This document shows positions 1-64,000 of a DNA stretch of 64,000 bases, one piece after another. The DNA comes from Clostridia bacterium (GTDB lineage Bacteria > Bacillota > Clostridia > Oscillospirales > Acutalibacteraceae): NCBI GenBank assembly GCA_017513245.1, contig JAFXGK010000003.1, positions 1 to 64,000 of the forward strand. The letters run 5' to 3'. Below the pieces are notes generated by a model that searched no databases, was not told where the DNA came from, and saw only the letters and a list, made by a program, of their open reading frames with translations. The position numbers were made by a program, and so were the translations under genes. Positions within the stretch are counted from its first letter, which is position 1; the number at the start of each line of letters is the position of its first letter.

Positions 1-41
1 GCTCACCTAAAAAAGATAAATTTTTAGTGGAATAAAAGACG

Positions 42-79
42 AAAACCCGTGGTAACGCTGACGCGTACCACGGGTTTTT
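42..79. terminator. Rho-independent terminator of an upstream gene outside the window
   Basis: A 13-bp stem (AAAACCCGTGGTA pairing with TACCACGGGTTTT) is followed by a T-run. It can act in either direction. No reading frame in the first 200 bases looks like a gene, so it most likely ends a transcript entering from the left. A weaker hairpin (GCGGTT/AACCGC) lies at about 113-132. Confidence 0.8.
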
Positions 80-158
80 AACATATTAGTCCGCAAAAAT
101 TTGCTTTTTTAGGCGGTTTATCCCTAACCGCAACTCCCTTTTGGCAGGTTTTTTATTG

Positions 159-187
159 TTGATATCGGGCTGTATTTAGTGTATACT
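159..187 (+). promoter_or_regulatory. Sigma-A promoter of the first degV gene
   Basis: TTGATA at 159-164 and TATACT at 182-187 are separated by 17 bp; each hexamer matches the consensus at 5 of 6 positions. Transcription would start near 194, about 48 bases before the chosen start codon. Confidence 0.75.
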
Positions 188-241
188 AAAGGCGATTAGT
201 AAACCATAGTGGGACACAATCTATATTTTTGGAGGAAAATG

Positions 242-1066
242 ATGATTAGAATTCTTGTTGATTCCGCTTCTGATTGCGCACCCGGCGCGTATGACTATTT
301 TATGCCCATATCGGTTTCCCTCGACGGCAACGATTATAAGGACGGCGTTACCCTAACGGCCGATAAATTCTATGAGATTTTAACCTCGACCGAGGATTTT
401 CCACGTACCGCACAGCCTTCTCCGCAGGAGTTTTTAGACCTTTTCGAGGAGGTAAAGCAAAATGGTGACGAGCTTATTTATTTTGCTCTTTCGTCATCAC
501 TCAGCGGCACCTATCAGGGCGCCAATATGGCGGCTGCAATGACCGAATATGACGGTATTTATATTATAGATACCCGAACGGCTACTCATATGATAGGTGT
601 GTTGGCTGAATATGCCAAGCGCCGAGTAGACGAGGGCGCGAAGGCGACGGATATTGTTGCCGAGTGCGAAGAACTCAAATCCAAGGTAAAGGTTTTAGCG
701 GGCCTTGACACCCTCGAATATCTTCGCCGCGGCGGCCGCCTCGGCAATGCATCGGCCGTTATCGGCAGCCTCGCTAAAATCAAGCCAATCATCACCGTAA
801 CCGAAGAGGGAAAGGTAGAGGCCATCGGCAAGGGCCTCGGCGTTGGCAGAGCGATGCAGATGATAATGGAGAAATTATCAGAATGCGAAATCGACGACCG
901 TTTCCCGATTTACGCCCTTTACACCTACGGAACCGAAAACGTGGAAGAGCTTAAAGAGCGTCTTTCGGCGGCCGGCTATAACGTGTCGGATACCCGACAG
1001 GTCGGTTCAACCATCGGCGCACACATAGGCCCCGGCGTTTACGCCGTAATGTTCGTTATAAAATAA
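242..1066 (+). CDS. DegV family fatty-acid-binding protein (FakB-like), copy 1
   Basis: A 274-residue cytosolic protein of the DegV/FakB family, which binds one fatty acid and presents it to the FakA kinase or a related partner. Visible family marks are the N-terminal VDSASD motif, the SLSGTY loop that binds the carboxylate, a GGR segment (YLRRGGRLG) near residue 165 and the C-terminal IGAHIGPG motif carrying the conserved histidine. The reading frame opens further upstream at 209, but the GGAGG at 231-235 lies 6 bases before the ATG at 242, so I start there. It has its own promoter, ends at a bidirectional terminator, and faces a DUF1836 regulator gene and a second degV. The fatty-acid role is family knowledge; no fakA is in the window. 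Confidence 0.9.
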   Translation: MIRILVDSASDCAPGAYDYFMPISVSLDGNDYKDGVTLTADKFYEILTSTEDFPRTAQPSPQEFLDLFEEVKQNGDELIYFALSSSLSGTYQGANMAAAMTEYDGIYIIDTRTATHMIGVLAEYAKRRVDEGAKATDIVAECEELKSKVKVLAGLDTLEYLRRGGRLGNASAVIGSLAKIKPIITVTEEGKVEAIGKGLGVGRAMQMIMEKLSECEIDDRFPIYALYTYGTENVEELKERLSAAGYNVSDTRQVGSTIGAHIGPGVYAVMFVIK

Positions 1067-1098
1067 AAAATGCCCTACCGTGCGGTAGGGCATTTTTT
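1065..1098. terminator. Bidirectional terminator between degV-1 and the DUF1836 gene
   Basis: A 15-bp stem (AAAAAATGCCCTACC and its complement) around a GTGC loop, with A/T runs on both flanks. It serves the two convergent genes and touches the DUF1836 stop codon. Confidence 0.9.
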
Positions 1099-1642
1099 AT
1101 TCTATAGTGATATATTCGTCATCGGAGTCATCTTCTGTTGGATCAATGTTATTTAACTCCGAGAAGCAGAAATTTACAAAAATAATGTTAACTGCGGCAA
1201 TAATTGCGCTGCGCAGCATAGTCTTGGCTTCGGAATTATGCGAGCCGATATCGTCGGCCGTATCCTTGAGGTCGCAAATATAAAACAGTATGTTTTCGAA
1301 TTCATTGCAGAAATAATCATATGCCTTTTCGGATGAATATAAAGACTTTTGCATTTTAAAAAGCTGAGCCAAATTCTCAATGGATAAAACGCTTTTGCCA
1401 ATGCCTATTACTATTAAATATGCAAGTTGTTCTGCCGAATATTGCTTCTTGATAGGCGGCGAAATAACTCCCTTTTTAACGTAGTTGCTGACCATGGACG
1501 AAGTCATTTCGGGGCATCCCAAGGAACCCAGAACACCGTTTATATATTTTGTAACCTGTTCGAGATATAGACCAACGTCGGGCAATTCTTTGTATCGAGG
1601 CAAACGGAAATCCTTGATTTTTGCGGCGAAGAGGTCGTTCAT
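1097..1642 (-). CDS. DUF1836 family putative transcriptional regulator
   Basis: A 181-residue protein matching the DUF1836 (YkrK-like) family: an N-terminal region (LPRYKELPDVGLYLEQV) followed by a MerR-like winged-helix segment at about residues 40-75 (MTSSMVSNYVKKGVISPP, then a QLAYLI helix), and a mostly helical C-terminal half. An earlier in-frame ATG at 1654 has no ribosome site; the ATG at 1642 has GGAAAG 4 bases upstream, so it is preferred, though not decisively. The gene is divergent from the second degV, whose promoter is bracketed by two palindromes. I infer that this protein controls that promoter; DNA binding is predicted from the fold only. Confidence 0.75.
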   Translation of the reverse strand: MNDLFAAKIKDFRLPRYKELPDVGLYLEQVTKYINGVLGSLGCPEMTSSMVSNYVKKGVISPPIKKQYSAEQLAYLIVIGIGKSVLSIENLAQLFKMQKSLYSSEKAYDYFCNEFENILFYICDLKDTADDIGSHNSEAKTMLRSAIIAAVNIIFVNFCFSELNNIDPTEDDSDDEYITIE

Positions 1643-1690
1643 AATACTTTCCATATCATAATTTTAAATCAAAGCAGCATATCTGTCAAG

Positions 1691-1705
1691 AGTTTTTGAA
1701 AAACT
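1691..1705. promoter_or_regulatory. Palindromic operator candidate 1 (upstream of the degV-2 -35)
   Basis: AGTTTTTGAAAAACT, a perfect odd palindrome centred at 1698, ends one base before the -35 hexamer. It shares the 13-bp core GTTTTTGAAAAAC with the second palindrome at 1742-1762. Confidence 0.7.
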
Positions 1706-1706
1706 G

Positions 1707-1735
1707 TTGACAAGGTGAAGGTAAACTGATATAAT
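1707..1735 (+). promoter_or_regulatory. Consensus sigma-A promoter of degV-2
   Basis: TTGACA (1707-1712), 17-bp spacer, TATAAT (1730-1735): a perfect match to the housekeeping consensus. Such a strong promoter flanked by two identical palindromic cores is the usual layout of a repressed promoter. Confidence 0.9.
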
Positions 1736-1741
1736 CTAACC

Positions 1742-1762
1742 ATCGGTTTTTGAAAAACCGAT
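1742..1762. promoter_or_regulatory. Palindromic operator candidate 2 (over the degV-2 start site)
   Basis: A perfect 21-bp palindrome (10-bp arms ATCGGTTTTT and complement around a central G at 1752), lying where transcription should begin. Its centre is 54 bp, about five helical turns, from the centre of the upstream palindrome, so two dimers would sit on the same face of the DNA. Confidence 0.75.
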
Positions 1763-1791
1763 TAAAAGTTATTAAGAAATCAGGTACGCCT

Positions 1792-2634
1792 ATGAGTTAC
1801 GTAATCATATCCGATTCTTCTTCGGACCTTATAACACACACTGCGGAAAACTACTCTTGCGTTCCGCTTAAGATAATTACCGATAACAAGGAATACGTTG
1901 ACGATGCCGACCTTAATCTCGGCGAGATGATAGAGGACCTTAAAAAATATAAGGGCAAGTCACGCTCGTCCTGCCCGAATGCAGAGGATTGGCTTTCGGC
2001 CATGCAGGGGTACGATACCGTTTTCTGCGTTACCATTACGAGCGGCCTTTCGGGCAGTCACAACACCGCAAATATAGCGCTTAAGGAGTATCTTGATGAA
2101 AATCCCGACGCCAAGGGTTACGTTGTAGATTCGCTCTCGGCAGGTCCCGAGGTAGCCCTTCTTGTAGAAAAGCTTGCAACACTTCTGGGGGAGGGGCTTG
2201 ATTTCGAAACGGCAAAAACCAAAATTGAAGAATACAAGGCTACCACTCACTTAACCTTCTGCCTCGAATCGCTTCGCAATCTGGCAAATAACGGCCGTGT
2301 AAGCGGCGCCGTTGCAAAGATTGCAGGTATTTTGGGTATTCGCATAGTCGGTGTTGCCAGCCTCGAGGGCACACTTGAGGTGTGTGAAAAGGCTCGCGGA
2401 GCAGAGAAAGCACTGTCTTCCTTAATCAAAAATATCGAGTCGAACGGCTATTGCGGCGGCAGGATGCGTATTCACCACTGCCGTGCGCTGGATAACGCAA
2501 ACGCTGTTGCCGACCGTATAAGAGAGCGCTACCCTGATGCAGAAATTATAATGCACGAAACGGGCGCTCTGTGCAGTTTTTATGCCGAAGAGGGAGGACT
2601 TCTCATCGGCTACGAGGGCGCAAAAAAATATTAA
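1792..2634 (+). CDS. DegV family protein, copy 2 (divergent subfamily)
   Basis: A 280-residue DegV-family protein with the N-terminal SDSSSD motif and SGLSGSHN in place of the SGTY-type loop of copy 1. The C-terminus reads GALCSFYAEEGGLLIGYEG where typical members have a GAHxGPG histidine motif, so the lipid-headgroup pocket differs. The frame is open from 1750, but that part lies inside the operator; the ATG at 1792 begins exactly at the family N-terminus (MSYVIISDSSSD), with only a weak AGG ribosome site. It is divergent from the DUF1836 gene and probably regulated by it. Its ligand is unknown. Confidence 0.85.
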   Translation: MSYVIISDSSSDLITHTAENYSCVPLKIITDNKEYVDDADLNLGEMIEDLKKYKGKSRSSCPNAEDWLSAMQGYDTVFCVTITSGLSGSHNTANIALKEYLDENPDAKGYVVDSLSAGPEVALLVEKLATLLGEGLDFETAKTKIEEYKATTHLTFCLESLRNLANNGRVSGAVAKIAGILGIRIVGVASLEGTLEVCEKARGAEKALSSLIKNIESNGYCGGRMRIHHCRALDNANAVADRIRERYPDAEIIMHETGALCSFYAEEGGLLIGYEGAKKY

Positions 2635-2639
2635 ACTAA

Positions 2640-2673
2640 AAAAGCACTTCTCATTTTTTTGAGAAGTGCTTTT
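2640..2673. terminator. Bidirectional terminator, degV-2 / his operon
   Basis: A 14-bp stem (AAAAGCACTTCTCA and complement) around six T residues, followed by TTAATTATTTT. It ends degV-2 on the plus strand and the his operon on the minus strand. Confidence 0.9.
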
Positions 2674-2675
2674 AA

Positions 2676-3326
2676 TTATTTTGTCATTTTTTCCTGCTTA
2701 ACCTTTTTATCAATAACGTGACGCGAAGCCAGCTCGTTATGAATATCCTCAAGGCTTATTCCGTTTTGAATCATAAGCACGAGAACGTGGTAGCAAAGGT
2801 CGGAGATTTCATAAATTGTTTCGGCCTTATCCTCAGCCTTGGCGGCGATGATTACCTCGGTGCACTCCTCGCCAACCTTTTTAAGAATTTTATCAAGACC
2901 CTTTTCGAAAAGATAGGTGGTATATGAACCTTCCTTTTTATCGGTCTTGCGGCCCTCAATCAACTTCATAAGTGAGTCAAGTGAGAAATCCTTGCGCTCG
3001 TCGCTTTCGTATACCAGTGCGGTGAAGCAGCTTTCGGTGCCGGTGTGGCAGGCAGGACCGTCAGGCTTTACCGAAACGAGAAGAGCATCCTTGTCACAGT
3101 CGGCAGTGATGGAAACGATGTGCTGATAGTTGCCGCTGGTTTCACCCTTGAGCCACAGTTCGTTTCTCGAACGGCTGTAAAAGCAGGTAAGCTCACGCTC
3201 CATCGAGATTTTAAGACTTTCGCGATTCATATATGCCAGCGTTAAAACCTTGCCGCTTACCGAATCAGTAACGATAGCCGGAATAAGACCGCGCTCGTCA
3301 AATTTAAGTTCGTCAATATTTATCAT
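2676..3326 (-). CDS. hisIE: Phosphoribosyl-AMP cyclohydrolase / phosphoribosyl-ATP pyrophosphatase
   Basis: A bifunctional 216-residue enzyme for steps 2 and 3 of histidine synthesis: the C-terminal HisE part removes pyrophosphate from PR-ATP and the N-terminal HisI part opens the adenine ring. HisI (about residues 1-110) shows the metal-binding ADCDKDALL and [10 protein letters not shown] motifs; HisE (about 115-205) shows [13 protein letters not shown] and the following helix. It is the last gene of the his operon, 11 bases after hisF, and sits just before the terminator. Confidence 0.96.
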
Positions 3327-3337
3327 ACGTTAGTACC

Positions 3338-4096
3338 TCACAGTCTGGTAATTATGCCGTTTTTACTCATCTCGGCCTTGAGGTCTGCAATTTTTACCTC
3401 GCCAAAATGGAAAATAGAAGCGGCCAGCCCCGCATCAACCTGCGGCAGCGTTTGGAAAAGGGTTATAAAATCGTTTATGCAGCCTGCTCCGCCCGAAGCA
3501 ATAACGGGCACCGAAACGGCCTCGCAAACGGCCGAAAGCATAGGAATATCGAAGCCTTTTTTAACTCCGTCGGTATCGATGGAGTTAACGACAACCTCAC
3601 CTGCGCCGTTACCGACACAGCGCTTTATCCATTCAATGGCTTCCATACCCGTGTTTTCGCGTCCGCCCTTGGCAAACACGCGAAAAACACCGTCAACGCG
3701 CTTAATATCAACCGACAGCACAACGCACTGGTCGCCGTAAAGCTTGGCGGCCTCTTTTATAAGGTCGGGGTTTTTGATGGCGCCCGAATTAACGCTAACC
3801 TTGTCGGCGCCGCATTTAAGCACGCGGTCGAAATCGGCTACGGTGTTAATTCCGCCGCCAACCGTCAGGGGAATAAAAACGCTCTTTGCGGTTTCGCACA
3901 GAATATCGGTAAAAAGACGGCGTCCGTCCGACGAAGCGGTTATATCATAAAACACCAGCTCGTCAGCGCCGCAGCTGCTATAAAATTTAGCGAGCGAAAC
4001 GGGGGAGGAAACGTCCGCCAGCCCCTCAAAGTTTACGCCCTTTACAACCCTGCCGTCGCGAACGTCAAGGCAGGGGATAATTCTTTTGGTTATCAT
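3338..4096 (-). CDS. hisF: Imidazole glycerol phosphate synthase, cyclase subunit
   Basis: A 252-residue TIM-barrel protein that, with HisH, makes imidazole-glycerol phosphate and AICAR from PRFAR and glutamine-derived ammonia. The N-terminal LDVRDGRVVKGVNF carries the first catalytic aspartate and VVLSVDIK the second; GGGI and ASGGAG phosphate loops are intact. The start overlaps the hisA stop by 4 bases (ATGA), implying translational coupling. Length is normal for the family. Confidence 0.97.
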   Translation of the reverse strand: MITKRIIPCLDVRDGRVVKGVNFEGLADVSSPVSLAKFYSSCGADELVFYDITASSDGRRLFTDILCETAKSVFIPLTVGGGINTVADFDRVLKCGADKVSVNSGAIKNPDLIKEAAKLYGDQCVVLSVDIKRVDGVFRVFAKGGRENTGMEAIEWIKRCVGNGAGEVVVNSIDTDGVKKGFDIPMLSAVCEAVSVPVIASGGAGCINDFITLFQTLPQVDAGLAASIFHFGEVKIADLKAEMSKNGIITRL

Positions 4097-4806
4097 TTTG
4101 CCACCTCAATAGCCTCTGCGAGGTTAATATCACCCGTGTAGTAGGCCTTGCCGATTATGGCGCCGTAGATATTTTGCGTTCTGAGTCGGGCAACGTCGTC
4201 GATAGAGCTCACTCCGCCCGAAGCGGTAATATTCAGGCTGAATTTTTCCGAAAGACGGCGGTAAAGTTCGTGGTTTGTGCCCTGCATGGCGCCGTCCTTT
4301 GAAATATCGGTGCAAATCAGGGTGCTAACACCTAGTTTTTCCATTCGCTCACAAAAAGCGAAAGCCTCGAACTCAGATTTCTCGGTCCAGCCCTTTATGG
4401 CAACGAAGCCATCCTTAATATCAATACCAACGGCGATTTTTTCACCGTATTTTTCTACCGCGGCCTCTAAAAATTCGGGGTCCTTTACGGCGGCCGTACC
4501 TAAAATAACGCGGTCGATTCCTGCCGCTACGTAGCGGTCGATAACCTCCATACTGCGGATGCCGCCGCCAATCTCACAAAAGAGACCGCACTCGTCTTTT
4601 ATGCGGCAAACGGTTTGGAAGTTGGGGGTGTCGCCGTTTTTTGCGCCCTCAAGGTCAACTAAATGCACGTGTGTGGCGCCCTGCGCTTTAAAATCGCGCA
4701 CAACGGCGGTAGGATCCTCGTTATAGACCGTCATCTGCTCGTAGTCGCCCTTATAAAGGCGAACAGCCTTGCCGTCTATAATATCGATTGCGGGAAAAAT
4801 TATCAT
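4093..4806 (-). CDS. hisA: ProFAR isomerase
   Basis: A 237-residue TIM-barrel isomerase for the ProFAR to PRFAR step. FPAIDIIDGKAVRL holds the catalytic aspartate near residue 8 and ICTDISKDGAMQG the second near 165; GGGIRS and ASGGVSS phosphate loops are present. It precedes hisF with a 4-base overlap and follows hisH by 20 bases. No TrpF fusion or PriA-type change is evident. Confidence 0.97.
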   Translation of the reverse strand: MIIFPAIDIIDGKAVRLYKGDYEQMTVYNEDPTAVVRDFKAQGATHVHLVDLEGAKNGDTPNFQTVCRIKDECGLFCEIGGGIRSMEVIDRYVAAGIDRVILGTAAVKDPEFLEAAVEKYGEKIAVGIDIKDGFVAIKGWTEKSEFEAFAFCERMEKLGVSTLICTDISKDGAMQGTNHELYRRLSEKFSLNITASGGVSSIDDVARLRTQNIYGAIIGKAYYTGDINLAEAIEVAK

Positions 4807-4826
4807 AAGTAAATATCCTTTAAAAC

Positions 4827-5435
4827 TTAAATTTCCGAAAAAGCGCGAAGAATGGAAAGGCCAACGTCACCGCTTTTTTCGGGGTGAAACTGACAGCCGT
4901 AAACGTTGCCGTTTTGTACGGCGGCAGTAAGATATGCCCCGTAGTGCGAGTCGGCAATTACGGCCTCGTCGCAGTCGGCAGCATAGAAGGAATGTACAAA
5001 ATAAACGTGGTCGCCCTCTTTTATGTATTTAAATAGGGGGCTGTTCTTTTTAAAACGCAGGGCATTCCATCCAATGTGGGGAATTTTAAGCCCTTCGCCT
5101 ATTACGTCGGCAATGGGTTTAACCGAACCCTTAATAAGACCGAGGCCTTCGTGTCGTCCGTATTCAAGACCCTCGTCGAATAAAAGCTGCATACCGAGGC
5201 AAATTCCCATAATGGGCTTGCCCTTTTCGGCTTCCTCGCAGAGCACCTCGCCGAGGCCCGAGCTTTTAAGCTTTTCGGCAGCGTCGCCGAAAGCGCCGAC
5301 GCCCGGAAGTATTATGCGGTCGGCCGCCCGAATTTCGTCGGCGTTCGAGGTCACTATAACCTCGGCGCCAATAGCGGCAAACGAGCTTTTAAGCGAAAAA
5401 AGGTTTCCTACGCCGTAATCAATAATGGCAATCAT
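4827..5435 (-). CDS. hisH: Imidazole glycerol phosphate synthase, glutaminase subunit
   Basis: A 202-residue class I glutamine amidotransferase that feeds ammonia to HisF. The oxyanion loop (LPGVGAFGDA), the nucleophile elbow (MGICLGMQLLFD, cysteine near residue 79) and the C-terminal CQFHPEKSG with catalytic His and Glu are all intact. The start shares a base with the hisB stop region, as is usual in tightly packed his operons. Confidence 0.97.
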   Translation of the reverse strand: MIAIIDYGVGNLFSLKSSFAAIGAEVIVTSNADEIRAADRIILPGVGAFGDAAEKLKSSGLGEVLCEEAEKGKPIMGICLGMQLLFDEGLEYGRHEGLGLIKGSVKPIADVIGEGLKIPHIGWNALRFKKNSPLFKYIKEGDHVYFVHSFYAADCDEAVIADSHYGAYLTAAVQNGNVYGCQFHPEKSGDVGLSILRAFSEI

Positions 5436-6022
5436 TATAAAACACCCTTTGTGGACGGAATATCATCCTTAAACTTTTCATCAATGGCAACGGCGTTTCT
5501 TATGCTGCGTGCTACCGATTTGTAGATACCCTCGATAATATGGTGCGAATTTTCGCCTACTACCTCCATTATGTGCAGGTTGCAGGCGCTTTCGCGTACG
5601 AAGCCGTACCAGAATTCTTTAACCAGCTCGGTATCAAAGTCACCGACCTTTTCGGTAAGCAATTCAACGTCATAGCCTAGGAAGGCGCGTCCCGAAAAAT
5701 CGATAGCCGATATGATAAGCGCATCGTCCATCGGCAGAATTGTATGACCGTAGCGAACTATTCCTGCCTTGTTGCCGAGCGCTTCGCGGAAAGCGGTACC
5801 CAGCGCAATGCCGATATCCTCCGTGGTGTGGTGGTAGTCGACCTCACAGTCGCCCTTGCAGGTGAGGTCAAGGTCAAAACGGCCGTGCTTTGCAAAAAGG
5901 GTAAGCATATGGTCTAAAAAACCACAGCCGCTGTCAATTTTGCTGTCACCTCTGCCGTCAATATTCAGGGTAAGGGATATATCGGTTTCGGCCGTCTTGC
6001 GGTCAATGCTTGAACATCTCAT
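5435..6022 (-). CDS. hisB: Imidazoleglycerol-phosphate dehydratase
   Basis: A 195-residue monofunctional IGP dehydratase. The two manganese-binding histidine motifs are visible (GFLDHMLTLFAKHG and DYHHTTEDIGIALG), as is the second copy of this half-domain (GHTILPMDDAL and ENSHHIIEGIYK). The protein lacks the N-terminal histidinol-phosphatase domain found in enterobacterial HisB, which matters because no other histidinol-phosphatase is in the operon. It overlaps hisC by 4 bases. Confidence 0.97.
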   Translation of the reverse strand: MRCSSIDRKTAETDISLTLNIDGRGDSKIDSGCGFLDHMLTLFAKHGRFDLDLTCKGDCEVDYHHTTEDIGIALGTAFREALGNKAGIVRYGHTILPMDDALIISAIDFSGRAFLGYDVELLTEKVGDFDTELVKEFWYGFVRESACNLHIMEVVGENSHHIIEGIYKSVARSIRNAVAIDEKFKDDIPSTKGVL

Positions 6023-7083
6023 ACCGTTTCCTCCAAAATTCGTTTAATCTCGTCGAGCAGTGCATCCATCTGTTCGCGGCTGCCCACCGTTATGCGGTTA
6101 TATTCGCAAAGTCGGGCCGACGAGAAATGTCTTATGAGAATTCCGCGTTCCTTAAGGGTCAGATATAACTGCTCGCCCGATATCTTATCGCTCTTAGCGA
6201 AGATAAAGTTCGAAACCGAATCGGTCATCGTAAAGCCGAGCTTTTTGAGCTTCGCCTTAGTATATTCGCGGTTTTCTATTATTTTTTGGCAGTTTTGCTT
6301 GGTGTAGTCCTCATCACAGAGCACGCCGATTCCTGCCGCCATGGTCATACGGTTTACGTTATAAGGATTGGTGGAATATTTTATGGTGTTAAGGTCGCGA
6401 ATTAACTCCTTACAGCCTGCGCCGAATCCAAGCCTTGCACCCGCCATGGAACGCGACTTAGAAAAGGTCTGCGTTACCAAAAGGTTATCATATTTATGTA
6501 TAAGCGACAGTGCGCTCTCGGCGCCGAAATCAACGTACGCCTCGTCTATTATAACAACACTTTCGGGGTTTGCAAGTATTATCTGCTCAATTTCTGCAAG
6601 CGAGAGCGCAATTCCCGTCGGTGCGTTGGGGTTTGCTATAAAAATTGCACCCTTGTGACCCTTGTAGTCATCAAGGTCAATGGTGAAATCGTCCCGAAGT
6701 CGGGCGGTTTTGTACGGAATACCGCCAAGCTCTGCAAAAACGGGATAAAAGCCGTAGGTAATATCGGGGAAGAGAGCAGGGTGGGTCGCGTCGCAAAATG
6801 CCATAAAGGCAAAGTTGAGAATCTCATCCGAGCCGTTTGTGAAGAGTATTTCATCGCGTTCTACGCCAAATACCTCTACTGCCTTGCTCACAAGGTCGCG
6901 GCATTCGGGGTCGGAATAAAGCTCGAGCGTCTTGGCAGCTTCGGCCGCGGCGGCTATTGCCTTATCCGACGGCGGAAAGGGCGATTCATTTGTATTAAGC
7001 TTTATATACTTCATGTCCTTCGGTTGCTCACCCGGTGTATAGGGAGTAAGAAGGGCATATTTTTCGGTTAAAAAGCGACTCAC
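6019..7083 (-). CDS. hisC: Histidinol-phosphate aminotransferase
   Basis: A 354-residue PLP enzyme of fold type I converting imidazole-acetol phosphate to histidinol phosphate. The PLP lysine lies in TFSKSRSMAGARLGF (Lys209); the LNTNESPFPPS N-terminus, the NPNAPTG loop and the IIDEAYVDF strand are typical of HisC. It lies 3 bases after hisD and overlaps hisB. Function is further fixed by operon position. Confidence 0.96.
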   Translation of the reverse strand: MSRFLTEKYALLTPYTPGEQPKDMKYIKLNTNESPFPPSDKAIAAAAEAAKTLELYSDPECRDLVSKAVEVFGVERDEILFTNGSDEILNFAFMAFCDATHPALFPDITYGFYPVFAELGGIPYKTARLRDDFTIDLDDYKGHKGAIFIANPNAPTGIALSLAEIEQIILANPESVVIIDEAYVDFGAESALSLIHKYDNLLVTQTFSKSRSMAGARLGFGAGCKELIRDLNTIKYSTNPYNVNRMTMAAGIGVLCDEDYTKQNCQKIIENREYTKAKLKKLGFTMTDSVSNFIFAKSDKISGEQLYLTLKERGILIRHFSSARLCEYNRITVGSREQMDALLDEIKRILEETV

Positions 7084-7086
7084 TTT

Positions 7087-8364
7087 TTATTCATCCTCCG
7101 TGCGAATAGTTGCGCTCTTGGCATGTGCCGTAAGGCCTTCCTTGGTGGCAAAGAAGCCAACGTCGGCGGCCACTTCCTTCAGCGCTTCGCGAGTGTAATA
7201 TGTGTACTGAGTTTTCTTTATAAAATCGTCGACCGATAAGGGGCTCGAGAACTTTGCCGTGCCGCTGGTGGGCAGGGTGTGATTGGGTCCTGCAAAATAG
7301 TCGCCCAAAGCCTCGGGGCAGTTATAGCCCATAAATATCGAGCCTGCGTGACGAATCTTATCGAGGTAGTCAAACGGGTTTTCAACACAAAGTTCGAGGT
7401 GCTCAGGGGCGATTTCATTAGAAATTTCAATTGCCTCAAGCAGATTATCGGCCACTATTATCTTGCCGTTTTTATCAATCGATTCGCGCGCGATATCGGC
7501 GCGAAGCAGAAGAGGTATCTGGCGCTCGAGTTCTTCGCTTACTGCCTTGGCAAGGGCCTCAGAATCGGTAACCAGCACAGCGCTTGCCATACGGTCGTGC
7601 TCGGCCTGCGACAAAAGGTCTGCCGCCGCAAAACGGGGGTCGGTGGCACCGTCGGCCACTATCAGTATCTCGCTGGGTCCTGCAATCATATCAATGGATA
7701 CCTTGCCGTATACCTGGCGCTTGGCCTCGGCCACGAAGGCGTTTCCGGGGCCGACTATCTTATCAACCGAGGGAATACTCTCGGTGCCGTATGCCAGTGC
7801 GGCAATAGCCTGAGCACCGCCAACCTTGAAAATTTTGTCAACGCCGGCAACCTTGGCGGCCGCTAAAATTACGGGGTTAACACTGCCGTCGGCCGACGGA
7901 GGAGTAACCATAACAACCTCAGGACAGCCTGCAATCTTGGCAGGAATGGAATCCATAAGCACGGTCGAGGGGTATGCCGCGGTACCGCCGGGCACGTAAA
8001 GTCCTGCGCGGTCAACGGGGGTTATCTTTTGACCCATTATTACACCGTTGTTCTTTTCAATGCGAAAACCTTCACGCACCTGATTTTGGTGGAAAGCGCG
8101 GATATTCTCGGCGGCCTTTTCGAGTATCTCCAAAAATTCGGGCTCAACCGATTTTACGGCGCGGTCAATCTCCTCTGCGGTTACAAGCAGGGAAGAAAGT
8201 TTGGCCTTATCGAATTTTTCGCAGTATTTATAAAGGGCGGCATCACCGTTTTTACGAACGTCGGCAATAATTTCTGCAACGATGTCGGTAACGTTTACAG
8301 TCGGCTCGGTGCGGGCAAAAATCTCACTTTTTGAAACCTTGCCGTATTTCATAATCTTTATCAT
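7087..8364 (-). CDS. hisD: Histidinol dehydrogenase
   Basis: A 425-residue zinc-dependent NAD enzyme that oxidises histidinol to histidine in two steps. Signature stretches are GPGNAFVAEAKRQVYG, MIAGPSEILIVADG, DLLSQAEHD and the C-terminal GPNHTLPTSGTAKFSSPLSV with catalytic residues. Its start overlaps the hisG stop. In this operon, hisD follows hisG as in many Firmicutes. Confidence 0.97.
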   Translation of the reverse strand: MIKIMKYGKVSKSEIFARTEPTVNVTDIVAEIIADVRKNGDAALYKYCEKFDKAKLSSLLVTAEEIDRAVKSVEPEFLEILEKAAENIRAFHQNQVREGFRIEKNNGVIMGQKITPVDRAGLYVPGGTAAYPSTVLMDSIPAKIAGCPEVVMVTPPSADGSVNPVILAAAKVAGVDKIFKVGGAQAIAALAYGTESIPSVDKIVGPGNAFVAEAKRQVYGKVSIDMIAGPSEILIVADGATDPRFAAADLLSQAEHDRMASAVLVTDSEALAKAVSEELERQIPLLLRADIARESIDKNGKIIVADNLLEAIEISNEIAPEHLELCVENPFDYLDKIRHAGSIFMGYNCPEALGDYFAGPNHTLPTSGTAKFSSPLSVDDFIKKTQYTYYTREALKEVAADVGFFATKEGLTAHAKSATIRTEDE

Positions 8365-8987
8365 CAGTTTTCCATACCTTTCATCAGTTCGCGACGGAGC
8401 GTTTCAATCTGCTCCGATTTAAATTTAAGGCTTGCTTTGTTCGATATCAGTCGAGCGCTGATGGGAACGATGCTCTCAACCACCTCAAGGTCGTTTTCCT
8501 TCAGCGTTGTGCCCGTTTCCACAATATCCACAATTACGTCCGACAGACCCAAAATAGGAGCAATTTCAATCGACCCGTTAAGGTGGATAATGTCGATATC
8601 ACGTCCTTTTGAAAGGTAATATTCAGCGGCAATATTCGAAAACTTGGTGGCAACGCGCAAGGGGCGGCGAATGTCATCGCGAAAGCCTTTTTTTGCGGCT
8701 ACCGCCATACGGCATTTGCCGATATCAAGGTCTAAAAGCTCATATACGTCGGGGGTGTATTCAAGCAGAATATCCTTGCCCGCAACGCCGATATCGGCAG
8801 CGCCGCGCTCGACGTAAATTGCAACGTCAGAGGGCTTAACCCAGAAGTATCTTACTCCTGCGGTTTCGTTTTCAAATATAAGTTTTCGGTTATTCTCTTT
8901 TATGGAAGGGCAGGGAAAGCCCGCCTTTTCAAACATGGCGTAAACCTTTTCGCCCAGTCTGCCCTTCGGCAGAGCAACGTTAAGCAT
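8364..8987 (-). CDS. hisG: ATP phosphoribosyltransferase, short-form catalytic subunit
   Basis: A 207-residue short-form HisG, which starts histidine synthesis by joining ATP to PRPP. It has the N-terminal ALPKGRLGEK loop and the PRPP-binding VDIVETGTTLKEN motif, and lacks the C-terminal ACT-like domain of long HisG, so it needs HisZ for activity and feedback by histidine. HisZ is encoded immediately upstream. Confidence 0.97.
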   Translation of the reverse strand: MLNVALPKGRLGEKVYAMFEKAGFPCPSIKENNRKLIFENETAGVRYFWVKPSDVAIYVERGAADIGVAGKDILLEYTPDVYELLDLDIGKCRMAVAAKKGFRDDIRRPLRVATKFSNIAAEYYLSKGRDIDIIHLNGSIEIAPILGLSDVIVDIVETGTTLKENDLEVVESIVPISARLISNKASLKFKSEQIETLRRELMKGMEN

Positions 8988-8988
8988 T

Positions 8989-10101
8989 TTAATTTAACTC
9001 CTTTAGGATGTTTTCTTCGAGTAAAAATACGCGACGGAATTTGGCGTTTTCGGGCATGCTGTTTTGCACGCGAACGCTTTCGTACTTTGCCTTTAGGTCA
9101 TTTACGGCTTCGCGAATGGCCGAAAGCGAGCAGTCTTTATAAAGTAAGAGTGCGTCGGCATCGAATTCGCTTTGTTCGTCGTAAAGGCGGTCGAGCGTGT
9201 CGTGATATACTGCAAATCCAACGGCATCAAAGTTTCTGCCGAGTCGCTTCATAAGGCGGTTGTACTGTCCGCCCGAAAGCACTGCGGTCGGCACGCCGTT
9301 TACAAAGCCCTTAAATACGATTCCGTTGTAGTATTTCATATTATCTACAACCGAGAAATCAATGTTAACCATTTTTCGAATGTTTTCGTTAAGGCCGTCG
9401 ATTATCTCGCATAAAAGTTCAAGCGGCTTTAAATCGGCAATGCCGTAGAGAAGCTCTCTGATTTTGGGGATTACAGTGTCGGCTGAGCCGTATGTGGAAA
9501 CGGCTTCGATTATTCTGTTTGCCTTGTCCTCGGCCACGCCGGCGCCCGATAAAAGTGCGCGCAGCTCGTGGGTATTCTTTTCCCCCGTAAGACGCAAAAA
9601 TTCTTTTCTTTCCTGCTCGCCGAGGGCGAGGGAATCGAGAATTTCGGAAATCAGGTCAAGATTAGATAAATCAAGCACCGAGTCGGAAGATACAAGTCTT
9701 AAACTTTCGGCGGCAAGCGTAACAACCTCGCACAGGCTATAGCTGTCAATGTTTCCAAAGCATTCGAGGCCGGTCTGCATAATTTCCTTGAACGAGCGGT
9801 TTCCGCCCGCTACGCGGTAGACGTTTTCGTTATAATACAGCTTGGCGCAGTAATTATCCGAATCGCTCAGGTTTTTTATTATCGAAAGGGTGACGTCGGG
9901 CTTGAGCGCAAGCAGTCGGCCATCCATATCGGTAAAGGTTATAACACTGTCGGAAATGAGAAAGTCCTTGTTGCGAGCGTAAAGGTCGTATTCCTCAAAC
10001 TTGCTCATGCGATAGTGGCTGTAGCCGTTTTGTTCGTAAAGCGCACGAAGCGAAAATATAAGTCGCTCGTCAAATCCGAGCGAAAGATTTGAAATTTCCA
10101 T
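8989..10101 (-). CDS. hisZ: ATP phosphoribosyltransferase regulatory subunit
   Basis: A 370-residue paralog of the histidyl-tRNA synthetase catalytic core that assembles with short HisG and carries the histidine feedback site. Class II motif 2-like DVTLSI and the later YYNGIVFKGF and GGQYNRLMKRLG stretches resemble HisRS, but there is no anticodon-binding domain. Its ATG overlaps the TAA of the yerC-like gene. Genuine HisRS is excluded by context and by the missing C-terminal domain. Confidence 0.93.
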   Translation of the reverse strand: MEISNLSLGFDERLIFSLRALYEQNGYSHYRMSKFEEYDLYARNKDFLISDSVITFTDMDGRLLALKPDVTLSIIKNLSDSDNYCAKLYYNENVYRVAGGNRSFKEIMQTGLECFGNIDSYSLCEVVTLAAESLRLVSSDSVLDLSNLDLISEILDSLALGEQERKEFLRLTGEKNTHELRALLSGAGVAEDKANRIIEAVSTYGSADTVIPKIRELLYGIADLKPLELLCEIIDGLNENIRKMVNIDFSVVDNMKYYNGIVFKGFVNGVPTAVLSGGQYNRLMKRLGRNFDAVGFAVYHDTLDRLYDEQSEFDADALLLYKDCSLSAIREAVNDLKAKYESVRVQNSMPENAKFRRVFLLEENILKELN

Positions 10102-10394
10102 TATTTTTCCTCCGCCTTCAGTCGCATTATGGCTTCCTTATAGCCGCCGCTGCCGTAGTTTAGGCACTTGCTTACGCGGCCTATGGTAGCGGTGCTTACG
10201 TTAACGTTTTCGGTTATTTTTTGGTAGCTCATACCATCATAAAGCAAAAATGCAGTATCCAAACGCTGCGTCATATCGGACAGCTCCTTTATGGTGCAAA
10301 CGTCCTCAAAAAAATCGTAGCATTCCTCTACGGACTTTAAATTAAGTATTGCGCGGAACAAGCGATCGGTGGACGGATTTTGCAGTTTTTTCAT
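10101..10394 (-). CDS. yerC: YerC/YecD family TrpR-like regulator
   Basis: A 97-residue all-helical protein of the TrpR superfamily. The helix-turn-helix is MSYQKITENVNVSTATIGRVSKCLNYG at about residues 54-80. It is the first gene of the his operon, a position that fits an autoregulator of histidine synthesis. An 18-bp inverted repeat lies over the operon promoter and is a natural operator candidate. Whether histidine is the corepressor cannot be read from the sequence. Confidence 0.85.
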   Translation of the reverse strand: MKKLQNPSTDRLFRAILNLKSVEECYDFFEDVCTIKELSDMTQRLDTAFLLYDGMSYQKITENVNVSTATIGRVSKCLNYGSGGYKEAIMRLKAEEK

Positions 10395-10425
10395 TAAAAT
10401 TACCTCACAAATTTATTGCTTTAAC

Positions 10426-10454
10426 ATAATATCACTTTATCACAGTAAAGTCAA
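10426..10454 (-). promoter_or_regulatory. his operon promoter
   Basis: On the minus strand, TTGACT (10454-10449) and TATTAT (10431-10426) are separated by 17 bp. It reads toward yerC-hisZ, leaving a leader of about 25 bases: too short for an attenuator or a T-box, so control must act on initiation. Confidence 0.8.
10434..10451. promoter_or_regulatory. Inverted repeat in the his promoter (candidate YerC operator)
   Basis: ACTTTA-TCACAG-TAAAGT: perfect 6-bp arms around a 6-bp centre. It covers the spacer and part of the -35 element, so a bound TrpR-like dimer would block RNA polymerase. The size is similar to the enterobacterial trp operator. Confidence 0.6.
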
Positions 10455-10515
10455 GCGAAAAAACAGATATTTTTTTGAAAAAATTATTATTTTTATTAAC
10501 ATTTTGTCGATTGAC

Positions 10516-10544
10516 TTGAACGGACAAAAATACTGTGCTATACT
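10516..10544 (+). promoter_or_regulatory. Promoter of the AI-2E family transporter gene
   Basis: TTGAAC (10516-10521), 17 bp, TATACT (10539-10544), with a TGC extended -10 just before the hexamer. It is back-to-back with the his promoter, about 60 bp away. Confidence 0.7.
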
Positions 10545-10575
10545 AAACCTATTAAAACCGAAAGGGGACTCGACA

Positions 10576-11739
10576 TTGGACAAGAAAACCAAGCAATATT
10601 TAATGCTTATAACCTATGCCATTGTTTTGTTCACGGCCATAATGAATATGGGCCACATATATGCGTTTGTAAAAAATCTCATAGGCTTGCTGTCACCCGT
10701 TGTGGTAGGCCTCGTGGTGGCGTTTATTTTAAACGTTCCCATGAGCGGCTTCGAAAAACTGATAGATAAGCTCGCCCACAAGATAAACAAAAACCGAATT
10801 CCGCCGCAATCGGCAATAACCTGCATCAGCTTTCTTCTCACCTTAGTAAGCGTTGCGCTTATTATCACGCTGGTAGTTACCATGCTGGTGCCCGAAATCG
10901 TATCCTCGGTTGAAAGCATCTATAAGCAGGTGCTTGAAAAATGGCCCGAGTGGTCGGAAGAGCTTAAAGGCTACGGTGTTGATACCGCGAAGGTTACAGC
11001 CTGGCTTGAATCCTTCGATATAGAAAACCTCGTTTCTACGGTATCCAGCAGTGCCGGCTCGCTCGTGTCTTCGATTGCCGCTTTTGCCGCAAAGGCATTT
11101 TCGGGTATCTCCAATTTCATCATCTCGCTGGTTATCGCCTGCTATGCACTGCTCAGTAAGCGCCAGCTTTCGAAGCAGACCAACAGCATAATGTCGGCCT
11201 ATATGAAAAAGTCGACCGTAGAGCGTATTCATGGTGTAGGCAAACTCGTGAACGATACCTATTCGAAATTCTTGTCGGGTCAGTGCCTTGAGGCCTGCAT
11301 TCTCGGCGTTATGGTTTTTGTAGTATTCACCATTTTGGGTATTCCGTATGCCTCGCTTACGGCAGTTTTGGCTGCGGTGTTTGCCTTCGTGCCGTATATC
11401 GGTTCCTTCTTTGCCTGCTTTATCGGCGCCTTCTTGGTGCTGCTGGCAGAGCCCGAAAAGGTTATTCTGTGCATCATCGTTTATGTTGTAGTTCAGTTTA
11501 TTGAAAACCAGTTCATTTATCCTCACGTTGTTGGAACCTCAGTTGGTCTCGGCGCATTCTGGACGCTCTTGGCAGTAGTTCTCGGCGGTCAGATTATGGG
11601 CGTGCTCGGAATGGTATTCTTCATTCCGCTCACCTCGGTTATCGTAACTCTGCTTCGCGGTCACATGGCTAAACGCCGCGCACTGAAGCAGGCCGAAGGT
11701 ATCGGCAGTGTCGAAACCGACCCGCCTAAAACCGAATAA
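10576..11739 (+). CDS. AI-2E family transporter (TerC/TqsA/YdiK-type permease)
   Basis: A 387-residue polytopic membrane protein of the AI-2E transporter family. There are about eight membrane segments: two near residues 10-55, one at about 78-105, a long soluble loop (about 106-165), then paired segments to residue 365, including LGIPYASLTAVLAAVFAFVPYIGSF and the conserved QFIENQFIYPHVVG. Start is a TTG at 10576, 8 bases after GGGG; the longer frame has no start signal. It stands alone between its promoter and a terminator. Substrates of the family include autoinducer-2 and, in some members, Na+/H+; which one applies here is unknown. Confidence 0.88.
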   Translation: MDKKTKQYLMLITYAIVLFTAIMNMGHIYAFVKNLIGLLSPVVVGLVVAFILNVPMSGFEKLIDKLAHKINKNRIPPQSAITCISFLLTLVSVALIITLVVTMLVPEIVSSVESIYKQVLEKWPEWSEELKGYGVDTAKVTAWLESFDIENLVSTVSSSAGSLVSSIAAFAAKAFSGISNFIISLVIACYALLSKRQLSKQTNSIMSAYMKKSTVERIHGVGKLVNDTYSKFLSGQCLEACILGVMVFVVFTILGIPYASLTAVLAAVFAFVPYIGSFFACFIGAFLVLLAEPEKVILCIIVYVVVQFIENQFIYPHVVGTSVGLGAFWTLLAVVLGGQIMGVLGMVFFIPLTSVIVTLLRGHMAKRRALKQAEGIGSVETDPPKTE

Positions 11740-11743
11740 AATC

Positions 11744-11774
11744 AAAAGCCCGAATGATAGTCATTCGGGCTTTT
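11744..11774. terminator. Bidirectional terminator
   Basis: Stem AAAAGCCCGAATGA paired around TAG, with flanking T/A runs. It separates the transporter from the convergent DUF4097 gene. Confidence 0.9.
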
Positions 11775-11776
11775 TG

Positions 11777-12706
11777 TTATTCTTTGGCAATACTTACTTC
11801 AATATCGCCTTTTTGCGTGCGAAGGTTTAGGTTGTGTTCGCCGCCGGGCTGCTTTTCGGGAAGGTTGCATGTGCCGCCTTCGGCATTGCAGTTATAGGAA
11901 AAATCTTCTGCCGAGCCTAAAATACTGCCACGGATATCACCTTTTTTGGTAATAAGGGTGATGCCGTATTTTGCGCTGAGTGCGCTCAGTCTTATATCGC
12001 CGCCGTTGACCTCGCCGAAGATGTCACCAAGCGATTTAACATCGGCCAGCGTCATATATCCGCTGCGAACTTCGGCATAAAGTTCCTTAGCGGTAACGAG
12101 CTGTGCGAGCACGTTGCCTTTGGTGGATGAAAGCTGGGCAGCGTTTTTAATATCGTTGTTGTAGAGCTCAATATTACCCTCTTCGGTAGTGGCAATTAAA
12201 ATACCGTTAATCTTACTGCCGATAACTCTGACGTCGCCGTTTTTAGAAACGGCAGAAATGCCGTCGGCCGTAATCGAGTCAAACTCGATATCGCCGTTTT
12301 CACACTCAACCTTTACGGCGCCCTTAAAGTTTTTGGGTAGCATAACCGTAATGACGGGGGTGCTTCGCGAAAGACGAAGGGCCTCTGTCCAGTCGGCAGT
12401 GCTGTGCTGTTCAACGCTTAAAACGTCGTTATCCAGCATGGTAATATTGTAGGTGCGAATGCCGTTTTCGTAATATTTAATGTGCACCTTTTTGTCTTCC
12501 GATAGGGTGAATTTTATGTCGGCATCGCTATCCTTAATTACAATTCCCTCTAAATTTCCGCTTTCGGAATACTTAACGGGGGTGTAAACCGGCTCGGTGT
12601 CGAAGTTGGTGAAATCAAATCCGAGCATCGCAAAACCAACGAAGAAAACAATAACTCCCACCAAAAGGAAGGCAACCGCAGTGATGTATACCTTGCTCAG
12701 TTTCAT
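11777..12706 (-). CDS. DUF4097 domain membrane-anchored protein
   Basis: A 309-residue protein with one N-terminal membrane helix (about residues 8-28) and an outside domain of short repeated beta-strands (GNLEGIVIKD, GDIEFDSI, GDVRVIGS, GNIELYNN, GDIRLSAL, GDIRGSIL, GDIEVSIA) with the periodic GDI/GNV pattern of DUF4097, a beta-helix-like putative adhesin fold. It overlaps the preceding DUF1700-type gene by 4 bases. Such pairs usually accompany a PadR-type regulator in Firmicutes; none is seen here. Confidence 0.8.
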   Translation of the reverse strand: MKLSKVYITAVAFLLVGVIVFFVGFAMLGFDFTNFDTEPVYTPVKYSESGNLEGIVIKDSDADIKFTLSEDKKVHIKYYENGIRTYNITMLDNDVLSVEQHSTADWTEALRLSRSTPVITVMLPKNFKGAVKVECENGDIEFDSITADGISAVSKNGDVRVIGSKINGILIATTEEGNIELYNNDIKNAAQLSSTKGNVLAQLVTAKELYAEVRSGYMTLADVKSLGDIFGEVNGGDIRLSALSAKYGITLITKKGDIRGSILGSAEDFSYNCNAEGGTCNLPEKQPGGEHNLNLRTQKGDIEVSIAKE

Positions 12707-13272
12707 ACGGAAAGCGCCTCCTTTGCCAAAAGACCTCGAATTTTACCGGTTATATACTTGGTAAAAAAGGAGGAAAATCGGGTTATGGCACGCGCAGGAC
12801 CGATAACGAAAAGCGATATTGCCGCAACGATAATGCCGCCTCCGATAACACAAATGCCAACCGGCGGCGCAACCGCAAAGCACATATATCCGCCAAGACC
12901 GGCAATACCCAGTCCCAAAAGCGCCAACAGTACAATTATCAAACAAACCGCAGCCAAAACCGCCCAAACCGCCGCTATAAGCGCAATACAAAAAATTACT
13001 GCCGCGGTCGATAAAATAAGGCGCAGTGCGGTAGGCAAAGATTTAATTTTTTTAGAAATACGGTGTGAGGGCGCAGAATAACCCGAGTTAATAAACTCAA
13101 GGGCCACCTTCTCAACCGATTCGAAGCAGGCAACAGCCTCTTCCTCGCTCATACCGCCTTCCATGCGGCCATCGATAATGCCGCTATAATATCCGGCGGC
13201 ACGCTCACGTCTGTGGCGAGACAGATGAAGCAGCTGATTGTCAAGCTCCGCTAAGAATTCTTGCTTGAGCAC
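12703..13272 (-). CDS. DUF1700-like membrane protein
   Basis: A 189-residue protein: a helical cytosolic N-terminal part (EFLAELDNQLLHLSRHRRERAAGYYSGIIDGRMEGGMSEEEAV) typical of DUF1700 proteins, then three hydrophobic segments at about residues 80-160 rich in Ala, Val and Gly. I start at the GTG at 13272, 8 bases after AGGAG; a TTG two codons upstream is only 2 bases from the ribosome site. Translation is coupled to the DUF4097 gene by an ATGA overlap, so the two likely act together at the envelope. Confidence 0.75.
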   Translation of the reverse strand: MLKQEFLAELDNQLLHLSRHRRERAAGYYSGIIDGRMEGGMSEEEAVACFESVEKVALEFINSGYSAPSHRISKKIKSLPTALRLILSTAAVIFCIALIAAVWAVLAAVCLIIVLLALLGLGIAGLGGYMCFAVAPPVGICVIGGGIIVAAISLFVIGPARAITRFSSFFTKYITGKIRGLLAKEALSV

Positions 13273-13305
13273 TTGCAAAACTCCTCTCGTTTTGACACTA
13301 TTAAA

Positions 13306-13334
13306 ATTATTACATTCAAAAGCGTTTTTGTCAA
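13306..13334 (-). promoter_or_regulatory. Promoter of the DUF1700-DUF4097 operon
   Basis: Minus strand: TTGACA (13334-13329), 17 bp, AATAAT (13311-13306). It lies back-to-back with the promoter of the phosphopantetheinyl transferase gene. Confidence 0.75.
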
Positions 13335-13347
13335 GAATATTATGTGC

Positions 13348-13376
13348 TTGACGGGGTGAATAAAAAGGGTTAGAAT
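13348..13376 (+). promoter_or_regulatory. Promoter of the phosphopantetheinyl transferase gene
   Basis: TTGACG (13348-13353), 17 bp, TAGAAT (13371-13376), with a short leader to the ATG at 13398. Confidence 0.65.
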
Positions 13377-13397
13377 TAAAAAAAGGGGGCGAAAACG

Positions 13398-13937
13398 ATG
13401 CTTTATATTGCGTATTGCGAGTGCGAAAATACCGCAACCGACCGTCACAATAAGGCCTATGATTTGTTAAATCAAATGCTTTTGGCAGCGGGCATAAACG
13501 GGCCCGTTAAAAAAGCGCCGAGCGGCAAGCCGTATATTGAGGATGATAAAGCCTTTATTTCGCTGTCGCATTCGGGTAGTGCTGTTTGTTGCGCTTTGTC
13601 CTGCGATGAAAAAATTGACCTTTCGTTTTTGCCTGATATAATAATACGTGAGGATAAAAAATCCCACGTCGGGGTCGATATCGAAAAAATCGTACCCAAC
13701 CGTGATATGAAAAAAATCGCCGACAGATTCTTTACTGCCGACGAGCAAGAAATTGCGAAAACCGATATAACTCACTTCTACCGCGTTTACACGCGAAAGG
13801 AAAGTATGGCTAAGGCTACGGGCAGAGGGATAGCCGAACTTCGCCGCCAGCCGAGCACCCTCGCTCGTGACGGTACCTATACATATAATATAAATCTGCC
13901 CACGGGCGATTACATCTTATCCGTATCGCTTTTATAA
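13398..13937 (+). CDS. 4'-phosphopantetheinyl transferase, Sfp superfamily
   Basis: A 179-residue enzyme that moves the phosphopantetheine arm of CoA onto carrier proteins. It shows the KPY and SLSHSG stretch (about residues 40-58), the Mg2+/CoA motif GVDIE (about 93-97) and the FFTADEQEI...YRVYTRKESMAKATG motif (about 115-140) of Sfp-like transferases. It is shorter than Bacillus Sfp (about 224). It is monocistronic between its own promoter and a terminator; no carrier protein, polyketide or peptide synthetase is in the window, so the target is unknown. Confidence 0.88.
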   Translation: MLYIAYCECENTATDRHNKAYDLLNQMLLAAGINGPVKKAPSGKPYIEDDKAFISLSHSGSAVCCALSCDEKIDLSFLPDIIIREDKKSHVGVDIEKIVPNRDMKKIADRFFTADEQEIAKTDITHFYRVYTRKESMAKATGRGIAELRRQPSTLARDGTYTYNINLPTGDYILSVSLL

Positions 13938-13942
13938 AAATA

Positions 13943-13975
13943 AGAAGACCCACAGAATTTTTCTGTGGGTCTTCT
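13943..13975. terminator. Bidirectional terminator
   Basis: A 15-bp stem starting AGAAGACCCACAGAA with a short T loop, shared by the convergent Sfp-type gene and ireB. The T-tract on the plus side is short. Confidence 0.8.
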
Positions 13976-13977
13976 GT

Positions 13978-14223
13978 TTAGTCTGTCAGATAATATTTAA
14001 CAAGCGACTGCAGCAGAGTATCACGGTCAATACGTCGGATAAGACTGCGAGCATTGTTATGGGTGGTAATATATGTCGGATCTTCAGACAGAATATAACC
14101 TACTATCTGATTGATTGGGTTATATCCCTTTTCCTTCAGGGCGTCATAAACCGTGAGCAGAATACGTCGTATCTCCTGCTCCTGCTCGTTGCCTATAGAA
14201 AAGGTCATAGTCTTGTCGTTCAT
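13978..14223 (-). CDS. ireB: IreB family regulatory phosphoprotein (UPF0297)
   Basis: An 81-residue protein with the near-invariant core [26 protein letters not shown], then DPTYI and [11 protein letters not shown] of the IreB/UPF0297 family. In Enterococcus faecalis IreB is phosphorylated by the Ser/Thr kinase IreK and affects cephalosporin tolerance. The frame extends to 14262, but the ATG at 14223 is preceded by a GAGGTG site and gives the family N-terminus (Met-Asn-Asp-Lys). It has its own promoter after pheT. Confidence 0.93.
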
Positions 14224-14243
14224 AAAAAACACCTCACAAATAA

Positions 14244-14272
14244 ATATTATAACAAAACTCACTATTATGCAA
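14244..14272 (-). promoter_or_regulatory. Promoter of ireB
   Basis: Minus strand: TTGCAT (14272-14267), 17 bp, TAATAT (14249-14244), between the pheT stop and the ireB start. Confidence 0.6.
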
Positions 14273-14280
14273 GTAAAATT

Positions 14281-14300
14281 AGGTTAAAAATTTTTAACCT
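14281..14300. terminator. Perfect 20-bp palindrome over the pheT stop codon
   Basis: AGGTTAAAAATTTTTAACCT is fully self-complementary and includes the pheT TAA. It could form a weak AT-rich terminator for pheST or be a protein site; its loop-free geometry makes a strong terminator unlikely. Confidence 0.4.
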
Positions 14301-16681
14301 CTTAAATTTGCGCCTATTTCAGCCAATTTTTTAACGATTTTGCTTACAACGCGGTCAATCTGCTCGTCATCGAGCGTTCCATCGGCCGAACGGAGCGAAA
14401 CGTTATAAGCTATGCTCTTCATGCCTTCGGGAATCTGCGAACCGATATAAAGGTCGAAAAGTTCAACCTTTTCGCAAAGCTTGCCTGCGGCCGAGCGGAT
14501 AGTCTCCTCGATTTCGCCTGCGGGCAGGTCGATATCGCAAAGCAGAGCAAAGTCACGGCTAACGGCAGGGAACTTGGGCAGAGCCTTGTAAAGCACCTTC
14601 GGTTTTTCGGCAGTGAGAAGCTTGTCGAGCTTAATCTCGGCAATATAGGTACGCTCGGCAAGCGAGAAGGCCTTAACGGCGTCGGGATGAACCTCGCCGA
14701 GAACCGCAACAGCCTCGCCGCCAACTGTGGCAACGGCCTGTCTGCCGGGGTGTAAATAAGGCTCGGCGGCGCGCTCGTAGCGTGCGGTAACGCCGAATTC
14801 GGCAAATACCTTTTCAACCATACCCTTAAGGGTGAAGAAGTCCTCGTCACTTCCGTAAAGGCCGATAGACATGGTGGGAAGCTCATATGGCTGCTCGGTA
14901 ACGGGCAGGCTCTTCGGGATGAAACGCTTGGAAACCTCGTACATGCGTACGGCAGGAATCTTGCGGTTATAGTTGGTGGAAAGCACGGTCAGCATCGAGG
15001 TAGTCAGCTGTGTGCGCATTGTTGAGTATTCGTCGCCCAGGGGGTTGAGTATTTTAACCGCCTTCATACGCTCATCATCCTCGGCAAGACCCAGCATGCC
15101 GATAGCCTTACTACTGATAAACGAATAGGTCATAATCTCGCGTGCGCCGAGAGCGGTCATTGCGGCCTTAATGCGGTTTTCGGCCAAACGCTGGGGCAGC
15201 AGTCTGCCGCGCATTACAGCGCCGCGCATGGGGGTGCCTACGATATGGTCGTAGCCGTATATTCTCATAACCTCTTCAGCAAGGTCGGCCTTGCCCTCAA
15301 TATCGCTGCGGATAGAGGGAACACGGCAGGTGATGGTGTCACCGTCCAGCGTAGTACCGAGGCCCAAAGAGGAAAGAATCTCTACCATACGGTCGGTCGG
15401 AATCTCGAGGCCTAAAAGGTCGCAGATTGCCTTGCCCGTGGTGGTGATAACGCGGTCCTCGGGCAGACCCTCGTTACGGTCGATAACGCCCTCAACAATA
15501 TCGCCTGCGTCAAGGTCGCAAATAAGCGAAAGAGCGCGGTCCATAGCGTAGGAAACGTTCATAACGTCAACGCCCTTTTCAAATCTGCCGCTGGCCTCGG
15601 TGCGAATACCGAGTGTGCGTCCGGTGCGGCGGATGTTATCGCGCTTAAATTTGGCCGATTCAAGGAAGAGATTTTTGGTATCGTTTTCAATCTCGCTTTC
15701 GAGGCCGCCCATAATACCTGCAAGGCAGGAGGGCTTTTCGCCGTCAGCGATTACGAGCATCTCTTCGTTCAGGTCGTATTTCTTCTCGTCCAGAGTCTGG
15801 ATACTCTCTCCGGCCCTTGCATTACGAACGATAATGTGTTTGCCCTCAAGCTGATCGTAGTTAAATGCGTGCATGGGCTGACCGGTTTCGAGCATAACAA
15901 AGTTGGTAATATCAACGATGTTGTTAATGGGGCGCATACCCGAAGCGGTAAGACAGTGCTTAAGCCAACGGGGCGACTCCTTTATGCGAAGATTCTTTAC
16001 AAATCTGCCAACGTAACGGGGGCAGAGTTCGTAGTTTTCAACGTCAATCTTAACGTAGTTGTTGATATCGTCGCCAACCGTTGTGTACTCGGTTTTGGGA
16101 GCGCGGAAGGGAACGCCCAAAACAACGCTTATCTCCTTGGCAACACCGATGATGCACTGACAGTCGGGACGGTTAGCGGTAATTTTAAAGTCAATTACGT
16201 AATCGAAAAGACCCAAAACCTCGCGCATATCGGTACCTGCGGGATACTTATCGTCCATTATCATAATGCCGTTAACCTCGGCACCGGGATAATCGCAGTC
16301 CTTAAGGTTTAATTCCTCGCCCGAGCAGAGCATACCAACCGACTCAACTCCGCGAAGCTTGCCCTTTTTGATGTGCACACCGCCGGGGAGGTAGGAGTCG
16401 TGCAGTGCGGCGGGAACGTAAGCGCCTACGAAAACGTTCTGTGCGCCGGTTACAATCTGCTGAACCTCAGTTCCAACGTTTACCTGACAAATCTGAAGAT
16501 GGTCAGAATCGGGGTGGGGAACAATACTTTCAATTTTGCCTACTACAACGTTTTTCATATCGGCCGAAAGGTCAACTATTTCCTCAACCTCGAAACCTGC
16601 CATAACCATTCGGTCGCAAAGTTCTTCGACCGATACGTTAATATCAACGTAGTATTTTAATGCTTCAAGCGAAATCTTCAT
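14294..16681 (-). CDS. pheT: Phenylalanine-tRNA ligase, beta subunit
   Basis: A 795-residue beta subunit of the heterotetrameric PheRS. Order of domains: N-terminal B1, an EMAP/OB tRNA-binding domain at about residues 40-150 (VVVGKIESIVPHPDSDHLQICQVNVG), B3/B4 editing region, B5 (about 400-475), the catalytic-like fold, and a C-terminal ferredoxin-like anticodon-binding domain (about 700-795, FPAVSRDFALLCD). Length matches bacterial PheT. It follows pheS by 13 bases and is governed by the T-box upstream of pheS. Confidence 0.98.
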   Translation of the reverse strand: MKISLEALKYYVDINVSVEELCDRMVMAGFEVEEIVDLSADMKNVVVGKIESIVPHPDSDHLQICQVNVGTEVQQIVTGAQNVFVGAYVPAALHDSYLPGGVHIKKGKLRGVESVGMLCSGEELNLKDCDYPGAEVNGIMIMDDKYPAGTDMREVLGLFDYVIDFKITANRPDCQCIIGVAKEISVVLGVPFRAPKTEYTTVGDDINNYVKIDVENYELCPRYVGRFVKNLRIKESPRWLKHCLTASGMRPINNIVDITNFVMLETGQPMHAFNYDQLEGKHIIVRNARAGESIQTLDEKKYDLNEEMLVIADGEKPSCLAGIMGGLESEIENDTKNLFLESAKFKRDNIRRTGRTLGIRTEASGRFEKGVDVMNVSYAMDRALSLICDLDAGDIVEGVIDRNEGLPEDRVITTTGKAICDLLGLEIPTDRMVEILSSLGLGTTLDGDTITCRVPSIRSDIEGKADLAEEVMRIYGYDHIVGTPMRGAVMRGRLLPQRLAENRIKAAMTALGAREIMTYSFISSKAIGMLGLAEDDERMKAVKILNPLGDEYSTMRTQLTTSMLTVLSTNYNRKIPAVRMYEVSKRFIPKSLPVTEQPYELPTMSIGLYGSDEDFFTLKGMVEKVFAEFGVTARYERAAEPYLHPGRQAVATVGGEAVAVLGEVHPDAVKAFSLAERTYIAEIKLDKLLTAEKPKVLYKALPKFPAVSRDFALLCDIDLPAGEIEETIRSAAGKLCEKVELFDLYIGSQIPEGMKSIAYNVSLRSADGTLDDEQIDRVVSKIVKKLAEIGANLRG

Positions 16682-16694
16682 TTATTTCCCCTCC

Positions 16695-17714
16695 TTAAAA
16701 CTGCTCAAGAAAACGCTTGTCGTTTTCGAAAAGCAGACGAATATCGCTAATCTTGTAGCGGGTGGTGGTAAGACGGTCAAGACCGATACCGAAAGCAAAG
16801 CCCGAATATTCCTCGGGGTCTATACCGCAGGCGCGAAGAACGTTGGGATGAACCATACCTGCGCCTAAGATCTCAATCCAGCCCGAGCCCTTGCAAACGC
16901 GGCAACCCTTGCCGCCGCACTCCGAGCAGGTAACGTCAACCTCAACGCTCGGCTCGGTAAACGGGAAGAAGGAAGGACGGAACTTAACCTTGGTGTCGGG
17001 TCCGTAAATCTCGTGAGCAAACTGCTCGAGAACACCCTTAAGGTCACACATGGTTATACCCTTGTCAACAACGAGACCCTCCATCTGATGGAAAACGGGG
17101 GAGTGCGTAGCGTCAACCTCGTCGGCGCGGAAAACACGGCCGGGGCAAACGATGCGGATAGGGGGTTTGCGGTCCTTCATGGTTCTGATCTGTGCGGCAG
17201 AGGTCTGCGTGCGCAGAAGAATATTCTCGCCGAGGTAGAAGGTGTCCTGCATATCACGAGCAGGGTGGTCGGCGGGGATGTTAAGCGCCTCGAAGTTGTA
17301 GTAATCGGTTTCAACCTCGGGACCGTCAACAACGTCAAATCCCATCGACTGGAAGATGTCGATCATATCGGCCAAAACGGTGTTAAGCGGATGCAGACCG
17401 CCTACGGTGCCTGCCTTTGCGGGCATAGTGATGTCTATTTTTTCGCTCTCAAGGCGTGCGGCAAGCGCGGCCTTGCCGAGAGCAGCCTTTTTTTCTGTGA
17501 TTGCAGCTTCAATATCGGCGCGAACCTCGTTTGCAAGCTGACCCATAAGCGGACGCTCCTCAGCCGAAAGCTGACCGAGCGACTTAAGAATTGCCGAAAC
17601 CTCGCCCTTTTTGCCGAGGAAACGAACGCGAAGCTCCTCGATAGCGGCAGAATCAGCGGCGGCAGCAACAGCTGCGAGAGCGGTTTCGCGAATCTGCGAT
17701 AACTGTTCTTTCAT
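16695..17714 (-). CDS. pheS: Phenylalanine-tRNA ligase, alpha subunit
   Basis: A 339-residue catalytic subunit of PheRS. An N-terminal coiled-coil (about residues 1-85) is followed by the class II core: motif 2 (CPGRVFRADEVDATHSPVFHQMEG) and motif 3 (FAFGIGLDRL). The strand GAGMVHPNVL is as in other PheS. The ATG at 17714 has GGAGG a few bases upstream. It is the first gene after the T-box leader. Confidence 0.98.
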   Translation of the reverse strand: MKEQLSQIRETALAAVAAAADSAAIEELRVRFLGKKGEVSAILKSLGQLSAEERPLMGQLANEVRADIEAAITEKKAALGKAALAARLESEKIDITMPAKAGTVGGLHPLNTVLADMIDIFQSMGFDVVDGPEVETDYYNFEALNIPADHPARDMQDTFYLGENILLRTQTSAAQIRTMKDRKPPIRIVCPGRVFRADEVDATHSPVFHQMEGLVVDKGITMCDLKGVLEQFAHEIYGPDTKVKFRPSFFPFTEPSVEVDVTCSECGGKGCRVCKGSGWIEILGAGMVHPNVLRACGIDPEEYSGFAFGIGLDRLTTTRYKISDIRLLFENDKRFLEQF

Positions 17715-17736
17715 TTAATTACCTCCAAAAAATAAA

Positions 17737-17769
17737 TCGGCTCCGCCCCCTAAAAAGGGACGAAGCCGA
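17737..17769 (-). terminator. T-box-controlled terminator
   Basis: The stem closest to pheS; it competes with the antiterminator that includes the T-box bulge. Confidence 0.85.
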
Positions 17770-18007
17770 ATAAAACTTGACTCCGCGGTACCACCCGCAT
17801 TCTCGTATAAAACGAGCACTCAAAAGACAAATAACGCTGTCAAAACGGCAGGACCTACTGTTACTTCAGCCGAGCTGCTCGGAAGTGAACTTCATTAACC
17901 TTAAAGCGCAGGTCGGCTTACAGCCGGCGACCGACCCTCTCTTAGCGTGCGGGAAAACTACTTTTCTTCGTCATAGCATTTATAGGGGACAAACCCTTAT
18001 TCAAATC
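17737..18007 (-). ncRNA. T-box leader with phenylalanine specifier, upstream of pheST
   Basis: A 270-base leader on the minus strand. The T-box sequence GGGTGGTACCGCG lies at about 17785-17797, next to a GC-rich terminator (17737-17769, GGGGGCGGAGCCG paired with CGGCTTCGTCCC, then T-run). Upstream there is an AGAGAGGG bulge typical of stem I and a candidate specifier loop with TTC followed by A at 17889-17887. Uncharged tRNA-Phe would pair with TTC and, through its CCA end, with the T-box, stopping terminator formation and allowing pheST transcription. Confidence 0.93.
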
Positions 18008-18013
18008 TTAAGT

Positions 18014-18042
18014 ATCATACCACGAATGGCATAATTTTGCAA
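18014..18042 (-). promoter_or_regulatory. Promoter of the pheST T-box transcript
   Basis: Minus strand: TTGCAA (18042-18037), 17 bp, TATGAT (18019-18014). Predicted start near 18007 sets the 5' end of the leader. Confidence 0.75.
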
Positions 18043-18048
18043 GTCTTT

Positions 18049-18798
18049 TTATATATGGTTTACGGGACTTTTGTGACACTCGATAAACTCAACGCCCGGA
18101 ACTTCCCTCTTTAGGAGCGCGGCGAGCGGAGCCACAGCGATATCCTCGGTCTCGAAGTGACCGCAAACCATAAGAGTAAAGCCTGCGTTTTTAGCGGCAA
18201 CAAAGTCGCTGTGCTTAGCCTCACCCGTGATATAAGCATCGGCGCCCGAGGCCATAACCTCACGCAGCATACTGCCACCGCCGCCCGAGCAAACAACAAC
18301 CTTGTTTATCGGCTTGCCGCCGTCGACATAGGCGATATGTGTGGCAAAAAGGCTATCGCGGCATTTAAGAGCAAGTTCCTTTGCGGAAAGGTTCTTTGCA
18401 AAGGTTCCGCCGGGGATAAGCAGTCCGTCGATCATAAGGCGCTTATTTATGCTGATGCCTAACTTCTGGCAGAGTATTTCATTAACACCGTTTGTGCCGG
18501 TATCGTAATTTGTGTGGGCCGAGATGATCGAAATTCCGTGCTTTATAGCCTTGTGAACAACGCTCTCTGCAGTTACCTTTTTAACGCCGTCAAAAATAAC
18601 GGGATGATGTGTAACAACTGCGGTTGCGCCCTCACTTATTGCAAAGTCGAGCACCTCGTGAGTGCAGTCGAGAGCAACGACAGCCTTCTTAACGTCGGCC
18701 TCGGCGTCGCCGACAAGCAGACCCACGTTATCAAAATCGCAGGCGGTAAGCCAGGGATAGTACCAATCGATTTTTTCTACAATGTCTTTAATCTTCAT
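18049..18798 (-). CDS. Nif3-like dinuclear metal centre hexameric protein
   Basis: A 249-residue protein of the Nif3/YqfO family. The two metal-binding regions are visible: VVTHHPVIFDGVK with the HH pair and SAHTNYD near residues 60-100, and VCGHFETEDIAV near the C-terminus. Its biochemical role is unsettled (GTP cyclohydrolase I type 2 annotations are by homology only). It is 14 bases after glnS and is probably the last gene of the gltX-glnS operon. In many Firmicutes this gene sits beside trmK; here trmK is 22 kb away. Confidence 0.9.
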   Translation of the reverse strand: MKIKDIVEKIDWYYPWLTACDFDNVGLLVGDAEADVKKAVVALDCTHEVLDFAISEGATAVVTHHPVIFDGVKKVTAESVVHKAIKHGISIISAHTNYDTGTNGVNEILCQKLGISINKRLMIDGLLIPGGTFAKNLSAKELALKCRDSLFATHIAYVDGGKPINKVVVCSGGGGSMLREVMASGADAYITGEAKHSDFVAAKNAGFTLMVCGHFETEDIAVAPLAALLKREVPGVEFIECHKSPVNHI

Positions 18799-18812
18799 AA
18801 ATCGTCACCTCG

Positions 18813-20486
18813 TTACTTTGCTTTAAAGGAATCCTTAAGTGCAACCGTGCGGTTGATTATAAGATTATCGGGGGTGGAATCGGTATCCACGCAGAAGTAG
18901 CCCTGACGCATAAACTGGAATCGGTCACCCACTTTAGCATCGCGCATATTTTCTTCCAAAGCGCAGCCCTCAAGCACAGTGAGCGATTCGGGGTTCAGGT
19001 TATCTGCAAAGCTTTCAACACCCTCCTCGTCGGACGGGTTGGAAACGTTAAAGAGTCGGTCATAAAGACGAACGGTAGCCTTTGTGCAGTGCGAAGCCGA
19101 AACCCAGTGCAGCGTGCCCTTAACCTTGCGGCCGTCGGGAGTCTCGCCGCCGAAGCTTTCGGGGTCATAGGTGCAGTGAACGGCGGTTATATTGCCCTGC
19201 TCATCACAGTCGTGCGAAGCATACTTGAGGTAATAAGCGCCCTTAAGGCGAACCTCGCGCTCGGGGCAAAGACGGAAATACTTTCCGGGAGGATTAAGAC
19301 AGAAGTCATCCTGCTCGATATAAACCTCGCGGCTGAAGGTAACCGTTCTCTTGCCGAGTTCGGGCTTGTTGGGGTTGATTTCAACCTCAATCTGTTCCTC
19401 CTTGTCCTCGGGATAGTTATCGATAATAACCTTAAGGGGACGGAGTACCGCCATAGCGCGGTCGGCCTCAACGTTAAGATAGTCGCGAACGCAGGACTCA
19501 AGCAGCGCATAGTCGATAACGCTGTTGGCCTTGGAAACGCCGATTTTATCAACAAATGCTCTTACAGCCTCTGCAGGGAAGCCGCGACGGCGCATACCGC
19601 AAAGGGTAGCCATTCTGGGGTCATCCCAGCCCGAAACCAAACCGTCGTTTACAAGCTTTAAGCACTTGCGCTTGCTGGTTAAGGTGTAGTTTAAGTTCAT
19701 TCGGGCAAACTCAATCTGTCTCGGCGGGGTTGGAATGTCGAGAACCTCTAAAAACCAGTTATAAAGCGGTCTGTGGTTTTCAAATTCCAGCGAGCACAGC
19801 GAGTGTGTAACGCCCTCGCGAGCATCCGAAAGCGGATGAGCAAAGTCATACATCGGATAAACGCACCATTTGTCACCCGTGCGGTGGTGATGTGCCTTCA
19901 TAACGCGGTAGATAACGGGGTCGCGCATGTTCATATTGGGCGACGCCATATCAATCTTGGCGCGAAGAACAAGGCTTCCGTTTTCAAATTCGCCCGCAGT
20001 CATTCTGCGGAAAAGCTCGCGCGTTTCCTCTATAGGACGGTTGCGATAGGGGCTTTCCTTGCCCGGCTCGGTAAGTGTTCCGCGGTATTCGCGAATCTCA
20101 TCGGCCGATAATTCGTCAACGTAGGCAAGACCCTTATCGATAAGCTTTAATGCGCACTCGTAGATATAATCAAAATAATCCGAAGCGTAATAAACGTTAT
20201 CCCATTCGAAACCGAGCCACTTAATATCCTCCATAATGGCGTCAACGTATTCGGTGTCTTCCTTGGTGGGGTTGGTATCGTCCAGACGGAGGTTACACTT
20301 TCCGCCGTACTTTTCGGCAGTGCCGAAGTCTATGCAAATAGCCTTGGCGTGACCGATATGAAGATAACCGTTGGGCTCGGGCGGAAAGCGGGTCTGAACC
20401 TTATTATATACGCCCTCGGCTAAGTCGGTATCAATAGCGTCTAAAATAAAATTAGACGCGGCTTCGTTTAACAGCATTTCTTCCAT
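18813..20486 (-). CDS. glnS: Glutaminyl-tRNA synthetase
   Basis: A 557-residue class I synthetase. It has the HIGH-type motif GYLHIGHAK in [14 protein letters not shown], the DDTNP loop, and the KMSKS-like TSKRK, followed by two beta-barrel anticodon domains ([20 protein letters not shown]-type). The proline-rich PPEPNG and the two-barrel C-terminus separate it from GluRS. It is paired with gltX; many Firmicutes lack GlnRS and use GatCAB, so its presence is informative. An AAGGAG ribosome site precedes the ATG. Confidence 0.97.
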
Positions 20487-20499
20487 TTTGGAAAACTCC

Positions 20500-22164
20500 T
20501 TACTTTTCTAAATGCTCGGCAGCGGCGGTAAGCCTTTCTATACAGCGTTCCTTTCCGAGAACGTTCATAATACTGCAAAGGTCGGGTGTGTTGCGGCGGC
20601 CGGTAACGGCAATACGTATAACGGTCGAAGCATCGCCCGAATGACCGAGGTATGCCTCGGGATTAGCCTTGTATTCCTTAGTGTCGGCGGCAAGTCCCAG
20701 CGGCGGGCAGATTGCCTTAATACCGGAGAACCATTCGTTGCGGTCCTCCTGCGGCTCGTAGGATGCGATATATGCGCGAAGAATCTTGGCGCATAGTTCG
20801 TCACTTAAATTCTCAGGCATCTCGTACGAGGGGGTGAAGGTCTCGTCAAAGAAATAAGAGCAATACTCAGGAGCGTCACTCCACTTGGCGATATCCTTGC
20901 GCGGCTTGGGTACGTCACGGTCGATTGCGAATACGCGCTTTGCATAATCAACGTCGGCCGAAAGCAATTTATAAAATTCCTCGTTATACTCGCGCGACCA
21001 GCTAAGCAGCGCCTCTACAACCTGCTCACTCGACATGGTGCTTACAACACGCTTGCTGACGTCAAGCAGCTTGTTGCCGTCAAACAACGCGCCCGAAACG
21101 CTCATACGCTTTAGGTTAAACTTAAAGTCGCGGTAGGGAAGAGTGGGGTTGGCGCGGCGCCAATCCTCAAAGTCGGAGGCGGCGATGGTCATAAGATATT
21201 CCATAACGCTCTCGCCCTCAAAGCCCTGCTCAATGAAGTACTTAACGGCGGCTTCGGGGTCCTTGCGCTTGGAAATCTTGCGCTTGGCGCCGGTTTCGTC
21301 GTCGGTCTTCATAATGGGCGAAACGTGGGCGTATTTCGGTGCCTTAAAGCCCAAAATACGGAAAAGCTCAATATGTTTGGGTGTCGATGAGATCCACTCG
21401 TCGCCACGGATAACGTGGGTGGTGTGCATAAGGTGGTCGTCAATCGCGTGGGCGAAGTGATACGTGGGAACACCGTCAGATTTCAGCAGAACGAAATCCT
21501 CGTCGTTTTCGGGCATTTCGATTTTGCCCTTTATACCGTCGTCAAACGTAATTCTGCGGTCTTCGCTGCCGCCCGAACGCAGGCGAACAACGAAGGGCTT
21601 TCCCTCGGCAATCAGCTTTTCAGCCTCGTCGGGGGTTATATCGCGGTGACGAGCCCACTCACCGTGGTAGCCGGTGCGCACCTTCAGCGCTTCCTGCTTT
21701 TCACGGGTTTCGGCCAGTTCCTCTTCGGTGCAGAAGCAGGGGTAGGCGAGACCGCGGGAAATAAGATCCTTTACGTAGGTCTGGTAAATTTCAACACGCT
21801 GGCTCTGCTTATAGGGGCCGTAGTTACCCTTTTCCTCGGTGCCCGAAATGAAGCCCTCGTCAATGCCGATGCCGAAACGCTTAAGTCCCTCAATAATATC
21901 GGCAATTCCGCCCTCAACCTCACGCTTTTTATCGGTATCCTCAATTCGGGTAAAGAAGATGCCTCCCGTGGTGGTTGCGGTTATACGGTTTACCATACCG
22001 GTAAAGAGAGTGCCTATATGCAGATAACCCGTAGGACTCGGAGCAATTCTTACAACGCGAGCACCCTCAGGTAGTTCGCGTGCGGGATACAATGCTTCAT
22101 AGTAGTCGGGGGTTTTGTCAATGTTGGGCAGTAAAAGCTCTGCCATGCGACGGTTTTCGCTCAA
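20500..22164 (-). CDS. gltX: Glutamyl-tRNA synthetase
   Basis: A 554-residue class I synthetase with [13 protein letters not shown] and the KMSKS-type loop [12 protein letters not shown], and a helical C-terminal anticodon domain. It is longer than typical GluRS (about 480) through an N-terminal extension of about 40 residues before the HIGH motif and extra C-terminal sequence. A GTG at 22173 opens the frame but overlaps the GAGGTG ribosome site; the TTG at 22164 is 6 bases downstream of it and is chosen. Followed by glnS after 13 bases. Confidence 0.95.
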
Positions 22165-22204
22165 AATTTTCACCTCAAATAACAGTAGAACTATAATTAT
22201 ATAT

Positions 22205-22233
22205 ATTATTGCAGATTTTACCTGAAATTACAA
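22205..22233 (-). promoter_or_regulatory. Promoter of the gltX-glnS-nif3 operon
   Basis: Minus strand: TTGTAA (22233-22228), 17 bp, AATAAT (22210-22205), just downstream of the nrdR terminator. Confidence 0.6.
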
Positions 22234-22246
22234 TACAAAAATCAAA

Positions 22247-22272
22247 AAAAGGACCGATTTTTCGGTCCTTTT
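22247..22272 (-). terminator. nrdR terminator
   Basis: AAAAGGACCGA stem with a four-T loop; A-run and T-run flanks. Confidence 0.85.
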
Positions 22273-22277
22273 TGGGT

Positions 22278-22730
22278 TTATTTTTCAAGAAGCTTATTAA
22301 GTTCGGACATAAAGGTGCCGATATCCTTAAACTGTCGGTAAACCGAAGCGAAACGAACGTATGCAACTTCGTCCACGCCCTTAAGCTTATCCATAACCAG
22401 TTCACCTATACGTTCGCTGGTAACCTCACGGTCGAGAGAGTTCTGCAGAGTGGCCTCGATTTCGTCTATGATACGCTCAAGCATATCAATGGAAACGGGG
22501 CGTTTTTCGCAGGCACGCATAAGACCGTTAAGTAACTTATCGCGGTTAAATACCTCGCGGGATTTATCCTTCTTGATTACAATAACGGGGAGACTTTCGA
22601 TAATTTCATAGGTCGTAAAACGTTTCTGACACTTAAGGCATTCACGTCTGCGACGAATTCTTTCACCCTCATCTGTGGGGCGCGAGTCGATTACTCGGCT
22701 TTCCTCAAAGCCGCAAAAGGGGCATTTCAT
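22278..22730 (-). CDS. nrdR: Transcriptional repressor NrdR
   Basis: A 150-residue repressor of ribonucleotide reductase genes. An N-terminal zinc ribbon (CPFCG ... CLKCQKRF, four cysteines) with SRVIDSRP and RRRREC is followed by an ATP-cone at about residues 49-139 ([24 protein letters not shown]). The frame is open further upstream, but the ATG at 22730 with GGAGGG begins exactly at the zinc ribbon. No nrd gene is in the window. Confidence 0.97.
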
Positions 22731-22757
22731 AAAAATCCCTCCGATAAATTTTTGATA

Positions 22758-22786
22758 ATTATACCATATATTGTATATAATTTCAA
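22758..22786 (-). promoter_or_regulatory. Promoter of nrdR
   Basis: Minus strand: TTGAAA (22786-22781), 17 bp, TATAAT (22763-22758). The spacer holds ATATACAATATATGG, so the region is AT-rich and partly palindromic. Confidence 0.75.
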
Positions 22787-22876
22787 GGATAAAAAATAAA
22801 ATACGACAAGTACTTGTGTAAAGGGGCAAAATATGATACAATTTTCACCGTGAAAAACGAAAAAAGGAGAATTTTT

Positions 22877-23463
<587 letters not shown>

Positions 23464-23467
<4 letters not shown>

Positions 23468-23844
23468 AAAATCGAAAGCAGAGAAAACTGCTCGTTTTCG
23501 AGCATATGGTGCAGCATTGCTCGCACCACCTCGCACTCGCTGTAAAAGAGGCTGTCATCACCGCTTTTGGCATAGCTTTCAAGACGTGAAACCGACAAAA
23601 CCGCTTCGTCAACCGTTTCGCGGTTTACAAATGCCGAAAGCCTAAGATGGGTCTTTTCAAAATCGGTCTTTATATCCGCCGCAAGCACTGCGGCGGATTT
23701 TTTATTGCCCTCACGGTACAGCTTTTCGCAACTGTCAAGCCTGCTTTGATAATCATCGTGGTAGTACTCAGTTACGGCGTGTCCGCTCCATACTATTAAA
23801 ACCACCAGCGAAAAAAGCACCGCCGCCGCTATCAGTCTTTTCAT
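23464..23844 (-). CDS. DUF4363 family protein
   Basis: A 126-residue protein with an N-terminal membrane helix or uncleaved signal (about residues 3-22) and a helical outside part. It matches the DUF4363 type, small proteins commonly encoded beside DUF421 in clostridia. Start overlaps the DUF421 stop by 4 bases, so the two are co-translated and likely form a complex. Function unknown. Confidence 0.78.
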
Positions 23845-24527
23845 TTCTTGTTTTCCTTTCGAATCAGTAAAACGTTTTTTTCGTGGTCAAGCGTCAGGAT
23901 AAAAATTTCATCCATTCGTACCTTTTGCTTTTTTAAAATCTTATTTAGCTCGTTTTCCTTTATAAACAGTGCGTCGAGCGATTCCTTTATTACCGTACCG
24001 TCGCATATTACGGGTAGGGGAAGCAGATTTTCCTTCGTCGAAACTTCCATATCTTTTTTGGTTACGCTGTCGTATTCGCTGCGACGAAGCACGCTTAGAT
24101 TTCCGTTAACCTCCAGTACGGCATAGGCCACCTCGCTGATGTCGAAAACGCTGTTTTGCCGCAATAGTTCAATAAGGTCGAGCACCGTAATCCGCACTCG
24201 CTTCATGGCGGCTTCATCAATCTTGCCGTTGCGTATTATCACTGCGGCACGACCGCTCATCAGTTTTCTTACGGCTTGACTTTTCATAGCGGCAACCGAA
24301 ATTATAATTTCAAGCACCACTAATATGAATATAGCCGCAACACCCGAAAGCAGAGGTCTTGTCGGGTCCTGCAACGGAATAGCCGCAATTTCGGATATCA
24401 AAATGGTTACAACCAGCTCGTTAGGCTGCAAATCACCTATCTGACGCTTGCCCATAAGACGTATTGCCAGCGTCACAAAAACGTACATTACTGCGCATCT
24501 TATAACTGTAGAAATCAAAAAAATCAC
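23841..24527 (-). CDS. DUF421 domain membrane protein (YetF/YdfR-like)
   Basis: A 228-residue protein with three N-terminal membrane helices (about residues 1-80), the family signature MGKRQIGDLQPNELVVTILISEIAAIPL, and a cytosolic mixed alpha/beta domain with GKIDEAAMKRVRITVLDLIELLRQ. Start is uncertain: a GTG at 24527 or TTG at 24518 gives the full first helix, but both lie in or just after the rex terminator and neither has a good ribosome site; the ATG at 24488 would truncate the helix. The family has been linked to spore and envelope functions in Bacillus. Confidence 0.85.
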   Translation of the reverse strand: MIFLISTVIRCAVMYVFVTLAIRLMGKRQIGDLQPNELVVTILISEIAAIPLQDPTRPLLSGVAAIFILVVLEIIISVAAMKSQAVRKLMSGRAAVIIRNGKIDEAAMKRVRITVLDLIELLRQNSVFDISEVAYAVLEVNGNLSVLRRSEYDSVTKKDMEVSTKENLLPLPVICDGTVIKESLDALFIKENELNKILKKQKVRMDEIFILTLDHEKNVLLIRKENKK

Positions 24528-24550
24528 CGCACATATTATGTGCGGTGATT
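24522..24550 (-). terminator. rex terminator overlapping the DUF421 start
   Basis: ATCACCGCACAT pairs with ATGTGCGGTGAT, followed on the minus strand by a seven-T run that is also the first codons of DUF421. This arrangement may let the hairpin control both read-through and translation. Confidence 0.8.
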
Positions 24551-24567
24551 GCTGTAATTACCCAAAA

Positions 24568-25194
24568 TTAATTTAATTTGTAGCGAAGCGTCATAAGGCT
24601 GTCGCCAAAATGCATATTCTCAACCGAAACCTCGGGGTGCTTTACCGAAATATCGGCATGGCTGAAGTTCCAAAAGCCCTTAACGCCCAGAGAAATAAGC
24701 TGGTCAGAGATATGTAGTGCGGCTTCCTTCGGAATGCAGAGGATTGCCGTTGAGGGCAGGTTTTCTCGACAAAATTCATCCATAACCGAGGTGTTTCTTA
24801 CCGGTATGTTGCGAATGATTTCGCCGTTTAAGGCCTCGTTTTTATCAAAAATTCCGATAAGCTGAAAACCGAGTTGTTCAAATTTAACGTGGTTTGCAAT
24901 TGCGCGGCCGAGGTTGCCCACACCGACGAGGATAGCCTTTTCCTTTTTGTTAAGACCTAAAATGATACCTATTTCCTCATAAAGTTGGTCAACGTTATAT
25001 CCGTATCCCTGCTGACCGAAGCCGCCGAAGCAGTTAAGGTCCTGACGGATCTGGCTGGCGGTAAGTCCCATGCGTTCGGCAAGCTCACGTGAAGAGATGC
25101 GCTTTACACCTTCATTTATAAGTTCACCCAGAAATCTGTAATAGCGGGGAAGACGTTTAATAACGAGATGCGAAATACGTCTTGTGTTTTCCAT
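24568..25194 (-). CDS. rex: Redox-sensing transcriptional repressor Rex
   Basis: A 208-residue repressor that senses NADH/NAD+. A winged helix (about residues 1-80: RISHLVIKRLPRYYRFLGEL, SSRELAERMGLTASQIRQDLNCFGGFGQQGYGY) is followed by a Rossmann domain with GVGNLGRAIANH and the swapped C-terminal helix. Full length and all signatures are intact. It is the first gene of its unit; a standard Rex box (TTGTGA-N6-TCACAA) is not seen upstream, so autoregulation is not indicated. Confidence 0.97.
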   Translation of the reverse strand: MENTRRISHLVIKRLPRYYRFLGELINEGVKRISSRELAERMGLTASQIRQDLNCFGGFGQQGYGYNVDQLYEEIGIILGLNKKEKAILVGVGNLGRAIANHVKFEQLGFQLIGIFDKNEALNGEIIRNIPVRNTSVMDEFCRENLPSTAILCIPKEAALHISDQLISLGVKGFWNFSHADISVKHPEVSVENMHFGDSLMTLRYKLN

Positions 25195-25239
25195 ATTTTC
25201 AATCTACTTTCATATATATAGTATGCGATACATATACAT

Positions 25240-25268
25240 ATTATCTACCAAATCGACGCTTTTGTCAA
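25240..25268 (-). promoter_or_regulatory. Promoter of rex
   Basis: Minus strand: TTGACA (25268-25263), 17 bp, GATAAT (25245-25240). Confidence 0.75.
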
Positions 25269-25295
25269 CGAAATAAAAAAATTTTAAAAAAAGTA

Positions 25296-25324
25296 TTGAC
25301 AAAACATAGGGTATTTGATATATT
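25296..25324 (+). promoter_or_regulatory. Promoter of the perR operon
   Basis: TTGACA (25296-25301), 17 bp, TATATT (25319-25324). It is divergent from the rex promoter with 27 bp between the -35 elements. Confidence 0.85.
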
Positions 25325-25325
25325 A

Positions 25326-25348
25326 TAAATAGTAATCATTCCTATTTA
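25326..25348. promoter_or_regulatory. Fur/PerR-type operator at the perR start site
   Basis: An 11-1-11 inverted repeat centred on C25337: TAAATAGTAAT and ATTCCTATTTA match as inverted arms at 10 of 11 positions. The middle 7-1-7 part resembles Fur-superfamily boxes. It covers the transcription start, so the product of the next gene would repress itself and the peroxide-defence genes behind it. Confidence 0.75.
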
Positions 25349-25369
25349 AGTTTGAAGGAGGTGCCGCAG

Positions 25370-25738
25370 TTGGCAAGATACTCGAAGCAACGAGAAGTAA
25401 TAGAAAATATTCTTCATTCCACTACGGCGCATCCGTCGGCTGCGGAGGTTTACGCAAAGGCCAAAGAGGTTATCCCGAATATAAGTCTTGGAACGGTGTA
25501 CCGCAATCTTGATTCACTGAGTCACGATGGTGAGGCGCAGTCCTTTACGGTAGGGGATATCGCTCATTTCGACGGCAATATTGCACCGCATCCTCATTTC
25601 TTCTGTACCAAATGCGGCAGAGTGAAGGACCTTGAGTGCGATATGGATAAGCTGCTGTCGCTGATGACCGGGCTTGACGGCTGTGAGGTCGACAGCGAAA
25701 CGGTACTGCTCGGCGGTCTGTGCAGCGAATGCGTATAA
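25370..25738 (+). CDS. perR: Fur family transcriptional regulator, PerR type
   Basis: A 122-residue Fur-family repressor. Winged helix at about residues 1-80 ([28 protein letters not shown]); dimerisation domain with the [10 protein letters not shown] and C-terminal GLCSEC zinc-binding CxxC pairs. The start is a TTG at 25370, 7 bases after GGAGGTG, giving the N-terminus Met-Ala-Arg-Tyr-Ser-Lys. The PerR rather than Fur assignment rests mainly on the next gene, a peroxide reductase, and on the short size; metal choice cannot be read directly. Confidence 0.88.
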
Positions 25739-25790
25739 GTTGATTACAAATAAAAAATTAAAAAATTATAAACTATTGGAGGAAAACAAA

Positions 25791-26333
25791 ATGAAAAAGT
25801 ATGTATGTTTAGTATGTGGTTACGTTCACGAAGGCGACGCTGCTCCTGCAGAGTGCCCCATTTGCCACGCACCCGCAAGCAAATTTGAAGAGCAGAAGGC
25901 TGATAAGGGCTGGGCTGCAGAGCACGTTGTAGGCATCGCCCAGGGCGTAGACGAGAGAATCATTGAAGGTCTTCGCGAGAACTTCAACGGCGAGTGCAGC
26001 GAGGTAGGTATGTATCTTGCAATGTCCCGCGTGGCGCACCGTGAGGGTTATCCCGAAATCGGTCTTTACTGGGAGAAGGCCGCTCTTGAAGAGGCCGAGC
26101 ACGCAGCAAAGTTTGCCGAGCTTTTAGGCGAAGTACTTACCGATTCTACCAAGAAGAACCTTGCTATGCGCGTAGATGCTGAGCGTGGCGCAACCAGTGG
26201 CAAGTTCGAGCTTGCTAAGCTCGCAAAGGAACTCGGCCTTGATGCTATCCACGACACCGTTCACGAGATGGCTCGCGACGAAGCCCGTCACGGCAAGGCA
26301 TTTGAGGGACTTCTCGAGCGTTATTTCGGATAA
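25791..26333 (+). CDS. Reverse rubrerythrin (NADH peroxidase)
   Basis: A 180-residue peroxide-detoxifying enzyme with the reversed domain order: an N-terminal rubredoxin-like Fe(SCys)4 site ([23 protein letters not shown], residues 6-28) then a four-helix diiron ferritin-like domain (about 45-180) with ExxH motifs ([22 protein letters not shown]). Reverse rubrerythrins reduce H2O2 in clostridia and are PerR-regulated. The ATG at 25791 follows GGAGG. Operon with perR. Confidence 0.95.
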
Positions 26334-26382
26334 TCACCTATAAAACGCACATAATTATCTAAGATAAACGGAGGCGAGAAAT

Positions 26383-26763
26383 ATGAAGAAACTATCAGTT
26401 ATACTTTGTTTGTTATTAGTGCTGGGCCTTTTTGCAGGCTGCGGCGAGAAAGCGCCCGTAGTGCCCGCTCCCGGCAGTGACGTAAATAATACCGTAAGCA
26501 ATATCTCAAGCGACAGCGCTCCGATATCGAGCGAGCTGACTGTTTCCTCAGTCTCGCTCACCCGTGATGAAGCGATCAATATAGCCCTGCGCGAGGCAGG
26601 CGTTTCAAAGGATGCCGTGTACGACCTCGAGGCAGAACTCGAGCGTGACTTCGGAAAATCGGTTTGGGAAATCGATTTCGAAAGCGGAAACAAGGAATAT
26701 TCCTTCGATATCGATGCCGTGAGCGGAGAGGTTATACTCCGCGATATTGAGCGCAGAGACTAA
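26383..26763 (+). CDS. Lipoprotein with a PepSY-like domain
   Basis: A 126-residue precursor. Signal and lipobox LFAGC (Cys20) predict lipid anchoring to the membrane's outer face; a Ser/Val/Pro-rich linker (about 25-60) leads to a single PepSY-like domain (LTRDEAINIALREAG ... VWEIDFESGNKEYSFDIDAVSGEV). PepSY domains are seen in inhibitors of peptidases. It lies 49 bases after rubrerythrin and before the terminator, so it may be co-transcribed with perR, though a functional link is unclear. Confidence 0.85.
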   Translation: MKKLSVILCLLLVLGLFAGCGEKAPVVPAPGSDVNNTVSNISSDSAPISSELTVSSVSLTRDEAINIALREAGVSKDAVYDLEAELERDFGKSVWEIDFESGNKEYSFDIDAVSGEVILRDIERRD

Positions 26764-26774
26764 AAAAATTATAG

Positions 26775-26806
26775 CTCCCGTACGCCGGTCGTACGGGAGT
26801 TTTTTT
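26775..26806 (+). terminator. Terminator after the perR operon
   Basis: CTCCCGTACG pairs with CGTACGGGAG around CCGGT, followed by seven T residues. Confidence 0.95.
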
Positions 26807-26818
26807 CTGTCTTTAAAG

Positions 26819-26847
26819 TTGACATAGCATTTTTGATATAGTATTAT
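26819..26847 (+). promoter_or_regulatory. Promoter of the GH78 gene
   Basis: TTGACA (26819-26824), 17 bp, TATTAT (26842-26847), with a GGAGG ribosome site at about 26870 before the ATG at 26881. Confidence 0.85.
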
Positions 26848-26880
26848 ATCGGTAGAAATGTCCCCCTTTGGAGGTATGCT

Positions 26881-29520
26881 ATGTCTTATACAGTTGAAAT
26901 CAAAAATAATTGGCTTGCAAAGCCGATTTGCGGAAGCGATAGTTTTTTAAAAGAATGCGAAAGCATCTCTCAAATTGAGGGTGCTTTTTGGATATGGCCG
27001 CTTTTTTCAAGCAGAGGCTTTTTGCGACGCGATTTTATAGTGGAGAGCGAAGTTTTAAGCGCAAAGGCCGAGTTTTTATGCGACAACGGCTTCGATATTT
27101 ATTTTGGCGAAGCTCTTTTGGCCGAGAACGTAGATTCTTTTTCCGCCGACGTAACCGAGCATATTAAAAAGGGCAATAACAGTGTTGCTCTCCGTGTTTT
27201 CCAAACAAACGATGAAACTCACTTTACATCGGCCGTTTGCGGCAAGATAACCATCGAAACCGAGAGCGGCGAGCAGGTTATTGTAACCGACGGAAACTTT
27301 AAAAATTTTCATCCGCTTTTTTCGAATAACGATCCCGAAGGCTGGCTTACCGAAAATCTTAAGGAAGCCTACCTGAACTGTAACGAAATTCATCCCAGGC
27401 TTAAAAGACGTTCGCTTTATATGCGAAAGGAGGTAAGCCTTTGCGGCGAGGTTGAGGATGCCGAGCTGTGTGTTTTCTCGCGCGGTGAGGCCGAAATGTA
27501 TATAAACGGTTGCCGTGTAGGCGATGAATTTTTCTCCCAAGGCATAAACGGGAAATACAACGAATACCACACTTTTTCTGTGACTCATATGCTTAAAAAC
27601 GGCCGCAACGTGATTGGCGCAATTACCGGTAACACGTGGCTTAACAGTGAGTCGCACAACGTAATTTATACCCATAAAAACGTTCTGTTAGCCGAGCTTA
27701 CCGTAAGGTATAAGGATGGCAGAACCGAGGTTATCGGCACCGATGGTTCGTGGAAGACTGCGCCCTCTCCCATTACCGATAATGACCTTCAGTTTGGCGA
27801 GCGTTATGATGCTCGACTTGAAAAAACCGGCTGGAGTACGGCGGATTTTTGCGATGACGACTGGCACTTTGCCGAAGAGTTACCGCTTGATATAAGCCGC
27901 CCCTACGCGCTGAGAAATTATCCGCCCGTACGCGTTACAAAGCTGCTTCCCGTTTTAAGCGAAACCGAAACCGAAGGTGGAATTTTATTCGATTTCGGCT
28001 TTAACAGCGCAGGTAAATATTCTCTTAAGCTTAAAAACACGAAGGCGGGTCAGCAGATTAAAATTTCGGTGTGCGAAATGCTTAAGGAAAACGGCGAGAT
28101 GATGCTGTTGCCATATAGCCCCGTTTGCAATTCGGACGATTTCTATAAGCCCGAGGGTCGCGCAAAGGCCGCAATCAGAAACTACGATTTATATATTTGC
28201 CGCGGCGACGAGCGCGAGGAATATATGCCTAGGTTCGCCTTCAACGGTTTCAGATATATTAAAATCGAGGGCGCAGATCGTGATCAGATAGAGGATATCA
28301 AGCTTGCGGTAATGCATAACGATATTGATTTCGGTTGGAAAATTGAAAGCAGCGACCCCTTCTTTAAAGAATTTGCGGAAATTACCGAGCGCACCATGCG
28401 CGGCAATATGTTTAACGGATTTATGGATTGCCCCACGAGAGAAAAGAATTTCTGGACGGGCGATATAGCCGTATTCTCAACAACGGCCTGCTATCTGGCT
28501 GACGTTGAAACGCTGCTTGGCCGTTGGACCGATGGCGGCCGAAAGCTTGGTCGCACAGCCTATGGCTGGGGCGACGAAATCTATTCGGTTTTGCTTGATC
28601 TTTACAGATTTTACGGCGATAAAAACCTGCTCGCAACTCGATACGGCGAGGTTTTAGACTTTACCCACAGCCGACTTTCGAAGGCTGACGGCGGTCTTCC
28701 GAACGGAAACGAATCGCCGTATAACGACCATTTGAATCCGTTTGGAAAAAATCTTCCCGCAGATTTCTTCTCATCGGCTTTTTACTGCTATAACCTTGCA
28801 TCCGTGGCCGAGATAGCCGAGATTTTAGGCGACGTGGCTACCGCCGAGCGACTGAATTCTTATTACACAAGCGCGGTTACACGATTTAACAGTAAATATT
28901 TCCTGCCGCAGGAGAACGATTACACTCCGCACCTGCAGAGCGGACTTGTGCTTCCGCTTTATTTCGGTCTTGTTCCGAAGGGAAAAGAGGCCGCAGTTGC
29001 CGAGACTCTTGCAAAATATATAAAGGAGCAGGGCTCGCTTACAACCGGCTACGTTGCAACACGATTTTTAATGCAGGTGTTGTGTGATTACGGTCAGTTT
29101 GAGGCTGCCCTCGATCTTCTTAAAAACGATAAGTTCCCCTCGTGGCGAAATCTTATAGCCGACGCTACAACCATTACCGAGCATTGGGATGGTATGGCAA
29201 AAAGCGGCTGCAGTAAGAACCACTTTGCGCTCGGCGCTCTTACCGGATGGATGTTTGAATATCTTGGCGGTATCAGGTATCGCGAATCGGCTCCCGGCTT
29301 CGAGACGGTGGTATTAAGGCCTGTATTTATAAAGGAAATAGGCGATTTTGCCTGCGAATATAATTCAAAACACGGCAAAATAAAAACCGCTTGGCGTGTA
29401 GAAAATAATACCGCCGTTTATGAATTTTCTGCTCAAACAGCGGTAACGCTTATATTGCCGAACGGCGACACAAAGCAATACGAAAACGGTGTCGGCCGTG
29501 TTGAGTTTGGCTTGAATTAG
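26881..29520 (+). CDS. Alpha-L-rhamnosidase, GH78 family
   Basis: An 879-residue cytosolic glycoside hydrolase (no signal peptide), removing terminal alpha-L-rhamnose. Layout: an N-terminal beta domain (about 1-170), the Bac_rhamnosid_N carbohydrate-binding region (about 175-350), a linker, the (alpha/alpha)6 barrel at about 480-800 with the signature MDCPTREKNFWTGD (about 515-528), and a C-terminal beta domain (about 805-879). In GH78 enzymes acidic residues in and around that signature act as acid and base. No rhamnose catabolism or transport genes adjoin, though an L-fucose isomerase is 29 kb on. Confidence 0.93.
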   Translation: MSYTVEIKNNWLAKPICGSDSFLKECESISQIEGAFWIWPLFSSRGFLRRDFIVESEVLSAKAEFLCDNGFDIYFGEALLAENVDSFSADVTEHIKKGNNSVALRVFQTNDETHFTSAVCGKITIETESGEQVIVTDGNFKNFHPLFSNNDPEGWLTENLKEAYLNCNEIHPRLKRRSLYMRKEVSLCGEVEDAELCVFSRGEAEMYINGCRVGDEFFSQGINGKYNEYHTFSVTHMLKNGRNVIGAITGNTWLNSESHNVIYTHKNVLLAELTVRYKDGRTEVIGTDGSWKTAPSPITDNDLQFGERYDARLEKTGWSTADFCDDDWHFAEELPLDISRPYALRNYPPVRVTKLLPVLSETETEGGILFDFGFNSAGKYSLKLKNTKAGQQIKISVCEMLKENGEMMLLPYSPVCNSDDFYKPEGRAKAAIRNYDLYICRGDEREEYMPRFAFNGFRYIKIEGADRDQIEDIKLAVMHNDIDFGWKIESSDPFFKEFAEITERTMRGNMFNGFMDCPTREKNFWTGDIAVFSTTACYLADVETLLGRWTDGGRKLGRTAYGWGDEIYSVLLDLYRFYGDKNLLATRYGEVLDFTHSRLSKADGGLPNGNESPYNDHLNPFGKNLPADFFSSAFYCYNLASVAEIAEILGDVATAERLNSYYTSAVTRFNSKYFLPQENDYTPHLQSGLVLPLYFGLVPKGKEAAVAETLAKYIKEQGSLTTGYVATRFLMQVLCDYGQFEAALDLLKNDKFPSWRNLIADATTITEHWDGMAKSGCSKNHFALGALTGWMFEYLGGIRYRESAPGFETVVLRPVFIKEIGDFACEYNSKHGKIKTAWRVENNTAVYEFSAQTAVTLILPNGDTKQYENGVGRVEFGLN

Positions 29521-29548
29521 CGGTATAAAAATTTTAGAAGGTGATTTT

Positions 29549-30211
29549 ATGCTAAGCAATGCAGAAAGAAAAAAGCAGCGTATGCAGAGCGCCGATTTTG
29601 ATAAGCTCTCGCTTCGCAGCTATAATTTGATTATAGGACTTGTAATTTTATACGGCTTTGTGCTCAACGCCATTATGGTGGCAACGCTGTCCGACTTTTT
29701 TATGAGCCTTGACTACCGTATATTGCTGATAGGCTATTTCGTGCTCGTAATAGCGGGTACCTTGCTTACTCGCTCGAGAAAGCCTTCTGTAAGCTTTATA
29801 GGCTATAACCTTGTCGTGGTGCCGATAGGCGCGCTGCTGAGCACCGCTGTTCCGTGGTACAGAACGAGTGATATCATCGCCGCAATTGTTGCAACCGGTG
29901 CCGTTGTTACCGTAATGATTGCAATATCCACAATGTATCCCAGAGTATTTTCCAAGCTGGGAATAGCACTTTTCGTAATGCTGGTGGTTGGCCTCATAGC
30001 CGAGCTGATTGCAATGTTTTTTGGCTACGGCGGTGACCTTTTTAACTGGCTGTTCGTGCTGCTCTTCTCGCTTTACATCGGCTACGACTGGTTCAAGGCG
30101 CAGTCCTATCCTCGAACACTCGATAACGCCGTTGATTCGGCGCTCGATATTTATCTTGACGTTATAAATATCTTTATCCGTCTGCTTTCTATCTTCAGCC
30201 GCGACGATTAA
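29549..30211 (+). CDS. Bax inhibitor-1-like (YccA/TMBIM) membrane protein
   Basis: A 220-residue protein with seven predicted membrane segments between residues 25 and 215 after a basic N-terminus. The C-terminal AVDSALDIYLDVINIFIRLLSI resembles the signature end of the Bax inhibitor-1/UPF0005 family, with acidic residues in the membrane. Bacterial members are proposed pH-dependent Ca2+ leak channels or chaperone-like proteins of FtsH. Twenty-eight bases after the GH78 gene and probably co-transcribed. Confidence 0.8.
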   Translation: MLSNAERKKQRMQSADFDKLSLRSYNLIIGLVILYGFVLNAIMVATLSDFFMSLDYRILLIGYFVLVIAGTLLTRSRKPSVSFIGYNLVVVPIGALLSTAVPWYRTSDIIAAIVATGAVVTVMIAISTMYPRVFSKLGIALFVMLVVGLIAELIAMFFGYGGDLFNWLFVLLFSLYIGYDWFKAQSYPRTLDNAVDSALDIYLDVINIFIRLLSIFSRDD

Positions 30212-30220
30212 GAAAAATAA

Positions 30221-30245
30221 AAACCACCCTGCGGGGTGGTTTTTT
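30221..30245 (+). terminator. Terminator after the GH78/Bax-inhibitor unit
   Basis: AAACCACCC pairs with GGGTGGTTT around TGCG, then T-run. Confidence 0.9.
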
Positions 30246-30297
30246 CTTTTAAAATACATATCTTTGTGGTAGAATAATAAAAAAGGAGTTGAACGCC

Positions 30298-30780
30298 GTG
30301 ATACGAGCCGCAAAAAAATCCGATATGCAAGAAATTCTCCGTGTCTATTCCATAGCGCGCGGGTTTATGGCGCAGTCGGGCAACGCTTCTCAGTGGGGAA
30401 ACACCTATCCTCCCGTGGAGACACTAAACGACGATATCGAAAAAAATCAGCTTTTCGTTATACTGAAAGACGGCCGCATTTGCGGAGCTTTTGTGTTTTT
30501 TGTTGGCGAGGAGCCAACCTATAAAAACGTATACGGCGGAGCCTTTAAAACCCAAAGCCCCTGCGGTATTATCCACCGTGTCGCAAGTGATAACACCTGC
30601 CGCGGTATGTTTGGACGGCTGCTCGACTTTTGTAAAAGCCGTGCGGAACAGTTCCGTATAGATACCCATAAGGACAACAAAGTAATGCAGCACGTTTTAG
30701 AAAAACACGGCTTTAGAGCCTGCGGCACCGTTTATATCGAAAACGGGGAAGAGCGAATAGCCTACGAACTTATAAAGTAA
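30298..30780 (+). CDS. GNAT family N-acetyltransferase
   Basis: A 160-residue acetyltransferase. IRAAKKSDMQEILRVY opens the fold, RIDTHKDNKVMQHVLEKHGFRACGTVYI closes it, and CRGMFGRLLDF holds the acetyl-CoA pyrophosphate loop, weakly conserved. The GTG at 30298 is chosen, 9 bases after GGAG; the TTG at 30289 abuts the ribosome site. Substrate unknown. First gene of a plus-strand run with the MFS, GDPD and PgeF genes. Confidence 0.88.
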   Translation: MIRAAKKSDMQEILRVYSIARGFMAQSGNASQWGNTYPPVETLNDDIEKNQLFVILKDGRICGAFVFFVGEEPTYKNVYGGAFKTQSPCGIIHRVASDNTCRGMFGRLLDFCKSRAEQFRIDTHKDNKVMQHVLEKHGFRACGTVYIENGEERIAYELIK

Positions 30781-30796
30781 TTAGCGGAGGAATAAA

Positions 30797-32092
30797 ATGA
30801 AATTAAACTATAAACAAACTGTGCTTATCGGCCTTTCATTTATGTCGATACTCGCATTTTCGCAGTTTTACGATCAGGTAATTCCCTTTGTGCTCGAGGC
30901 ACGCTTTAATTTGAGCACCTTTGCCGCCAACTCGATAATGGCGATAGATAACGTGCTTGCGGTGTTTATGCTGCCGCTTTTCGGCGCCATCTCCGACCGC
31001 ACCAATACTCGCCTCGGCAAACGAACCCCATATATCCTTTACGGCACCATTGCGGCCGTTATTTTGCTTATAGTTTTAGGCATTTTCGAAACCTTGCGTA
31101 ATTTCCTCGGCTTCTTCATAACCCTTATGCTTTTGCTTATTGCAATGGCAGTTTACCGTACTCCGTCGGTCGCCTATATGCCCGACGTTACGCCAAAGCC
31201 TTTACGCAGTAAGGCCAACGCAGTTATAAACCTCGTTGGCTACCTCGGCGGCATTTTCAGCACGATAGTAATGATGTTCCTGCTCAAAAGCGAAAAGGGG
31301 GCCGACGGCGCCTCGACCTACGCCGATGACCAGTCATTCCTGCCCGTATTTATTACGGTGGCGGTGTTTATGCTGGTGGTCGTGCTTATTATGGTACTCT
31401 CGGTTCGCGAAAACCGCCTGCCAAAAATCGTGGACGAACCCGAAGAAAACGCACCCACCGAAAAGAGAAAACTTCCTCGCCCCGTTTTTCGCAGTCTTAT
31501 TTTAATTTTAAGCTCGGTATTTCTGTGGTTTATGGCCTATAATGCCGTTACAACCGCATTTTCTCGCTACTGTGTAAACGTTTGGGGTACCGACCTCGGA
31601 ACCTCGTCGAGCTATCTTTTGGTGGCGACGGTAGCGGCCATAATTTCGTTTGTTCCGCTCGGTTTCGTATCAAGCGCGCTCGGCCGTAAGAAGACAATAC
31701 TCCTCGGCATCACCCTAATGACCGCCTGCTACGCCATTGCTATCCTCATCCGCCAGCAGACTCCCGTTATGTACGCTATATTCGGCCTTGTGGGCATCGG
31801 CTGGGCCGCCATAAACGTAAACTCATTCCCTATGGTTGTGGAGATGAGCAGCGGCAGCGACGTAGGCAAATACACCGGCTTTTACTACACCTTCTCGATG
31901 GCGGCACAGATAGCAACACCGCCGCTTTCGGGCTGGCTTATTGATAAACTCGGATTCGGGTATGATGTGCTGTTCCCGTATGCCGTGCTCTTTTCGGCGC
32001 TTTCGTTTGTTACAATGTGCTTCGTTCGTCACGGCGACAGCAAACCCGAAAAACGCAAATCCCTAATAGAAAATTTTGATACGGAGGATTAA
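30797..32092 (+). CDS. MFS transporter, SLC45/sugar:cation-like
   Basis: A 431-residue polytopic protein with twelve predicted membrane segments. The loop 2-3 motif GAISDRTNTRLGKRTPYILYG matches MFS transporters of the SLC45 and GPH-like groups, which often move disaccharides with protons; the central loop is at about residues 205-230. Spacing of 2 bases to the GDPD gene shows co-transcription. The substrate is not deducible. Confidence 0.85.
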   Translation: MKLNYKQTVLIGLSFMSILAFSQFYDQVIPFVLEARFNLSTFAANSIMAIDNVLAVFMLPLFGAISDRTNTRLGKRTPYILYGTIAAVILLIVLGIFETLRNFLGFFITLMLLLIAMAVYRTPSVAYMPDVTPKPLRSKANAVINLVGYLGGIFSTIVMMFLLKSEKGADGASTYADDQSFLPVFITVAVFMLVVVLIMVLSVRENRLPKIVDEPEENAPTEKRKLPRPVFRSLILILSSVFLWFMAYNAVTTAFSRYCVNVWGTDLGTSSSYLLVATVAAIISFVPLGFVSSALGRKKTILLGITLMTACYAIAILIRQQTPVMYAIFGLVGIGWAAINVNSFPMVVEMSSGSDVGKYTGFYYTFSMAAQIATPPLSGWLIDKLGFGYDVLFPYAVLFSALSFVTMCFVRHGDSKPEKRKSLIENFDTED

Positions 32093-32094
32093 TA

Positions 32095-32919
32095 ATGCTG
32101 GCTCTTTATATCGTCCTCGGCGTCATCGCGGCAGTAGCGCTCTTAATATTATTCCTCGTGTTTCCGGCTGTGCGCCGCCACCCCGACAGACGGCTCCTTT
32201 CGGGGCAGTACATAGCCCATCGCGGACTGCACGGCGTTGGTTTTGGCTACCCCGAAAATTCACTGCCTGCCTATCGCTTTGCAGCCGATAACGGGCTTAC
32301 GATTGAAATCGATATACACATCACCGCCGACGGCGAGGTTGTTGTTTTTCACGATGCAACCACTACCCGTATGTGTGGCGTTGACCGTAAAATCAGGGAT
32401 ATGACGCTTCTTGAAATCAAAGAACTTCGCCTTACAGACAGTGACGAGCAGATACCCACCCTTCGCGAGGTGCTCAGCGCCGTAAACGGCCGCGTTCCGT
32501 TGCTTATCGAGTTTAAAAGCACCTCGAACTCCACACCGCTTTGTATAGCCGCAAACGAGATACTAAAGGACTATAACGGTAAGTATTATATTCAGTCGTT
32601 TTATCCGCCCGTGCTTTCCTGGTACCGAAAAAACCGCCCCGATATCTGTCGCGGTCAGCTCACCACCGTCTTCGGCAATGAGGATCCGTGGTATTATAAA
32701 TTTGCGTCCTGCCTTTTTACCAACGTAATAGCAAGACCTGATTTTCTTTCCTTCGATATTCTTCATAAAAAATTCTTCTTTTACCGTCTTTGTAAATTGC
32801 TCGGCGCATTCCCCGTGGCCTGGACCTTTAAGAGTCAAAAAGCGGTAGACGCGGCGAAAAACGATGCCGAAACCTATATTTTCGAGGGCTTCTTGCCCGA
32901 AAGCGGTGAGGAAAAATGA
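32095..32919 (+). CDS. Glycerophosphodiester phosphodiesterase family protein
   Basis: A 274-residue protein with an N-terminal membrane anchor (about 1-25) and a GDPD TIM barrel. IAHRGLHG...GYPENSLPAYRFA (about 41-62), TIEIDIHITADGEVVVFHD (about 69-88) and LIEFKS hold the metal and catalytic residues (HR, E, D, H). The family hydrolyses glycerophosphodiesters, some on teichoic acid or lipids. The barrel looks complete though short at its end. It overlaps pgeF by 4 bases. Confidence 0.92.
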   Translation: MLALYIVLGVIAAVALLILFLVFPAVRRHPDRRLLSGQYIAHRGLHGVGFGYPENSLPAYRFAADNGLTIEIDIHITADGEVVVFHDATTTRMCGVDRKIRDMTLLEIKELRLTDSDEQIPTLREVLSAVNGRVPLLIEFKSTSNSTPLCIAANEILKDYNGKYYIQSFYPPVLSWYRKNRPDICRGQLTTVFGNEDPWYYKFASCLFTNVIARPDFLSFDILHKKFFFYRLCKLLGAFPVAWTFKSQKAVDAAKNDAETYIFEGFLPESGEEK

Positions 32920-33737
32920 TTGAGAGTAAAACTATGCGTGTGAACCGTAAAGGCGACCTTGTGTACCTTACCTTTCCGTTGTTTGAACGATATGGAGTGA
33001 AGCACGCCTTCACAACCCGCCACGGCGGTGTGAGCGAGGGCGATTGTGCCTCGTTTAATACCAGTTTTGATCGCGGTGAGCCGCGGGAAAACGTGCTTGA
33101 GAATTTAAGAATTCTATGCGATGCTATAGGAATAAACCGTGACAGCATAACCTACTCGAAGCAAACCCATACGAACAACGTCCGCGTAATAACGGCCGAC
33201 GATATCGGCAAAGGCGTTATAAAACCCGTTGATTATACCGATGTTGACGGCCTTATTTCGAATATTGCGGGCTCAGCACTGCTGACCCAGTATGCCGATT
33301 GCGTACCGCTCGCTTTTTACGATACGAAAAACAAAATAATCGCAACCTCACATGCGGGTTGGCGTGGCACCGTAAAGGAAATCGGCCGCGTGACGGTAGA
33401 GCGTATGAAGAGTGAATTCGGCAGCAATGCGGCCGATATAATAGCAGGTATAGGTCCTGCCGTCGGCAGCTGTTGCTACGAGGTTGACGACCCCGTGTAT
33501 ACCGAATTCTCAAAGATGGAGTATCTTGATATGGACGAGATATTCGTGAAAAAATCAAACGGCAAATATATGCTCGACCTTAAAAAGGCAAACAAGCTTA
33601 TTTTAATGAAAGCGGGTCTTCGGGAAGAGAATATCGATGTTGCCGACCTTTGCACCAACTGCCTTCACGAGCATCTGCACTCCCACCGATATACGGGCGG
33701 CAGGCGCGGCAACCTTGGAATGTTAATTGCTTTATAA
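32916..33737 (+). CDS. pgeF: Peptidoglycan editing factor PgeF (YlmD/YfiH, laccase-domain)
   Basis: A 273-residue member of the PgeF (DUF152) family. Metal-site residues are visible in QTHTNNV (His near 78), ADCVPLAFYD, ATSHAGWRGTVKEI and the C-terminal DLCTNC. In E. coli YfiH removes wrong amino acids from peptidoglycan precursors; other members were described as purine nucleosidases with phosphorylase activity. Last gene of the GNAT-MFS-GDPD-pgeF run. Confidence 0.93.
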   Translation: MIESKTMRVNRKGDLVYLTFPLFERYGVKHAFTTRHGGVSEGDCASFNTSFDRGEPRENVLENLRILCDAIGINRDSITYSKQTHTNNVRVITADDIGKGVIKPVDYTDVDGLISNIAGSALLTQYADCVPLAFYDTKNKIIATSHAGWRGTVKEIGRVTVERMKSEFGSNAADIIAGIGPAVGSCCYEVDDPVYTEFSKMEYLDMDEIFVKKSNGKYMLDLKKANKLILMKAGLREENIDVADLCTNCLHEHLHSHRYTGGRRGNLGMLIAL

Positions 33738-33742
33738 AAACA

Positions 33743-33771
33743 AAAACCTCGATGTATCACATCGAGGTTTT
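33743..33771. terminator. Bidirectional terminator, pgeF / capsule module
   Basis: AAAACCTCGATG pairs with CATCGAGGTTTT around TATCA; flanked by A and T tracts. Confidence 0.9.
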
Positions 33772-33775
33772 AATT

Positions 33776-35629
33776 TTATTCGTGTTTAAAGGTGGGAACC
33801 ATTTCTTTTAATACTTCGACTACGCTGTCGCCGTTATTCTGCGCGGCAACGTCGGAAATGCGAGCAATTTGCTGCTCAAACAACTTTTCATCAATCGAAA
33901 TCTGGTTTCCTATAAATATGCTCTTGTTATCGGTTGATTTAAGTCCCTCTTCGCTCATCAGCAGTTCCTCAAATAACTTTTCGCCGGGACGAAGTCCGAT
34001 AAATTTAATGGGCATTTCGTCATAGGGCTTGTAGCCGTAAAGTCGTATAAGGTTTTCTGCCAGAGTAGTTATTTTGAAAGGCTCGCCCATATCGAGAACA
34101 AATATCTCGCCGCCCTTTGCCATCGCACCGGCCTCAAGCACCAGCGATACGGCTTCGGGAATGGTCATAAAGTAGCGGATGATATCGGGGTGGGTAACCG
34201 TTACGGGGCCACCGTGTTCAATCTGCTTTACAAAAAGCGGAATAACCGAGCCGTTCGAGCCTAAAACGTTACCAAAGCGTACGGCAACGAATTCAGTACC
34301 CTTCGAACGCTGAGCCATGTACTGCATGGCCATCTCACAGCAACGTTTTGAAGCGCCCATAACGTTGGTGGGGTTAACCGCCTTGTCGGTTGAAATCAGC
34401 ACCATCTTTTCAACACCGAATTCTTCACAGAGGCGAGCAACGTTATATGTGCCTAAGACGTTGTTCTTAACCGCCTCCTCGGGGTTGGTTTCCATAAGCG
34501 GCACGTGCTTATGCGCGGCGGCGTGGAAAACAAGATCGGGCTTGTATTTTTCAAATAAGTGGTGCATCTTCGGGAAATCACGTACCGATGCAATCTCGGT
34601 CGAGATGATATCGCCGTGGCCCTTACTTATAAGCTCTTGCTGAATTTCATAGGCGTTGTTTTCATATATATCTACCATCAGAAGCTGCTTGATATCAGCC
34701 TTAATTACCTGACGGCAAATTTCCGAACCGATGGATCCGACGCCCGTAACTAAAACGGTTTTACCCTTAAGGAAGGGCAGGAAATCCGATTCGTCCATAT
34801 GTACTACGTTTCTGCCAAGCACGTCCTCAACGTTAATTGAGGTTATCTGCGGCAGGAATTTAACGTTAGAGGCCAAATCCCAAACCGAGGGAATAACCTT
34901 AACCTCACAGCCCGTTTGCGAGCATATGCGAAGGATGGTCTTCTTTCGGTCCTCCGGACAGGAGGGAATCGCAAAAAGGATAACCTTTATGCCGAATTTT
35001 CGGCAAAACTCGGGAATAAGGATGGTCGGTCCGAGAACCTTAACACCGTCGATATCCAGACCGGTGAGAGAATCGTTATCGTCAACGAAACCTACCGGTG
35101 TATAGTTAACGCTGTCGGACATTAAGATCTCACGTAAAACATTGGTTCCCGTGTAGCCCGCGCCGATAATCAGCGTAGGAGTAGTGGGCCTGCTTTTAAG
35201 CGAAACCACCTTCATTCTGTACTGTGCAATACTAAAAGCAATACGCGATAAAGCGATACAGCAAATAGCGAGCAGACAAAATACAACGTAGAATAATCTG
35301 TTATGGAAATCAGCAACGGTAACCTCGAGCACGATCATAGCACCGGTGCCCAGTAAAACACCGCCAACACAGCGTAAAAAGCCATAGGAGGACAGATGCT
35401 TTATCATGATTTTATAAACCCTGAAAATCAAAAGTCCCGCAAGGCAGAAGATTGCCGGCAGTATTGTACCGACGGGGCGAGATACGGTAGAAACGTGATA
35501 ATCCACTACCGACGATACTATAACGTGTGAAAACAGCGAAGCCGTAAAAAGCAAAAGAGCATCCAGTAAAAAGATAAGACCGATATGAAGATGCTTGATA
35601 TGCTTTAATAGCCGCATAATAAAGCGCAT
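33776..35629 (-). CDS. Polysaccharide biosynthesis nucleoside-diphosphate-sugar epimerase/dehydratase (CapD-like)
   Basis: A 617-residue membrane protein. Four N-terminal membrane helices (about residues 12-135) and a first Rossmann-like region (GAGYTGTNVLREI, about 153) precede the catalytic SDR domain (about 285-590) with VLVTGVGSIGSEICRQV, where valine replaces the usual second-position alanine/glycine of the NAD loop, and STDKAVNPTNVMGASKR at the active site. Members make UDP-sugar precursors such as UDP-QuiNAc-type keto sugars. Last gene of a four-gene unit; nothing else of a polysaccharide locus follows before the terminator. Confidence 0.92.
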   Translation of the reverse strand: MRFIMRLLKHIKHLHIGLIFLLDALLLFTASLFSHVIVSSVVDYHVSTVSRPVGTILPAIFCLAGLLIFRVYKIMIKHLSSYGFLRCVGGVLLGTGAMIVLEVTVADFHNRLFYVVFCLLAICCIALSRIAFSIAQYRMKVVSLKSRPTTPTLIIGAGYTGTNVLREILMSDSVNYTPVGFVDDNDSLTGLDIDGVKVLGPTILIPEFCRKFGIKVILFAIPSCPEDRKKTILRICSQTGCEVKVIPSVWDLASNVKFLPQITSINVEDVLGRNVVHMDESDFLPFLKGKTVLVTGVGSIGSEICRQVIKADIKQLLMVDIYENNAYEIQQELISKGHGDIISTEIASVRDFPKMHHLFEKYKPDLVFHAAAHKHVPLMETNPEEAVKNNVLGTYNVARLCEEFGVEKMVLISTDKAVNPTNVMGASKRCCEMAMQYMAQRSKGTEFVAVRFGNVLGSNGSVIPLFVKQIEHGGPVTVTHPDIIRYFMTIPEAVSLVLEAGAMAKGGEIFVLDMGEPFKITTLAENLIRLYGYKPYDEMPIKFIGLRPGEKLFEELLMSEEGLKSTDNKSIFIGNQISIDEKLFEQQIARISDVAAQNNGDSVVEVLKEMVPTFKHE

Positions 35630-36346
35630 TTAGTCGTTCCCCTTAATTTTATTATATAGGTCCTGGCTGTTTGCAGTAATTTCCTCAAGTTTTTGTTTGC
35701 CGCACTTTTTCTCTACCCGACGCAGAGCCTCACCGATTCGGGGAGGAATTTCATCCGACGAGTGACAGTCGCTGGCAATAAAACTTACAAATCCATCCTT
35801 GATAAGCTTAACGGTGGCTCGGCGTGGCTTAAACTCAAGCAGAGAATAAGCGTTTACCTGACCGAGAGCAAAACCGTCGTCAATCAATTTCAGGATGTGT
35901 TCGAATCCGTCAAAACTGCGATAACGCTCAATATGAGCGAGAATCGGCATAAGTCCGTGGTTCAAATAAAGCTCGGCAATTTCATTTGCCATTGATGAGG
36001 TAATGGAACGATAGGGAAATTCTATAAGAATATAGTTGGATTTTCCTATGCACAGGCTGCGAATATCCGAAAAAAGCGAGATTCCCTTAAAGAAATGAAC
36101 CTCACATCCGAGATATACCTCGGGCAGACCGTCGTCCTTCGCGGAGATCAAACGGTCATACGCTGCTGCGATGCGCTCCTTATATTCGGAAACGGAATTT
36201 TCACGTCTGGGGTAGAAGTGCGGCGAAACCGCAACAGCCCCAACGTTCTGATCCTTTAACATTTTAAGAAGCGCCAGCGATTCATCGATATTCTTGGCTC
36301 CGTCGTCAACTGCGGGTAGGATGTGCGCGTGAATATCAATATACAT
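35630..36346 (-). CDS. PHP-family protein-tyrosine phosphatase (CpsB/YwqE-like)
   Basis: A 238-residue metal-dependent phosphatase with the motif MYIDIHAHILPAVDDGA, AVSPHFYP, LIEFPYR, PILAHIERY and FIASDCHS supplying histidine and aspartate metal ligands of the PHP fold. CpsB-type enzymes dephosphorylate the BY-kinase encoded just before it. It resembles HisJ in fold but the motifs and position mark it as the capsule phosphatase. Confidence 0.93.
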   Translation of the reverse strand: MYIDIHAHILPAVDDGAKNIDESLALLKMLKDQNVGAVAVSPHFYPRRENSVSEYKERIAAAYDRLISAKDDGLPEVYLGCEVHFFKGISLFSDIRSLCIGKSNYILIEFPYRSITSSMANEIAELYLNHGLMPILAHIERYRSFDGFEHILKLIDDGFALGQVNAYSLLEFKPRRATVKLIKDGFVSFIASDCHSSDEIPPRIGEALRRVEKKCGKQKLEEITANSQDLYNKIKGND

Positions 36347-36357
36347 AATCAGAACTC

Positions 36358-37071
36358 CTACTTATAGTTATAGTAGCCGTAGGAATTATAGCGATAACGA
36401 TAGCGGTATTTGTATCTGCGGCTTACCTTGTTGGTGTGGCCGTTAAGAATGGTGCCGAGGAAACGAACACCTGCAAATTCAATACTGCTTAATGCCTTTT
36501 GGAACTGCTCGTGGGTGGTAATAAAGTCACGAACAACGAAAACCATACCTGCGGTATTGGGAGCCACAACCAAAGCATCGGGAACGATGTTAACGGGCGG
36601 AGTATCCAGTACGATGTAGTCGTATTTTTCGTTAAGTTCCTTCAAAAGAGAAGACATTCTGTCCGAACCGAGCAACTCAGACGGGTTGGGCGGGGTAGGA
36701 CCGGAGGTGATAACGTCGAAGGTGTCGTTGATATGATTTACCGAATCCTCAAACTCCGAGAAACCAACCAGCAGCGAAGAAATGCCGGTCTTGTTAGAAA
36801 GGCGTAACTTCTTGTGAACCGAGGGCTTACGCATATCGGCATCGATAAGTAAAACTCGGCTGCCGAGCTGAGAGAAAGCAACGGCAATGTTAATTGCGGT
36901 TGTGGATTTACCCTCGCCTGCGATAGAGCTTGAAACGGTAATAATCTTCTCGTTGGTCTGCGAAAGCAGGAAAAGAAGATTTGTACGAATCATTTTGTAG
37001 GCCTCAACGACGGCAAAGTGTGCAGTAACGTTGGGTGTATTCTGTGTGGTGTTTTCTACCTGATTACTCAT
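36358..37071 (-). CDS. Tyrosine-protein kinase, CpsD/CapB/YwqD-like
   Basis: A 237-residue cytosolic BY-kinase. Walker A GEGKSTTAIN (about residue 50), Walker A' LLIDADMRKP and Walker B IVLDTPPV are intact. The C-terminal tail after about residue 215 is a basic, tyrosine-rich cluster with about ten tyrosines (RYKYRYRYRY, SYGYYNY), the autophosphorylation site. It needs the membrane activator encoded before it (4-base overlap), as in Gram-positive split kinases. Confidence 0.95.
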   Translation of the reverse strand: MSNQVENTTQNTPNVTAHFAVVEAYKMIRTNLLFLLSQTNEKIITVSSSIAGEGKSTTAINIAVAFSQLGSRVLLIDADMRKPSVHKKLRLSNKTGISSLLVGFSEFEDSVNHINDTFDVITSGPTPPNPSELLGSDRMSSLLKELNEKYDYIVLDTPPVNIVPDALVVAPNTAGMVFVVRDFITTHEQFQKALSSIEFAGVRFLGTILNGHTNKVSRRYKYRYRYRYNSYGYYNYK

Positions 37072-37790
37072 CTTCTTGCCCCCTTTGTAGTCTTGGTGTC
37101 AAAATCGGGTACAACGCCTAAAACGGTGATGTTGTATCGCTTGGTTATTTCATCCTCGCCCTTAATGGTCTTATCGGTTGCGGCAAGTATGATGAAGAAT
37201 ACTATCGAAACGAAAGCACCAAAGAGGAATGCGAGAACGGTATTACGTGCTGTAAGAGGACCGGTAATGTAGGCCGATATGCACTTATCGGCGGGTTCGG
37301 CCGAAGCTCCGGGCAACTTGGTGTTAACGTAGTCGGGAGCCGACATAGCAACACAGTTTGCAATTATAACGGCGGTCTTGGGGTCGGTATTTGCAACCCT
37401 TACGTCGATAAAGAGCGATTCCTCGCTTCGACGTGAAACCTTGGTCATGCTAAGCAACTGTCTTGCCGAAAGGTTAAGACGCTGAATTTCAGGCTGCTCC
37501 TCGATATATTCGTAGAAGCTGTAGGTTTTGAAAATATCGACGTAGGTGTCAACAATGCTCAAAGAAGACGCCAAGTCACTGCTGCCGATTTTGCTGCTGG
37601 TGTCCTGCTGGTTGCCGGTGGCAATACCACCGTTGGTAGCAAGGATAGCAGATTTTGCGGCGTAGGTGGGCGTTACAAAGTTTGCGTTATAAACGTATGT
37701 GGCGCCTGCGAGTATCACCGATACAAGCAATATTGCCCATAACCTTTTAACGATTATGTTTAGCACCTGCCAAATAGAAATTTCGTTCAT
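37068..37790 (-). CDS. Wzz/YveK-type chain-length and kinase-activator protein
   Basis: A 240-residue protein with two membrane helices (about 17-38 and 180-200) around an extracellular Wzz-like region, and a short cytosolic tail of basic residues that activates the adjacent kinase. Matches the CpsC/YveK type. First gene of the unit. ATG starts at 37790 without a strong ribosome site. Confidence 0.9.
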   Translation of the reverse strand: MNEISIWQVLNIIVKRLWAILLVSVILAGATYVYNANFVTPTYAAKSAILATNGGIATGNQQDTSSKIGSSDLASSLSIVDTYVDIFKTYSFYEYIEEQPEIQRLNLSARQLLSMTKVSRRSEESLFIDVRVANTDPKTAVIIANCVAMSAPDYVNTKLPGASAEPADKCISAYITGPLTARNTVLAFLFGAFVSIVFFIILAATDKTIKGEDEITKRYNITVLGVVPDFDTKTTKGARR

Positions 37791-37864
37791 TTAGTTATCC
37801 ATCCTCTCGCGGCAAAGCGGTTTGCCGAAACTAAAATATCAAATGTTCCGAAAAAGAACATAAT

Positions 37865-37893
37865 AGACCACATAGTATTATACCATGTGGTCT
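37865..37893. promoter_or_regulatory. Inverted repeat over the -10 of the capsule promoter
   Basis: AGACCACAT and ATGTGGTCT are perfect 9-bp arms around 11 bases; the minus-strand -10 hexamer lies in the middle. It could be an operator; with only A-rich rather than T-rich flanks it is not a good terminator. Confidence 0.6.
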
Positions 37894-37905
37894 TTGAAAT
37901 AGCAA
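37877..37905 (-). promoter_or_regulatory. Promoter of the capsule phospho-regulation operon
   Basis: Minus strand: TTGCTA (37905-37900), 17 bp, TATAAT (37882-37877). A leader of about 80 bases separates it from the Wzz-like gene. Confidence 0.75.
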
Positions 37906-37942
37906 GATATTTATATTATATAATAATTACCGTAGATAAGTG

Positions 37943-38152
37943 TTAGAAAAGGTAATCCTCAAACAACTCAAAAAGCACCTGCCCGGAGGGAACGTCGTCT
38001 TTAATAAGCGAAGCAAAATTCGTTATTCGGTCGAGCGAGGTGGTAAGATCAGGGTAGGCAATGCCGTCGATTAAAAGACCGTAGGAGATGATGCTGACGC
38101 CATCCTCATCGGTCAAAATTTCGTGCGTGATTTTAATATCCGCCGTATTCAT
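37943..38152 (-). CDS. DUF6514-like small protein
   Basis: A 69-residue acidic protein of beta-strand and helix pattern (ITHEILTDEDGVSIISYGLLIDGIAYPDLTTSLDRI) resembling DUF6514, a small family known mostly from Ruminococcaceae. The ATG at 38152 has GAGG 7 bases upstream; the GTG at 38158 overlaps the ribosome site. No membrane segment or known motif. It is transcribed from a perfect consensus promoter and no hairpin terminator is evident before the next promoter. Function unknown. Confidence 0.78.
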   Translation of the reverse strand: MNTADIKITHEILTDEDGVSIISYGLLIDGIAYPDLTTSLDRITNFASLIKDDVPSGQVLFELFEDYLF

Positions 38153-38196
38153 AAACACACCTCAAAACGGAAGTAAATAATACCTTCGCTAAGGAT

Positions 38197-38225
38197 ATTA
38201 TAGTTCTTATACACAGCTTTGTCAA
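38197..38225 (-). promoter_or_regulatory. Perfect-consensus promoter of the DUF6514-like gene
   Basis: Minus strand: TTGACA (38225-38220), 17 bp, TATAAT (38202-38197). A small hairpin (CCTT-AGCG-AAGG) follows in the leader. Confidence 0.9.
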
Positions 38226-38335
38226 TACAAAATTCCAAAAACTTTCAGATTTTAAAAAAGCGAGAAAACATAAGAAAACACGAGAAAAATATGGAAAATC
38301 CCCCAAAAACGGGAAACAGCACCAAAAAGTTTTTA

Positions 38336-38363
38336 TTGCCCTTTTTGTTAAATATGATAAAAT
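38336..38363 (+). promoter_or_regulatory. Probable promoter of a small membrane protein gene
   Basis: TTGCCC (38336-38341), 16 bp, TAAAAT (38358-38363), in an AT-rich stretch. Confidence 0.55.
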
Positions 38364-38393
38364 ATTAGCAGAAAAATAAAAAAGGAGAAAATT

Positions 38394-38618
38394 ATGCACA
38401 CCAAAGCCGGCAGATACATATTGGCGGCAGGCAGCACTCTAAGCTCGGCGCTTTTTTTAGGGTGTCTTTTTCTGGCGCTCAGGGTAGGCGAAAGCCACGA
38501 TCCGATAGCCCTTTTCGGCACGGTAGAGAGGCTCTGCCTTTTTTCGACACGGTTATTTTCAGGCGCACTGGTTTTTTCGGTGGCGGCGGATATACTAAAA
38601 AGCAAAAGACCTCGGTAG
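38394..38618 (+). CDS. Hypothetical small membrane protein
   Basis: A 74-residue protein with two hydrophobic segments (about residues 8-30 and 50-68) linked by RVGESHDPIALFGTVE, ending in a basic tail (KSKRPR). AAGGAG precedes the ATG, a promoter lies about 30 bases upstream and a terminator follows at once, so it looks like a real monocistronic gene despite no recognised family. Small paired-helix proteins can be regulators, transport subunits or toxins; nothing here selects among these. Confidence 0.6.
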   Translation: MHTKAGRYILAAGSTLSSALFLGCLFLALRVGESHDPIALFGTVERLCLFSTRLFSGALVFSVAADILKSKRPR

Positions 38619-38640
38619 CGAAAACGCTTCGAGGTCTTTT
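38604..38640. terminator. Bidirectional terminator
   Basis: AAAAGACCTCG pairs with CGAGGTCTTTT, with an inner AGCG-AAAA-CGCT stem. It overlaps the rqcH stop region and the 3' end of the small membrane protein gene. Confidence 0.85.
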
Positions 38641-40322
38641 TATTCTTCGGGGTTCACGAAAAGGGTGCTTTGATTGGTGTATATAACCATTCCTGCACGC
38701 GCGCCCGAAGGCTTTTTCACGTGTTTTATCAGGGTATAATCGACCGGCACGTTGGCAGAGTCGGCGGCTTGCGAATTGAAAGCGGCCACCTTCGCGGCAT
38801 ACAAAATCGTCGAGTCGGGCGGGGTGGTGCCCTCGCATACAATAACAGTGTGCGAGCCGTGAATATCCTTAGTGTGCAGCCAAATATCGGTCTTGGCGGC
38901 GGTCTTTTGGGTTAAAAGGTCGTTTTGAATATTGTTACGTCCTACAAGAATTTTATATCCGTCGGGCGAGGTATATTCCTTAAAGGGAAGAGCCTTGCGT
39001 TTGGGTGCGCGACCCTTTTGCGGACGAACGTAGCCTGCGGCTATCAGCTCGTCGCGGATTTCGGAAACCTCTGCTACCGTCTCTGCACGTGAGAGCGCGT
39101 CACTTACCGACGCGAGGTATTCGGCCTCGTGAATGCAGTCCTCAATTAACTTCTTGAGGGTGCTTTCGGCGTTGCATAGCTTGCGGTATTCCTTAAAGTA
39201 TCTTGCCGAATTTTCGGCCGGGGACAGAGCCTCGTTAAGCGGAATTGAGATTTCGCGAAGTTCAGGGTCGTAATAGTTGGGCACACGGGCAACCGTCGCG
39301 CCGCGCTCAATAAGCGAAATATTTGCCTTTATCAGCTCACCGAAAATGCGAAGCTGCTCGCGATTTTCGCACTTTTTAAGCTCTTCACGGCGGAGATTAA
39401 GTTTGCGTGAGGTTCGCTCGATTAGCGTACGAACGGTCTTAAGAAGCGAGTCCGAACTGCTTTTAAGCCTGTCTGCCGCTGCCTTCTGCTCGTAAAAAGC
39501 GTCCAACTGCAGACTGTAACTATCGTATAAAACGGTGTCGCCGCGCAATGGCAGGAAGGAAAAAGCCTTAGGCTTGCCGTCTTCCATTAGAGTGTACGGG
39601 GCGGCGCCTTCACCACTGTCGATTTTAAAAAGGTACTCGTGCAAAGCACTTTTCTGCTCAGCCGACAGTTCCGGATAGGGGGTGTCGTCATCGCTTATCG
39701 AGAAAGCAATTTCCCTCGCCGCAAGGGGAGAGAGACCGGCGACGCACTTAAGAAGCGCAGCCGAAAGCGAATTATCTTCGGCCGACAGTCTTTCTGCAAG
39801 AGTGCCGTCTGTCGGGAAAAGTTTTTCCTGCGAAGGCGGCGGCTCGTATAGGGCGCCGGGTTGAATCAGTCTTTGTGTGGTTTCAATATCGCTTCGGCGT
39901 ACCGAATCTATAATTCTGCCGTCCTCATTTATAAGTATAATATTGGCGGCGTTGCCGATAAGCTCGGCCGTGAGCGAAAGGTTTCTGCGGTCACCCATTT
40001 CATCGGTAGCCGAGAATATAAGGCTTATAACTCGGTCGTAGTTTTGCTGTCTTACCTCCAAAAGCTTGGCGCCCGAAAGATGCTTGCGCATTAGCATACA
40101 AAACATGGGCGGAGTAGCTGGGTTTTCAGGGGAGCGCTCGGTAAAATGTATTCTTGCCATACCGGGTCGCGCAGAAATAAGCAACCGCATATGGCGGCCT
40201 GCTGAGCGCAGCAAAATAACCAGCTCGTCGCGAGACGGCTGGAATATTTTATCAACGCGGCAGGAAACGGCGGTCTCCAGTTCGCGGCACAAATTTTTGC
40301 AAAAAATACCGTCAAGCGGCAT
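38640..40322 (-). CDS. rqcH: RqcH (NFACT/FbpA family) ribosome quality control protein
   Basis: A 560-residue protein of the Rqc2/NFACT family, which binds obstructed 50S subunits and recruits tRNA-Ala to add alanine tails. NFACT-N (about 1-180, MPLDGIFCKNLCRELE), helix-hairpin-helix (LAGLSPLAAREIAF), two long coiled-coil helices (about 280-420) and NFACT-R (about 440-560: YTSPDGYKILVGRNNIQNDLLT, DIWLHTKDIHGSH). Four bases after trmK. Length is normal. Confidence 0.95.
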   Translation of the reverse strand: MPLDGIFCKNLCRELETAVSCRVDKIFQPSRDELVILLRSAGRHMRLLISARPGMARIHFTERSPENPATPPMFCMLMRKHLSGAKLLEVRQQNYDRVISLIFSATDEMGDRRNLSLTAELIGNAANIILINEDGRIIDSVRRSDIETTQRLIQPGALYEPPPSQEKLFPTDGTLAERLSAEDNSLSAALLKCVAGLSPLAAREIAFSISDDDTPYPELSAEQKSALHEYLFKIDSGEGAAPYTLMEDGKPKAFSFLPLRGDTVLYDSYSLQLDAFYEQKAAADRLKSSSDSLLKTVRTLIERTSRKLNLRREELKKCENREQLRIFGELIKANISLIERGATVARVPNYYDPELREISIPLNEALSPAENSARYFKEYRKLCNAESTLKKLIEDCIHEAEYLASVSDALSRAETVAEVSEIRDELIAAGYVRPQKGRAPKRKALPFKEYTSPDGYKILVGRNNIQNDLLTQKTAAKTDIWLHTKDIHGSHTVIVCEGTTPPDSTILYAAKVAAFNSQAADSANVPVDYTLIKHVKKPSGARAGMVIYTNQSTLFVNPEE

Positions 40323-40325
40323 AGT

Positions 40326-41000
40326 TTACACCCCTATGTACTTGGAAATATAGTCTGCGGCCCTTTTATAGTATAGGTACTGCTCTCGGTTTTCGGTTTT
40401 TTCGAGGTCATCGGCGCAGGAGGATAGCCTTAAATACTGCTTCTTTAAAAAAAGCAGGTCATCCTCTCGCGCGCAGTCGAGCCTGCCGACAAAGAAATAG
40501 CGTTCGTCGTGCGCGGCAGTATCCTGTTTTGCCAAAACGCTTATAACGGTATATACGCGGTCAGCGTCACGCACGGCGCATTCGTCGGCTATCGTATAAC
40601 CGTTTTTACATAAAAATTCGCGCAGGTATTCGGGCGAGTTCATCGGCTGCAGAATAAACCGCTTGCCGCTGCCTTTAGCCCATTCGCACCTTGCGAGAAT
40701 GTTTGCTATCAGCTCGCCTCCCATACCTGCAATGACAAATACGTCGGCCTCGTCGGGTGAAAGACCCGAAAGTCCGTCACAAAGACGAAAAGCAACGCCG
40801 TCGGTACCTGACAGCGTTACGTTTTTCTTTGCAACCGAAAGCGGACCCGACTTAATATCGCAGGCTAAAACGCTGGGTGAAATACCGCTTTGACGCAGGT
40901 ATATGGGCAGATAAGCGTGGTCGGTGCCGATGTCGGCAACACGTTCGCCCTTGTTTATAAAAGAGGCAATTTTTAAAAGTCGGTCACTTAAACTGGGCAT
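40326..41000 (-). CDS. trmK: tRNA (adenine(22)-N1)-methyltransferase TrmK
   Basis: A 224-residue SAM-dependent methyltransferase for A22 of tRNAs. LSDRLLKIASFINKGERVADIGTDHAYLPIYL holds motif I, VLACDIKSGPLSVA motif II, and VFVIAGMGGELIANIL motif IV typical of TrmK/YqfN; a helical C-terminal extension follows. Start shares a base with the DUF1858 stop. In many Firmicutes it is next to nif3; here it is with DUF1858 and rqcH. Confidence 0.93.
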   Translation of the reverse strand: MPSLSDRLLKIASFINKGERVADIGTDHAYLPIYLRQSGISPSVLACDIKSGPLSVAKKNVTLSGTDGVAFRLCDGLSGLSPDEADVFVIAGMGGELIANILARCEWAKGSGKRFILQPMNSPEYLREFLCKNGYTIADECAVRDADRVYTVISVLAKQDTAAHDERYFFVGRLDCAREDDLLFLKKQYLRLSSCADDLEKTENREQYLYYKRAADYISKYIGV

Positions 41001-41197
41001 TACTTAGAAAAATACTCGTTAAGCTTTGCAACCAAAGCGTCACAGTCGGTTCCGTGAACAGCGCAAGCCTCTTCAATGCTTTCGCCGCGTGCCGAGGGGC
41101 AACCGAGGCAATGCATGCCGATTTCAAAAAAGTATTTTGCAGCGCCCTGATCCATATCGAGAACGTCACCAATGCACATATCTTTTGTGATTTTCAT
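41000..41197 (-). CDS. DUF1858 domain small protein
   Basis: A 65-residue protein covering one DUF1858 domain: MKITKDMCIGDVLDMDQGAAKYFFEIGMHCLGCPSARGESIEEAC. The three cysteines of CxxC and C-terminal C resemble the hybrid-cluster-associated small proteins of anaerobes (hydrid cluster protein-associated redox disulphide type). Probably redox-linked. Between yhaM and trmK, with ribosome site AAGGAG. Confidence 0.87.
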   Translation of the reverse strand: MKITKDMCIGDVLDMDQGAAKYFFEIGMHCLGCPSARGESIEEACAVHGTDCDALVAKLNEYFSK

Positions 41198-41216
41198 AAT
41201 TTTTATCTCCTTTATA

Positions 41217-42188
41217 TTAAAAAAGTTTTAGTGTTTCTTCGCCCGCTTTGCGGCTGTGGTTATAGAGCTTTCGGTTGTCAAGAGCCCACATTCTGCCCGA
41301 GAATTCACCCTTTTCAAGGTTTCCTACTGCATCGTTTACCTCGTAAACGGTGGCGTCGAGCATATCGAGCTGCGAAAGCAAAATAGCCTCTAGGAACATC
41401 GGTCGCATACAGGCGCCGAACTCGGGGTCACCGTGGTGGGAAAGCACCATATGCTCAAGTAACATTGCGGTCTCGCCGTCGAGACCCAGTTCCTTCGCGG
41501 TATCGCGAATCATCATAGCGCCCTCGGCAAGGTGGCCGATAAGGTTACCCTTTACCGAATATCCCGTTGCGGTGCCGGCGGCCGAAACCTCAAATTCAAC
41601 CGTCTTGGCGATATCGTGCAGCATCGCGCCTGCCATAAGCAGTTCACGGTCCACGTTGGGATAAATTTTGCAAACGCCGTCGCAAAGACGAACTATAGAT
41701 AGCGTATGAAGCAAAAGTCCGCCGCGTATCGCGTGGTGCAGTTTATATGCCGCAGGCCAGAAAAGCAGAGCTTCACGGTTGCGTGTGAGCAGCGTTACGG
41801 TTAACTGCTTTATAGTATTATCCTCGAAGCCTTCGGCAATATGCAAAAGCTCGTCAAACATAGCCGTGCCTGAATACTCAGCCGACTTTACAAAGTCCTC
41901 AAGCTGAACGTTATCGCTCGGCAACACGGGACGGATACGGTCAATACGGAGCTGGTCATTGCCCTGGTATTTAGAAAGGGTGCCGCGCACCTTAACAAGG
42001 TCGTCAGCGCCGTATTCACCGTGCTCGGCAGGGCTATAGCTCCAAAGTTTTGCGTTTATTTCACCGCTTTTATCCGAGAGCAGAATATCAAGATAGGTAT
42101 CGCCCTTAGAGGAAACCTTTTTATCGCACGATTTAACAATGCAAAAGGCCTCAACGGTTCCGCGGTTGTCAATAGGTGTAAAATTCAT
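41217..42188 (-). CDS. yhaM: 3'-5' exoribonuclease YhaM family (OB fold + HD domain)
   Basis: A 323-residue protein: an N-terminal OB fold (about 10-95, DTYLDILLSDKSGEINAKLW) and a C-terminal HD phosphohydrolase domain (about 140-290) with AAYKLHHAIRGGLLLHTL, MLHDIAKTVEF and VLSHHG metal-binding motifs. It matches YhaM, which trims RNA and some DNA in Gram-positives. It leads the yhaM-DUF1858-trmK-rqcH unit. Confidence 0.93.
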   Translation of the reverse strand: MNFTPIDNRGTVEAFCIVKSCDKKVSSKGDTYLDILLSDKSGEINAKLWSYSPAEHGEYGADDLVKVRGTLSKYQGNDQLRIDRIRPVLPSDNVQLEDFVKSAEYSGTAMFDELLHIAEGFEDNTIKQLTVTLLTRNREALLFWPAAYKLHHAIRGGLLLHTLSIVRLCDGVCKIYPNVDRELLMAGAMLHDIAKTVEFEVSAAGTATGYSVKGNLIGHLAEGAMMIRDTAKELGLDGETAMLLEHMVLSHHGDPEFGACMRPMFLEAILLSQLDMLDATVYEVNDAVGNLEKGEFSGRMWALDNRKLYNHSRKAGEETLKLF

Positions 42189-42230
42189 GTCTTACCTCCA
42201 CATTCGGCAATGCCGAACTATTCTATGTTA

Positions 42231-42259
42231 ATTATACAATAAAACAATAATATATGCAA
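42231..42259 (-). promoter_or_regulatory. Promoter of the yhaM-DUF1858-trmK-rqcH operon
   Basis: Minus strand: TTGCAT (42259-42254), 17 bp, TATAAT (42236-42231). The leader contains a self-complementary stretch (TTCGGCATTGCCGAA, 42203-42217) just before the ribosome site. Confidence 0.75.
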
Positions 42260-42271
42260 CAACAAGTGTAC

Positions 42272-42300
42272 TTGATTTTATGCCGCAATAGGCGTATAAT
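42272..42300 (+). promoter_or_regulatory. Promoter of the TPM-domain gene
   Basis: TTGATT (42272-42277), 17 bp, TATAAT (42295-42300). Confidence 0.8.
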
Positions 42301-42335
42301 CATCTGTGTAAACGCTCACGTTTGGGGGAATACGG

Positions 42336-43124
42336 ATGTTTAAAAAAGCCATAGCATTTTTGCTTGCGGCAATGCTTATATTTGCGCTGTCTCTATCGGC
42401 GCATGCAGATTTACCCGTCATGACGCAGGAGGAAAAGGACTTCTACGTAATCGATGACGGTGCCGTCCTGACCGACGCGGCCAAGGACGTTATCCTTTCG
42501 GCCAATACCACCCTTCGCACCTCTACCGGCGGTGAGGTCGTAGTGGTTTTGCTTCAGCATGAAGAGGGCCGCGATAACGAAACCTTTGCCAAAAAGTTCG
42601 GTGCCGAACATGGGGTAGGCTCGGCTTTCTATCAAAACGGTATGGTGATTGTAATCGAAAGCGATACCGGCTCCGTAAATTACGCCATCGGCAAGGGTTA
42701 CGAACCGATAGCCGAAAAGCTGGACGAAATATTAACCGCCGAAACGCTGACCGAAAGCATTAAGAAAAACCCTGCCACGGGTATTACTCTTTGTTTTTCG
42801 GCCGTAATTAAGGTTATAAACGAGTCGGCCATAGGCGGCGAGGAATACGTTAAGGATAACAACGATTATACCTTCAGCGGTTTTCGTCAAAATGCAGCAG
42901 GCGGTATGTCCGAGGTTGTTGCCGCCAGAGTCAGCACCGCGGCCCTCGTTACACTCATCGTTTTGCTTTTGGCCGCAATTACAATCTTTGTTTTAGCCGC
43001 CCAAAAGAGGGTGGAACGCGACGGCAGTATGCCGCTGTGGCCGCTGTTATTTAAAAGCGGACGCGATATGCTGCAGGATGGCTGGCAGGCCATAAAAAAG
43101 GTTCGTTTCGGAATAAAAAAGTAA
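42336..43124 (+). CDS. TPM domain membrane protein
   Basis: A 262-residue exported protein: signal peptide (about 1-25, cleavage after SAHA), TPM (YgcG-like) domain at about 36-160 (DGAVLTDAAKDVIL, GGEVVVVLLQHEEGRDNETFAKKFGAEHGVG, NGMVIVIESDTGSVNYAIGKGYE), one membrane helix (about 205-228) and a short basic cytosolic tail. TPM domains occur in envelope proteins, some with phosphatase-like activity. A single gene between promoter and terminator. Confidence 0.87.
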   Translation: MFKKAIAFLLAAMLIFALSLSAHADLPVMTQEEKDFYVIDDGAVLTDAAKDVILSANTTLRTSTGGEVVVVLLQHEEGRDNETFAKKFGAEHGVGSAFYQNGMVIVIESDTGSVNYAIGKGYEPIAEKLDEILTAETLTESIKKNPATGITLCFSAVIKVINESAIGGEEYVKDNNDYTFSGFRQNAAGGMSEVVAARVSTAALVTLIVLLLAAITIFVLAAQKRVERDGSMPLWPLLFKSGRDMLQDGWQAIKKVRFGIKK

Positions 43125-43133
43125 AATAAAATA

Positions 43134-43166
43134 AAAAAAGACCGTAGAAAAACTACGGTCTTTTTT
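43134..43166. terminator. Bidirectional terminator, TPM gene / asnS
   Basis: A stem containing AAAGACCGTAG and its complement around five A residues; A and T tracts on both sides. Confidence 0.9.
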
Positions 43167-43169
43167 ATT

Positions 43170-44564
43170 TTAGAATTCGGCAGAACCGGTGGTTCTCGGG
43201 AAGGGAAGAACGTCGCGTATGTTGCCGATGCCGGTAACGTACATAACAAGACGCTCAAAACCGAGGCCAAAGCCTGCGTGGCGGCAGGAACCGAAACGAC
43301 GAAGGTCGAGGTACCAGCTGTACTGTTCCTCCTCAAGGCCCAGCTCGCGAATACGCTCGGTTAAAAGGTCAAGACGCTCTTCACGCTGGCTTCCGCCGAT
43401 AATCTCGCCGATGCCGGGAACGAGAAGGTCCATAGCGGCAACGGTCTTGCCGTCATCATTGGCACGCATGTAGAAAGCCTTAATCTCCTTCGGATAATCG
43501 GTAACGAACAAGGGCTTACCGTATACCTGCTCGGTGAGGTAACGCTCGTGCTCGGTCTGCAGGTCGCAGCCCCAGTAAACGGGGTAGGAGAACTCGTCCT
43601 TTGCCTTTTCGAGAATTTCAATAGCCTCGGTATAGGTAACGTGGGCGAACTCCGACTCAACTATCGAACGCAGACGGTCGATAAGGCCGCTGTCAAAATG
43701 AGCCTGGAAGAACTCAAGCTCGGGAACGCAGTTTTCGAGCAAATAAGCGAAAACCGACTTTAACATATCCTCTGCGAGCTGCATATCGTCACCGAGGTCG
43801 GCAAAGGCAAACTCGGGCTCAATCATCCAGAATTCCGCAGCGTGGCGGGTGGTATAGGAGCGCTCTGCACGGAAGGTAGGACCGAAGGTATATACCTTGC
43901 CGAATGCAGTAGCCATACACTCAGCCTCAAGCTGACCCGAAACGGTAAGCGAGGTGGGCTTGCAGAAGAAATCCTGCGAATAGTCCACAGCGCCATCCTC
44001 GGTAAGAGGAAGATTTTCGGGGTCAAGGGTTGTTACGCGGAACATCTCACCTGCACCTTCGGCGTCACTGCCGGTGATAAGGGGAGTATGAGCGTACACG
44101 AAACCGCGCTCGTTGAAGAATTTGTGTATCGCAAAGGCGCAGGCCGAGCGCACACGGAAGGCAGCGAGGAAGGTATTCGTACGGGGACGAAGATGCTGAA
44201 TGGTGCGCAAAAACTCGAGCGAGTGACGCTTTTTCTGAAGCGGATACTCGGGCGAGGACTCACCCTCAACAAAGGCTTCTTCTGCATGCATCTCGAAGGG
44301 CTGACGCATTTCGGGTGTTTCAACTATTACACCCTTAACGATAACGGCAGCGCCTACGTTCTGCGAGGTTATTTCCTTATAATTAGCAAGCTTACCTTCC
44401 TCTAAGATAACCTGAAGTCCCTTAAAGGAGCTTCCGTCGTTAAGCTCGAGAAAAGCGATGCTCTTTGAAACTCTTATGGTTCTTACCCATCCGCAGACGG
44501 TAATACTTTTGCCGGCAAACTGTTTAACGTCGCCGTGTAGTCTTACAATTTCGGTTTTTTCCAT
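43170..44564 (-). CDS. asnS: Asparaginyl-tRNA synthetase
   Basis: A 464-residue class IIb synthetase: N-terminal OB anticodon-binding domain (about 1-115, [25 protein letters not shown]), then the catalytic core with motif 2 ([21 protein letters not shown]) and motif 3 ([15 protein letters not shown]); [16 protein letters not shown] is typical of AsnRS. The frame begins at 44579 but the ATG at 44564 with GAGGTG 7 bases upstream is preferred. With GlnRS, AsnRS and GluRS, the cell does not depend on transamidation for these tRNAs. Confidence 0.97.
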
Positions 44565-44587
44565 TAATCTACACCTCACATCACCTT

Positions 44588-44616
44588 ATTATAAGTGAAA
44601 AATATATTTAATTCAA
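44588..44616 (-). promoter_or_regulatory. Promoter of asnS
   Basis: Minus strand: TTGAAT (44616-44611), 17 bp, TATAAT (44593-44588). Short leader, no T-box. Confidence 0.8.
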
Positions 44617-44629
44617 GTCTAATTTGTAA

Positions 44630-44658
44630 TTGATATAAAATTCATAATATAGTATAAT
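44630..44658 (+). promoter_or_regulatory. Promoter of pcrA
   Basis: TTGATA (44630-44635), 17 bp, TATAAT (44653-44658), divergent from the asnS promoter. Confidence 0.85.
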
Positions 44659-44686
44659 AGCTTCAGAACGTTTTAGGAGCCTTAAT

Positions 44687-47104
44687 ATGATAAATAACGC
44701 AGAGTTTTGCAAACTCAGAGACAATATAATAAAAAAAGATTTCAGCCGAATGAACGATATGCAGTTCCGCGCCGTCACCACGACCGAGGGACCGCTTCTT
44801 GTTCTTGCGGGCGCAGGCAGCGGCAAGACTACCGTGCTCGTAAACCGTATCGCCTGCATTATGAAGTACGGCAGAGCATACGGCTCTTCCTTCGTGCCGC
44901 ACGGCATTACCGATGAGGTAATAAAAGCGGGAGAGGACTATCTTGCCGGCATCAGCGATACTCTGCCCGAATACTACTATTCGGTAGATGCGCCGCGCCC
45001 GTGGGAGATTTTGGCCATTACCTTTACCAATAAGGCCGCAGGCGAACTAAAAGACCGTATTATAAACCGCCTCGGCGAGCCCGGCAACGATATCTGGGCA
45101 GGCACCTTCCATTCGGTTTGCGGCAAAATGCTTCGCCGTGATGCCGAGCGCCTCGGCTACACCTCGCACTATACCATTTACGACACCGACGATTGTAAAA
45201 AGCTGATGAGGGAAACGCTTAAGGAAATCAACGTAGAGGAAAAAATGCTTCCCGTAAAATCGGTACTTTCGGCCATAAGCAGTGCTAAGGACGAGCTTTT
45301 AACCCCCGAAGAATTCCGCAAAACCACAGGTAGCGATTTCCGTATGCAGAAAATTGCTCAGGCCTATGAGGTATATCAGAAAAAGCTCTTCGATGCTAAC
45401 GCAATGGACTTTGACGATATGATATTCAATACTGTCCGTCTTCTGGACGAAAACCCCGATATTAAGGAATATTATAACGCCAAATTCAAGTACATAATGG
45501 TCGACGAGTATCAGGACACCAACCACGCGCAGTACGTGCTGTGCCGCATGCTGGCTGACGGATATAAAAACATCTGCGTGGTGGGCGATGACGACCAGAG
45601 TATCTATCGCTTCCGCGGAGCCACGATTGAAAATATTTTAAGCTTTGAGGAGCGTTACGAAAACGCCGAGGTTATCCGCCTTGAGCAAAATTATCGCTCT
45701 ACGGGCACCATTCTTGATGCCGCAAACGCCGTTATTGCCAACAACAAGGGCAGAAAGGGCAAAACCCTTTGGACCGCCGCAGGAAACGGCGAGAAAATTG
45801 AGGTTTTCACCGCCGCCGACGACCGAGGAGAAGCCCGCTACATTGCCGACTCGGTGCTCGATAATGTCGGTAGCGGCGGCCGTTTTTCGGACTGCGCCGT
45901 GCTCTACCGTATGAATGCGCAGTCGCGTTCGGTTGAAAACGCCTTCGTTCGAAGCGGCGTACCCTACCGCGTAATCGGCGGTACGCGTTTCTATGAGCGC
46001 AAGGAAATCAAGGACGTAACTTCATATCTTAACGTAATCAACAACACGGCCGACGATCTTCGTCTTATCCGTATTATAAACGAGCCTGCTCGAGGCATCG
46101 GCGCAACAACGCTTTCAAACGCTGTGCTCATAGCCGAAAACGAGGGTGTATCACTCTTTGAAGTGGTACAAAACGCCGAGCGTTATCCTGCGCTTTCGCG
46201 TGCGGCGGCCAAACTTCGTGAGTTTGCCGAGCTGATAAATACCCTGCGCGAAGAGGCCGAAAATATTCCGCTTCACGAGCTGCTCGATTCTTTGCTTGAA
46301 AAAACGGGCTATATGAACTCACTCAAGGCTCTGGGCGAAGAGGGACAGGATAGGGTAGAGAACGTAAAGGAACTGCATACCAGCATTATGCAGTATGAGC
46401 AGGAAAACGAGGTTGTAACCCTCTCGAATTACCTCGAGGATATCTCGCTCTTTAGTGATATCGATAACTACAACGCCGACGCTGATACCGTAGTGCTTAT
46501 GACGCTTCATTCGGCCAAGGGACTTGAGTTCGACAGGGTATACCTTATCGGTCTCGAAGAGGGAATATTCCCCGGCAACCAGTCGATGTTCGGCAGTGAG
46601 GAAGATATCGAGGAAGAGCGCCGCTTGGCCTACGTTGGTATAACCCGAGCCAAGAAAAAGCTCTTCATAACCAACGCCTACTGTCGTATGCTCTACGGCA
46701 GCACAAACCGCAACCCCGAATCCCGCTTTTTAGAGGAAATCCCCAAAGAATACTGTAACGTAACCCGTGCAAGCTCGATTTCGCAGTATTCGGGCGGATT
46801 CTCTGGTTCTTTTTCGGGCTTTGGCGAGGGCGGCCGCTCGTTTGGCGGCTATATGCGAAACGAGGATTCATTCGGCGGATTTTCGTCGCGCAAAAGCACG
46901 CCTGCTCCCCGCGTAGAGCCTATAAAACCCAAAAAGGCGGAGATAAACTATGCAGTGGGCGAGCGCGTACTGCACAAAACCTTCGGCGAGGGTATGGTGC
47001 TGTCACTGACCCCAATGGGCGGCGATACGCTGGTTGAGGTAGCCTTTGATAAGGTCGGCACCAAGAAGCTTATGTCCAACTTCGCAAACCTCAAGAAGGT
47101 CTAA
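44687..47104 (+). CDS. pcrA: ATP-dependent DNA helicase PcrA/UvrD
   Basis: An 805-residue SF1A helicase. Motif I GAGSGKT (about 41-48), Ia AITFTNKAAGELKDRI, II DEYQDT, III GDDDQSIYRFRGA, IV LEQNYRST, V LMTLHSAKGLEFDRVYL and VI GITRAKKKLF are all present. Between motifs I and Ia there is an insertion of about 45 residues (about 62-105) absent in Bacillus PcrA. A Gly/Ser/Phe-rich linker (about 700-745) leads to the C-terminal Tudor-like tail (YAVGERVLHKTFGEGMVLSL), which binds RNA polymerase in PcrA. Confidence 0.95.
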   Translation: MINNAEFCKLRDNIIKKDFSRMNDMQFRAVTTTEGPLLVLAGAGSGKTTVLVNRIACIMKYGRAYGSSFVPHGITDEVIKAGEDYLAGISDTLPEYYYSVDAPRPWEILAITFTNKAAGELKDRIINRLGEPGNDIWAGTFHSVCGKMLRRDAERLGYTSHYTIYDTDDCKKLMRETLKEINVEEKMLPVKSVLSAISSAKDELLTPEEFRKTTGSDFRMQKIAQAYEVYQKKLFDANAMDFDDMIFNTVRLLDENPDIKEYYNAKFKYIMVDEYQDTNHAQYVLCRMLADGYKNICVVGDDDQSIYRFRGATIENILSFEERYENAEVIRLEQNYRSTGTILDAANAVIANNKGRKGKTLWTAAGNGEKIEVFTAADDRGEARYIADSVLDNVGSGGRFSDCAVLYRMNAQSRSVENAFVRSGVPYRVIGGTRFYERKEIKDVTSYLNVINNTADDLRLIRIINEPARGIGATTLSNAVLIAENEGVSLFEVVQNAERYPALSRAAAKLREFAELINTLREEAENIPLHELLDSLLEKTGYMNSLKALGEEGQDRVENVKELHTSIMQYEQENEVVTLSNYLEDISLFSDIDNYNADADTVVLMTLHSAKGLEFDRVYLIGLEEGIFPGNQSMFGSEEDIEEERRLAYVGITRAKKKLFITNAYCRMLYGSTNRNPESRFLEEIPKEYCNVTRASSISQYSGGFSGSFSGFGEGGRSFGGYMRNEDSFGGFSSRKSTPAPRVEPIKPKKAEINYAVGERVLHKTFGEGMVLSLTPMGGDTLVEVAFDKVGTKKLMSNFANLKKV

Positions 47105-47119
47105 TTAACAATATATTAA

Positions 47120-47147
47120 TTGATTTTACAAACATATTTGATATAAT
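47120..47147 (+). promoter_or_regulatory. Promoter upstream of the 47181 membrane protein gene
   Basis: TTGATT (47120-47125), 16 bp, TATAAT (47142-47147). Confidence 0.6.
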
Positions 47148-47180
47148 ACTAGTAAAGAAACGAAAAAGGAGTGACGGCCG

Positions 47181-47978
47181 ATGCCTGGAAATGCGGCGGT
47201 AAAAAGCACCGCTCGTGTAATAATGAAAAAGCTTTGGCCTCAGCTTATTGCTTGCACCTTCTTGATAATGGCCTGTTTCTTTGTCGGAATTTACGCTTTA
47301 TCGGCGTTTGGACTGTTGCTCGGTGATAATGCAGTTTTCGCTTCGCTGCCGTTTTTTGTGTTATACGTTTTGTTTGTGGCGGCGCCCTTTGTTTACGGCG
47401 CACTTCGGTTTGTTTGGCGAGCGGGCGACGATTCGGGAGATGACGTCGGACTCGTATTTTACTATTTTGCATCGGCAAAAAGGTATTTCAAAAGCGTGCG
47501 CTTTACGGTAGGATTTTTGATTCGCATTGCGCTTATGCTCTTTCTGGCATATCTGCCGCAAAACGTAGTGAAAGTTGCGCTTTACGCAGCGTCGGGCTTT
47601 TTAAACGAACAAATGCGACTGCAGTTCTCCTTTGTGGTATCACTGCTGGGACTTTTGGGTCTTGTTTTGTTTGTTATTCTGTCAGCACGCTATTATATTG
47701 CTCCCTTGCTGTTTGTCGGCTGTGACCACCTCGAAAATGCCGAGGTTATCCATATGTCCAAGCTAATCAGCCGAAAAACGGCGGGCGCTTATATCGTGCT
47801 GGTGCTTGGTATGATAGGATGGATGCTTTTATCGCTCCTTGTAATTACGCTTATTTATACGGTGCCGTATTTTCTGGCGGCTTATACCGTTCACTGCCGA
47901 TATGCGGTATATCATTATAACCATCTTGCAAAAATCTCGGGGGAGACCGATTTCCCCGCATTCAGAAGCAGCTTTTAG
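47181..47978 (+). CDS. Unrecognised multi-pass membrane protein (DUF975-like pattern)
   Basis: A 265-residue hydrophobic protein with five or six membrane segments (about 18-48, 55-80, 108-130, 150-175, 208-238) and short basic loops. The overall pattern of gapped hydrophobic helices with a soluble loop (RAGDDSGDDVGLVFYYFASAKRYFK) resembles DUF975-type proteins, but I do not recognise a diagnostic motif. It is followed after 27 bases by a DUF5412-like gene. Function unknown. Confidence 0.7.
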   Translation: MPGNAAVKSTARVIMKKLWPQLIACTFLIMACFFVGIYALSAFGLLLGDNAVFASLPFFVLYVLFVAAPFVYGALRFVWRAGDDSGDDVGLVFYYFASAKRYFKSVRFTVGFLIRIALMLFLAYLPQNVVKVALYAASGFLNEQMRLQFSFVVSLLGLLGLVLFVILSARYYIAPLLFVGCDHLENAEVIHMSKLISRKTAGAYIVLVLGMIGWMLLSLLVITLIYTVPYFLAAYTVHCRYAVYHYNHLAKISGETDFPAFRSSF

Positions 47979-48005
47979 CCTGCAAACGAAAGGAAGCATT
48001 GCATT

Positions 48006-48422
48006 ATGAAATCTAAAAAAGTGCTGATAATCCTTACAGTTATCGCCATTGCCGTTACCGTTTTTAATACGGTAGGCATGGTATTCGACACCTTTTTCTA
48101 CACGATGGAGGACCTGCCTAAGGGCACCCTCAGGGACGCTTGCACGTCTCCCGACGGCACTAAGGTCGTAAATACCTACGTTGTTGAAAATCCGCTGGGC
48201 AACGCAGTTCGTTGCGAGGTGGTAGAGGATGGAAAAACCCGCAATTTCTATTGGGAAATAGGCGTAGACAGCGTGAACGTAACCTGGACTAATAACGAAC
48301 TGGTTTATATTAACGGTAAATATTACGACTATAGAAACACTTACGATTCGCGTGCAATAAACGAAGAACTCAATAAATATATGAAAGACCGTCTTGACGG
48401 TCAAATCGAGATTGCTCCGTAA
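48006..48422 (+). CDS. DUF5412-like membrane-anchored protein
   Basis: A 138-residue protein with an N-terminal membrane helix (about 5-25) and an outside domain with the sequence TSPDGTKVVNTYVVENPLGNAVRCEVV...NFYWEIGVDSVNVTWTNNELVYINGKYYD, which fits the DUF5412 type (small beta-sandwich lipoprotein-like proteins of Bacilli and Clostridia). It lacks a lipobox cysteine. Probably in one unit with the preceding membrane gene. Confidence 0.72.
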   Translation: MKSKKVLIILTVIAIAVTVFNTVGMVFDTFFYTMEDLPKGTLRDACTSPDGTKVVNTYVVENPLGNAVRCEVVEDGKTRNFYWEIGVDSVNVTWTNNELVYINGKYYDYRNTYDSRAINEELNKYMKDRLDGQIEIAP

Positions 48423-48432
48423 GAAACCATAA

Positions 48433-48464
48433 GACCTTTGTGCAACCGCGCAAGGGTCTTTTTG
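48433..48464 (+). terminator. Terminator before rlmD
   Basis: AGACCTTTG pairs with CAAGGGTCT (one G-U pair) around a ten-base loop, then five T. Confidence 0.7.
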
Positions 48465-48477
48465 AAAAGAGGAACCT

Positions 48478-49815
48478 ATGCGAAAGAATGATGAAATAAT
48501 CCTTGATATTGTTGACGTTACAAGCGAAGGCAGCGGTGTCGGCAGATACGAGGGTATGGCGGTTTTCGTACCGCACACTGCGGTGGGCGATACCGTGTGC
48601 GTTAAGATACTTAAGGTGCAAAAAAGCTATGCCTACGGCAAGGCGCAAAAACTGATTTCTGCCTCTAATACACGTTGTAATGCCGACTGCGCAGTTTACG
48701 AAAAGTGCGGCGGTTGCGTTTTTCGTCATATAAATTATGAGGAAGAAAAGCGCATAAAAACCGAGATAGTCAGAAACGCGCTTTTGCGAATAGGCGGCAT
48801 CGACGTACCTATGGGCCCCATAATGTTTGACAACCCCGACGGCTACCGAAACAAGGCTCAGTACCCCATAAACGAAGAGGGAAGGGCAGGCTTTTTTGCC
48901 GCCCGAAGCCACCGTATAGTGCCTGTGGACTGTTGTCGGCTTCAGCCGCCCGTATTCTCCGACATTCAAAAGGCGTTTGAACTGTTTATTAAGCAGTACG
49001 GTATAAGCATTTATAATGAACAAACGGGCAAGGGCCTTATACGCCATCTTTATATTCGCTCGTCGGCAGGCGGCGACGTTCTTGTAACGGTGGTAATAAA
49101 CGGCGAAAAACTGCCGCACGCGGAGCCCTTTATAGAAATACTGAAAACTATACTGGGTGATAAGCTCAGCGGTGTTTGCATCAATGTAAATCGCCAAAAA
49201 ACCAACGTAATTTTGGGCGATACCTGCCGCACCCTTTACGGTAAGGGCTATATAGTTGATACCATCTGCGGAGTTAAACTTCGCGTATCACCCTTATCAT
49301 TTGCGCAGGTCAATCACGATATGGCTGAAAAGCTTTACAGTGCCGCAATCGACGCCGCTTGTGTCGAGGGTAAAACGGTTATAGACCTTTACTGCGGTAC
49401 CGGCGCCATCGGCCTTATTGCCGCCGCGCGCGCCAAAAGCGTAATCGGCGTTGAAATTGTGCCGCAGGCGGTTGAGGACGCGATAAAGAACGCGGCCGAA
49501 AACGGTATAGAAAACGCTCGTTTTATATGTGACGATGCCGCAGGCGCCGCCGCGCGACTGCGCGACGAGGGCGTTACGGCCGACGTGGTTATAGTCGACC
49601 CGCCCCGCAAAGGCTGTGACAGCGAACTTTTATCCATAATCGCAAATAACTTCAGTCCCGAGCGAATAGTATACGTTTCCTGCGACCCTGCAACCCTGGC
49701 CCGAGACCTTAAAATATTATCGACGCTCGGATACAGCGTCCGTACGGCAACGCCGGCCGACCTCTTCCCACGCACCGCCCACGTTGAAACGGTAGCTCTT
49801 CTCGAAAAAAATTAA
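48478..49815 (+). CDS. rlmD: 23S rRNA (uracil-5-)-methyltransferase RlmD-type
   Basis: A 445-residue TrmA-family enzyme. N-terminal TRAM domain (about 5-58), iron-sulfur cysteines (CNADC ... CGGCVFRH, about 65-85), AdoMet motif VIDLYCGTGAIGLIAAA (about 300), VDPPRKGCD and the catalytic cysteine/base motif YVSCDPATLARD. In Firmicutes this group includes RlmCD, which methylates U747 and U1939; which uridine is modified here is not fixed by sequence. Confidence 0.94.
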   Translation: MRKNDEIILDIVDVTSEGSGVGRYEGMAVFVPHTAVGDTVCVKILKVQKSYAYGKAQKLISASNTRCNADCAVYEKCGGCVFRHINYEEEKRIKTEIVRNALLRIGGIDVPMGPIMFDNPDGYRNKAQYPINEEGRAGFFAARSHRIVPVDCCRLQPPVFSDIQKAFELFIKQYGISIYNEQTGKGLIRHLYIRSSAGGDVLVTVVINGEKLPHAEPFIEILKTILGDKLSGVCINVNRQKTNVILGDTCRTLYGKGYIVDTICGVKLRVSPLSFAQVNHDMAEKLYSAAIDAACVEGKTVIDLYCGTGAIGLIAAARAKSVIGVEIVPQAVEDAIKNAAENGIENARFICDDAAGAAARLRDEGVTADVVIVDPPRKGCDSELLSIIANNFSPERIVYVSCDPATLARDLKILSTLGYSVRTATPADLFPRTAHVETVALLEKN

Positions 49816-49822
49816 AATTTTG

Positions 49823-49851
49823 TTTACATATTTGCCCTGCCGCGGTATTAT
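49823..49851 (+). promoter_or_regulatory. Promoter of the riboswitch-controlled ATPase gene
   Basis: TTTACA (49823-49828), 17 bp, TATTAT (49846-49851). An overlapping TATAAT at 49849-49854 is 20 bp away. Confidence 0.7.
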
Positions 49852-49857
49852 AATAAC

Positions 49858-49966
49858 CGTAGAGGGAGTAGTCTCACATTCATATGTGCGGCGTTGCCAA
49901 CATTCGCGAATAGTTATCTATTCTGGCGCGCCTAAAAGTGCTTAACACTTGAAAGACAAGACTCGT
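49858..49966 (+). ncRNA. yybP-ykoY (Mn2+) riboswitch aptamer
   Basis: The leader contains GGGAGTAG at 49864-49871 and, 90 bases later, AAGACTC at 49958-49964, so that P1 is closed by GAG/CTC with the conserved GGAGTAG and AAGA sides of the yybP-ykoY Mn2+-binding four-way junction. Between them are hairpins CACAT/ATGTG, and a second arm with GAATAG/CTATTC closed by GGCG/CGCC. In the family Mn2+ binding stabilises P1 and prevents the terminator that follows, turning on the downstream exporter. The next gene, a P2-type ATPase, is a classic target. Confidence 0.88.
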
Positions 49967-50004
49967 TAAAGATTAAATGTCTTTAGCGTTTCTTGTCTTT
50001 TTTT
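49952..50004 (+). terminator. Riboswitch expression-platform terminator
   Basis: AAAGACAAGA pairs with TCTTGTCTTT, with an inner TAAAGA/TCTTTA part, then a T-run. The 5' arm overlaps the 3' side of the aptamer P1, so aptamer and terminator are mutually exclusive. Confidence 0.9.
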
Positions 50005-50052
50005 ATTTTCTAAAAAACGGCGGAAACCCTAAAGCAAAAACGGAGGAAACCT

Positions 50053-52632
50053 ATGTTTTACAGAAAAAGTATCAGCGAAACCCTAAACGACCTCGGCACA
50101 CGCGAAGAGGGACTATCTTCGGCCGAGGCGAAAAGAAACCTCGAAAAATACGGCAAAAACGAGCTGCGCGAAAAGAAAAAGGCCGGTCCTATAGTTACCT
50201 TTTTAAAGCAGTTTTCCGATTTGCTCGTAATAATTCTCATTATTGCGGCGGTAATTTCGGGCATCAGCGGTCAGCTTGAGAGCACGATTGTTATCGGCGC
50301 CGTAATAGTGGTGAATGCCATTCTCGGAACGGTACAAGCCCTAAAGGCCGAAAAATCGCTCGAGGGACTGCGCAAATTATCTATCCCCAAGGTAAAGGTA
50401 CTGCGTGACGGCGCACTTTGCGAAATACCGTCCACCGAGCTGTGCCCCGGCGATATTGTTTCGGTCGAGGCAGGTGACGTAATCAGCGGCGACGGCCGGG
50501 TAATACTCTCCTCATCGCTTGCCGTAAACGAAAGCGCCCTGACGGGTGAGGTTGAAAGTATAGAGAAAAACACCCTGCCGATTGACGGCGAGTGCCCGAT
50601 CGGTGACCGCAAGAATATGGTCTTTTCGGGCAGCCTTGTTACGGGCGGCACGGGAAAATATATCGTAACCGCAACCGGAATGAACACCGAAATCGGTAAA
50701 ATAGCTACAATGCTTAACGAGGCCAAGGAGCGTAAAACTCCGCTCCAAAAGAGCCTTGACGACTTCAGCAAAAAGCTCTCTTTCGGCATTATTTTAATCT
50801 CTATAGTGGTGCTTTTGCTTAACTATTTCCTTGCGGACCACACGATACTCGATTCGCTTATGATAGCGGTGGCACTGGCCGTTGCGGCGATACCCGAGGC
50901 ACTGAGTTCCATCGTTACCATCGTGCTTTCAATGAGTACCCAAAAGATGGTAAAGGAAAATGCGATTATAAAAAATCTGGGCGCGGTAGAAAGTCTTGGC
51001 TGCGTATCTATCATTTGCAGTGATAAAACCGGCACACTTACCCAGAATAAAATGACTCCGCAAACCGTATGGTTTTACGACGAGCTTATGGACGTTTCGG
51101 GTCTCGACAGCCGTATTCATTCGCACGTGACCCTGCTTAAGTCCTGCCTGCTTTGCAATAACGCGGTGGTAAACGACGAGCAGCGAATAGGCGACCCGAC
51201 CGAGCTTGCGCTTATCGACCTCGTAAACAAATACGCAGAAAACGATAAGGAGTTTAAAAGCACCGCCGTTCGCCGACTCGAATTACCCTTCGATTCCGAC
51301 CGCAAACTTATGAGCGTGTCGAGCGAAAACCACCTTTATACAAAGGGCGCACCCGACGTTATTCTTTCGCGCTGCACCCATATTTTAACCGACGGTCACG
51401 AGGTTCCGCTGACCGACGAGCACAAGGCGGCAATCGAACGCGAAAACGCACGCTGCGCCGAAAACGGACTTCGAGTGCTGGGCTTTGCTTATAAAGATTT
51501 CAGCGCCGACGAGGTAACGTTTAGCGATGAGTACGGTCTTACCTTTATCGCCCTCGTTTCGCTTCAGGACCCGCCGCGACCCGAGAGCCGCGACGCCGTA
51601 GAAAAGTGTAAAATAGCGGGCATTAAGCCCATTATGATAACGGGGGACCACGTAGTTACCGCTCGAAGCATTGCTCGCCAAATCGGCATTTTTTCGGACG
51701 GCGATTTGTCGGTGTCGGGTATGGAACTCGACAAAATGACCGACGATGAACTCTATGAAATACTACCGCGTATAAGCGTCTACGCACGCGTAGCCCCCGA
51801 GCATAAAATACGTATAGTTACCGCCTGGCAACGCAGGGGACAAATAGTAGCTATGACGGGCGACGGCGTAAACGATGCGCCGGCGCTCAAACAGAGTGAT
51901 ATCGGTGTTGCGATGGGTATCACGGGTACCGAGGTATCCAAGGACGCCGCAGGTATGATACTCACCGACGATAATTTCTCTACTATCGTCAAGGCGGTTG
52001 TCACGGGTCGAAACGTGTATAGAAACATCAAAAATTCCATAAAATATCTGCTTTCGGGCAACTTTGCGGCGGTGCTTTGCGTGCTTATAACCACCCTTCT
52101 CACACTGCCCACGCCCTTTTTCCCCGTGCATCTTCTGTTTATGAATCTCATAACCGACTCGCTTCCCGCCATTGCTATCGGCACCGAGCAAAGCCGCGAC
52201 GACGTACTTCGCGAAAAACCGCGCAGTGCAAACGATTCAATTTTAAACAAGAATACAATATTCGGCATTGTACTTGAGGGCGTGCTTATCGCTGTGTGCA
52301 CCCTCGCGGCATACGCGGTAGGCTATGGTGTAAACGCCGCTACCGCATCCACCATGGCATTTGCAACCATCTGCCTTGCCCGACTTTTCCACGGTATGGG
52401 AAGCAGAAGCGACCGTCCGCTTACGGCAATTGGCTTTTTTACGAATAAATTCAGCGTGGTAGCCCTGCTTATCGGCGTGGCGCTTTTACACGCAGTGTTG
52501 CTCATTCCCGCATTGCACAGCCTTTTCTCGGTTGTTACACTCTCGTCCTTAAATTTGCTTACCGTATACGGTTTCTCGTTGCTTCCTACGGTAATTCTGC
52601 AGATTAAAAAACGAATAACCGACCGAGCATAA
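50053..52632 (+). CDS. Cation-translocating P-type ATPase, P2 (Ca2+/Mn2+) group
   Basis: An 859-residue P2-type ATPase with about ten membrane segments. LTGE in the actuator, AAIPEAL in TM4, CSDKTGTLTQNKMT (phosphorylated Asp), KGAPDVIL nucleotide-binding region, TGDGVNDAPALK hinge and NLITDSLPAIAIG in TM6 are present; these are ion ligands in Ca2+-ATPases. The Mn2+ riboswitch in the leader argues that manganese is the exported ion, as for L. lactis YoaB, although Ca2+ transport is possible. Monocistronic. Confidence 0.93.
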   Translation: MFYRKSISETLNDLGTREEGLSSAEAKRNLEKYGKNELREKKKAGPIVTFLKQFSDLLVIILIIAAVISGISGQLESTIVIGAVIVVNAILGTVQALKAEKSLEGLRKLSIPKVKVLRDGALCEIPSTELCPGDIVSVEAGDVISGDGRVILSSSLAVNESALTGEVESIEKNTLPIDGECPIGDRKNMVFSGSLVTGGTGKYIVTATGMNTEIGKIATMLNEAKERKTPLQKSLDDFSKKLSFGIILISIVVLLLNYFLADHTILDSLMIAVALAVAAIPEALSSIVTIVLSMSTQKMVKENAIIKNLGAVESLGCVSIICSDKTGTLTQNKMTPQTVWFYDELMDVSGLDSRIHSHVTLLKSCLLCNNAVVNDEQRIGDPTELALIDLVNKYAENDKEFKSTAVRRLELPFDSDRKLMSVSSENHLYTKGAPDVILSRCTHILTDGHEVPLTDEHKAAIERENARCAENGLRVLGFAYKDFSADEVTFSDEYGLTFIALVSLQDPPRPESRDAVEKCKIAGIKPIMITGDHVVTARSIARQIGIFSDGDLSVSGMELDKMTDDELYEILPRISVYARVAPEHKIRIVTAWQRRGQIVAMTGDGVNDAPALKQSDIGVAMGITGTEVSKDAAGMILTDDNFSTIVKAVVTGRNVYRNIKNSIKYLLSGNFAAVLCVLITTLLTLPTPFFPVHLLFMNLITDSLPAIAIGTEQSRDDVLREKPRSANDSILNKNTIFGIVLEGVLIAVCTLAAYAVGYGVNAATASTMAFATICLARLFHGMGSRSDRPLTAIGFFTNKFSVVALLIGVALLHAVLLIPALHSLFSVVTLSSLNLLTVYGFSLLPTVILQIKKRITDRA

Positions 52633-52637
52633 AAGCA

Positions 52638-52666
52638 TTGAAAATTTAATGTAAATATGGTAATAT
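52638..52666 (+). promoter_or_regulatory. Promoter of the zinc-ribbon/ABC operon
   Basis: TTGAAA (52638-52643), 17 bp, TAATAT (52661-52666), with a leader of about 50 bases and a GGAGG ribosome site. Confidence 0.6.
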
Positions 52667-52720
52667 GTTTTTAAAGATAGATATATTATCTTATTAAAAC
52701 TTCGAAACGGAGGAAACAAT

Positions 52721-54526
52721 ATGATCTGTAAAAATTGTGGCAGCGAAATGGCCGATGATATGCGCTTTTGTGATAAGTGCGGTACAGCGGTAGACGCAGC
52801 CGAAACCAAAGAACCCGTAACAGAAGAACCGGTTGAGGAGGTTACTCCCGCACCCGTAGAGGAACCGACCGAAAACGAAACCACCGCAGCACCCAAGAAG
52901 GGCGGCAAGGGGCTTAAAATAGTAGCCATAGTGCTTGCAGTTTTAATTCTCCTCGGCGGTGTCGGCTTCCTCTTTAGAGATAAGATTACCGGCTTATTCG
53001 TTGGTATGTCTTCTCCCACCGAGCAGCTTCAGTACACCTACAGCCGTGCGGCCGGTAATTTAACAAGCGGTCTTGTAAGCACCGTTGAGTCTACCTACGG
53101 CAGATACACCGGCGACTATACACTCGAGGGCAACCTGACTGTTTCCGCATCGGATGAGATGCTCGCTCTCGCAGGTATTGATGATTACATCGATGCTAAC
53201 GAAGTAACCATCGCATACAAAACAGCCACCGACGGCGATATTATGTACGTAAACCTCAAGGCACTGGTTGGCAAGGCCGAACTTTTGACAGCCGACGTTT
53301 ACGTTGATACCAAAAACAGCGCAGTTTTAGTATCGCTTCCCGGCATCATAGACGAAACCTTAAAGATTGACCTTTCGGTACTCGAAGGTTTAATGGAAAC
53401 CGATGAGATTTTGGGCGTTAACTACAACGTACGTGACGTTGACCTCTTAGACGGCTATTCGATTGATTCTAACGATTTCTTAGGCTATCTTGAACTCCTT
53501 GGCCTCGATTCTGACGAGCTGGTTGATGCTTTGGTCGAGCTTCTCCCCGACGAGGAGACTATGGAGAACATAATCGTTGCCGTTGTTGAGGCAGCATTCA
53601 AGGAAATCACCGATGTTTCTGATGCCAAGGCAGAGTTTGATGCCTACGGCGTAAAGCAGACCGCAACCTGCTTAAAGGCAAAGGTTACCGAGAAGACCGT
53701 TTTAAATATGGCTAAGTCGGTTCTTAACGAGGTTCGTGATAATAAGGACATCAAGGCATACCTCAGCGAGGTTATGGATGAGGTCGGCGAGCTCTTCGAA
53801 TTAGATGCGCTTATGCCCAAGGCTGATGATATCTACAAGGAATATCAGGCAGCAATCGACGGTCTTTTGGCCGAAATCCCCGCTGCCGAGACCGCAGACG
53901 CTGTTCTCTTCGAACTCAACACCTGGGTTAACGGCGACTACGAAATTCTCGCTGCCGAACTTGTTGTTCCCGGCACAGACGGCGGCACAATCTTCCTCGG
54001 CAACGCTGTAAACGGCGCAGATGCAGGTATTGAATTCTCGGCTATCGGCGCCGACGGAACCGAGCTCTTCGTATTCGGCGGCAAGTACACCGAAAAGGAC
54101 GGCAAGGTAACCGGCGAGTTCAAACTCACCGCAGACGAAATGGATATAATCACAGCCAAGCTTATCGACTTCTCCGAAGAAAAGGGCGGCACCATTGTTC
54201 TGGCCTTCTCTGAAGATATCGGCAAGGAAATGGAATACGATATGGGCTTTGATATTTCCGATTACGCCCTTAAGCTGGCCGTAGCGGCAGAGTCTTCCAA
54301 TAAGGCGGTCGCAACAGTTGCCCTCACCGACGCTAAGGATATCGAAAAAGAGCACGTAAGCGTTAACCTCAGCGAAAGCTACAAGGACGGCGCCGACGTA
54401 ACCGTACCCAAGTACGATACCGAAGACGTTGAGGAATGGGCAAGCGGACTCGATGTTTTCGAGGTAATTAAGCGTTTGGGCGATATCGGCATAAGCCAGG
54501 AGGCTCTTGCATATCTTTTCTCATAA
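52721..54526 (+). CDS. Zinc-ribbon membrane protein with large outside domain
   Basis: A 601-residue protein. An N-terminal zinc ribbon (CKNCG at 3-7, CDKCG at 17-21), an acidic linker rich in Glu, Pro and Thr (about 26-60), one membrane helix (about 66-88, GLKIVAIVLAVLILLGGVGFLF), and about 510 outside residues that look acidic and beta/alpha. The orientation puts the zinc ribbon inside. Codon use favours GAC/GAG with many Asp/Glu. It is 22 bases before the ABC gene, so it may be the accessory or substrate-binding part of that transporter. I do not recognise the outside domain. Confidence 0.8.
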   Translation: MICKNCGSEMADDMRFCDKCGTAVDAAETKEPVTEEPVEEVTPAPVEEPTENETTAAPKKGGKGLKIVAIVLAVLILLGGVGFLFRDKITGLFVGMSSPTEQLQYTYSRAAGNLTSGLVSTVESTYGRYTGDYTLEGNLTVSASDEMLALAGIDDYIDANEVTIAYKTATDGDIMYVNLKALVGKAELLTADVYVDTKNSAVLVSLPGIIDETLKIDLSVLEGLMETDEILGVNYNVRDVDLLDGYSIDSNDFLGYLELLGLDSDELVDALVELLPDEETMENIIVAVVEAAFKEITDVSDAKAEFDAYGVKQTATCLKAKVTEKTVLNMAKSVLNEVRDNKDIKAYLSEVMDEVGELFELDALMPKADDIYKEYQAAIDGLLAEIPAAETADAVLFELNTWVNGDYEILAAELVVPGTDGGTIFLGNAVNGADAGIEFSAIGADGTELFVFGGKYTEKDGKVTGEFKLTADEMDIITAKLIDFSEEKGGTIVLAFSEDIGKEMEYDMGFDISDYALKLAVAAESSNKAVATVALTDAKDIEKEHVSVNLSESYKDGADVTVPKYDTEDVEEWASGLDVFEVIKRLGDIGISQEALAYLFS

Positions 54527-54548
54527 ACTGATTTAACGGAGAAAAACA

Positions 54549-55223
54549 GTGAAAATCGAGATAACCGGTGTTTCCAAAAAGTTTGGAAAAAAGGAAGTAC
54601 TTAAAAACCTTTCATTCACTGCCGGGAGCGGGCAGTTTATCGGTATCCTCGGTGAAAACGGAAGCGGAAAATCAACCTTTTTCAGCATCGTAACAGGGCT
54701 TTTAAAGGGTAACGGCACCTTTTTGTGTGACGGCACCGATTTGCTCCGCGACAGTAAAACCCGTGCAAAAAGGGTGGGCTTTGTTCCGCAAAGCCCACCC
54801 CTTATCGGGGAACTCACCGCAAAGGATAATTTAAAACTTTGGTATTCGAAAAAAGATATGCTGCACTCTTTGGAGTGCGGCTTTTTAAAACTGCTTGGAA
54901 TCGATGAGTTTTTAAACACCCCCGTTTCCAAGATGTCGGGCGGAATGAAAAAGCGTCTTGCCATCGGCTGCGCAATTTCCCACAGCCCCGATATATTATT
55001 TTTAGACGAGCCTTGCTCGGCGCTTGATTTGCCCTGCAAGGAACGCATATACGCCTACCTGCGTGAGTTTACCGCAGGCGGCGGCATTGTGGTAATGGCA
55101 ACCCACGATATTTACGAACTCGTCCTCTGTCACGACGTGTACGTACTGCGTGACGGAGCGCTAAAGCTTTATAGCGGCAGCCGCGATATCAAAAGCCTCG
55201 TGGAGCAGATGAACCATGCGTAG
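54549..55223 (+). CDS. ABC transporter ATP-binding protein
   Basis: A 224-residue ATPase with Walker A GENGSGKST, Q-loop VPQSPP, signature MSGGMKKRLAIG, Walker B ILFLDEPCSALD and the H-loop ATHDIYEL. GTG start after CGGAG. The next two genes are ABC-2-type membrane subunits. Similar systems export antibiotics, lipids or peptides. Confidence 0.93.
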   Translation: MKIEITGVSKKFGKKEVLKNLSFTAGSGQFIGILGENGSGKSTFFSIVTGLLKGNGTFLCDGTDLLRDSKTRAKRVGFVPQSPPLIGELTAKDNLKLWYSKKDMLHSLECGFLKLLGIDEFLNTPVSKMSGGMKKRLAIGCAISHSPDILFLDEPCSALDLPCKERIYAYLREFTAGGGIVVMATHDIYELVLCHDVYVLRDGALKLYSGSRDIKSLVEQMNHA

Positions 55224-56463
55224 CTTTGGGCGATATCTTTTGGCGCAGTCGAAACGGACGGTAAAGCTTTTTCCCGCGATACTCTCGTTCACACTCGTTT
55301 TGGTGTTGGCCGTTTCGATACTGCTTTTCGGCCTTTTCGGAAATCATTCTTCCAAAGAGGCAAATATGCGCGTCCGTATCGGCATAGTCGGCAACCTTAA
55401 AAATTCCTATCTTGATATAGGTGTTGCCGCGCTTAAGAGTATGGATACCTCGCGGTATTACATCGAGTTTATCGAACTTGACGAGTCGGAAGCCCGCAAG
55501 CGTCTGTCGACGGGTGACATTAAGGGATACGTAAATATTCCCGAAGGCTTTGTCGATTCGGTGGCCGACGGCGGCGATATGAAAATGACCTACGTTATGG
55601 GCAATAGTCCTGCCGTACTCGGCACACTCGTTATGCAGGAGATTGTCGATATAATAGGCGATATTCTGGTAGATGCTCAGTGCGCTACCTACGGCTATAC
55701 CGACCTTTTATATAAGGCCGATCTCACCAGAAACGTTCGCCACAAGCTGATGACCACGCTCACTATTGAGTACGTTGATACCGTTCTCTCGCGTGAGCAG
55801 TGGTACGATATTCACGAGCTCGGCTTCAGCAGCGGACTGTCGTTCGAGGGCTATTATACCTGCTCGTTTTTGGTGCTTATGTTCCTGCTTTGGGGTACGG
55901 TTTGCATAAATCTGTTAGTAAAACGCACGCTTTCATTACAGCGTGTGCTCTATTCGAGAAGAAGCGGAGCCGTTGCCCAAACTCTGGCCGAGTATATACC
56001 GTTTTTCGGCGTGCTGGCGGTCGAACTTACGTTGCTTTTGGTTGGCGCAGGAATTGCATTTCGCGGCCACCGTCTTCCCGATTTTCTGCCCGAAATCGGC
56101 GGAATATTCGGATTTTTGAAAATCGCAGTTTTATTACTGCCGGCCGTGCTGTTGATATCGGCACTGCAATATATGCTCTATTCGCTCACCAAAAACGTTA
56201 TCAGCGCGGTACTGCTGCAAATTCTTTCTATGATTGCGCTTTCCTACATGGCGGGACTTTTCTATCCGCTATACAGCCTTCCGCAGGCACTGCAGACAAT
56301 CGCACCCTACCTGCCTACCGGCGCCGCATTCAACTATATAAGCGGCGTTTTAACCGGCAGTGCGAGTATTTCTTCGGCCGGAGGAACGCTTTTGTACGCG
56401 GTGGTATTTTTAGCGCTTGCAGCGTTTATTCGCAGCGTAAGACTGAGAGGTAGCCGCGTATGA
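55216..56463 (+). CDS. ABC-2 type transporter permease, subunit A
   Basis: A 415-residue permease overlapping the ATPase gene by 8 bases. One membrane helix at about residues 20-42, an outside domain of about 170 residues, and five helices from about 225 to the C-terminus. Pattern matches the ABC-2 (YhgE/Pip-related) family. Heterodimer with the next gene is probable. Confidence 0.9.
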   Translation: MRSFGRYLLAQSKRTVKLFPAILSFTLVLVLAVSILLFGLFGNHSSKEANMRVRIGIVGNLKNSYLDIGVAALKSMDTSRYYIEFIELDESEARKRLSTGDIKGYVNIPEGFVDSVADGGDMKMTYVMGNSPAVLGTLVMQEIVDIIGDILVDAQCATYGYTDLLYKADLTRNVRHKLMTTLTIEYVDTVLSREQWYDIHELGFSSGLSFEGYYTCSFLVLMFLLWGTVCINLLVKRTLSLQRVLYSRRSGAVAQTLAEYIPFFGVLAVELTLLLVGAGIAFRGHRLPDFLPEIGGIFGFLKIAVLLLPAVLLISALQYMLYSLTKNVISAVLLQILSMIALSYMAGLFYPLYSLPQALQTIAPYLPTGAAFNYISGVLTGSASISSAGGTLLYAVVFLALAAFIRSVRLRGSRV

Positions 56464-57608
56464 AAAATCTGAAACGACTGCTTTTCTGGTACTGGGCGCT
56501 TAATAAGCGACTGCTTAAAAAACCGAGTTTTCTTATAATTTTGTTGCTCATTCCGCTTTTCACTCTTTTTGTGTCGCAGGCGGCAGAAAAGGGAAGTGGC
56601 TTTGTGGAAATCGCGGTGGTGGCCCTCGATAAGGAGGATGCGCTTGCCGCCGATATCATATCCGAAATCAAGGAGGGCAACCGCATAGCCGTCGTACGCG
56701 AGTGCGACACCGAAGAAGAGGCAAAAGCCCTGCTCGAAAAGGGCGAAATCGATACCGCGTGGGTAATTCTCGACAACCTGAAAGAGCGTGCGGCAAGGCT
56801 CGCAGACGGCAAAAAGGAAAAATTCGCTCGCGTCTATTTCGCTGAGGACAATACCTTCGTTCGCGCCTCACGCGAAAAGCTTATGGGCGAGCTTTTCCCC
56901 ATAATCTCCTATGAGATTTATCAAAATGCGGCACTAAAGCTTCCGCTTTCGCCCGAGGATTCCTCCGGCGAATCTTTGCTCGAAATATATAACAGTTATA
57001 GAGAAGGCGAGTCACTTATCGAATACGGTTATGCCGATTCATCGCAGGCGTTGCCCGACGGCTCCGATTATATAACCGCGCCGCTTAAGGGCTTGCTCTG
57101 TGCAGTAATTTTGCTTTGTGGCTTGGCTGCGGCGCTTTACTTTAATTCGGATGACCGAGAAGGCACGTTCTGCAATCTTACGGCAGGTCGCCGCGCGGCG
57201 GTTTATTACTTCAATAACCTTGCCGCAGTAAGTATGGCAGGACTCTTTGTAAGCGTAGCATTTATGCTATCGGGCATATACACCTCGTTTTGGCGCGAGA
57301 GCCTTATGATGCTGCTTTATATATTTGCATCGGCAGGCTTTTGTATGTTGCTCGGCTCCTGCCTTAAAACACCGAGCAGACTTTCGGTTGCAATGCCCAT
57401 CGTGCTGATTTTATCGGTTGCGCTGAGCCCCGTATTCTTTAACCTTAAGGTAATTCCCGCGCTTCAGTCGCTGTTGCCGATCTACAGCTACCTCTACGGC
57501 GTAAATGATCTTCGCTTGGCTTGGGGACTGTTGCTTCTCGGCATCGCATACGCAGCAGCGGCATTTTATATCTACGTTTATAAAAATAAGGGTTATATCA
57601 GAAAATAA
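56460..57608 (+). CDS. ABC-2 type transporter permease, subunit B
   Basis: A 382-residue permease with the same layout: N-terminal helix (about 20-38), outside domain, five C-terminal helices (about 205-375). 4-base overlap with the previous permease and a terminator immediately after. No self-resistance or peptide gene is nearby, so the substrate is unknown. Confidence 0.88.
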   Translation: MKNLKRLLFWYWALNKRLLKKPSFLIILLLIPLFTLFVSQAAEKGSGFVEIAVVALDKEDALAADIISEIKEGNRIAVVRECDTEEEAKALLEKGEIDTAWVILDNLKERAARLADGKKEKFARVYFAEDNTFVRASREKLMGELFPIISYEIYQNAALKLPLSPEDSSGESLLEIYNSYREGESLIEYGYADSSQALPDGSDYITAPLKGLLCAVILLCGLAAALYFNSDDREGTFCNLTAGRRAAVYYFNNLAAVSMAGLFVSVAFMLSGIYTSFWRESLMMLLYIFASAGFCMLLGSCLKTPSRLSVAMPIVLILSVALSPVFFNLKVIPALQSLLPIYSYLYGVNDLRLAWGLLLLGIAYAAAAFYIYVYKNKGYIRK

Positions 57609-57611
57609 AAA

Positions 57612-57641
57612 ACGCTCAGGCAGAAGCCTGAGTGTTTTTTT
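57612..57641. terminator. Bidirectional terminator
   Basis: ACGCTCAGGC pairs with GCCTGAGTGT around AGAA, then T-run; shared by the ABC operon and the AraC gene. Confidence 0.9.
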
Positions 57642-57643
57642 AT

Positions 57644-58477
57644 TTAACGGTAGCGCTTTGGCGAAGTTCCCTTGTATTTTTTAAAGGTCTTTATAAAGTA
57701 TGAAACGTCGTTAAACCCGCAGGCGAAGGCCGTTTCGGTGATGTTCCTGTCACCGTCGGTCAGCATCTCGCAGGCACGCTCTATGCGATAGTAATTAAGA
57801 TAATCAATAGGCGTTTTATTAACCATCTCCCTAAAAAATCGGCAAAAATACTTGGGTGACATTTCTATTCTTTCGGCCAACTCGCCGAGGGATAGGGGGG
57901 AACTATAGTTATCGTGCATATAGCGAAGCACGTTTTTAAGTTTTACTATTCGTCTATATTCGTTAGGCTCAAAAACCTTTTGGTCGGTTAGATATCCGCC
58001 GCCTATGAGAGATGCGAGCAATTGGTAGGTGAGCCCCTTAACCTCGAGTTCATACCCCATTTGCTTACGCCTCATTGCCGAAAACATCTTTAGAATAATA
58101 TCGGAAATATTATCCTGCCTTCCAAAACTTCGAGTCAGTCTTCCGGCCTCTAAAAGGCCGTATACCGCCTCGGACATTTCCGAATTGTCCAAAAGCCCCC
58201 GAAGATCAAAAACCAAACACTCGTAAACGGCGTTTTCGGGACTGCCGCCGTGCACCGTGCCGCCCTGCAACAGAGCGCACTCACCGCCCTCAAGCACCGT
58301 TTCCTCGCCGTCGAGCGATAACCGAAACCTACCTTCTGAGACCGTGATAAGCTCATATTCGGTGTGCCAATGGAAGGGCATTTCGTAACGTGGGTGACTT
58401 TGGTCTACAAAATGATATTCTATGGGAAAAGCAAAACTGCCGCGCAACTTTTGTTCGTGAAAGGCTGTATTAATCAT
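57644..58477 (-). CDS. AraC family transcriptional regulator
   Basis: A 277-residue activator with an N-terminal cupin sugar-sensing domain (about 20-110: FHWHTEYELITVSEGRFRLSLDGEETVLEGGECALLQGGTVHGG) and a C-terminal pair of helix-turn-helix motifs (about 180-277: LSLGELAERIEMSPKYFCRFFREMVNKTPIDYLNYYRIERAC and ITETAFACGFNDVSYFIKTFKKYKGTSPKRYR). The frame extends upstream, but the ATG at 58477 has GGAGTG. Divergent from fucI and hence its likely regulator. Confidence 0.93.
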   Translation of the reverse strand: MINTAFHEQKLRGSFAFPIEYHFVDQSHPRYEMPFHWHTEYELITVSEGRFRLSLDGEETVLEGGECALLQGGTVHGGSPENAVYECLVFDLRGLLDNSEMSEAVYGLLEAGRLTRSFGRQDNISDIILKMFSAMRRKQMGYELEVKGLTYQLLASLIGGGYLTDQKVFEPNEYRRIVKLKNVLRYMHDNYSSPLSLGELAERIEMSPKYFCRFFREMVNKTPIDYLNYYRIERACEMLTDGDRNITETAFACGFNDVSYFIKTFKKYKGTSPKRYR

Positions 58478-58516
58478 AATAACACTCCAAAAGTGAATTT
58501 TGTTATATTTTTTACC

Positions 58517-58546
58517 ATTATACAACGAGAAAAAACCAAAAATCAA
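58517..58546 (-). promoter_or_regulatory. Promoter of the AraC-family gene
   Basis: Minus strand: TTGATT (58546-58541), 18 bp, TATAAT (58522-58517). The fucI side has no clear -35, as expected for an activator-dependent promoter. Confidence 0.6.
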
Positions 58547-58586
58547 TGATAAAATAATACTAAAATCATTATTTGGAGTTGATGAT

Positions 58587-60389
58587 ATGCAAAAATCAAG
58601 GCTTATAGGCGGATATCCCGTAATAGGAATACGTCCAACCATTGACGGACGCAGAGGCGTTTTGCAGGTTCGCGAATCGCTCGAGGCGCAAACTATGGGA
58701 ATGGCTATGGCCGCAAAAGAACTTTTTGAGCGCGAGCTTCGCTATTCAAACGGCGAGCCCGTAAAGGTCGTTATAGCAGATACCACCATCGGCCGCGTGG
58801 CAGAATCAGCCGCCTGCGCCGAAAAATTCAGAAAAGAGGGGGTTGATATAACCCTCACCGTAACCCCCTGCTGGTGCTACGGAGCTGAAACAATGGATAT
58901 GGATCCGCATACCATTAAGGGCGTTTGGGGCTTTAACGGTACAGAGCGGCCGGGCGCCGTGTATCTCGCGTCGGTGCTGGCAACCCACGCGCAAAAAGGT
59001 CTGCCCGCGTTTGGAATATACGGTCATGACGTTCAGGATATAGACTGTGTCGAAAACATACCCGAGGACGTAAAGGAAAAACTGCTTCGTTTTGCCCGCG
59101 CGGCGGTGGCGGTGGCTACAATGCGTGGAAAATCATACCTCCAGATAGGCTCAATCTGTATGGGTATCGGCGGCTCGATAATTGATACCGATTTTATAGA
59201 AGATTATCTTGGAATGCGCGTGGAGTCGGTCGATGAGGTTGAGATTATACGCCGTATGACCGAAGGTATTTACGATAAGGCTGAGTTTGATAAGGCACTG
59301 AAATGGGTTAAAGAAAACTGCATCGAAGGTTTTGATAAAAACCCCGAGGAGCTTCAAAAAACGCGCGGTCGCAAGGATGAGGACTGGGAATTTGTCGTTA
59401 AGATGATGATTATTATTAAAGACCTCATGAACGGAAACGAAAATCTACCAAAGGGCTGTGAGGAGGAAAAGGTTGGCCATAATGCCATTGCCGCGGGCTT
59501 CCAGGGCCAGCGCCAGTGGACCGATTTTTACCCCAACTGCGATTTCCCCGAGGCAATGCTTAACACCTCGTTTGATTGGAACGGCGCGCGTGAACCGTAT
59601 GTTCTCGCCACCGAAAACGACGTTCTTAACGGCCTTGGTATGCTGTTTATGAAACTGCTTACCAACCGTCCGCAGATGTTTGCCGACGTCCGTACCTATT
59701 GGAGCGGCGAGGCCATAAAGCGCGTGACCGACTATGATATCGACGGAATCGCCAAGGAAAACGGCGGTATTATACATCTTATCAATTCGGGCGCATGCTG
59801 TCTGGATGCCTGCGGCGAGGCGCGTGACGGCGACACCCCTGTTATGAAGGAATGGTACAACGTAACCGAGGCTGACCAAAAGGCGATAATGAACGCAACG
59901 ACCTGGAACTATGCCGACCTCGGATATTTCCGCGGCGGCGGTTATTCCTCTCGCTTCGAAACTAAGGCGCAAATGCCCGTAACAATGATTAGATTAAACC
60001 TTATAAAGGGTCTGGGCCCTGCACTGCAGATTGCCGAGGGCTGGACGGTAGCCCTGCCCGAAAAGGTTGGCGATGCGCTTTGGAAGAGAACCGACTATAC
60101 CTGGCCCTGCACTTGGTTTGTACCGCGTTGCGACGGTAATGAAGGAAGCCCGTTCTGCACCGCATACGACGTTATGAACAATTGGGGAGCAAACCACGGC
60201 GCCATAAGTTACGGTCACATCGGTGCCGACCTTATAACCCTTTGCTCGATGCTCCGCATCCCCGTAAGTTTACATAATGTTCCCGAGAAGGATATTTTCC
60301 GTCCTGCTGTGTGGAATGCCTTCGGAATGGATAAGGAAGGCGCCGACTACCGCGCCTGCCAAAACTTCGGCCCGTTATTTAAAAAATAA
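58587..60389 (+). CDS. fucI: L-fucose isomerase
   Basis: A 600-residue ketol isomerase converting L-fucose to L-fuculose (also D-arabinose to D-ribulose). N-terminal [39 protein letters not shown], and the metal/catalytic segments [37 protein letters not shown]. Length equals the family (591 in E. coli). The ATG at 58587 follows GGAG. No fucK, fucA or fucose permease is adjacent, so it works with genes elsewhere or serves D-arabinose. Confidence 0.96.
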
Positions 60390-60396
60390 AACAAAA

Positions 60397-60429
60397 AAAG
60401 ACAACCATCGAAAGATGGTTGTCTTTTTT
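60397..60429 (+). terminator. fucI terminator
   Basis: AAAGACAACCATC pairs with GATGGTTGTCTTT around GAAA, followed by TTT. The T-tract abuts the tRNA fragment. Confidence 0.9.
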
Positions 60430-60472
60430 GGCACCCCCAGTAGGAATCGAACCTGCATCTAAGTCTTAGGAG
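60429..60472 (-). other. tRNA-Arg(CCT) 3' fragment: attachment site of an integrated element
   Basis: On the minus strand the sequence runs from a CTCCTAA anticodon loop (CCT), through the T-arm core GGTTCGATTCC to the acceptor strand TGGGGGT, G discriminator and encoded CCA. The 5' half (acceptor strand, D-arm, anticodon stem) is missing; bases beyond the anticodon loop cannot pair with GACTT. The T-stem has one C-A mismatch (GCAGG against CCTAC), as expected for a hybrid att site. tRNA genes are classic targets of tyrosine integrases. Confidence 0.75.
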
Positions 60473-60612
60473 TAAAACCGAGACGTTTTCTCCTAATACG
60501 GTTTGGTCTATCACGACGCTGAAAACCCTTGATATTACTGGGTTTTCTAACGAACACGATATTTTTTCGTGGCTCGTATTCCTGCTAATATCTGCTGATG
60601 TTTCGAACTCCT

Positions 60613-60634
60613 ATTAGCAAGAAATTAGCAAGAA
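60613..60634. repeat. Tandem 11-bp direct repeat near the element end
   Basis: Two perfect head-to-tail copies of ATTAGCAAGAA, 60613-60623 and 60624-60634. They may be integrase arm-type sites or excisionase sites. Confidence 0.55.
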
Positions 60635-60725
60635 CGGCTCCCGCAAGGGTGCTCATATTTCAAAATTTGCCTATATATTATAACACAAATTAGGTTAAAT
60701 TTCAATACTTCAACGCGAAAAAGCG

Positions 60726-60763
60726 GCGGCACGGATTTCATTGATTTCCGTGCCGCTGTTTTT
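60726..60763 (+). terminator. Terminator-like hairpin at the start of the element's first gene
   Basis: GCGGCACGGA pairs with TCCGTGCCGC around an 11-base loop, then TGTTTTT. It lies just before the ribosome site of the next gene and so blocks chromosomal read-through or acts as an attenuator. Confidence 0.75.
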
Positions 60764-60786
60764 ATTGCAAGAAAGGAATGTTTGTT

Positions 60787-61923
60787 ATGTCAGAATATCA
60801 ATTAGAAATAAAACAAGTCGTGGACTATCCGCGTTGCCGTATTTACAGACAGTTTATTCAAATGCTTCTCAGTGAAAAGAATATCCGTGTCGGCGGCACA
60901 TCCGGACTGTTCTACTATACTGTCCTCTGCTGCTACGCCAATTTCCGCACCTCATATAAAAGAATTGACGGTATCAGTTATACGATCCGTCCGGGCGAAT
61001 GGCTTTGCCGCATCAGTGAGGTGTCGGAATGGTTCCGCACACGATTTCATCATCAAGCAGTCGATATATTAAAAGAACTGCAGGAACGCCACCTCATAAC
61101 CTATACTATTCTCGGACGCGGTAAGCTCGTCAAATTTAAGATTAACGGCTGGGCTCGTAATAACCGTGTACTTGACTATAATGCTCCCTGCCAAAAGGAA
61201 TCGGGCTTTTTCTTTCTCCCAATCTCAACCGCCAATGAATTAGTCGGCTGCGGTAAGTGTTCGGAAATGGATGCCCTTTTGGATATGTGGATCAATACCG
61301 TATATAACGATACGCAGGTGCAAGGATCTGAAACCGGACCTGTTGTATATATAAGAGATGGCAGCGGCAGTCCACTTGTTGGATATGCGGAACTCGCAGA
61401 GCGCTGGGGCATTTCCAAAGCAACAGTTGCCCGTTTCTTAAAGAAACTGCGTGAAATGGACTTTATTGAAACACTTTCATTCCCCGGAACGCACGGTACT
61501 GCCATTTACCTACGTCGCTATCTTTCGACAATGTTCGAGATTTCCGATGTAATGATTGATAAGGATGAAGTTGCTATGGCACTTAATATCAAACTTGATC
61601 TGCCTGAAGACGAACAGAACGAGTGCGAATTGCCACCCGAAGTCAGCGTTTCAAAATATCTCTCCGGCGTTTCAAAATCGCACATTACCGTGGTACTGCA
61701 AAAAGTGGCAAAAATCCTTGCGGCACAAGGGTTTCCGTGCTGTTCCTGCCCTCAGATTCAGTATAAGTTATTACCCTTATCCCCTGATTGCCAGGAAGCA
61801 ATTTTAGTACCTACAGATATTACGAAGGAAGGTGAACTAAGGTTTTTGCTGGTTATGTCCTGTAACGATGCAAAAGAGATCTTCCGGTTTGAAATACGCT
61901 TGTTGAAAGGAGATTGCCAATGA
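60787..61923 (+). CDS. Mobile-element winged-helix-like protein, possible replication or transcription control
   Basis: A 378-residue protein that I do not recognise by name. The N-terminal part (about 25-120: GGTSGLFYYTVLCCYANFRTSYKRI, RPGEWLCRISEVSEWF, HHQAVDILKELQERHLITY) and a second segment (about 205-245: YAELAERWGISKATVARFLKKLREMDFIETL) both look like winged helix-turn-helix domains. The C-terminal 120 residues are unassigned. An alternative ATG at 60778 lies within the ribosome site. Neighbouring genes indicate a conjugative or integrative element; a replication-initiator or regulator role is inference. Confidence 0.65.
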   Translation: MSEYQLEIKQVVDYPRCRIYRQFIQMLLSEKNIRVGGTSGLFYYTVLCCYANFRTSYKRIDGISYTIRPGEWLCRISEVSEWFRTRFHHQAVDILKELQERHLITYTILGRGKLVKFKINGWARNNRVLDYNAPCQKESGFFFLPISTANELVGCGKCSEMDALLDMWINTVYNDTQVQGSETGPVVYIRDGSGSPLVGYAELAERWGISKATVARFLKKLREMDFIETLSFPGTHGTAIYLRRYLSTMFEISDVMIDKDEVAMALNIKLDLPEDEQNECELPPEVSVSKYLSGVSKSHITVVLQKVAKILAAQGFPCCSCPQIQYKLLPLSPDCQEAILVPTDITKEGELRFLLVMSCNDAKEIFRFEIRLLKGDCQ

Positions 61924-62447
61924 AAAAGATAGTTCCCCTCAATCAAGAGGAAAATCCGCTTTATCACGATACTTTAACCTTGCTCAAAAAGTATAGAGAT
62001 GTTGTGTGGAGCCTTGAATTGTCGGTGCAGAGGGTGCGCAGGAAGTTCCAGATCGAGTATGGGAGCAGCATTGAGGACTTTTTGGAGTCTATTTACCGTG
62101 CCGGTGTAGATTTTGAGGAAAGTGGAATCGCTGAACACGCTCAAAGCATAGAAAGAAGCCATAAAATGCTGAAATTAGTTGATAGCTCCTTGGAATTACT
62201 GCGGCAAAAGCACAAAAATGGCGAAACGTACTATTGGATTCTCTATTACAGCTTTTTCTCGCCGCAAAAGTACAGAAATGCCGAGGAGATCATCGACCAG
62301 TTAAGACCGCACATCTTGGATATCAGCTATCCTACGTTCTATCGACATAGAAAGGATGCTATTGATGCTCTCTCTTCAATCTTGTGGGGGTATTCTTCCC
62401 GTGATAGCGTGAATCTGTTACAGGAATTTTTCCCAGAAAAGCATTGA
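61920..62447 (+). CDS. ArpU/RinA-like phage-type regulator, hypothetical
   Basis: A 175-residue helical protein. The C-terminal half (YYWILYYSFFSPQKYRNAEEIIDQLRPHILDISYPTFYRHRKDAIDALSSILWG) resembles the sigma-70 region 4-like helix-turn-helix in ArpU/RinA-type late-transcription regulators of phages and mobile elements. The ATG overlaps the previous stop (ATGA) and follows AAAGGAG. Likely co-translated with the preceding gene. It could activate the transfer gene promoter next to the repeats at 62444. Confidence 0.6.
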   Translation: MKKIVPLNQEENPLYHDTLTLLKKYRDVVWSLELSVQRVRRKFQIEYGSSIEDFLESIYRAGVDFEESGIAEHAQSIERSHKMLKLVDSSLELLRQKHKNGETYYWILYYSFFSPQKYRNAEEIIDQLRPHILDISYPTFYRHRKDAIDALSSILWGYSSRDSVNLLQEFFPEKH

Positions 62448-62483
62448 TACGAAATTGAGACACTTTTGATACGGAATTAAGAC
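62444..62483 (+). repeat. Two 18-bp direct repeats before the VirB2-like gene
   Basis: Copies at 62444-62461 and 62466-62483 share TTGATACG, AATT and AGAC with 16 of 18 identical bases and a 22-bp period (two helical turns). A third, weaker TTGACATTGATG follows at 62487. Likely a tandem binding site for an element-encoded activator. Confidence 0.6.
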
Positions 62484-62491
62484 GGTTTTGA

Positions 62492-62520
62492 CATTGATGT
62501 GATAATAGCAATGTGGTAAA
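62492..62520 (+). promoter_or_regulatory. Promoter of the VirB2-like gene
   Basis: TTGATG, 17 bp, TAAAAT (hexamer ending near 62520), with a T-G-rich stretch before the -10. It lies directly after the direct repeats. Confidence 0.55.
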
Positions 62521-62562
62521 ATGGTATTGCTCAAAACTGTATAGTGCCGCAGGGCAAGATTG

Positions 62563-62592
62563 ACACCATTCGTTTTTCGATGGTGTTTTTTT
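62563..62592 (+). terminator. Attenuator-like terminator in the leader of the VirB2-like gene
   Basis: ACACCAT pairs with ATGGTGT (plus CG/CG) with a T loop, then seven T. Located between the promoter and the gene. Confidence 0.7.
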
Positions 62593-62660
62593 GTTGGCAC
62601 AAACAACTCGGAGCCGTCCATTTTAGGGCGGCTTACTATTTTCTATCAAGGAGGTACACA

Positions 62661-63056
62661 GTGAAAAAGCAACTTAAAATCACAACGCCGAAGCCAAAGC
62701 CTAAAAAAGAACGCCGCCATATTGATTGGGGGCGTTATCTGTTTATGGGTTTTTTGTGCGTAACAATGATGGCAGGCACCACGATGCAGGTATTCGCAGC
62801 ACCGACCATCTGGGAAAAAGCCACGGAGATTATGAAGGATGTATATAACCAAATCCTTTTGATTTCGACCATTGCCGCCGTTGTTACCGCGTCGGTCGCC
62901 TTGCTTATGATGAACTTCTCCAAAACGGATAAAACCGTAACGGAATCCCGTGCTTGGCTGAAAAGAATCATCATTACGTGGGCGATTCTCAACGGTCTCG
63001 GCTTCATCATGGCCTATATCACTCCCTTCTTCTCTGACGGTAAGTGGACCGGCTGA
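62661..63056 (+). CDS. VirB2/TrbC-like small conjugation membrane protein
   Basis: A 131-residue protein: basic N-terminus (KKQLKITTPKPKPKKERR), hydrophobic stretch followed by VFAAPTIW (signal cleavage near AQ/A-type AA), then two membrane helices (about 65-88 and 105-122) around MMNFSKTDKTVTESRAWLKR, and a GKWTG end. The shape is that of pilin-like TrbC/VirB2 subunits in Gram-positive conjugation systems. GTG start behind AAGGAGG. The gene ends 4 bases before the Tn7-like end. Confidence 0.72.
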   Translation: MKKQLKITTPKPKPKKERRHIDWGRYLFMGFLCVTMMAGTTMQVFAAPTIWEKATEIMKDVYNQILLISTIAAVVTASVALLMMNFSKTDKTVTESRAWLKRIIITWAILNGLGFIMAYITPFFSDGKWTG

Positions 63057-63059
63057 TAA

Positions 63060-63157
63060 TGTTAAATGACAATTAAGTGCTTTACTATTACAATTAAGTT
63101 TTATAATTACAAATAAGTTGTTTAAAAAGTGTTGAAAAATTACAATTATGTTGTATA
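63060..63157 (+). mobile_element. Tn7-like transposon end with four TnsB-site-like repeats
   Basis: TGTTAAA at 63060 begins the element. Four copies of a motif follow: 63067 (TGACAATTAAGTGC), 63088 (TTACAATTAAGTTT), 63107 (TTACAAATAAGTTG), 63140 (TTACAATTATGTTG). The consensus TTACAATTAAGTTG resembles the Tn7 TnsB-site core GACAATAAAGT. Close packing of four sites beside tnsA is the Tn7 right-end arrangement. Base composition drops to AT-rich from this point. Confidence 0.85.
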
Positions 63158-63178
63158 ATTATAAAGGGTGATGTTGTA

Positions 63179-63931
63179 ATGGCTAAACACTTGCGACAAT
63201 GGAATCATGCTAAATATGAACAATATTTAAGTATGGGCAGAGGTTTCGGTGAAGGTAAAAACTATACTCCATGGATTTTAGTACAGGATTTTTCTTCACA
63301 AGGAACAGTATCAAGAGTCTCGGGGTACAAAACTGGTCGAGTTCATCATTTTTTATCGAAAAACGAATTGAATTATTTCTATATTTTAGAATGGTCAGAT
63401 AAGGTTATTGATATTAGGGAGCAATTCCCTATGATTAATGTTGAATTAGCTATGGATATTGCCAAAAAAGCAGGTATCAAATATCCATGTGATAGAAAAA
63501 GCGGATTTCCGTATGTGCTTACTTGTGATTTTATGATAACTACCACAGACGGATTAAAAGCTCGTACAATAAAGAGTTCACAGGAATTAACCAATAAGCG
63601 AACATTAGAGAAATTGGAAATTGAAAGACGTTATTGGGAAACAATTGGTATAGATTGGGCTATAGTAACCGAAAATGAAATATCGGTGAAAAAAGCAAAA
63701 TTTATAGAGTGGATATATGATGCTAATCAGCTACCTGCTCATTTAAAAGAAGAAAGAATTATAAATTCTGTGATTGAAAATTGTGATAATACTTCAATAC
63801 ATAAAGTTGCTTTGGAAACGGACAAGCGGTTTGGTTTGGTAGCCGGAAGCGGAATGCGTATAATTAAATACCTTTTGCTCAATAAATTAGTCAATTATGA
63901 TTATGAAAATTATTGCATAGGAATCAATTAG
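63179..63931 (+). CDS. tnsA: TnsA-like transposon endonuclease
   Basis: A 250-residue restriction-endonuclease-fold protein that, in Tn7, cuts the 5' ends of the transposon. The catalytic triad is present at near-Tn7 positions: Glu64 in SKNELNYF, Asp117 in LTCDFMI and Lys132 in ARTIKSSQEL. VIDIREQFPM and YWETIGIDWAIVTE are further family marks, and a winged helix ends the protein. AT-rich coding sequence unlike the core genome. It starts 22 bases after the last TnsB-like repeat. Confidence 0.94.
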   Translation: MAKHLRQWNHAKYEQYLSMGRGFGEGKNYTPWILVQDFSSQGTVSRVSGYKTGRVHHFLSKNELNYFYILEWSDKVIDIREQFPMINVELAMDIAKKAGIKYPCDRKSGFPYVLTCDFMITTTDGLKARTIKSSQELTNKRTLEKLEIERRYWETIGIDWAIVTENEISVKKAKFIEWIYDANQLPAHLKEERIINSVIENCDNTSIHKVALETDKRFGLVAGSGMRIIKYLLLNKLVNYDYENYCIGIN

Positions 63932-63942
63932 GAGAAATCGAA

Positions 63943-64000
63943 ATGTTTAATTGTAATGATGTATTTGAAGACTTGTATGAGCATAAAAAATTCCGCATTC
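63943..64000 (+). CDS. Start of the next transposon gene, probably tnsB (truncated by the window)
   Basis: An ATG at 63943 follows GGAGAAAT and stays open to the window edge (19 codons, beginning Met-Phe-Asn-Cys-Asn-Asp-Val). In Tn7-like elements tnsB, the DDE transposase, follows tnsA directly. The visible part is too short to name the product from sequence. Confidence 0.6.
   Translation, partial: MFNCNDVFEDLYEHKKFRI

Follow-up and report, generated by a model that had tools for sequence, protein, structure and literature searches.

A Tn7-group transposon whose probable attachment site lies behind a transfer gene of conjugative elements

The right-hand end of the window (the whole stretch of 64,000 nucleotides analysed here, which corresponds to bases 1-64000 of a contig of 107,825 bases and shares its numbering) runs into a Tn7-like transposon that is complete on the contig, with a length of 6578 bp. 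It lies directly behind a gene of an ICE-like conjugative element, and the same place is occupied in a second conjugative element and, counting a solo transposon end, in a third. We regard it as probable that this TnsABC+D element homes, by means of TnsD, to the 3' end of a VirB2-like gene carried on conjugative elements.

Structure and gene content of the transposon

The original prediction described a TGT terminus and four repeats resembling TnsB-binding sites at position 63060, and both were recovered: the left terminus, TGTTAAATG, starts with TGT immediately after the pentanucleotide GATAA, and sites of the TTACAATTAAGT type begin at 63067, 63088, 63107 and 63140, all within the first 92 bp. 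A matching end and a second copy of GATAA had been expected within about 100 kb and are present 6.6 kb away (Table 1). The element carries six TTACAATTAAGT-like sites with at most one mismatch, of which four belong to the tnsA end and two to the far end, all pointing inward. In 2000 dinucleotide shuffles of both ends such sites averaged 0.0125 and never exceeded 1, against the 6 observed, and none was found at equal stringency on either strand of the remaining 101,247 bp of the contig, which together rule out a chance origin of the end repeats. The outer 30 bp of the left and right ends are identical at 24 positions.

Four genes in one direction, tnsA, tnsB, tnsC and tnsD, together account for 96% of the element; antisense ORFs of up to 181 aa within them are taken as mechanical. 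The tnsB, tnsC and tnsD genes follow tnsA as predicted, and the targeting module placed beyond position 64,000 proves to be TnsC plus TnsD. The best solved relatives of the four proteins are the four proteins of Tn7 itself, while NCBIfam gave nothing above cut-off for TnsA, TnsB, TnsC or TnsD. The presumed catalytic residues of TnsA are E63, D117 and K132, of which the last two had been correctly named and the first had been placed one position too far, at E64. TnsB has the motif residues D285/D373/E408, TnsC has Walker A and B motifs at aa 136 and 233, and TnsD carries a CxxC...CxxH motif, positions which we take to be catalytic or zinc residues from alignments with the solved relatives and by comparison with Tn7.

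The tnsD gene is the sole selector gene of the element and the sole TniQ-family match in the source assembly (1.72 Mb in 51 contigs, 91.5% complete). Neither cargo nor Cas genes were found within the element, and the suggestion of defence or other cargo does not hold for it. The element has these features of the Tn7 group: TnsA and a DDE-type TnsB with catalytic residues, an AAA+ TnsC, a selector of the TniQ/TnsD family, TGT...ACA ends, arrays of TnsB sites and a 5-bp duplication. Judged from its sequence, the element is complete and would probably be able to move by cut-and-paste, as a TnsABC+D transposon of this group that carries no cargo.

Tn7-like elements include CRISPR-associated systems, and the original prediction had offered either a CRISPR-associated or a new-target transposon. 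The second half of this alternative is supported by the site data given below. The first is refuted for the parts inside the element, in which the span of tnsA to tnsD leaves no room for Cas genes; TnsD, moreover, is long and has the full TnsD domain, unlike a short TniQ, and the probability that this is a CRISPR-associated transposon appears negligible.

The best promoter match of the region, a sigma-70-like sequence at 63132-63159 (11 of 12 positions, by consensus match only), overlaps the innermost TnsB-type site before tnsA, so that TnsB could regulate the operon from which it is expressed. Downstream of tnsD lies a terminator-like hairpin. Promoter-like matches number 35 compared with 30.2 in shuffled sequence, and terminator-like matches 5 compared with 4.6; because these counts are close to the shuffled level, both readings are offered as suggestions.

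Table 1. Coordinates of the transposon, its target gene and neighbouring features (window and contig positions are the same; positions above 64,000 lie beyond the window)
Feature	Position	Strand	Remarks
Target gene, 131 aa, VirB2/pilin-like (inferred name)	62661..63056	+	Proposed to be recognised by TnsD at its 3' end
Proposed TnsD-binding stretch, 36 bp	62999..63034	+	25 bp from insertion point; placed by analogy with attTn7
Target-site duplication, left copy (GATAA)	63055..63059	.	Overlaps TGA stop of target gene
Tn7-like element, complete	63060-69637 (63060..64000 in window)	+	6578 bp
tnsA-proximal end	63060..63178	.	TGT terminus, four TnsB-type sites, sigma-70-like promoter match
tnsA, endonuclease	63179..63931	+	Pfam TnsA N and C domains; Tn7 TnsA 1f1z, E 6e-41
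tnsB, DDE transposase	63943-66060 (63943..64000 in window)	+	PF09299 (Mu transposase C domain); Tn7 TnsB 7pik, E 1.9e-125
tnsC	66053-67612	+	AAA_22/TniB; Tn7 TnsC 8glu, E 2.3e-102
tnsD	67602-69515	+	PF06527 and PF15978 (TniQ and TnsD domains), E 7e-66; Tn7 TnsD 8glu_X, E 4e-20 over aa 8-165
Terminator-like hairpin	69514-69540		After tnsD; consensus match only
Far end	69516-69637		Inverted TnsB-type sites at 69585 and 69619, ACA terminus
Target-site duplication, right copy (GATAA)	69638-69642		Beyond window
VirB6/TrbL-like gene	69673-70383		Right of element; sub-threshold hit, E 0.0038

The target gene and its conjugative surroundings

The element is inserted behind the gene for a 131-aa protein, 3 bp past its stop codon and directly before a VirB6-like gene. 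The start of the 131-aa gene was set at a GTG at 62661, the open frame extending back to 62544. The N terminus of its product is signal-like and ends in VFA, and two hydrophobic stretches flank a WLKR motif conserved in an alignment of 14 sequences. In Pfam, TrbC/VirB2 matches were obtained in distant homologues, all below threshold (best E 0.0024). A position before VirB6 and this topology are those of VirB2-type pilins, and on both grounds the gene is probably VirB2-like.

To the right of the VirB6-like gene, after two ORFs, comes a VirB4-type ATPase, for which the Pfam TraG P-loop match exceeded its cut-off and the matches to NCBIfam VirB4 models stayed below theirs. A VirD4-type coupling protein is also encoded on this side, with an actin-like protein and a tyrosine recombinase near the contig end. 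The surrounding DNA is an ICE-like conjugative element, named as such from this gene content. The original prediction of a Tn7-like element with TnsA, nested in another mobile element, is thus upheld, with TnsB now added to TnsA. Removal of the transposon and of one copy of the duplication leaves 33 bp between the stop codon of the target gene and the VirB6-like gene, within the range of the empty copies described below.

The conjugative element also encodes, at contig 82273-86958 (L003 2273-6958), a protein of 1561 aa with repeated segments and a terminal membrane anchor, which appears by eye to be similar to surface adhesins.

Recurrence of the insertion site and its proposed recognition

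Matches to the 131-aa protein were found in 14 of 291 genomes of the class, at 16 places, the window's own included. Among 28 copies of the gene that were compared (again including that of the window), a transposon end follows the gene in three, namely in the window, in L019 and in G470. The site is empty in 20 of the 28, with VirB6 following within 18-90 bp; four have other inserts of 613-937 bp in the gap, and one was not assigned to any state. A query made of the two joined flanks, run against 300 genomes of the family, matched across the junction in nine places of eight other genomes; the remainder of the 12 matching genomes comprised the window's own, one with one flank only and two with stray matches of 30-32 bp.

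TnsB patterns, scanned against 84,980 species genomes, matched 23 stretches, five of which encode relatives. Four of these, L015-L018, are about 48% identical and are described below. The fifth, L019, is a contig of 3204 bp from an Oscillospiraceae MAG (SIG590), with a coverage of 2.8. It contains the first 1035 bp of the element, of which 1033 are identical (99.8%), inserted behind a homologue of the 131-aa gene, again 3 bp beyond the stop codon and in the orientation seen in the window. The adjoining homologue is only 75% identical over the 236 bp aligned by blastn, and the terminus is next to AAGGT, in place of GATAA, with only the left duplication copy in view. Because identity falls from 99.8% to 75% exactly at the terminus, the sequence suggests a separate insertion in another conjugative element. 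At an A-rich run inside tnsB, after element base 1035, the contig breaks off from the transposon and goes on into unrelated genes (the region at L019 1810-2254), through either a real deletion or assembly chimerism, and no further parts of the element were found in the L019 assembly.

In G470 (L036), TGTTGAATGACAATTAAGT follows the stop codon of a homologous gene at a distance of 4 bp and agrees with the element end at 18 of 19 bases. Beyond this solo end of about 19 bp the sequence diverges and leads into a gene for a 461-aa ATPase (AAA_14/DUF4143), with no recognisable far end in G470. We read the solo end as a probable remnant of a relative of the element. The solo end and the ATPase gene lie together between the VirB2-like gene and the VirB6-like gene (L036 4974-6548, G470:C15), possibly as a decayed relative that bore cargo.

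The identity of site and orientation in all three cases could also reflect a single old insertion, inherited with the conjugative element without any repetition. This has a very small probability, given that the transposon is 99.8% identical where the flanking gene is 75% identical, that the break falls exactly at the terminus and the flanking bases differ, and that the site is empty in 20 of the 28 gene copies.

In other conjugative elements the gap between the VirB2-like gene and the VirB6-like gene is occupied by accessory genes of small size, for which it is a hotspot. At L038 3942-4717, L040 2642-3572, L037 about 2290-2900 and L057 844-1499 it holds a nucleotidyltransferase/HepT pair, a HicA/HicB pair, a lipoprotein-like (by eye) small ORF and an ORF without a Pfam match. 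The presence of other inserts in four of 28 gene copies would be expected if the transposon had little sequence preference and only insertions in this gap survived. If only the 33-bp gap were tolerated, in two orientations, then by our own arithmetic an equal offset and orientation would arise by chance in about 1 in 66 cases for the second insertion and, within one base, in about 3 in 66 for the third; Tn7 TnsD, moreover, serves one fixed site (PMC2918618). Tolerance alone is insufficient because base and orientation coincide, making a merely tolerated hotspot decidedly unlikely. The insertion site was probably chosen and not accidental, as indicated by two copies and one solo end in the same place behind homologous genes, although the cases are few: a single complete copy, one that is cut short on a contig of low coverage, and a remnant.

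As only two or three insertions are known, the site on conjugative elements could instead be a second or degenerate target of a TnsD that serves a chromosomal site as well, or chiefly; Tn7-like elements are described as habitually having their home in the chromosome (PMC11406308). The 18-base end pattern, sought regardless of place, was however found in only two of 391 genomes of the class and one of 394 of the order (overlapping samples, both of which contain the window's genome). These are the window's genome and G470, both of which carry it at the VirB2-like site, and a control pattern gave zero among the matches listed. With the pattern nowhere else in these genomes, and a single copy of the element in its own assembly, a chromosomal site is rather unlikely. 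A match of the end pattern in a viral contig of 16,354 bases (L043) was taken as chance: its neighbouring ORFs look phage-like, and the part examined (ORFs overlapping 8000-11793 and bases 10900-11793) holds no tns gene and no second end site.

Recognition of the conserved 3' coding end of the VirB2-like gene by TnsD is the simplest mechanism, because the assembly has no TniQ-family match other than tnsD, which is also the element's one selector gene. Within the proposed recognition stretch, the window and L019 agree at 29 of 36 bases, six of the seven differences falling at codon position 3, in contrast to only 22 of 36 between the window and G470. Either TnsD is tolerant, or the relative in G470 had its own TnsD, or the stretch is misplaced.

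By the mechanism proposed here, TnsB would bind the six end sites, and TnsA and TnsB would excise the element. TnsD, as the only target selector, would bind the conserved 3' coding end of the VirB2-like gene and recruit TnsC. The element would then enter 3-4 bp past the stop codon, led by its tnsA-proximal end, and a 5-bp duplication would arise while the transfer gene stays whole. The transposon would travel with the conjugative element to new cells and move from there to the equivalent site of other conjugative elements, which would be its regular home. Its movement may also be timed with conjugation, because the tns genes sit inside the transfer region in the same direction.

Comparison with known systems

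A chromosomal safe site combined with a second pathway to mobile DNA is described as near-universal in Tn7-like elements (PMC11406308), and cargo is present in 96% of 6,549 delineated elements (PMC8649781), a survey which, for elements without TnsE, left open genes of unknown identity that select plasmids. We lean slightly towards the view that in the present element a single TnsD was retargeted to a conjugation gene and the two-pathway life was given up, so that home and vehicle became one piece of DNA. If this is true, an element of tnsABCD only, with a sequence-specific selector for a transfer gene, represents a one-pathway solution, in which the transposon rides conjugative elements without breaking their transfer genes, and also provides a new TnsD-DNA pair from which sequence reading by TnsD can be worked out. 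Its home address seems to be on a vehicle that moves between bacteria and not in an ordinary chromosomal gene.

TnsD matched in nine of the 394 order genomes, the window's own included (best other match 32%, over the N-terminal part), and in 215 plasmid records, all under 60% (best place 28% over 93% of the query). TnsB matched four phage records at 26%, and neither protein revealed a relative in viral contigs. With the whole element, blastn gave 66 plasmid records with pieces of 60-80% identity, none covering 80%, and the element is absent from two other genomes of the genus.

The relatives L015-L018 (Clostridium sp. MAG, Thermotalea metallivorans, Clostridium sp. N3C and Lutispora thermophila) have the same gene order where their contigs show it, with identities of 48% for TnsB, about 50% for TnsC, about 43% for TnsA and only about 33% for TnsD (L015 has TnsA and TnsB only). 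They differ from the present element in having extra genes next to tnsA or tnsD. Upstream of tnsA, L016 and L017 encode three proteins, of 124 aa (HTH-like), 267 aa (metallopeptidase-like) and 289 aa, the last two partly present in L015, and L018 has an ATPase-like gene downstream of tnsD (all as judged by eye). None of the transfer genes searched for was found beside L015-L018, or beside the TniQ hits L006-L014, on the stretches examined, which are mostly short.

The Tn5053 family lacks TnsA and has a short TniQ and a resolvase. It resembles the present element in aiming a TniQ-family selector at mobile DNA, its targets being plasmid resolution sites, presumably reached via TniQ (PMC11406308 Table 1). 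The present element differs in its Tn7-type TnsA and TnsD and in its site, the 3' end of a protein gene; it leaves no room for a resolvase gene and does not have the combination of TniA/TniB/TniQ plus resolvase and res sites that characterises the Tn5053 family.

The sites used by the parE, tRNA, comM and yhiN types of element are chromosomal genes. These elements, with TnsD, TniQ or TnsF sites, resemble the present one in that a protein guides them to a fixed site beside or within a conserved gene (PMC11406308, PMC10293859), but the relevant parts of these two papers do not name a conjugation gene as a site. A literature search, whose scope excluded most subscription papers and supplements and which is no proof of novelty, also found no Tn7-like element with a conjugation gene as its TnsD site. 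The attachment site at a conjugation gene looks like a new kind for an element of the Tn7 group.

The closest parallel is Tn7 of Escherichia coli, in which the tnsA-proximal end faces the target gene, as it does in this element. Both have TGT/ACA ends, several TnsB sites per end, a 5-bp duplication and insertion behind the 3' end of a conserved gene. They differ in that Tn7 uses the chromosomal glmS and inserts about 20 bp after its stop codon, whereas the site here is 3-4 bp after a VirB2-like gene on a conjugative element and not the attTn7 behind glmS that defines Tn7 sensu stricto; furthermore, the 6578 bp of this element include neither cargo nor the TnsE gene that Tn7 sensu stricto has along with a second target pathway, and have no room for them beside tnsA-D. 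The TnsD of Tn7 binds the final 36 bp of glmS, insertion follows in a single orientation some 20 bp past the stop codon, and DNA differences between organisms at the 3' end of glmS are mostly at wobble positions (PMC2918618), as are those between the window and L019 in the stretch proposed to be recognised. The present element is most likely a Tn7-type transposon whose attachment site lies on its vehicle, with a TnsD that reads a transfer gene as the TnsD of Tn7 reads glmS.
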